Part shown: positions 1 to 21,777 of the stretch, piece after piece
Numbering within the stretch: the stretch's first letter is position 1
Layout of the letters: each line of letters starts with the position of its first letter
Notes under the pieces: model-generated
Told to the model about the DNA's origin: nothing
What the model saw: only the letters and a program-made list of their open reading frames with translations
The model's database searches: none
Position numbers and translations under genes: made by a program
IMG/VR virus record: IMGVR_UViG_3300025128_000396
Coordinates: 1 to 21,777 of that record
DNA from: a virus
Length of the DNA stretch: 21,777 bases
Reading direction: 5' to 3' (one strand)

Positions 1-750
1 GGTGCCGTCGCTGTCGTCCACATACATGATAGTTGCGCTGTCGAGGCTGGCGTTATTTAGCCGGATAAACCCAGCGCCCGGATCGGCGTCAGTTGTGGTG
101 GTCGAATACTGCATCGACACGCCGGCGTGACCCGTGCTGCCTTGCGGCACGCCAAGCGCCAAGGCGCCGGTACTAGCCGTGAAAGCGGCTGTCGCACTGC
201 CTGCTGCGCCAGCGGTCGGAGTGACCGTGCTGACGCTGACGCTGCTGACGCGACCTGTAACAGCTTCGATGCTGTTGCCGTCACTGGCAAATCCCAGCAG
301 CTTGTCCGCGCGCGCCGTAGCATCATCCACAAACTCAGGCGTTGTAATTGACGTGGTGCGCGAAACCTTAAACGATCGATCGAGCTGCTCTTGCAGATTC
401 TGCGAGACCATCGTCAGGCGATCAAGGCCGTCCTCATGGGACTCGGCTGGGAACGGATCATTTTCCACATAGTCGGTTGACTGCGTCAGCGCCAGGTTGC
501 GGCGAATGACAACCGTTTCGCCGGATGCCGGGGTGTTGCCCGTAGTAAAAGTGACATTGCCGCCGCTATCGTTTCCGGCGTTGCTGACGGTGTAATGCGT
601 CGTGAGCGTCTTGACCGTTTCGGCCCCGGTGCTTGCGCGAATGATGACCTCAAGATCCGCATCGGCAAAGATTTTGAACGCATACGCGAACGCGGTGGTC
701 GAGCCGTTTCCGCTATAGCTGTTTTTTGTGGTGGTTGAGCTGACACTCAT
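1..750 (-). CDS. Tail fibre protein, N-terminal part (T7 gp17-like), cut by left edge
   Basis: The frame from ATG 750 stays open for exactly 250 codons to the window edge, so only the N-terminal part is present. The start is MSVSSTTTKNSYSGNGSTTA, followed by AFAYAFKIFADADLEVI and a later block around DYVENDPFPAESHEDGLDRL. This pattern is the N-terminal virion-anchoring domain known from T7 tail fibres and many podovirus fibres or spikes. From about residue 150 it becomes low-complexity (S/T/A/V/G rich), as fibre shafts do. The ATG overlaps the TGA of the upstream 1049-aa gene as ATGA, so translation is probably coupled. The receptor-binding end is outside the window. An 86-aa reading in another frame over the same bases is a shadow. 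Confidence 0.88.
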   Translation of the reverse strand, partial: MSVSSTTTKNSYSGNGSTTAFAYAFKIFADADLEVIIRASTGAETVKTLTTHYTVSNAGNDSGGNVTFTTGNTPASGETVVIRRNLALTQSTDYVENDPFPAESHEDGLDRLTMVSQNLQEQLDRSFKVSRTTSITTPEFVDDATARADKLLGFASDGNSIEAVTGRVSSVSVSTVTPTAGAAGSATAAFTASTGALALGVPQGSTGHAGVSMQYSTTTTDADPGAGFIRLNNASLDSATIMYVDDSDGT

Positions 751-3700
751 CGCCTGATTTTCCCTTGTTCGTTGTATACGTCCTTGATTGTGATGAAGTC
801 GCGATAAGCGCGCGCAACGTCTCGATACTCCGGCATGGCAAACACGACCTCTAGGCCAGCGTCGTAGAAGCGGTCTTCAACCTCGCGCATGGCGCGGCGT
901 TGCTCCTTCTCGGTCATGCTAATAAACGCGACCGAGCTGACTAGGTTGTTAAGCGCCTGCGTGAATGTTTCCGCTGTGCCTGTCGTCGGGTTCTGCACGC
1001 TGATTGTTTTCTTTGCCGCGCGCGTCCACTCCGACTGAAACGCCTCACTAAAGGCAAAGCCGTCTGCTGCTTCCTTGGCAGTGCGCAGCGGCCCGTTGAG
1101 CGTGATCTGCAGGCGCTGCAGCGCGTTAGGCTCTTCGCCCTGTCGGATATTGAATGGCAAGATCAGATTGTACGCAGCCAGCACTGGATTGACGTCAAAC
1201 CGCACACCCATTTCGCGCTCTTCGCCGAATACGTCGTACTGGATCGCCGACGTCTCATCGCTGGCACCGCCCATGATCACGCGATCGTTCAGCATCGAGT
1301 TCCACTGCGCCAACGCATCACGAATGCCGGCGCCTACCGTGCCTTTTATCGTGCCGACTAGCTCGTATTGCGGGTTGCCGTCAGGGCCAGGAGGCATCCC
1401 TTGCACCTCTTCTAGCGTGTAATAATCGACGGCACCGCTGGGTCTGCGCTGCGTGGGATCTACTGCGCGCTCACCAGCTCGAATCGCTGCCGAGTACGGC
1501 ATACCTGACTTGAGTGGCCCCTCAAGCGCCAGACTGATATCGCCTTTTTCAAACGCCTCAACAATCTCGCCAATAATCTGAACCATTGGCATTTCAGTAA
1601 AGTATTGCGCACCCGCAGCGATCGCGTTGGTTGCAAGAGAGTTTCGCGCTTCGGGATCGTTGGTGCGGCGCATACGCTCAACCGTCGTTGCTGCGATGCC
1701 AAGGATAGCGCCGACCGGCTCAAGACCCGCATAGCTCACATAAGTCAGTGCGCCATTTGGAACGCCGGTGCGCGGATCAAACATCGGCAAGTCGTCGCCG
1801 TCTGCGTCCTTCGGCCAGTCGTCGCCTTTAAACACAAGCGAATACGGACGCCAGCCTGGCGGCAGCATATTGCGTTGATTTTCATCTTTCGGCATCGCCC
1901 CGGTAACACGTCCCGACGATGCGTATTCGGCAAAGGTGTACATGACGCCGAAGCCCATACCGGCGCGCGCGATTGCCTTCTGTCGTGCGACTGGATCTTT
2001 AAAGTATCCACCAGACACGCCCATGCGTTCCATTGAGCGCAGAATTGCGTTGGTCGGTGCGCTGACAAACGGAAGCAGGACGCGGCCAAAAAACGGTACA
2101 TACTTATGAAAGTTGCTTGTAAGGTCGCGCATAAGACCCAAGTCGGTCGTGAGCGTGTTGTAGCGCGCGGCCTCATCAAGCTGGTTTGCATATGAGCGCG
2201 GATCAAGAATGACCATCGCTGCGTTATCAAGAGCTTCCTGATCAGTCTTTCCTAGCGACCTCGCCATCATCGCGGAATGATATGCTTCAGAATACAGCTC
2301 GCCGCGCTGACTATAGACGCGCCAGAAATCATCAGCGGACATCAAAGCCCGGCCCGGTATGCGGATGGTTTTACCAGTAGCATCAGCAAACCGACCAGGC
2401 ATACCGCTCAGATTAAGATTTTCGGCGCTGATCGCTTTAAGCTGACCACCTTCGATTTTTGTTAGAGCGTCCGCGCCTTGCTCATACTTAAAGGTTTTGC
2501 CTGCGGTAATCAGAGCATCCTTAGTCGAACGGCTCCAACCGTAGACGCGCGCCATCGCTTGTCCGGCATACACACCGTCAGCGGTGCTGCCAAAACCAGC
2601 GCGGCCATACCCCTTTGACATATCTGCGCCGGTGAGCGCGCTTACGCCTTTGCCAATGCCGCGCTCGACGCCGCCGACTAAACCGGCCAGCACTTCCTCG
2701 GCTGTCTGGTACGCCATGAAAACGGGCGTGGCGAAGAAGTTTTTGACGTGGGTATAGGTCCAGCTCAACAGACCGTTGACGTACACTTCCTGGAACACGC
2801 CGTTAGCCTTACTGAGGTAGCCGCGAAAAGCATACGCATGAATTGCCGCTGACGGGTTGTTGCCGCCCTCCTCTGCTGCGCGCAACAAGCCTGCTGCAAG
2901 GCGTTTTGCTTCGCCTGCGCCGCCAGTCGAGCGCAATATCTCTGCCGCTGCTTGCGCCTGTGCTTCTGCCGTTCGCGCGCTGGCCGGAATGTTGAAGGCA
3001 GACAATGCGCGCGCAATTTCCGTCTGCATTCCTTTGACTTGCATCTGTATGCCGGCGTGGATTGCCATCTGTTTGCGAAAATTCAGCAGGGTGGCTGAAT
3101 CGTCAGCGCCGTCGCGTATCGTTCGCGCCAAGTCGGTCAGCCGCTCGCCCGATCGGACCAGCAAAATGCGCGCGGCAGTGGCTTGCTCAGCGTTGAGCAG
3201 CTCGCCGGTCTTGCGCTTGAGAATGGTCCGGGTAAAGCCCAGCTCGTCAGCAAGTAGCTCTTCAGCTCTATCAAGCGTCTCACCGTGACCGATTACGCCG
3301 CGCTTTGCTGCCTCAGTCGGGTCAGCGTAAATCTCGCTGACCTCGTTGAACATGTTCTTGACGTCGTCGCCGGTTTTTAAGTTTTGAAAATTGAAGTCCA
3401 GACCGTCTTCGCCGCTTCGCACAAAGTTGCTGACCCGCTCTGGCTCCGTAGCTCGAACAACACCAGCGGCGTCTATGTTATCGGCTGCACCAGCCTCGCC
3501 TGCGCCAGGGCGCAGTGCGGCTTGTGCGTCACCAACAACATCGGCAACCGGATCTGCATCAAGCGCGTCCAAGGCTTCAACCGTTGGTGGCGGATTGATT
3601 GCGTCTGTGGCTACGCCACCGGCTTCGTCGAATCGCTGTTGGCCTTCTGTCGACAATAGCCTCGGCGCAAGCTGCTCTTGCCGCTGCTGGTATGGATCAG

Positions 3701-3896
3701 GTTCGCCCAGCTCACGCTTCGGCAGCGCAATGCCTTCCTCGACCGACGTAGGCACGCCCTCGTCCGCACGTCGTGGTGCTTTGCCGAGCATTTGAAACAG
3801 CTCGCTAACCAGACCAGCGACCTGTACGCCCTCGTCATCAGGCGCAAGGGTGCCGCCCCGACGCGAAGCGTCGGCTGCTTGTTCTGAAATTGCCAT
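747..3896 (-). CDS. Large internal virion / DNA-ejection protein (T7 gp16 position)
   Basis: This 1049-aa protein lies directly before the tail fibre, the position of the largest ejection protein (gp16) in T7-like phages. The first 200 residues are acidic, Pro/Ala-rich and probably flexible. The middle has long helical stretches. A block around residues 530-700 (ALMSADDFWRVYSQRGELYSE, then ILDPRSYANQLDEAARYNTL, then VPFFGRVLLPFVSAPTNAIL) resembles the LPD38-type domain of large phage polyvalent proteins and contains hydrophobic segments. I see no lytic transglycosylase motif like the one at the N-terminus of T7 gp16. The start is ATG 3896 with a modest GGA at 3906-3904. It is the first gene after an intrinsic terminator, so it needs readthrough or its own promoter. 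Role by position: injected inner-core protein. The domain name is from memory. Confidence 0.72.
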   Translation of the reverse strand: MAISEQAADASRRGGTLAPDDEGVQVAGLVSELFQMLGKAPRRADEGVPTSVEEGIALPKRELGEPDPYQQRQEQLAPRLLSTEGQQRFDEAGGVATDAINPPPTVEALDALDADPVADVVGDAQAALRPGAGEAGAADNIDAAGVVRATEPERVSNFVRSGEDGLDFNFQNLKTGDDVKNMFNEVSEIYADPTEAAKRGVIGHGETLDRAEELLADELGFTRTILKRKTGELLNAEQATAARILLVRSGERLTDLARTIRDGADDSATLLNFRKQMAIHAGIQMQVKGMQTEIARALSAFNIPASARTAEAQAQAAAEILRSTGGAGEAKRLAAGLLRAAEEGGNNPSAAIHAYAFRGYLSKANGVFQEVYVNGLLSWTYTHVKNFFATPVFMAYQTAEEVLAGLVGGVERGIGKGVSALTGADMSKGYGRAGFGSTADGVYAGQAMARVYGWSRSTKDALITAGKTFKYEQGADALTKIEGGQLKAISAENLNLSGMPGRFADATGKTIRIPGRALMSADDFWRVYSQRGELYSEAYHSAMMARSLGKTDQEALDNAAMVILDPRSYANQLDEAARYNTLTTDLGLMRDLTSNFHKYVPFFGRVLLPFVSAPTNAILRSMERMGVSGGYFKDPVARQKAIARAGMGFGVMYTFAEYASSGRVTGAMPKDENQRNMLPPGWRPYSLVFKGDDWPKDADGDDLPMFDPRTGVPNGALTYVSYAGLEPVGAILGIAATTVERMRRTNDPEARNSLATNAIAAGAQYFTEMPMVQIIGEIVEAFEKGDISLALEGPLKSGMPYSAAIRAGERAVDPTQRRPSGAVDYYTLEEVQGMPPGPDGNPQYELVGTIKGTVGAGIRDALAQWNSMLNDRVIMGGASDETSAIQYDVFGEEREMGVRFDVNPVLAAYNLILPFNIRQGEEPNALQRLQITLNGPLRTAKEAADGFAFSEAFQSEWTRAAKKTISVQNPTTGTAETFTQALNNLVSSVAFISMTEKEQRRAMREVEDRFYDAGLEVVFAMPEYRDVARAYRDFITIKDVYNEQGKIRR

Positions 3897-3907
3897 GCGT
3901 TATTCCA

Positions 3908-3933
3908 ATAAAAAAGGCGCCCGAAGGCGCCTT
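3908..3933 (-). terminator. Intrinsic terminator with UUCG loop
   Basis: On the minus strand an 8-bp stem AAGGCGCC / GGCGCCTT closes a TTCG tetraloop (plus-strand stem 3914-3921 with 3926-3933) and is followed by a short T-run. It lies between the stop of the 53-aa gene and the start of the 1049-aa gene. The stem is perfect. The short U-tract suggests partial termination that lowers the level of the distal ejection protein and tail fibre. Confidence 0.85.
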
Positions 3934-3952
3934 GTTTCTTCACAAAGCAAGA

Positions 3953-4114
3953 TTACTCTTGCTTAAATTGGTCCGGTAATTCCGCTTCTTCTTCAGCGGT
4001 CAGCTCTTCCGGTGGATTGCCAAAATAGGCGAGGTCTAGATACGTCTCTCGATCCATCGGAAGACCCATACGCTTCATCAACGTAACTACGTCATCACTG
4101 CCATGCTGGAGCAT
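3953..4114 (-). CDS. Small acidic conserved phage protein (53 aa)
   Basis: The start is placed at ATG 4114 because a full AGGAGGT (4125-4119) precedes it by four bases, inside the end of the upstream 741-aa gene. The two genes overlap by 20 nt. A longer reading to 4159 would ignore this site. The protein has a basic N-terminal half (LMKRMGLPMDRETYLDLAYF) and a very acidic C-terminal part (GNPPEELTAEEEAELPDQFK). I recognise the motif 'R-E-x-Y-L-D-L-A-Y ... P-P-E-E-L' from small uncharacterised proteins in proteobacterial and phage genomes, but no function is established. It is followed immediately by an intrinsic terminator. It could be a small virion component or an accessory protein; I do not assign a role. 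Confidence 0.75.
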   Translation of the reverse strand: MLQHGSDDVVTLMKRMGLPMDRETYLDLAYFGNPPEELTAEEEAELPDQFKQE

Positions 4115-6320
4115 TGATACCTCCTGCTGCTTGTTCAACGGCTTGTCGGACTTCGTCAATCGACAAATCTCCGTTGCTATAGCTGCGCCAAATGTCGTCT
4201 ATAGCCTGCACATTTTTAGCAGTTTTAAAGCGACCCGTAAACATACCGCGCACCGCCTCCCAAGTTATAGATTGCAGCTCGCGCGGCAATATCCCCAGCT
4301 CTTCAGCAGCTTGTCTGTATGCTTCCGCATAGAGACCATATGTCCCCTGCACACCCGTTAGAGATGAATTTGCAGAAGCCTGCCAGCCCTCCGGCTGTTT
4401 GGCCTTCAACGGGGTTGAGCCGAAATTATGATGCACCTCTCGGCTTGCCCCAGACAAAGGACGCAACAGCGCCGCAGCAACGGCGTGCGTGTCAATTGTT
4501 ACATCGCCGTTTGCGCTATTAGGCTCAATGATGTTGTTATAGAAACTGCGCACTTTATGCTTTGAGCCAAGTATGTCGGTCATCAAAGCGCGATCACCAT
4601 TACTTTCGTATGCGCGCACAGCTTTAGATATTTCGACAAGCGACCCCCAGCCAGTTCCACTGGGCTGTCCCTTATCAGTCATAACAACATCACCAAAATC
4701 GCCTTCCGGCATAATTACGCGATGTGATCTGTCGTTATATGTCTCGTCATAAAGGCGAACAAAAAACGCCTTCATTTCTGGCTCCGCAAGATCGTCTAGG
4801 CTTTTGCCCGACATTGCTTCACGCAAGGTTTTGTATTTATCGCCAGAGAAAACCTCTTCCATGCGACGAGCCATGTCATCGCTAAATTGGAAAGACCTTT
4901 GGTTTGTCAGAATATCGAGTGTGCGCTCGGCAAGCGAAACATTCACAAACCAATCTTTTTGCGGAGACAGCGCAGCCATCACGCCCGCAACGGATGTATC
5001 AGGTACATTAAATCTTGCAGAGAACTCCTGCGAAATTTTGTTGGCGCCAGCGTACCAGAGCTTAGATCGCTGGCGCGTTTGCTCCGGCACGCGGTTGTGT
5101 AGCCAAATTAAATTTTCTTTTGCGTCATTTACAAACTGACCTGCAAACTCAACAGGATCAGCCGACGCATCAGCGCGCGCACCGGGATAAATTCTCAGAA
5201 TATCTGTGTTGCGCTGTAAGACCTTTGGATCAGCAGATACTGCTTCGTACCCAATGTTTAGCTGCGAGGCCACGGGGTCTTCTGATCGACGTGCGCCCGT
5301 CGGAAATCTGGCGCTTACCATGCGTGACTGTTCTGGCAGGGAGACAGTCGTTTTTGGCACAGAGACAGGGTCTTTTGGCACAGGCCCAACGCCCATGCCC
5401 AGCGTGTTGCCGCCGCCTATCATATCAACGCCACGATCGAGCGCCTGGTCAACGCCGCGTGCTGCGGAGCCACCAGCGGCAGTTATTTGCCCAACAAGGT
5501 CAGCAATCTTCTGGCCCTGATCAGTTTTAAGAAGCTCCTTACTTTTTCTCACCGCCGCAGGAACCGCGCGAATCAGCGCCTCACTGCCACCAAGAAACGC
5601 CAACGCTTCCACAGCGGTTTTGACGCGGTTCTGCCAATCAGAACTATCGGGATCTGTCGCCAACAAATTGCGCACCGCAGCAGCGGCTGGCGAAGCGGTG
5701 TCCTCAGAAATCATATTGAAAATGTTTTCGTCGTTTGGCGAAATGCCGAAATAGCCAGTCAGGCTATCCGCAACGACAGAGGCTAACACCGGCGAAGCGC
5801 CAACAGCGCGTAGCGCCTTGAAACCAGTCACCGCTGGCAAAACATACTGTCCGGTCATACTACCGGCAGCGCCTAAGACCTTAGCGCCGGGGCGACCCTC
5901 AAACGCCACGTCACTCGCCTCATCCATCATTTTAGTAAATTGATCAACCTTGTCCTGGTCAACAAGTCCAAGTCCGCTCGCGGTATTGGCAACGAACTTA
6001 ACAACACCTGAAGTAAGACCGCTGAAAATTGAATCGAGCGCAAATCCAACGTCGCCTATTTTTCTGAAGATGCTTTGATCTGGTGCCTCTTCCGCCTCTG
6101 CAGGTACTCCTGCCTCTATTGGTGTGGTGGGCGCTTCAATCTGCGGTGCTGGTGCAGGTTGATTGATTGCGACAGGCACGCCCATGACCATGCCATGCGG
6201 TGCGCCGTCGCTGTCGAACTCAACGTTGGCAAAGTCGTCTATCCCAAGCTGCGAAAAGTCCGTCTGGCTGACAGACGCGGCGACCTGATACTCGTCAGTC
6301 ATGTCGTCAAAACTGCTCAT
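4095..6320 (-). CDS. Internal virion-region protein with a VTIDTHA motif, possibly enzymatic (741 aa)
   Basis: The start is ATG 6320, which shares one base with the TGA of the 536-aa gene; the frame also has a TTG at 6323. Residues 1-270 are acidic at first, then hydrophobic or helical with glycine-rich stretches (for example VGFALDSIFSGLTSGVVKFV), which could contact a membrane. From about residue 420 to the end there is a compact, more conserved-looking domain. It has AALSPQKDWFVNVSLAERTL near 450, a KHKVRSFYNNIIEP block near 587-600 and VTIDTHA near 607-613. The spacing Lys ... (V/T)xDTHA is reminiscent of HhH-GPD DNA glycosylases (endonuclease III has a VDTH segment), but I cannot confirm homology. 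It lies among ejection proteins, so it is probably packaged and perhaps injected. Confidence 0.7.
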   Translation of the reverse strand: MSSFDDMTDEYQVAASVSQTDFSQLGIDDFANVEFDSDGAPHGMVMGVPVAINQPAPAPQIEAPTTPIEAGVPAEAEEAPDQSIFRKIGDVGFALDSIFSGLTSGVVKFVANTASGLGLVDQDKVDQFTKMMDEASDVAFEGRPGAKVLGAAGSMTGQYVLPAVTGFKALRAVGASPVLASVVADSLTGYFGISPNDENIFNMISEDTASPAAAAVRNLLATDPDSSDWQNRVKTAVEALAFLGGSEALIRAVPAAVRKSKELLKTDQGQKIADLVGQITAAGGSAARGVDQALDRGVDMIGGGNTLGMGVGPVPKDPVSVPKTTVSLPEQSRMVSARFPTGARRSEDPVASQLNIGYEAVSADPKVLQRNTDILRIYPGARADASADPVEFAGQFVNDAKENLIWLHNRVPEQTRQRSKLWYAGANKISQEFSARFNVPDTSVAGVMAALSPQKDWFVNVSLAERTLDILTNQRSFQFSDDMARRMEEVFSGDKYKTLREAMSGKSLDDLAEPEMKAFFVRLYDETYNDRSHRVIMPEGDFGDVVMTDKGQPSGTGWGSLVEISKAVRAYESNGDRALMTDILGSKHKVRSFYNNIIEPNSANGDVTIDTHAVAAALLRPLSGASREVHHNFGSTPLKAKQPEGWQASANSSLTGVQGTYGLYAEAYRQAAEELGILPRELQSITWEAVRGMFTGRFKTAKNVQAIDDIWRSYSNGDLSIDEVRQAVEQAAGGINAPAWQ

Positions 6321-7930
6321 CAATCAAATATCCGCAGGTCAAATGCTTTGTTTAGCGTGTTGTTGAAACCAAGCAGCAGCATGTCGGGGCTACCCGCTGC
6401 TAATTGCGCAGCAACCGCTTTCTGCACTTCTTCAAGGCTTGCTGTCGCCGGGTTTGGAATTTTACCTTTCAGCGTTGGGGTGAGTAACGAATACCCCGAA
6501 ATCAATGATTGTGTTTTGAATTGCTCAAACTGTGCTTCGAACCTCGGTTTCTGCAGCTTAATTAAACGATCCGCTTCAGCCATAACATCCTGATACGAAA
6601 CGCCGGGATTGGCTCGGATAAAGCGACGGATGTCGCGCGTTGATTGGAGATATGCTTGTCGAGATGGCGTGCCGATCAGCTCTCTATCAGCCAACTCGGT
6701 ATATCTGAACGTCGCTTTGAACTCGTTGATAGCGTCTGTTTCAGCTTCGCCGCGCTCTTGCTCCAAAGTGTTGAGCATGCCCGTGTACCACTGCCTCGTC
6801 ACTTTGTCTTTGTTCGCCAACAGCTCTTCGTAACTTAGCTGGTTCAGGCTTTCTTTTTCTTCTAGGTCAGCCTCTGCATCGTCGGTTGCTGCAGACTTTT
6901 TCGGGAACGCGCCGCCTTCGGACTCAGATTCTAGGCTACGCAGCAAGGCATCCACTTGTGACGGCTTCGTGAAATAACCAGCCGAAAGCAGCCGGTCCAA
7001 ATCGTTTCTAGCCTGTTCAACAGCCTCGGGGTCGTCGCGGTCCACGTTCACGATTGACCTGTGCAGAGCGTCGTTCGCTTGGTTGTCCTGCTCTTCCTTC
7101 TGCTCGCGCAGGTTCGTCCGCAGCTTGATTATGTTGTTGGCTTGCTTGGTCGCATCGTTGGCAATGTCGCTTAATTTCTCAGGCGTCAGGTTTGCTGCGG
7201 CGCTTTGCAGAACCGTGTCGGCTAAATTGCCCTCACGAAACTGCTGCACGATTGTCATCACGTCTGCGCCTGGCGCGTTTATGTGGGCGGCAAGCGTGTT
7301 TTCTACCAGATCCTCATAGTAGACCTCGCTGCGCTTCTGCACTTCTTCTGCGCCGATATCTCCCAAGGAGTCACCAATGCGCACTTGTCCTGACACCGCA
7401 GCAGATATGCGAGCCGTTGGACCTAAAGATAGATTTGCGGCAATCTTTACTGACGAATCTGTGTCTACAGTGAGATTGGCTTCTGCCGCTGCAACCACGC
7501 GCGCGTTATTTAATTTCGTAAACGACAGCAATCCCTGCGTCTGCACCTTTGTTGCAGACGCGGCGAACGATCGCCGCGCTAGGCTGTTAGACAGCGTCTT
7601 GCTGTATTTATCGATGAGGATCTTGCTGCCTGTGCGGTACTGCTGCTCCGCTGCAGACATATTTGGATTTTTCAGTGTTTGCGTTTCTAGGTCGGCCAGC
7701 TCAAGTTGCAATGCGCTCTGCGCACGTAACGCCTCACTCTCAGCGCCGATTTCGGCTTTCTTAAATCCGAAGTCCGCAATCTTTTTGCCAGTCTGCGCAA
7801 ACTCTAGATTGCTGTCGGTAAAGGCGCGTGCGGGTGCCGTCATCGCTGAAGCATTTAGCTGGGCCGTGATCGGTAAGCCTTGGCCCTTGCGTGGCCGCTG
7901 GAATTGCGCGTCGTAGGTTGGAACCTTCAT
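6320..7930 (-). CDS. Internal virion protein (T7 gp15 position, 536 aa)
   Basis: This is a soluble, strongly helical protein with many Ala/Glu/Gln/Lys residues and heptad-like stretches (for example TNLREQKEEQDNQANDALHR and ADLEEKESLNQLSYEELLAN). The N-terminus MKVPTYDAQFQRPRKGQG is typical of podovirus internal core proteins. No catalytic motif is visible. It sits after the gp14-like gene and before the large ejection proteins, the place of gp15 in T7. It is shorter than T7 gp15 (747 aa as I recall it). The ATG at 7930 shares one base with the TAA of the preceding gene. Expected role: part of the inner core stacked on the portal and later ejected to form the DNA channel. The role is inferred from position and composition. 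Confidence 0.75.
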   Translation of the reverse strand: MKVPTYDAQFQRPRKGQGLPITAQLNASAMTAPARAFTDSNLEFAQTGKKIADFGFKKAEIGAESEALRAQSALQLELADLETQTLKNPNMSAAEQQYRTGSKILIDKYSKTLSNSLARRSFAASATKVQTQGLLSFTKLNNARVVAAAEANLTVDTDSSVKIAANLSLGPTARISAAVSGQVRIGDSLGDIGAEEVQKRSEVYYEDLVENTLAAHINAPGADVMTIVQQFREGNLADTVLQSAAANLTPEKLSDIANDATKQANNIIKLRTNLREQKEEQDNQANDALHRSIVNVDRDDPEAVEQARNDLDRLLSAGYFTKPSQVDALLRSLESESEGGAFPKKSAATDDAEADLEEKESLNQLSYEELLANKDKVTRQWYTGMLNTLEQERGEAETDAINEFKATFRYTELADRELIGTPSRQAYLQSTRDIRRFIRANPGVSYQDVMAEADRLIKLQKPRFEAQFEQFKTQSLISGYSLLTPTLKGKIPNPATASLEEVQKAVAAQLAAGSPDMLLLGFNNTLNKAFDLRIFD

Positions 7931-8454
7931 TACACGATCTGACTTATTCTATAGCCGCTCATTGCGGCGGAACTTACGGCACCAAACATCTGGCTGCGCG
8001 CTTGGATGTCTGCAGCCATCTTCTGCGATCGGCCCTCAAGCAGAGTGAGCTGACCAGCTAGTCGCTGGTTGACGCCCTGCTGCCGCATACGCCCGGCATC
8101 GGTCGCCGCCTGCAGCCTAATGGTCTGCACATCTTCCTCTGCCTCGTTGGCGTTCTGCATCATCACCTCTAGCGGCGTGCCGCTGCTGGCAATGACGCCA
8201 GACTTGCGAAACGCTACACCTGCGCGCGCCTGCAGCTTGCCGAAGTCCTCACGGAACTCGCGCACCTCGCGATCGCCGACGCGCTCGCGCAGCTTGGCTT
8301 CCTGATCAGAGACACGCGCGTTTCGATCGCGGATCGACTTATTGTATTCGGCAGTCGCCAGCGCAGCTTTACCCGCAGCCTTTGTGCCGCGCGCCGCCTG
8401 CATTTGCCCGAAGGCCGAGATTGCCGAACCGGCTATTGCAAGTTCTACTCCCAT
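7930..8454 (-). CDS. Internal virion protein (T7 gp14-like, 174 aa)
   Basis: A hydrophobic glycine/alanine N-terminus (MGVELAIAGSAISAFGQMQA) is followed by a long, charged, probably coiled-coil helix rich in Arg, Gln and Glu. A GVIASSGTPLEVMMQNANEA block lies mid-protein, and RLQAATDAGRMRQQGVNQRL follows. This arrangement and block are characteristic of the gp14 family of podovirus internal or ejection proteins, which insert into the outer membrane during DNA injection. Its length is close to T7 gp14 (196 aa). The ATG lies 10 nt inside the end of the preceding GNAT gene, so translation is coupled. Assignment is good by motif and position. Confidence 0.82.
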   Translation of the reverse strand: MGVELAIAGSAISAFGQMQAARGTKAAGKAALATAEYNKSIRDRNARVSDQEAKLRERVGDREVREFREDFGKLQARAGVAFRKSGVIASSGTPLEVMMQNANEAEEDVQTIRLQAATDAGRMRQQGVNQRLAGQLTLLEGRSQKMAADIQARSQMFGAVSSAAMSGYRISQIV

Positions 8455-8888
8455 ATTCGCGCATACCTTTCATAGTCAGCACCGTCCGCGCCGTAGCGCA
8501 GCATCGTGCCTTCGTGTTTCATTCCCAAAAAACGCGCCCAGCGCGCCAGCTCCGGCCAGTCGCTTCGCATCGCAGCTTGCACGCGCCAAAACCCATGCTC
8601 TTCGGCCACATTGAGCAGCCCGGTTCTTGCGATCCTTGCTGCCGCGCGCGAATGCTTGGCTATCCTGTCCGCACCGAGCAACCACGCCTCGCCGACGCCC
8701 TCCCAAAGCGGAGCGATGCCAGCGGCACCAACCAGGTATCCATTGTCGATCGCAGAAAACGCCATGCCCGGATGCACGAGGTTTGGCATAAATGCGCCCA
8801 ACTTCGTTGGTGGGCGGTTGCGGTCGTCGTTTAGTTCGCCCTCAAGAAGTGCTTCGCCATGCGCGACCTCAAACGGAACCAGCCTCAC
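8445..8888 (-). CDS. GNAT-fold acetyltransferase-like phage protein (T7 gp13 position)
   Basis: This 147-aa protein starts at GTG 8888, which overlaps the TGA of tail tubular protein B as GTGA. The pattern is that of a small GNAT fold: a beta-rich first half (FSAIDNGYLVGAAGIAPLWE), a central WLLGADRIAKHSRAAARIAR segment where an acyl-CoA-binding turn would lie, and a C-terminal WPELARWARFLGMKHEGTML block typical of GNAT relatives. T7 gene 13 encodes a DUF2833/GNAT-like protein at the same place between the tail tube and inner core genes. It may be a virion-assembly factor that has lost catalysis, or an enzyme that modifies a virion or host protein. No substrate can be read from the sequence. 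Confidence 0.78.
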   Translation of the reverse strand: MRLVPFEVAHGEALLEGELNDDRNRPPTKLGAFMPNLVHPGMAFSAIDNGYLVGAAGIAPLWEGVGEAWLLGADRIAKHSRAAARIARTGLLNVAEEHGFWRVQAAMRSDWPELARWARFLGMKHEGTMLRYGADGADYERYARIWE

Positions 8889-11359
8889 TGGTCAAACGTA
8901 CTCAGCGTTGCATAGACGGCGAGGATGTTCATCGGCAGCGGCTGGTCCTGCCGGATGGTGAGCTGCCCGTCGCTGTCGTAATTTCCGTTCAGCTCAATTT
9001 CTTTGTCGCCGGTGTAGAGTGCGATCGGTGCATCCATTGCAGCAGCGCTTGATCGAAACGGCACGATGTCCAAATTGTTTGCATCACGCCCGACCTTCAA
9101 GCCCACGCTTTTGAGCAGGCGAACCGTAAGCTCGTTAATGCGTTTGATTTTGCCCTGGCTCGTACCCATCGCACTGCCAGCGTCAACGCGCAGCGTCCGC
9201 AGTGTCGAGTTGTAGGACAGACCAGCGTGCGCCTTCGTCACGTACCGCTCCAGCGTGACCGCGCCGCTCGATACCGTTTTGTCCGGGTGAACCGAACCGT
9301 CGCCCAATATGCTGACGGTCTGGCCTTCGAGGTGACTTAAGCCCGACAGAGACAACGCCGCTTGCGTAACTGTTGCGCCTGAGCTGTGCGCCGCTGCGGG
9401 ACCAACGACGCCGCGAACGCAGCCCGTCAGATCGTTCGTGCTTTTGCCGCTGTAGGTTATGACCTCGGTGCCAATCTTGATTGCACCAGAACTCGGAAAC
9501 GAAGAGGCGTCTGCGAGCGTGATAGTTGTTTGATCTGCCGCCTCGGCACCAGCCAGCGTGCTGGTCGCGCCTGTGAAGGTCAGCGAGCTATCAACAAAGA
9601 TTGCGTCGGCCACATCAGTGCCGAAGTCAAAGTCCCTGATGAACTCGATATACCTTTTAGTTGCGCTATTAACGGTGCGCTTAACCACAAAATAAAGCTG
9701 ATCCTCGTTTAGGTCGCCAGGGATCGATGCAATGCTCTCGACCACTGCGTTGCCGGTGGAAAAGCTGCCGCCGATAATCTGACGCGACCAGCCGATAACT
9801 TGCTCCTCGCGCTTGTAGGTCATGCAGGCAAGCTGCCCGTCGCCGCGCACGGTCCACAAAATGCTATCGGGTTCTTGCTGGTACGCCAGCTCGTCTAAAC
9901 CGTTTTCAGTAATGTGTTCGCTGATCAGCGTAACGTCAGGCGCAACGTATCCATCAACATCGAAGTTAAACTGCAGCTCAAGCATTTTACGCTTGGCACG
10001 TTGCACGAACAGAATAGCGTTACCCGCCTGTACCGGCATGATGTCCGCTGATCCGTGGCTCGTCTGTTGCTTGATCTGTATGTTCGTTGGGGTGATCGCC
10101 TCGTCCGCGCCACTAGCACGCACAACGAACTCGCCGCCCGATGTACCGAGTATCAAATTGCGCGTCGATGCAAGGAACCTGATGACGTTTACCTGATTAG
10201 AGCCGATCGTATAGACCATCGCGTCGTCGGCCTCGGTTCCGCTCTCAAAGTTCTCAAAGTCGCCGGACTGCGAAAAGAATAACGTCTGCGGCTGACTGTC
10301 TGTGCCAGCGAACACAAGGCGCTGCTCGTAGAATGCTACCGCGCGCGGAAATCCTGTCGCGAGACTGAAAGCGCCCAGCGACCACTTGGTTGTCGCAACC
10401 AGTTTGCCCTGCAGCGTGTGGCCGCTGTCTGCGCCCTCTGCCGCCAAGTCAGCGCCCGGTGCTAGTGTGATAACGCTGTCGGTCACATCGACGATTAAAT
10501 GTCCGGCAGTCGTATTGTTTGAGGTTGATCCGCTAATGATGATTGTCTGACCGCTCTTAAAGCCTTGGTCGATAAAAGCTGCAGCGGTGTCTTCGATGCG
10601 ATCGTTATGCTCTAGCCCGGTCGCGTCTGGGTCTCCCTCGTGAAATGAAATTGTAGCCGCTGCGTAGTTTGGCAAAATCTCTGACCGCCCGTCCTCCAGC
10701 TCCTGCGCTGTACCGTCTGCAACTGTTGCGGAAACGCGCGACGTGATCTTGACAAATCCGTCCTCGATCTTGACGAGGCGACCGACATCGTTGGCGGTCC
10801 ACAGATCCGCGCTTGCGGTTAGACGGATGGTGCCGTCGCGGCTGTCCGCCGTCAGCGTAGTGGTCGTTATGTTCTGGTCAAGGAAAGGTCCGCGCGCAGT
10901 CGTTACCTCGGTGATTGTCCAAGCGGTGTGACTGGTGCGAGTGATCTTGTAGATTGGGTGGTTGGGGCTGACGATGTACATGACGTCTGCCGCTTGGGCA
11001 AACTTTAGTCCTGCCAGATCAGACGCGGTATAAACTGTCGTGACCTCGACCGCTGAGCCGCCAGATTCCACCTGACCGCCGTCCTTGTAGATGCGGAAGT
11101 AGGTTGGTCCGAACTCAAGAATGTATGCTTGCTCAACATTAAACTCGAACGGCACTAGTCGAACTGCGTTGGCACTGCTTTTCACTTCACTGATAAAGCG
11201 GGTGCCAGGGCGACGGTTCACACCGCCATGCGGTTGGACGATAAAATTCTCAACGGTCTCGGCACCGTTCTCATATTTGGCAATGTCTGTGCGCCCGAAC
11301 AAGCGTGGCGTGATCTCGCCAGCGGTAAAGTTCGCGAACGCTTTTGATACTTTCGGCAC
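8885..11359 (-). CDS. Tail tubular protein B (T7 gp12-like nozzle protein)
   Basis: At 824 aa it is close to T7 gp12 (794 aa). The start KVSKAFANFTAGEITPRLFG and the following GGVNRRPGTRFISEVK are hallmark motifs of podovirus tail tube B / stabilisation proteins. The central RLVFAGTDSQPQTLFFSQSG and SGGEFVVRASGA blocks belong to the beta-propeller part. The protein forms the distal nozzle of the short tail and binds the fibres. The start is GTG 11359, immediately after the TAG of tail tubular protein A (no gap). The end overlaps the GNAT gene by 4 nt. Complete. Confidence 0.93.
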   Translation of the reverse strand: MPKVSKAFANFTAGEITPRLFGRTDIAKYENGAETVENFIVQPHGGVNRRPGTRFISEVKSSANAVRLVPFEFNVEQAYILEFGPTYFRIYKDGGQVESGGSAVEVTTVYTASDLAGLKFAQAADVMYIVSPNHPIYKITRTSHTAWTITEVTTARGPFLDQNITTTTLTADSRDGTIRLTASADLWTANDVGRLVKIEDGFVKITSRVSATVADGTAQELEDGRSEILPNYAAATISFHEGDPDATGLEHNDRIEDTAAAFIDQGFKSGQTIIISGSTSNNTTAGHLIVDVTDSVITLAPGADLAAEGADSGHTLQGKLVATTKWSLGAFSLATGFPRAVAFYEQRLVFAGTDSQPQTLFFSQSGDFENFESGTEADDAMVYTIGSNQVNVIRFLASTRNLILGTSGGEFVVRASGADEAITPTNIQIKQQTSHGSADIMPVQAGNAILFVQRAKRKMLELQFNFDVDGYVAPDVTLISEHITENGLDELAYQQEPDSILWTVRGDGQLACMTYKREEQVIGWSRQIIGGSFSTGNAVVESIASIPGDLNEDQLYFVVKRTVNSATKRYIEFIRDFDFGTDVADAIFVDSSLTFTGATSTLAGAEAADQTTITLADASSFPSSGAIKIGTEVITYSGKSTNDLTGCVRGVVGPAAAHSSGATVTQAALSLSGLSHLEGQTVSILGDGSVHPDKTVSSGAVTLERYVTKAHAGLSYNSTLRTLRVDAGSAMGTSQGKIKRINELTVRLLKSVGLKVGRDANNLDIVPFRSSAAAMDAPIALYTGDKEIELNGNYDSDGQLTIRQDQPLPMNILAVYATLSTFDQ

Positions 11360-11950
11360 CTAGAACCTCGACGCGATAAACATATCGCTTTCGACATAGG
11401 TCGCGCGATCGACGTTAATGACGTTGTCGGGTGTGCCTTCCGTCGCATCAACAAAGCGCGCTTCAGATAACTTGCCCTCATACATTGCCATCAGGCTCTG
11501 CGAGAGTGCTGCGCTGTTGACGAGCGCGTAGCTGATGTCAGCGGCAAGGCGCGATGCAATCGTCTCAATCAAGAGCTGGTCGTACTCGTTTGCGTCGGTG
11601 ACGCGCGCGACGTAGATCATCTTGAATGGCGTTGCGTTCGACATGACCTTGCGACCTTCAATCCTGTAGATCGTGTCGATGTCTTGCGGACGCAGCACGC
11701 GCAGGCAATAGGGATCGGTCGGCAGCGTGTGCTGATACTCGAACTCAAATGCCGGGGTCTCACTGTCGGCGGCGAGGCTGGTGCGTGTGACCAGGCAGTT
11801 CCACGGGTGCGCGCGGAATGTTGCATCGCGCACAAACTCAAACCGCTGGTTGCACACGCGCGCGGCGCGGCTGTCCTCGGTGAGCGAAATAATGTTAGAC
11901 GCGCCGATCATGTTTAGCGCGCTGTTACAAATGTCTACGTCAGATGCCAT
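11360..11950 (-). CDS. Tail tubular protein A (T7 gp11-like adaptor)
   Basis: 196 aa, the same length as I recall for T7 gp11. The N-terminal pattern DICNSALNMIGASNIISLTE, then RVCNQRFEFVRDATFRAHPW, is diagnostic of the podovirus head-tail adaptor / tail tubular A family. The protein forms the 12-fold ring under the portal. ATG 11950 is preceded by AAGGA with six bases between. It is the first gene after the terminator that follows the putative decoration protein gene, so its level depends on readthrough. The gene abuts the next one (TAG then GTG). Confidence 0.92.
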   Translation of the reverse strand: MASDVDICNSALNMIGASNIISLTEDSRAARVCNQRFEFVRDATFRAHPWNCLVTRTSLAADSETPAFEFEYQHTLPTDPYCLRVLRPQDIDTIYRIEGRKVMSNATPFKMIYVARVTDANEYDQLLIETIASRLAADISYALVNSAALSQSLMAMYEGKLSEARFVDATEGTPDNVINVDRATYVESDMFIASRF

Positions 11951-11959
11951 TGGTGTTCC

Positions 11960-11988
11960 TTAAAGAGAGAGGGGGGCCGAAGCCCCCC
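11960..11988 (-). terminator. Intrinsic terminator after the capsid/decoration genes
   Basis: On the minus strand a 7-bp G/C stem (GGGGGGC / GCCCCCC) with TTCG loop (plus-strand 11971-11977 with 11982-11988) is followed by TCTCTCTTTAA. It sits six bases after the stop of the 159-aa gene. In T7 the main late terminator also follows the capsid gene, which lets capsid be made in excess over tail proteins; the placement here suggests the same use. Confidence 0.87.
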
Positions 11989-11994
11989 AATCAA

Positions 11995-12474
11995 TTAGCT
12001 GACCACATAGTGGATGATGAAGGAGAGATCCCCTTCAGTTCCACCAGCGGCTTGCATCGTCACAGAAATGTAGTAGTAGCCACCGGGGTCGACAGACGCA
12101 CCAGCAAGCTCCCACATTTTCTTCCCAACAGTGTTGATGTTGGATGCCTCATGTCGAACGTCGGCGAGAGCGCCAGCGTCGGCAACTGCTGAAGCGAAGA
12201 GATCTTCGTCAACAACAACGCCAGCGGTGGTGTAAATGCCCACGTTGACTGTGGCTGAACCGCCGAGCGTGTCTGAACCGATAAAGATATGCGGAACAGT
12301 CGCGTTTGACGGGATAGGTGCCAGATGGATGATGTCGTTATCATCCGAGTCACCTGCTGCAACTACGATCGTTGCCTGAGCTACACGCATCGCGCCATGT
12401 AGATTGGCAGCATCGTTGAGTGCCTGCGGGTCGGCTTCAAAATTAGTGACCAGCGTAGAAGTAGCTGTACCCAT
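11995..12474 (-). CDS. Putative head decoration / capsid-stabilising protein (159 aa)
   Basis: ATG 12474 has a good Shine-Dalgarno (GGGAGG, eight bases away) and lies directly after the major capsid gene. The sequence is beta-rich, Ala/Val/Thr/Gly-rich and without charged helices (for example GGSATVNVGIYTTAGVVVDE and VDPGGYYYISVTMQAAGGTE), as expected of a small beta-sandwich that binds the capsid surface. No catalytic motif is visible. It shares the transcript segment between capsid and terminator, so it should be made at near-capsid levels. The function is inferred from position, composition and size; a minor head or head-fibre protein is the alternative. Confidence 0.65.
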   Translation of the reverse strand: MGTATSTLVTNFEADPQALNDAANLHGAMRVAQATIVVAAGDSDDNDIIHLAPIPSNATVPHIFIGSDTLGGSATVNVGIYTTAGVVVDEDLFASAVADAGALADVRHEASNINTVGKKMWELAGASVDPGGYYYISVTMQAAGGTEGDLSFIIHYVVS

Positions 12475-12487
12475 TTTTCAATCCTCC

Positions 12488-13069
12488 CTATTCGTTACAG
12501 GCGATTTCAACGACCTTGTCTTCTTCCATCCGGGTCGATCCGAAGGTCGCGCAGTAGAAAACCTGCGTGGAATAAGACTTGTCGCTGCGCTCATCGATCC
12601 GAGCCATCACGTCCTTGCCGACCGCCAACTTGCAGCCGTCCTGCGCCCACGCATAACAAAGGCGCGAGGTGCCATCGTCGGATAGACGATTAGAAGTGAT
12701 GAACTTGAAACCAACAAACGTGTCTACGTCACCCTGGACCAACGCCTTGACGGTGTTGAAATCCGAAGAAGTGACAGAGGTCGTGTTGAGCAGGTCTTCG
12801 ATCTGCTCAGGGCTAACCACGATGTATCGCGGAATGGACGGATCCACCGACTGTGCGTCTAGCAATTTTTTAGCCGAAACCAATTTGGCAACGGTTAGCC
12901 CGGCGGAACCGTGTGCGATTTTCTGACCAGACGGGAACGCGGTTGAAGTCGTTCCTTCCTTGCCAGTTTTTGCGGTTCCACCTAAAGCACTGATGATCGT
13001 GTCGTCCATCGCTCGGCCCATTGCCGCAGCAGCCGCACGGGCATAGCTGGACGTCGGGTCGATCAACAT
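12488..13069 (-). other. Capsid exon 3 (C-terminal 193 residues)
   Basis: This exon is likely to be called alone as a 194-aa ORF starting at 13072, because the intron end supplies an ATG (last three intron bases) directly before the exon ATG. It carries the bulk of the HK97-type capsid fold, including MGRAMDDTIISALGG near its start and a VFYCATFGSTRMEEDKVVEI end. Read alone it would be a truncated capsid. Confidence 0.88.
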
Positions 13070-13857
13070 CATTATGTTCGCCTCAATTCGCTAAACTGAG
13101 ACCGCTTTCGCTGCTGCACGTCGCCGCGCAGATCAGACCATATCATCACCCAGATGGGTGTCTGGCGCTTCGGCTGGGCTTCCAGCCTACTCCCTTGCGG
13201 GATGGTCGTTGCACCTTCCCCAAATTGGGGCTTGGATCAGGATTGTCTCTTACGAGGTTTCCCCTGAGTTCACCAGATTTTCGAAATGGATTGCTCCATC
13301 AAGCCGCATATTTTTACGGACCTTGTCACTATCATCAATCAGGTCAGCCCACTCATAAGTGGTGAGCGCGACCATGCGCCGAGAGTGAGGTGTCTCGACT
13401 AGTGGTGTGTCGCCGTGGCGCGATGTGCGCGCGATGGCGGCGCTTTCTCCGATTTGGTCGAAAACGATTTCTTCAATCTAGTTCGTTAAACTAGACCGGC
13501 TGCACGAAGCAGCTCCCCTGCCTTTCGGACAGGGACGAGACTATATCATCACCCTAGAAACTAGGGGCTAGGCGCTTCGGACCACTTGGCCCTACTCCCC
13601 GAAGGGATAGTCGTTGAAGGTTCCGCTTGCGCGGCTTCCCTGCTGATTGCCATATCCTTGCGGACTTAGGGTTCCCAGCAATTCACCTAGTTTGCACGCG
13701 CCCATTACTGGGCGGTGGCTCTTTATTCAAAAGCCTTTTCGCCGGTGACACTTTCCGTGTCCACGGCCCCTCGCAACAGACTACCCATCTGCTGCGAAAG
13801 CATACTGACATTCGATGAAAACTGGTTCACGAATGCAGTAGTGATCTGAGTAGACAT
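12488..13857 (-). CDS. Major capsid protein, split into three exons by two group I introns: join(13857..13731, 13464..13316, 13069..12488)
   Basis: No single reading frame covers this gene. Exon 1 (127 nt) starts MSTQITTAFVNQFSSNV, a typical start of this podovirus capsid family, and reaches E-K-A plus one base. Exon 2 (149 nt) continues F-F-D-Q-I-G and carries RHGDTPLVETPHSRR and YEWADLIDDSDKVR. Exon 3 (193 aa) starts MLIDPTSSYARAAAAAMGRA. Joined, they give 285 aa without a stop, and both junctions (KAF/FDQIG and DKVR/MLIDP) read as expected for the family. Intron 1 is phase 1, intron 2 phase 0. The start at 13857 rather than 13863 is chosen because TAGGAG (13870-13865) is seven bases from 13857 but only one base from 13863. 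Capsid protein can be made only after two self-splicing events. Splicing is predicted, not demonstrated. Confidence 0.92.
13070..13315 (-). ncRNA. Group I intron 2 in the capsid gene (246 nt, subgroup IA-like)
   Basis: P1: exon CCGU with intron GCGG, U.G at the splice site. P10: exon 3 AUGU with AUAU just before the guide. P2: GAUGGA-GCAA-UCCAUU. P3: UCUGGUG (13277-13271) with CGCCAGA (13167-13161). P4: UCAGG (13267-13263) with CCUGA (13241-13237). P5: CUC-GUAA-GAG. P6a: CCCCA-AUU-UGGGG. P7: GACCAU (13207-13202) with AUGGUC (13141-13136). P7.1: CCC-GCAA-GGG. P7.2: GGCUGG-AAGC-CCAGCC. P8: CACCC-AUCU-GGGUG. P9: CUGCGC...GUGCAG, then CUCAGUUU-AGC-GAAUUGAG. It ends GAACATAATG with terminal G 13070; I recall the same end in the T4 td intron. 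No internal ORF codes for a recognisable protein. P3 and P7 differ from intron 1 by paired changes, which supports both structures. Confidence 0.94.
13316..13464 (-). other. Capsid exon 2 (149 nt, between the two introns)
   Basis: This short coding segment has no start codon of its own and is easily missed by gene callers. It codes for the conserved capsid stretch beginning FDQIGESAAIARTS and ending at WADLIDDSDKVR. Its first bases (TTT) can pair with AAA upstream of the guide sequence in intron 1 (P10). Its last bases CCGT pair with GCGG of intron 2 (P1). Confidence 0.9.
13465..13730 (-). ncRNA. Group I intron 1 in the capsid gene (266 nt, subgroup IA-like)
   Basis: Read 5'-3' on the minus strand. 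P1: exon GGCUU with intron GAGCC, ending in U.G. P2: CGCCCA-GUAA-UGGGCG. P3: CUAGGUG (13690-13684) with CGCCUAG (13574-13568). P4: UGCUG (13680-13676) with CAGCA (13645-13641). P5 carries a GCAA loop (UCC-GCAA-GGA). P6a: CCGC-GCAA-GCGG. P7: GACUAU (13612-13607) with AUAGUC (13544-13539). P7.1: CCC-UUCG-GGG. P7.2: GGGCC-AAGU-GGUCC. P8: CCCUAG-UUU-CUAGGG. P9 region: three hairpins, the last CUAGUUU-AAC-GAACUAG. The terminal G is 13465. The core closely resembles the T4 td intron as I remember it (CAACGACUAUCC, GAGUAG, GAUAUAGUCU). No ORF for a homing endonuclease lies inside. Insertions P7.1/P7.2 point to subgroup IA. Confidence 0.93.
13731..13857 (-). other. Capsid exon 1
   Basis: It codes for the first 42 residues plus one base of codon 43. 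Its last five bases GGCTT pair with GAGCC in intron 1 to form P1, with the last exon U opposite G. If not spliced, translation would add F and E and stop at TAA 13725-13723 in the P1 loop of the intron. Confidence 0.88.
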
Positions 13858-13864
13858 ACTCATG

Positions 13865-13870
13865 CTCCTA
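13865..13870 (-). promoter_or_regulatory. Ribosome-binding site that decides the capsid start
   Basis: TAGGAG (minus strand) is seven bases from ATG 13857 and one base from ATG 13863, so the second ATG (MSTQIT...) is the start. Confidence 0.75.
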
Positions 13871-13894
13871 CAGTTGTGGTTGAATGTGTGCGTT

Positions 13895-13936
13895 GGTTCT
13901 CGGTCTTGCGACCGACCTACTGTCGCTTAGGGCGAC
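13895..13936 (-). promoter_or_regulatory. Two small hairpins in the leader before the capsid gene
   Basis: On the plus strand CGGTC-TTGC-GACCG (13901-13914, extended by GGT/ACC) and GTCGC-TTAGG-GCGAC (13922-13936). The second spans the stop codon of the 58-aa gene. No T-run follows either, so they are not classical terminators. They could be mRNA-processing or stabilising structures ahead of the most highly expressed gene. Confidence 0.4.
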
Positions 13937-14103
13937 TGGTCCGCCTTACTCACAGGCTTGCGCCGCGGAGCCTTTCGCTTATCCGCGGGTTTCACGAACT
14001 CGAAGTATCTCTCCGCGAGATCGACGGGATCGTTTATCGTGCGCGCGCTGCCGAACTGTACGGCGAGACGCAAACATTCTAGGCGCAGCTCATCACTCTC
14101 CAT
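13927..14103 (-). CDS. Small helical conserved phage protein (58 aa)
   Basis: The start is set at ATG 14103, which lies 11 nt inside the scaffold gene end; the frame extends further upstream but only through shadow sequence of the scaffold. The protein begins MESDELRLECLRLAVQFGSA, then NDPVDLAERYFEFV, and ends with a basic tail (KRKAPRRKPVSKADQSP). Similar small proteins with an ELRLECLRLA start and a Y-x-F-V end sit between scaffold and capsid in related podoviruses, as far as I recall. The function is unknown. A morphogenesis accessory or nucleic-acid-binding role would fit the basic tail. Confidence 0.7.
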   Translation of the reverse strand: MESDELRLECLRLAVQFGSARTINDPVDLAERYFEFVKPADKRKAPRRKPVSKADQSP

Positions 14104-14899
14104 AGAGCTGCTCTCTGAGCTGCAGCACCTCGGCAACCACACGATCGTGGTCCGGGTGATGCTTTTCCCAGTACGGGCTATTCTTTGCAGTCAGGTCGCT
14201 GACGCGAGCCTGCAGATCGCTATCGCTGATGCTCGGTCGGCTATCGCGGCCGGCTAGGCCGTCCTCGCTTACCTGCTCACCGACATAATCGGATAGCTTG
14301 AGCATAAACTTGACCAGCTCCGGGTTGTCGCCCAACAAGCTGCCATCGGCAAGCTGGATCTCGGTCAGGTCCGGTGCGTCAAATTCCTTGAGCAGCTCGT
14401 TAGCGCGCTGCATCGACACATCGAACTTGTCGCCCAGTTCTTGCCGCAATTCCGTCTCGGTCTCGACCCGGCGCGCTTCCATTTGCTCGTCGGACATTGA
14501 ACCCGCTTGCTCGCCGAACTCGGCGTAGGCTTTCGCCAGGTTCTCAGCTTGGCGACCGGACAGACCAGACTTGTGCGCCGCATCGCGGAACCAGTCAGCC
14601 ATCTCGCCGGTCATGTCGCCCAGCTCATACTCTTTTGATTCGGTGGGCCTGCCGAGCTTGTTGTAAACAAGATCCCAATCTTCATCGGTCGCCCAGTTGC
14701 CAGGTATCGCGAGCTTCTCAGCTCCGACCATCTTCTGTGCGTTGATGTAAGATTTTGCCATCGCTTCAACGCTGTTGATGTGCTGCAGCGATGGATCGGT
14801 TGTTAGCTCTGGGGGCAGTGCTGACCGCCAGTCCTCGTTACCAGACGGTGCCTCCCCGGCCTCTGCCGGAGCTTCCGCTACCTGAGTTTCGTCGGACAT
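14093..14899 (-). CDS. Capsid assembly scaffolding protein
   Basis: 268 aa, acidic and highly helical, directly between the portal block and the capsid gene. It begins with an acidic disordered segment (MSDETQVAEAPAEAGEAPSG), then DWRSALPPELTTDPSLQHIN and VEAMAKSYINAQKMVGAEKL. This pattern is typical of podovirus scaffold proteins, including the 'P-P-E-L ... L-x-x-x-x-S-V-E-x-L-A-K-S-Y-x-x-x-Q-x-x-x-G' stretch. A Gln/Glu-rich coiled region follows. The ATG has AAGGG upstream that overlaps the end of the Bbp19-like gene. The scaffold templates the procapsid and leaves before packaging. Confidence 0.9.
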   Translation of the reverse strand: MSDETQVAEAPAEAGEAPSGNEDWRSALPPELTTDPSLQHINSVEAMAKSYINAQKMVGAEKLAIPGNWATDEDWDLVYNKLGRPTESKEYELGDMTGEMADWFRDAAHKSGLSGRQAENLAKAYAEFGEQAGSMSDEQMEARRVETETELRQELGDKFDVSMQRANELLKEFDAPDLTEIQLADGSLLGDNPELVKFMLKLSDYVGEQVSEDGLAGRDSRPSISDSDLQARVSDLTAKNSPYWEKHHPDHDRVVAEVLQLREQLYGE

Positions 14900-14905
14900 A
14901 TCTGT

Positions 14906-15115
14906 TTACCCTTTCGGTGGTTTTTGATCCTTGGTTTGTGCATGCAGGAACAGCACGACATCGCGCTGCCCCTCTCTAAACGCCGTCTCGTCTGAGTTCG
15001 GCGTGAAGCTCGATTTCCAGAGTCCGAACCTAGCGCTCAAGTCCTCAAGCATTTTCTGACCGTCCTCGCTATTCAAGACCGATCGATAGACTGCCTTCTG
15101 ATCTTTTGGCGTCAC
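14906..15115 (-). CDS. Bbp19-like small head-region protein (69 aa)
   Basis: The ATG overlaps the portal stop codon as ATGA. The sequence MTPKDQKAVYRSVLNSEDGQ, then FGLWKSSFTP, then ETAFREGQRDVVLFLHA matches the family named after Bordetella phage BPP-1 Bbp19 (pattern: Y-x-x-V/F-x-S-x-D-G ... F ... A-x-R-E-G-x-R-D-V-V). Members lie between portal and scaffold. Their role is not established; they are taken as minor head or assembly proteins. Complete and co-translated with the portal. Confidence 0.82.
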   Translation of the reverse strand: MTPKDQKAVYRSVLNSEDGQKMLEDLSARFGLWKSSFTPNSDETAFREGQRDVVLFLHAQTKDQKPPKG

Positions 15116-16752
15116 TGGGCGGCACCCAAGATCTGCTCAAGATCTACCTGTGTTTCGTCAACAGCGCGTAACGCTGGCGCGGCATTGCCTGCTGCCTCTG
15201 CCATCTGGCTCGTTGCTGCCATTTCGGCTTGTGCTTGCTGCGCTTGCTGGCGCTGCTGTCGAATGCCAGACACCTCGCCCTCACCACGCACCACCGATGC
15301 AGGCGTGCCGGTGACTTTGATGATGTGCTTGGCAAGGCCGTCAAAGTCGAGATAGTCAACGATGCCTTGGTCGAGCTGCATCAACGGCATCAGGAACTCG
15401 ATCATCTGCAGAATGCCTTGGATGTCACCGCTGCGCTGCGCCTTCGCCAATGGGCTGACGTATTCGATGTCGATCGTGCCATCGCGCAGGCTGTCGGGCG
15501 CTGCGGCGAATTGCTTTTGCCGAGACAGAATTGCAAAGACGCGGTTGATCAGCGGCTGCAATAGCTCAGCCTGCAGGCGTCCGAGTACCGGGCCGAGCAG
15601 GCGCATCTTTTCCTCAGTGCGCTGGATGACCTCCGTCGCGGTCATTTGCGGACCCTGTCCAAGAATGAGCTGATCGACGTAGAAGGCGGCGCGGATCGCG
15701 GTGCGGCGCTGCTCTAGCTGCTGCTCGCCGAGCGGGTTGTTCGCGCCGATGTTCAACGGCTCAATGCGGTCGCGGGTGCCTGAGCGGTAGAAGTTCAAAC
15801 CGCCTGGCGTTGTGCGAATGGGCAGGACGAAGCCGTCGTCTGGCACCATCATGGGCGGATGAATCTGGAGCTGAGCTGCGCGGATCACCACCTCGCTCAT
15901 CTTGTTTACCATCTTCGTGTCGCTGAGCGCGGTCATGCTTGGGCTGCGCCCGTAGCCGATCTCAAAGCTGGCCTTTAAAAAGCGCGGCACGCAGTACGGA
16001 AACTCATCATAGCCAGACTCGCCGATGATCATCTTCTCATCTGGGTCGATGTAGATGCTGGCAAATGGTTTGTTGACCGCGTTCTTCTTGCGGCGGTTGC
16101 GATCCTCTCTTGGCATTACGACGTGCAGCAGCTCGATCTCGGCGTAAGGATCATCTGTGTTCAGCTTTTGGATTCTGTTTGTGACCTTATCCTGCCCAAA
16201 CTGCCGCACGGCGGCGCGCGCCGTTGTCTTGTACTGCCGGTAGACAGTATCGACGCGCCCTTGTTCGTTTTCTGCGACCCAGCACTCGGCAATGTGGCGC
16301 GTGCTAAAGCGCACGCCGTTGTCGTCGTCGGTCTCAATGAAGATGACCGCAGTGCCGAATGTTACGAGGTCGCTGTAAAGCTCGTGGATCTGCTCTTGAA
16401 AGTTCGACCTGGCGAGGTGCTGGTACATGACGTCAGTCGCGCCTTCGAGCCATTCCTTTGCCTCGTCGTCGCCGTTCAGCTCGTCGTTCTCGTAACGCAT
16501 TGAGAACCACGGTGTCGCTGCATTGGTCAGCATGCCGTGCAGGCTGGCAGACATCAGCTCAGCCGCGTGGATCGCCGTGCCGTCAAAGATCAGCTCACTG
16601 CGCTTGTCGCCGGATGTGCGCTTCTTCGTGATGTCCGCCTTGCGCGGCACGATGTAGTCGGCGACTTCCTGCCAATGGGATTCCCAGTGCTGGCGTTGCG
16701 TCTTCAGTGTGCCGAAACGCTTCATCAGCGCATCTGCGCGTGGATCATCCAT
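15112..16752 (-). CDS. Portal protein (head-to-tail connector, T7 gp8-like)
   Basis: 546 aa, close to T7 gp8 (536 aa as I recall). The N-terminal blocks RFGTLKTQRQHWESHWQEVA, YIVPRK and SGDKRSELIFDGTAIHAAEL, then the ASLHGMLTNAATPWFSMR motif, are diagnostic of the podovirus head-tail connector family. The C-terminal 60 residues are Gln/Ala-rich and helical (RQQRQQAQQAQAEMAATSQM), which is the crown or barrel region. It forms the dodecameric ring through which DNA is packaged and ejected. It starts three bases after the TAG of the proline-rich gene and ends in an ATGA overlap with the next gene. Complete. Confidence 0.95.
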   Translation of the reverse strand: MDDPRADALMKRFGTLKTQRQHWESHWQEVADYIVPRKADITKKRTSGDKRSELIFDGTAIHAAELMSASLHGMLTNAATPWFSMRYENDELNGDDEAKEWLEGATDVMYQHLARSNFQEQIHELYSDLVTFGTAVIFIETDDDNGVRFSTRHIAECWVAENEQGRVDTVYRQYKTTARAAVRQFGQDKVTNRIQKLNTDDPYAEIELLHVVMPREDRNRRKKNAVNKPFASIYIDPDEKMIIGESGYDEFPYCVPRFLKASFEIGYGRSPSMTALSDTKMVNKMSEVVIRAAQLQIHPPMMVPDDGFVLPIRTTPGGLNFYRSGTRDRIEPLNIGANNPLGEQQLEQRRTAIRAAFYVDQLILGQGPQMTATEVIQRTEEKMRLLGPVLGRLQAELLQPLINRVFAILSRQKQFAAAPDSLRDGTIDIEYVSPLAKAQRSGDIQGILQMIEFLMPLMQLDQGIVDYLDFDGLAKHIIKVTGTPASVVRGEGEVSGIRQQRQQAQQAQAEMAATSQMAEAAGNAAPALRAVDETQVDLEQILGAAQ

Positions 16753-16755
16753 TCT

Positions 16756-16968
16756 CTATTGCCCCAACAGCGTCTTTTTTGTGGTCGGCGCTTCGGTCAG
16801 CAGGCCGAGACCGCCCGTCACATTTGCCTGGCGCAGGCCGCGCTTCTTCGTAGCACGCTGCTCAACGCGATCGGTTTCCTTGGTGTCCTTCGGCTTGATC
16901 GGCGGATCTGGCGGCACAGGCGGCACGGGTGGCGGCGGCGGCGCCTTTGGTGGTGACATGAAGCTCAT
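16756..16968 (-). CDS. Proline-rich small protein between terminase and portal (70 aa)
   Basis: The ATG overlaps the TGA of the large terminase (ATGA). After MSFMSPPKA comes an almost pure proline stretch (PPPPPVPPVPPDPPIKP), then a charged helix, and a C-terminus GGLGLLTEAPTTKKTLLGQ. Small proteins with a proline run and a 'G-x-x-x-x-x-K-K-T-L-L-G' end are common at this position in podoviruses, although their function is unknown. The strict synteny suggests a packaging or head-completion accessory role. Confidence 0.78.
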   Translation of the reverse strand: MSFMSPPKAPPPPPVPPVPPDPPIKPKDTKETDRVEQRATKKRGLRQANVTGGLGLLTEAPTTKKTLLGQ

Positions 16969-18260
16969 AACGATGCCCCTTGATGCTCATACGGGTTGTA
17001 GTCCATCACCGCAGACTGTTGTGGTGCGCGACTGCGGGTTGTGCTGTTTTGCAGCCCGATCGCTGCGGTGCGGAATGCGTCGGCGGCATGGCTGCTCCAG
17101 TCATGGACCGGCTTGTCGCGAAATTGTCTGGTGCGCTCGTTGTAAGCGCGATGGTAGTGCCGCAGTGCTTCAAGACCCTCGCGGCAGTTGTCTCGATCGA
17201 AGTAAACGCGCGGAATCAAAAGTCTCGCAGCATGTATTCCATCTTCGATCGGAAGGCGCGGTACCGTGCGGAAATTGATGCCCAAACCGTGCGCAGCTTC
17301 GCGGCGGCTTTTGCCGGTGCCAAGCTCACGCACCTCCAAATCGTGCGGACCGTAGTGGTTGCCGTAGAGATAGTTTTTCTCATCCATGACGCGAGCGTAA
17401 TGAGGCAAGCCCTCGCCTTGGTTTTGATAATAATCAATGACATGAATGTCTCCGCGTCCCACGTTCTGTACGAACCAGATCGCCGTGTAGTCGTGCATTC
17501 CCAGATCCCAGTACGTATCAACTCGGTGGTCCCCAATATGGGGGACACTTGTGATGCGCCCTGCGTCGTCGGCGTCTTGTAGCTCTTTGCCGTATACGCT
17601 GCCCGGTACGTTCGCGACCCAACTGCACTCGAACTCTTGATTGTACTGGTCCTCGGTCATTGTGGCCTTTGCGGCCTCAAGCTCATCGTCATCTACAATG
17701 CCGGTCTCGCTGGCCTTGTATATCTTGCGCTGCCAGCCCTTCGTGGTGGCGGCTGCTTCCCATAGGTCGTGGAAATAGTTGTGACCTTGTGGCGTGCCGA
17801 TAAACGCAGCACTGCCCTTGCGGTCAGACAGCGCCGGTCTAATGACCTCGGGAAATATGTTGGCCGGCATGTCTGCGACTTCGTCCATGACAGCAAAGTC
17901 GAGGTAGATGCCTCTTAGACTGTTGGGGTTTTCAGCGCCTAGAAGGCTGATGCGTGCGCCGTTTGGCAAATCGCAACGCAGCTCGGTCTCGTGATACTTG
18001 GTGCCGGGGATCTTCTCGCTAAATTGTTTGAGATAGTCCCAAGCGACATTCTTGGCTTGTCTGTAGGTTGGTGCGACGTAGGCAAGGCGCGGGTTTGGCT
18101 TTTGTTCCTCAATTGCGCGCTTGAGCAAATGGTTGATGGCGCAGACTGTCTTGCCGAACCGACGGTGACAGACCAGCACGTTGAATCTGTTCTGATCGAG
18201 CATCGTGTGCAGCTCCTGCTGCAGCGGACGCGGCGTGTAGTCGATCTGAATTGTTTGCAT
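16965..18260 (-). CDS. terL: Terminase large subunit
   Basis: 431 aa. Walker A CHRRFGKT is at residues 31-38 with the arginine-containing form usual in terminases. Walker B LDFAVMDE is at 120-127 with the catalytic Glu. The coupling motif region has FIGTPQGHNYFHDLW (about 153-167). The nuclease domain starts with YWDLGMHDYTAIWFV (Asp 252). The C-terminal region has HDWSSHAADAFRTAAIGL, whose Asp is typical of the third nuclease carboxylate. The enzyme pumps DNA into the prohead through the portal and cuts concatemers. ATG 18260 shares its A with the stop codon of the preceding 53-aa gene. It is intact, with no intron. Confidence 0.96.
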   Translation of the reverse strand: MQTIQIDYTPRPLQQELHTMLDQNRFNVLVCHRRFGKTVCAINHLLKRAIEEQKPNPRLAYVAPTYRQAKNVAWDYLKQFSEKIPGTKYHETELRCDLPNGARISLLGAENPNSLRGIYLDFAVMDEVADMPANIFPEVIRPALSDRKGSAAFIGTPQGHNYFHDLWEAAATTKGWQRKIYKASETGIVDDDELEAAKATMTEDQYNQEFECSWVANVPGSVYGKELQDADDAGRITSVPHIGDHRVDTYWDLGMHDYTAIWFVQNVGRGDIHVIDYYQNQGEGLPHYARVMDEKNYLYGNHYGPHDLEVRELGTGKSRREAAHGLGINFRTVPRLPIEDGIHAARLLIPRVYFDRDNCREGLEALRHYHRAYNERTRQFRDKPVHDWSSHAADAFRTAAIGLQNSTTRSRAPQQSAVMDYNPYEHQGASL

Positions 18261-18421
18261 TAGTGGATGGTTGCGCTGATTTCAAAATGGCTGTCTTGCA
18301 GCGGCGACATCAGCGCGTCGAGAAATCGCTCGGCCTGATCTTCGTCGTTAAAACCCTCAAGAAAGATGCACAGGTTAAACGTGCCATCGCGAGCTGGCAC
18401 GCAGTAGGCGCTGTAGATCAC
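18260..18421 (-). CDS. Small unknown protein upstream of terL (53 aa, GTG start)
   Basis: The start is GTG 18421, which overlaps the TGA of the preceding gene as GTGA; the TAA shares a base with the ATG of terL. The frame has no ATG upstream, so it is easily missed. The product begins (M)IYSAYCVPARDGTFNLCIFL and contains EGFNDEDQAERFLDALMSPL, with a mixed alpha/beta look. The perfect coupling at both ends argues that it is real. I recognise no family. It could be an accessory of packaging by position only. Confidence 0.7.
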   Translation of the reverse strand: MIYSAYCVPARDGTFNLCIFLEGFNDEDQAERFLDALMSPLQDSHFEISATIH

Positions 18422-18564
18422 GCGCGGCCCATCATTGATTTCTTTTTCTTTTTCGGAAATCCCGCTTGCATGTTGGCATATGCCTTGTCGCTGATCGTGG
18501 ACTTCTTTTTCGTGCGACTAGTGCCCGCGGCTTTGCGTTTGTTGATGTTGCGGTAGAGGCTCAT
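18418..18564 (-). CDS. Small basic conserved phage protein (48 aa)
   Basis: The start ATG 18564 overlaps the TGA of the 100-aa gene (ATGA); the frame extends to 18636 but there only overlaps coding sequence. The product MSLYRNINKRKAAGTSRTKK, then STISDKAYANMQAGFPKKKK, is very basic. I recognise the 'L-Y-x-N-I-N-x-R-K-x-A-G-T-S-R-x-K-x-x-S-T-I' pattern from small unannotated genes near phage terminases. It is probably nucleic-acid-binding; no function is established. Confidence 0.78.
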   Translation of the reverse strand: MSLYRNINKRKAAGTSRTKKKSTISDKAYANMQAGFPKKKKKSMMGRA

Positions 18565-18863
18565 GCTTTTCTCTTGTTTCGTTTGCTGATGTTTGCCGCT
18601 TTGCTCACGGCGTCCTGTTTTGAGGTGGCGCCCCACGCTCGGAGAGAGAGAAGTAGCCGGGTGGGGCGCCCCTTCTCGTCGCGTTCTGGACCTTTCATTT
18701 TGCCCATACGCGCCAGGAAGGATGCGCGGCGCGGGTTATCGCCCTTTTTGACTGGCCGCTTGAGGTCAGATCCGGGGTTTTCGCGCTCGTATGACTTGCG
18801 GCCCCTCTCGTTGAGGCCACCTTTCTGGTTTTTGCCCTCTTTGCGGGTCCACGCGGCGGTCAT
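18561..18863 (-). CDS. DUF6321-like small basic protein (100 aa)
   Basis: The ATG overlaps the HNH gene stop as ATGA. The sequence MTAAWTRKEGKNQKGGLNER, then GRKSYERENPGSDLKRPVKK and RRASFLARMGKMKGP, matches the phage family I know as DUF6321 (W-x-R-K-E-G-x-N-x-x-G-G-L-N-x-x-G-R-x-S-Y). The family is found next to terminases. The protein is very basic and has no catalytic motif that I can identify. It may be a DNA-binding packaging accessory. The family name is from memory. Confidence 0.82.
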   Translation of the reverse strand: MTAAWTRKEGKNQKGGLNERGRKSYERENPGSDLKRPVKKGDNPRRASFLARMGKMKGPERDEKGRPTRLLLSLRAWGATSKQDAVSKAANISKRNKRKA

Positions 18864-19081
18864 TTCTTGCTCCGATTGGCGCTGCGGGACATGACAGACA
18901 GGTTTTTGCGGCGATTATCGCGTGGATTGCCGTTTTTGTGGTCTACATCCTTGCCATCGCCTTTGCGCACGCGGTTGGACGCCATTAGCGATCGGCGTGC
19001 GCTGTTGCGGCTGGCGCGGTTCTTCTTTTGCTCAGGTTTCGCGTGGTAGCTGCGGTACTCTTTGCCGTAGTCGCGCTTCAT
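18860..19081 (-). CDS. Small HNH-family endonuclease
   Basis: 73 aa. The motif DVDHKNGNPRDNRRKNL is at residues 45-61, with Asp47-His48, Asn56 and Asn60 fitting the conserved D-H ... N ... N pattern of small HNH nucleases. The rest is a basic N-terminal helix region. The ATG overlaps the stop of the 42-aa gene, and its own TGA overlaps the next ATG. HNH proteins beside terminase genes are known to help packaging or DNA maturation in several phages. Free-standing HNH proteins can also act as homing endonucleases that mobilise introns in trans, and this phage has two ORF-less introns about 5 kb downstream. Which role applies cannot be decided from sequence. The first catalytic His of the beta-beta-alpha metal fold is the DVDH histidine. 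Confidence 0.8.
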   Translation of the reverse strand: MKRDYGKEYRSYHAKPEQKKNRASRNSARRSLMASNRVRKGDGKDVDHKNGNPRDNRRKNLSVMSRSANRSKK

Positions 19082-19206
19082 TTGCCTTGGCCTCGGTACT
19101 TTTTGCGCGTGTTGCCTTTGCGGGTGAGCTTGCTCAGGCTCGATTGACCGATCGAGGTCTTCTTTTTGATCTGTACAAGGTTGGGGGCTGACTTAGGCTT
19201 AGCCAC
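19078..19206 (-). CDS. Small basic conserved phage protein (42 aa, GTG start)
   Basis: The start is placed at GTG 19206 because GAGG precedes it by six bases, and the product then begins (M)AKPKSAPNLVQIKKKTSIGQ and ends with KGNTRKKYRGQGK. The frame is open to 19305, but the upstream part crosses palindromes and a TATAAT and does not look coding. The ending 'R-x-K-Y-R-G-Q-G-K/R' is familiar from tiny unannotated phage genes near terminases. It is very basic; function unknown. It is the first gene of the terL-proximal chain and overlaps the HNH start as ATGA. Confidence 0.72.
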   Translation of the reverse strand: MAKPKSAPNLVQIKKKTSIGQSSLSKLTRKGNTRKKYRGQGK

Positions 19207-19479
19207 GATGAGCCTCAGTTCTGGACGTATTATACGTCTGTAGAGGGCGCGCAATTCTCTTGGGGGGGTGGGGGGTCCGCTCAGGAAATCGCACACCACG
19301 ATCACGGCCGAATAAATTATTTTTTGCGTGTGTGGTGCGACTAGGTCACCTAAGTCATTGATAACATTGCGCTGACCCTCGCATTACAAATGCGAAAATT
19401 AAGTTTGGGGGGGGTGCCTGGCTAGGGTTCGGTCGCGCGCGTGTCGCTATGACTGACAAGCTCTAACGCTAACGGGTCC
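19207..19479. other. 273-bp non-coding gap between terS and the terL operon, with palindromes and G-runs
   Basis: I see no gene here. It holds the TATAAT palindrome, a 7-bp-arm inverted repeat TCGCATT-ACA-AATGCGA (19379-19395), an 11-bp palindrome TAGGT-C-ACCTA (19342-19352), an imperfect inverted repeat around TCGCAC...GTGCGA (about 19285-19340) flanking an A/T-rich core, and runs of 6-8 G on the plus strand (about 19261-19275 and 19407-19414). Neither inverted repeat is followed by a T-run, so terminators are unlikely. A regulatory region or packaging-start site is possible. Confidence 0.55.
19224..19238 (-). promoter_or_regulatory. 15-bp palindrome containing a TATAAT box
   Basis: GACGTAT-T-ATACGTC (plus strand) reads GACGTATAATACGTC on the minus strand, so a perfect -10 hexamer (19234-19229) sits at the centre of an inverted repeat, about 20 bases before the GTG of the 42-aa gene. 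No good -35 is present at 17 bases (GAATTG). This may be a promoter overlapped by a repressor or activator site for the terL operon. Confidence 0.5.
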
Positions 19480-19941
19480 TCAGCCCTTGTCCGTTACCAG
19501 CTTCACCACCTCAGCAGGCTCTGTCTTCACAGGCTCAGCCTCGGGTTCGTTACCCCACACCAGCATGACCGGGCCAGTCTGTTGCTCAACATCTTCTTTC
19601 TTGTGCCTGACACCACGCGGCTGCATCCGGGCGAACGTCCACTTCAAAGTATCCACCTCAAGCCGACGACGTTGCACCTCAGCGTTCGCCACCTTGTTGT
19701 CCAGCCCCGCCGGCAATGGCTGTCTTGCCAAGTCGTGCATCTCATCTGCCAGCACTTCAGCTCCGATCGCCCTGGCGCGGACATACAACTCGTGCAGATC
19801 CTCATCACGCTGAACGGCCTGCAGTACAGTCACCCAATGCGGCAGCTTGTCGTCACCATCGCAGACAGAGCGCAGGCTCTTGCCTTTGGCTAATTCATCG
19901 CAGACTGAGTGCATCTTTGCCTTGGTTAGTTTGATTGCCAT
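19480..19941 (-). CDS. terS: Terminase small subunit (Sf6-type)
   Basis: The start is chosen at ATG 19941 (MAIKLTKAKMHSVCDELAKG). The frame is open to 20028 but would translate through an intrinsic terminator hairpin. The 153-aa product has the Sf6-like pattern: an N-terminal HTH (VCDELAKGKSLRSVCDGDDK, residues about 13-45, with the 'G-x-S-L-R-x-x-C' motif), LYVRARAIGAEVLADEMHDL, then EVQRRRLEVDTLKWTFARMQ and a Pro/Glu-rich tail. It binds the packaging start and regulates the large subunit. The Shine-Dalgarno is weak (GGGCG). It is separated from terL by six small genes and the 273-bp gap, which is unusual but seen in other phages. Confidence 0.88.
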   Translation of the reverse strand: MAIKLTKAKMHSVCDELAKGKSLRSVCDGDDKLPHWVTVLQAVQRDEDLHELYVRARAIGAEVLADEMHDLARQPLPAGLDNKVANAEVQRRRLEVDTLKWTFARMQPRGVRHKKEDVEQQTGPVMLVWGNEPEAEPVKTEPAEVVKLVTDKG

Positions 19942-19952
19942 CGATCGCCCAC

Positions 19953-19975
19953 AAAAAAAGCCGCCAAGCGGCGGC
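19953..19975 (-). terminator. Strong intrinsic terminator directly before terS
   Basis: On the minus strand GCCGCC-GCTT-GGCGGC is followed by seven T (19959-19953). The stem is perfect, and it ends 11 bases before the terS start codon. It either ends the upstream (early) transcript or acts as an attenuator for the late operon. Confidence 0.88.
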
Positions 19976-19980
19976 ACCTC

Positions 19981-19998
19981 GGTTTTGGACACAAAACC
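19981..19998 (-). promoter_or_regulatory. Leader hairpin upstream of the terS terminator
   Basis: GGTTTTG-GACA-CAAAACC (plus strand) forms a 7-bp stem five bases upstream of the terminator stem. With the promoter candidate it would be the first structure of the transcript, a possible antitermination or pausing element. Confidence 0.5.
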
Positions 19999-20011
19999 AC
20001 ACTCTACACAA

Positions 20012-20040
20012 TAAATACCCGATTTCACCTACTACGTCAA
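20012..20040 (-). promoter_or_regulatory. Candidate sigma-70 promoter for the late operon
   Basis: On the minus strand TTGACG (20040-20035), 17 bases, then TATTTA (20017-20012). The -35 matches 5/6, the -10 only about half. It lies after the stop of the HTH gene and before the leader hairpin and terminator. Confidence 0.45.
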
Positions 20041-20069
20041 CACCTAGTATGTAACACCCCCTCAACCCA

Positions 20070-20483
20070 CTACATCTTGTACCACAGACCCAATATCGCA
20101 CGCTCAAACCGCCTCCTAGCCGTCTCTGGGTGGCAGTGCAACTTTTCGGCTATCCGACGCCACGCTGGCCCCCTATCGCGCCTGACGGCGCTGTGAGCAG
20201 CCGCCCAGACCAGCTTCGCATCCTCAACCGTCAATAGTTTCGTCAGCTCGATCGCAATATCCCACGATCGGATCTCTGCCACCGACGCTGGCCCCGGCCG
20301 CACATCGACTTCGCCATACCCATAGGCGGTGTGTGGATCGGCCGGCACCTCCGGCCAATATCCTCGAACTCGCAGATCATAAGCGCGCGGCATCTTCCGC
20401 TCCGCGACCGCCGCCTCGAAGAACAATTCTCTCAACCCAGCCTCATCACCAACCAGCTCTTTCACTCGTCTCAGATCAGTCAT
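20070..20483 (-). CDS. HTH protein, DUF6362-like (137 aa), possible regulator
   Basis: The C-terminal part RRDRGPAWRRIAEKLHCHPE, then TARRRFERAI (residues about 101-130), is a clear helix-turn-helix of the homeodomain-like type. The middle has a GYWPEVPADPHTAYGYGEVD block and VRPGPASVAEIRSWDIAI, the combination I associate with the DUF6362 family of phage proteins, usually located before terminase. It could be a late-gene regulator or a terminase-like DNA-binding factor. It is preceded by the repeat-rich intergenic region and followed by the terS leader. The Shine-Dalgarno is poor (GGTAG). Confidence 0.75.
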   Translation of the reverse strand: MTDLRRVKELVGDEAGLRELFFEAAVAERKMPRAYDLRVRGYWPEVPADPHTAYGYGEVDVRPGPASVAEIRSWDIAIELTKLLTVEDAKLVWAAAHSAVRRDRGPAWRRIAEKLHCHPETARRRFERAILGLWYKM

Positions 20484-20670
20484 TGCGCACTACCGCCCAA
20501 CGGTACTAGTCAACGTCGAGTGCGCACTAAGTGCGCGCCAAATGCGCACTAAGCGCATTGGCGTGCGCGTGCGAACTAGACTAGTACCGTTATTTTTGTT
20601 CGCACACGATTTTGCGAACAAAGTGCGCACTAAGTGCGAACTAAAGCCCCAAAACAAAACAACACGATGT
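20484..20670. repeat. Repeat-rich intergenic region: TGCGCACTAA direct repeats and nested palindromes
   Basis: In 187 bp there are four copies of TGCGCACTA(A) at 20484, 20521, 20543 and 20624. The central two and the last form palindromes (GCGCACT-A-AGTGCGC at 20522-20536; ATGCGC...GCGCAT at 20542-20558; GTGCGCACTAAGTGCG at 20623-20638). A perfect 13-bp inverted repeat, AACGGTACTAGTC (20499-20511) and GACTAGTACCGTT (20579-20591), flanks the central copies. A 10-bp-arm inverted repeat TTTGTTCGCA / TGCGAACAAA lies at 20595-20622. No gene or terminator is seen. This looks like an operator cluster or iteron-type origin. Confidence 0.7.
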
Positions 20671-21777
20671 TCACTCATTGTTCGCCCCCGGCATCTTGTC
20701 AAAATCAACGAATAGACCCTTGCCAACACGTCGCTGAATCGGGTTTCGGTAGTCTTGAGAGATGAGCAGTCCGTTCGCCATCCATGTGCGAATGACTGAT
20801 TTGGCGCTGCCCTCACCCAGTCCCATGTCGAGCAGAACAGAACCTGCCCATCTGTCCGTCCCCGCTTTCGCTGTCGCTGTGTATCGCTGGCCGTCGTCCA
20901 GCCCATCGCTAATGAGCGTCAGTGCGCGGCGCGCACCATCAACACCCAGTCCCTCAAACGGATCAGGCGGCGACCACGGCGCCAAAACGCCCACATAATC
21001 GCCTTGAGCTAGTTCAACCGTGTGACGCTCACACCACACGGCCTCGCTCGATGGCGCGCTCATGTTGCCCTTTGCATCGTCCACGCGGATGTACCAGCCT
21101 CGGCGCGATGGATCGATGTCAAACGCTTCCGACTCCTTGTCCGACATAGGCGTGATAGTACGAGCTGACCGCACGGCACCGGCCAATGCACCGGCACCAC
21201 GAGCAGTATTGATGTCCCCGGCAGTAGCAACAAAGCCAGACGGCGGCTTCCTCGTGTGATGCACGAGATCCACCGCAGCACCGCAGCGCTTGGCTATATC
21301 AGCAAAGACATCAAGAACGGCGTCTATCTGCTTGTTATCATTCTCTTCTGCGTAGTGCGCCTTCACCAGCGGATCGACCTGCAACACGCCAATGTCCCAG
21401 CGCTGCATCTGCTCGATCACCTGCTCAGCGGCTACCGCAGGCACCACAACGCCATCGACCGGCTCGGCCACAATCATCTTGCAGTCGCGTCCCGAATCCA
21501 GAAACAGCCAGCCCTCAAGCTCCACTGGCGGGATAGAGTAATGCTCACAGATCGCCCAAACGCGCCGCATCAGCTCATCGCGCGGATCTTCGAGGTTGTA
21601 ATGCCACACCCTCACCCGCTCACGCACCGGCACACCGAGCAGCGGTCGCGCAGTCGCCAAGGCAATCGCCTCAATCAGCTCCAGTGTGGTCTTGCCAACG
21701 CCACCGGGCGATACGGTCGCCGACACATAGCCGCGTATGAGGTGTTTGCCGTAGAGCCACTGCCGTGGCTCAACTGC
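20671..21777 (-). CDS. RepA/RecA-superfamily replicative ATPase, C-terminal part; open at right edge
   Basis: The frame has no start in the window and is open to the right edge (368 codons visible), beginning AVEPRQWLYGKHLIRGYVSA. A start at an internal GTG (21726) would cut off this well-conserved lead-in. Walker A SPGGVGKTT is at residues 23-31 of the visible part and Walker B IGVLQVD at about 129-135. VDLVHHTRKP follows as in RepA/DnaB-like hexameric ATPases. WHYNLEDPRDELMRRVWAIC is also typical of these 'AAA_25' ATPases. The C-terminal part looks like a winged helix (LLDMGLGEGSAKSVIRTWMA). Likely a replicative helicase or helicase-loader component. It ends at TGA 20673-20671. Confidence 0.85.
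   Translation of the reverse strand, partial: AVEPRQWLYGKHLIRGYVSATVSPGGVGKTTLELIEAIALATARPLLGVPVRERVRVWHYNLEDPRDELMRRVWAICEHYSIPPVELEGWLFLDSGRDCKMIVAEPVDGVVVPAVAAEQVIEQMQRWDIGVLQVDPLVKAHYAEENDNKQIDAVLDVFADIAKRCGAAVDLVHHTRKPPSGFVATAGDINTARGAGALAGAVRSARTITPMSDKESEAFDIDPSRRGWYIRVDDAKGNMSAPSSEAVWCERHTVELAQGDYVGVLAPWSPPDPFEGLGVDGARRALTLISDGLDDGQRYTATAKAGTDRWAGSVLLDMGLGEGSAKSVIRTWMANGLLISQDYRNPIQRRVGKGLFVDFDKMPGANNE

Follow-up and report, generated by a model that had tools for sequence, protein, structure and literature searches.

An HhH-GPD-like domain of the DUF7178 family as a candidate exchangeable cargo of a phage ejection protein

Introduction

In phages with T7-like cores, it is well established that internal proteins are ejected with or ahead of the genome. 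The described enzymes that come closest to the domain analyzed here belong to the HhH-GPD superfamily, for which catalytic lysine-aspartate pairs have been reported, K129/D147 in Methanocaldococcus jannaschii OGG2 (MjaOGG2), where His133 and Trp198 form a base sandwich (PMC5069365), and K140/D172 in AGOG (PMC9638937). Structure comparisons identify Gln315/Phe319 of OGG1, Asp194/Trp198 of OGG2, and Asp218/Trp222 of AGOG as equivalent base-pocket residues (PMC3397491). A third point of reference is the polyvalent proteins, for which a role as injected effectors in conflicts has been proposed (Iyer et al. 2017, PMC5512222), in an article that nowhere uses the word 'glycosylase'.

Here we describe a protein encoded in a 21.8-kb viral record, IMGVR_UViG_3300025128_000396, the whole of which (21,777 nucleotides) is referred to as the window. 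We estimate at roughly 60% the probability that the C-terminal domain of this 741-aa protein is a divergent HhH-GPD base-excision enzyme that is carried as exchangeable cargo on a packaged, ejected virion protein and acts on DNA at entry. New here are the exchangeable cargo of an ejection protein and a predicted catalytic centre for the domain family DUF7178; our literature search surfaced no ejected HhH-GPD enzyme in phages, and none of the papers found names DUF7178.

Results

The gene occupies a slot in an ejection cassette

The 741-aa ORF starts with an ATG at 6320, with an in-frame TTG located one codon upstream, and the plus strand of the same region (4095-6320) contains stops throughout. 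The gene order is tail tubular protein A, tail tubular protein B, the protein in the GNAT position, the gp14-like protein, the 536-aa protein, the 741-aa protein, the 1049-aa gp16-like protein, and tail fibre (Table 1). Judged by tail tubular protein B, the nearest cultured phages are Pelagibacter podoviruses (up to 55% identity), in which the slot of the 741-aa gene is annotated as 'putative internal virion protein'; no match to DUF7178 was detected in this slot of the cultured Pelagibacter relatives. Among the 58 scorable viral loci, that is, those with the domain in a protein of at most 1200 aa, the next gene downstream is gp16-like in 42, and in 38 of the 42 tail tubular protein B also lies upstream. 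The preliminary description of this DNA, made from the sequence alone, had rightly assigned the gene to the ejection region: it lies between the gp14-like and 536-aa genes on one side and the gp16-like gene on the other. Given the position in the cassette and the annotation of the Pelagibacter slot, the protein is likely to be packaged in the virion.

Elsewhere in the window, on the minus strand, the major capsid protein gene is interrupted by two group I introns that lack ORFs (13516-13740 and 13114-13325; Rfam RF00028, 77.0 and 77.7 bits). Both inserts are missing in two relatives (L004 and L276), where this gene is continuous.

Table 1. Positions in the window of the cassette genes, the parts of the 741-aa protein, and the residues of its predicted active site
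Feature	Position	Strand	Evidence or comparison
gp16-like internal virion protein, 1049 aa, immediately downstream	747..3896	minus	phrog_6651 'internal virion protein', E 1.3e-11
Ejection-cassette gene, 741 aa: N-terminal virion module and C-terminal DUF7178 cargo	4095..6320	minus	
536-aa upstream ejection-cassette protein (gp15 position)	6320..7930	minus	position and synteny
gp14-like internal virion protein	7930..8454	minus	phrog_418 'internal virion protein', E 8e-14
Small protein in the 'putative acetyltransferase' (GNAT) position of Pelagibacter phages	8445..8888	minus	phrog_308 'internal virion protein', E 4e-7; synteny
Tail tubular protein B / nozzle	8885..11359	minus	phrog_376, E 4e-225; PF25675
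N-terminal module, residues 1-316	5373..6320	minus	kept in relatives with differing C-terminus
Segment replaced as a block in L279	3940..5371	minus	no alignable DNA between flanks
DUF7178 / HhH-GPD-like domain, modelled residues 361-741	4098..5240	minus	mean pLDDT 94.3
Insert, about residues 479-559, including small beta strands	4644..4886	minus	in virion-fused members; stand-alone members lack it
Lys589, predicted Schiff-base nucleophile	4554..4556	minus	83/83; aligned with OGG2 Lys; cf. MjaOGG2 K129, hOGG1 K249, AGOG K140
Phe593 (Lys+4), predicted base-sandwich residue	4542..4544	minus	83/83; MjaOGG2 His133 likewise Lys+4
Asp610, predicted catalytic Asp of the GPD element	4491..4493	minus	83/83; aligned with OGG2 Asp
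His612 (DxH)	4485..4487	minus	80/83, otherwise Trp; cf. hOGG1 His270
Gln683	4272..4274	minus	83/83; cf. hOGG1 Gln315, OGG2 Asp194, AGOG Asp218
Trp687 (Gln+4)	4260..4262	minus	82/83; cf. hOGG1 Phe319, OGG2 Trp198, AGOG Trp222

The C-terminal domain belongs to a widespread phage family

The C-terminal domain matches Pfam DUF7178 (PF23802) with 97.7 bits (E 1e-27), above the gathering cut-off of 27 bits; the match runs from residue 400 onwards, and the domain boundaries lie at about residues 385-741. The domain also matches phrog_3842, function unknown, and NCBIfam returned nothing for the 741-aa protein. A scan of viral contigs with the single protein yielded 18 loci, an alignment scan of viral contigs at least 576 relatives, and a scan of genome contigs 20 loci. 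Comparison of the window gene with the two non-identical homologues nearest to it gave a pS of 0.77 (saturated) versus a pN of 0.14-0.16, so that the protein sequence is under strong constraint. Comparative sequence evidence, namely, the Pfam match, the more than 570 relatives, the invariant residues, and the pS and pN values, confirms that this ORF and domain are not products of chance.

DUF7178 matches were found in 124 cultured-phage records, many of them stand-alone proteins of about 200 aa. The stand-alone proteins are mostly annotated as hypothetical and sometimes as 'glycosylase' or 'N-glycosylase/DNA lyase', as in Microbacterium phage Cece gp22, Synechococcus phage S-CRES3 gp63, and Mycobacterium phage Kumao gp115. 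The fusion, too, occurs in a cultured phage, Roseobacter phage CRP-738 (gp40). Tunturiibacter phage Tunturi_3 gp111 (L132, 4959-5555), a stand-alone DUF7178 protein encoded directly 3' of a gene annotated as ATP-dependent DNA ligase, is labelled 'portal protein', which is probably a misannotation. The window-type and stand-alone profiles align with a probability of 99.6%, with one large deletion at about residues 479-559. In a phylogenetic tree, the virion-fused forms comprise one clade (support 0.98), in which ejection-protein and megaprotein forms are intermixed; Rctr197k is placed among the stand-alone forms, and this grouping suggests a separate capture of the domain.

Structure and sequence comparisons point to HhH-GPD enzymes

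AlphaFold yielded models with pLDDT of 94.3 for the window domain, built on an alignment of 54 sequences from viral and bacterial/archaeal loci, and of 94.8 for an insert-free stand-alone homologue (199 aa). The window-domain model contains a helix-turn-helix in which the lysine starts the second helix, and the aspartate starts the next helix. When the PDB was searched with Foldseek, this model matched AGOG (1XQP) first, with a probability of 0.77, the remaining matches being noise, whereas the top match of the stand-alone model was the DNA-bound M. jannaschii OGG2 (3KNT; probability 1.00, TM 0.62), accompanied by S. solfataricus OGG, T. maritima OGG, an AGOG-like protein, mammalian OGG1, MUTYH, and MagIII. 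All matches of the stand-alone model above a probability of about 0.1 are HhH-GPD enzymes. The E-values are weak, 0.016 at best and 0.11 for the window domain, of which the insert of about 80 residues probably blurs the fold match. The preliminary description had proposed that the last 300 residues fold as an enzyme of the HhH-GPD type and had named an unrelated fold as the outcome that would speak against this; structure prediction and Foldseek returned a related one, with AGOG as the sole above-noise PDB match of the window-domain model, which supports that reading.

At the sequence level, a mixed DUF7178 profile aligned with OGG2 sequences, collected via Pfam PF22175, over the C-terminal half with a score of 39.1 (E 7e-5, probability 64%), whereas 100 column shuffles averaged 12.8 and reached 21.4 at most; under the same protocol, the accepted relatives OGG2 and Nth, used as a positive control, gave an E-value of 1e-5. 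In a fuller alignment, the Lys, Asp, and His of DUF7178 fall on the catalytic Lys and Asp and the following His of OGG2. The window-type profile alone gave no significant match to OGG2, with 14 of 100 shuffles reaching its score, and the hhalign comparison with an Nth-type alignment was not significant either, although the Lys/Asp/His of the stand-alone profile were in register. Searches of PDB sequences with the 741-aa protein, the family alignments, and the N-terminal alignment returned only noise, and PF00730 did not match the 741-aa protein. An AGOG-type model of NCBIfam matched one stand-alone member weakly (E 0.16), and no sequences were retrieved with the AGOG profile PF09171 from the genomes searched.

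Predicted catalytic and base-pocket residues are conserved

Across 83 divergent aligned DUF7178 members, six residues never vary (83/83): Ser452, Asn460, Lys589, Phe593, Asp610, and Gln683. The stretch KHKVRSFYNNIIEP...VTIDTHA, which had reminded the preliminary description of the Lys...DTH layout of HhH-GPD enzymes, is present in the 741-aa protein, and the numbering given there for Lys589 and Asp610 is exact; the resemblance holds, given that both residues are invariant and correspond in the alignment to the catalytic Lys and Asp of OGG2. The pair Gln683-Trp687 shares the +4 spacing of the published base-pocket pairs, and an aromatic residue is found at Lys+4 as well.

Other features set the domain apart from the established families. 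The C-terminal lysine of OGG2 is absent: stand-alone members end, for example, in RRIHGV, and the 741-aa protein in APAWQ. This lysine is the 8-oxoguanine sensor of OGG2, and 8-oxoguanine is therefore not to be assumed as the substrate of DUF7178. The hairpin, LGSKHK / LxGPK, is short and non-canonical compared to the canonical LxGxG. AGOG, an accepted superfamily member, also has a non-canonical hairpin (PMC3397491, PMC5069365), so that the missing LxGxG lowers the likelihood of HhH-GPD membership but does not exclude it. Membership in Nth or MutY is ruled out by the lack of cysteines among the 741 residues, and hence of the 4-Cys iron-sulfur cluster, and membership in OGG2 by the lack of the C-terminal lysine. 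The domain is best described as HhH-GPD-like, outside OGG2, Nth, and MutY.

The cargo is exchanged among relatives

In one relative (L279), the DNA is 95% identical to that of the window up to 5372 (residue 316), cannot be aligned from there to 3939, and is again 96% identical over 3.9 kb. Here, a different domain, of unknown family, has cleanly taken the place of the whole block. The alternative cargo (1-2050; FIEEIQSDWWSQGQKRG...) has no Pfam or PHROG match, forms the C-terminus of the corresponding protein in L277 as well, and has distant relatives in Pelagibacter phage HTVC028P and Dolichospermum phage Dfl-JY45. The gap between the 741-aa gene and the gp16-like gene, about 198 bp in the window (3897-4094) but only about 10 bp in L279, lies mostly within the exchanged block.

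Further variants were found at other loci. The protein ends after the N-terminal module, with no cargo, in L280 and L284, and the same N-terminus is joined to a different short C-terminus in L276. L286 encodes a tail tubular protein B with 92% identity and yet a highly divergent DUF7178 domain (Pfam 37.5 bits). In L289 (ORF 4995-8144) and L291 (ORF 4152-7157), the same N-terminal module carries other large cargos, for which no cultured-phage match was found. A K...F...D resemblance of these two cargos to HhH-GPD was seen by eye only; HMMs lent it no support, and we make no claim of it. The converse case is L003, in which the cargo shows 78% protein identity but the gp16-like protein only 27%, and the cargo block alone aligns as DNA. 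Together, the swaps among the relatives and this converse case indicate that the N-terminal module is stable and the C-terminus exchangeable, much as though the injection protein were a vehicle for delivering interchangeable cargo.

Predicted mode of action and its alternatives

According to the reading that we favour, the protein would be synthesized late and packaged in the head through its N-terminal module, as its position suggests, and, given the cassette, would be ejected into the host with or ahead of the genome, for which a folded domain of some 380 residues would have to pass the podovirus channel. A flipped-out base could then be held in a pocket formed by Phe593, Gln683, and Trp687, whereupon Lys589 would attack with the assistance of Asp610 as catalytic acid/base, resulting in base release and beta-elimination; we infer this step from the conserved residues and the chemistry of the superfamily. 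The predicted activity is that of a bifunctional N-glycosylase/AP-lyase, which most likely would remove a damaged or host-added base from incoming phage DNA, host DNA being a less likely target. The incoming genome is favoured because delivery at entry precedes any expression of repair genes.

The company that DUF7178 keeps in large proteins bears on the choice of target. The domain shares a single large phage protein with LPD22 (L010, L019), with ART-PolyVal (L018), with both (L024, phage zth2-2), or with a methyltransferase and a sub-threshold ART-PolyVal match (L022, Rhodobacteraceae phage LS06-2018-MD07). In a 1702-aa protein from a Bacteroidetes-binned contig (L117, 2026-7131), DUF7178 is preceded by DUF3293 and a sub-threshold S-adenosylmethionine-lyase match. 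Judging from their domain content, these large DUF7178 proteins are polyvalent-protein architectures. Such partners, an exchange of cargo that resembles an arms race, and the proposed role of polyvalent proteins as injected conflict effectors (PMC5512222) would fit a variant in which the same enzyme, delivered in the same way, targets the host chromosome, a plasmid, or a defence component, and nicks or inactivates DNA or counters defence. The stand-alone relatives in accessory regions, however, one of them beside a gene annotated as DNA ligase, fit repair equally well; we regard this variant as the main alternative, yet as doubtful.

Many of the stand-alone relatives are ordinary intracellular phage genes, which could also suggest that the protein, although produced late, stays out of the virion and that its enzyme works inside the cell in which it is made, for instance by repairing DNA prior to packaging. 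Two observations make this unlikely: the domain is joined to a conserved N-terminal module in the slot between the gp14-like and gp16-like genes, and it is recurrently fused to very large proteins in tail or virion gene regions. Still less do we expect the resemblance in fold to be superficial, that is, an all-alpha convergence in some other enzyme: the weak Foldseek E-values and the lack of a significant PF00730 match would be compatible with this, but the PDB matches above noise all come from one superfamily, and the catalytic and base-pocket residues occupy equivalent positions with equivalent spacings. Most improbable of all is a non-catalytic DNA-binding part of the ejection machinery that retains the fold, despite the location in a structural cassette and the binding of the DNA backbone by HhH elements (PMC3397491), given that neither the catalytic Lys and Asp nor the base-pocket residues vary across very divergent members, close relatives dispense with the domain altogether, and stand-alone forms exist outside structural regions.

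Discussion

The interpretation of DUF7178 as an injected HhH-GPD-like enzyme would assign a fold and a predicted catalytic centre to a widespread phage domain of unknown function, along with an activity that can be tested. The replaceability of part of an ejection protein implies that the podovirus injectate may include DNA-acting enzymes that function in the first minute of infection. Confirmation of this would add a base-excision enzyme to the ADP-ribosyltransferases and nucleases that are predicted or known to be injected by phages. A bolder and rather improbable extension is that, in marine podoviruses, this slot generally serves to deliver exchangeable enzymatic cargo, and that the present cargo strips a base adduct added by host defence, such as an ADP-ribosylated or otherwise modified base on the incoming DNA; this would be an injected base-excision counter-defence, at work before any phage gene expression.

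Among the known enzymes, MjaOGG2 (3KNT) is the best PDB fold match of the family, its catalytic Lys and Asp and the following His align with those of DUF7178, and a Trp occupies the position of Trp198; DUF7178 differs in the missing sensor lysine, Gln in place of Asp194, a shorter hairpin, the insert, and an identity of about 10%. AGOG (1XQP) is the top PDB match of the window-domain model and likewise has a non-canonical HhH, but shows no significant sequence relation. The stand-alone DUF7178 proteins are clear homologues with the same invariant K/F/D/Q/W, whereas the window domain differs from these products of genes in accessory regions by the insert of about 80 residues and the fusion to an ejection protein. 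Polyvalent proteins are multidomain, virion-context proteins predicted to be injected, and DUF7178 is found in proteins of this kind; the 741-aa protein, by contrast, simply joins two parts, and Pfam detected no LPD, ART, or ArdC domain in it. The setting of this fusion matches the T7-like gp14/gp15/gp16 cassette of Pelagibacter podoviruses, such as Skadi and HTVC203P, in which the genes follow the same order.
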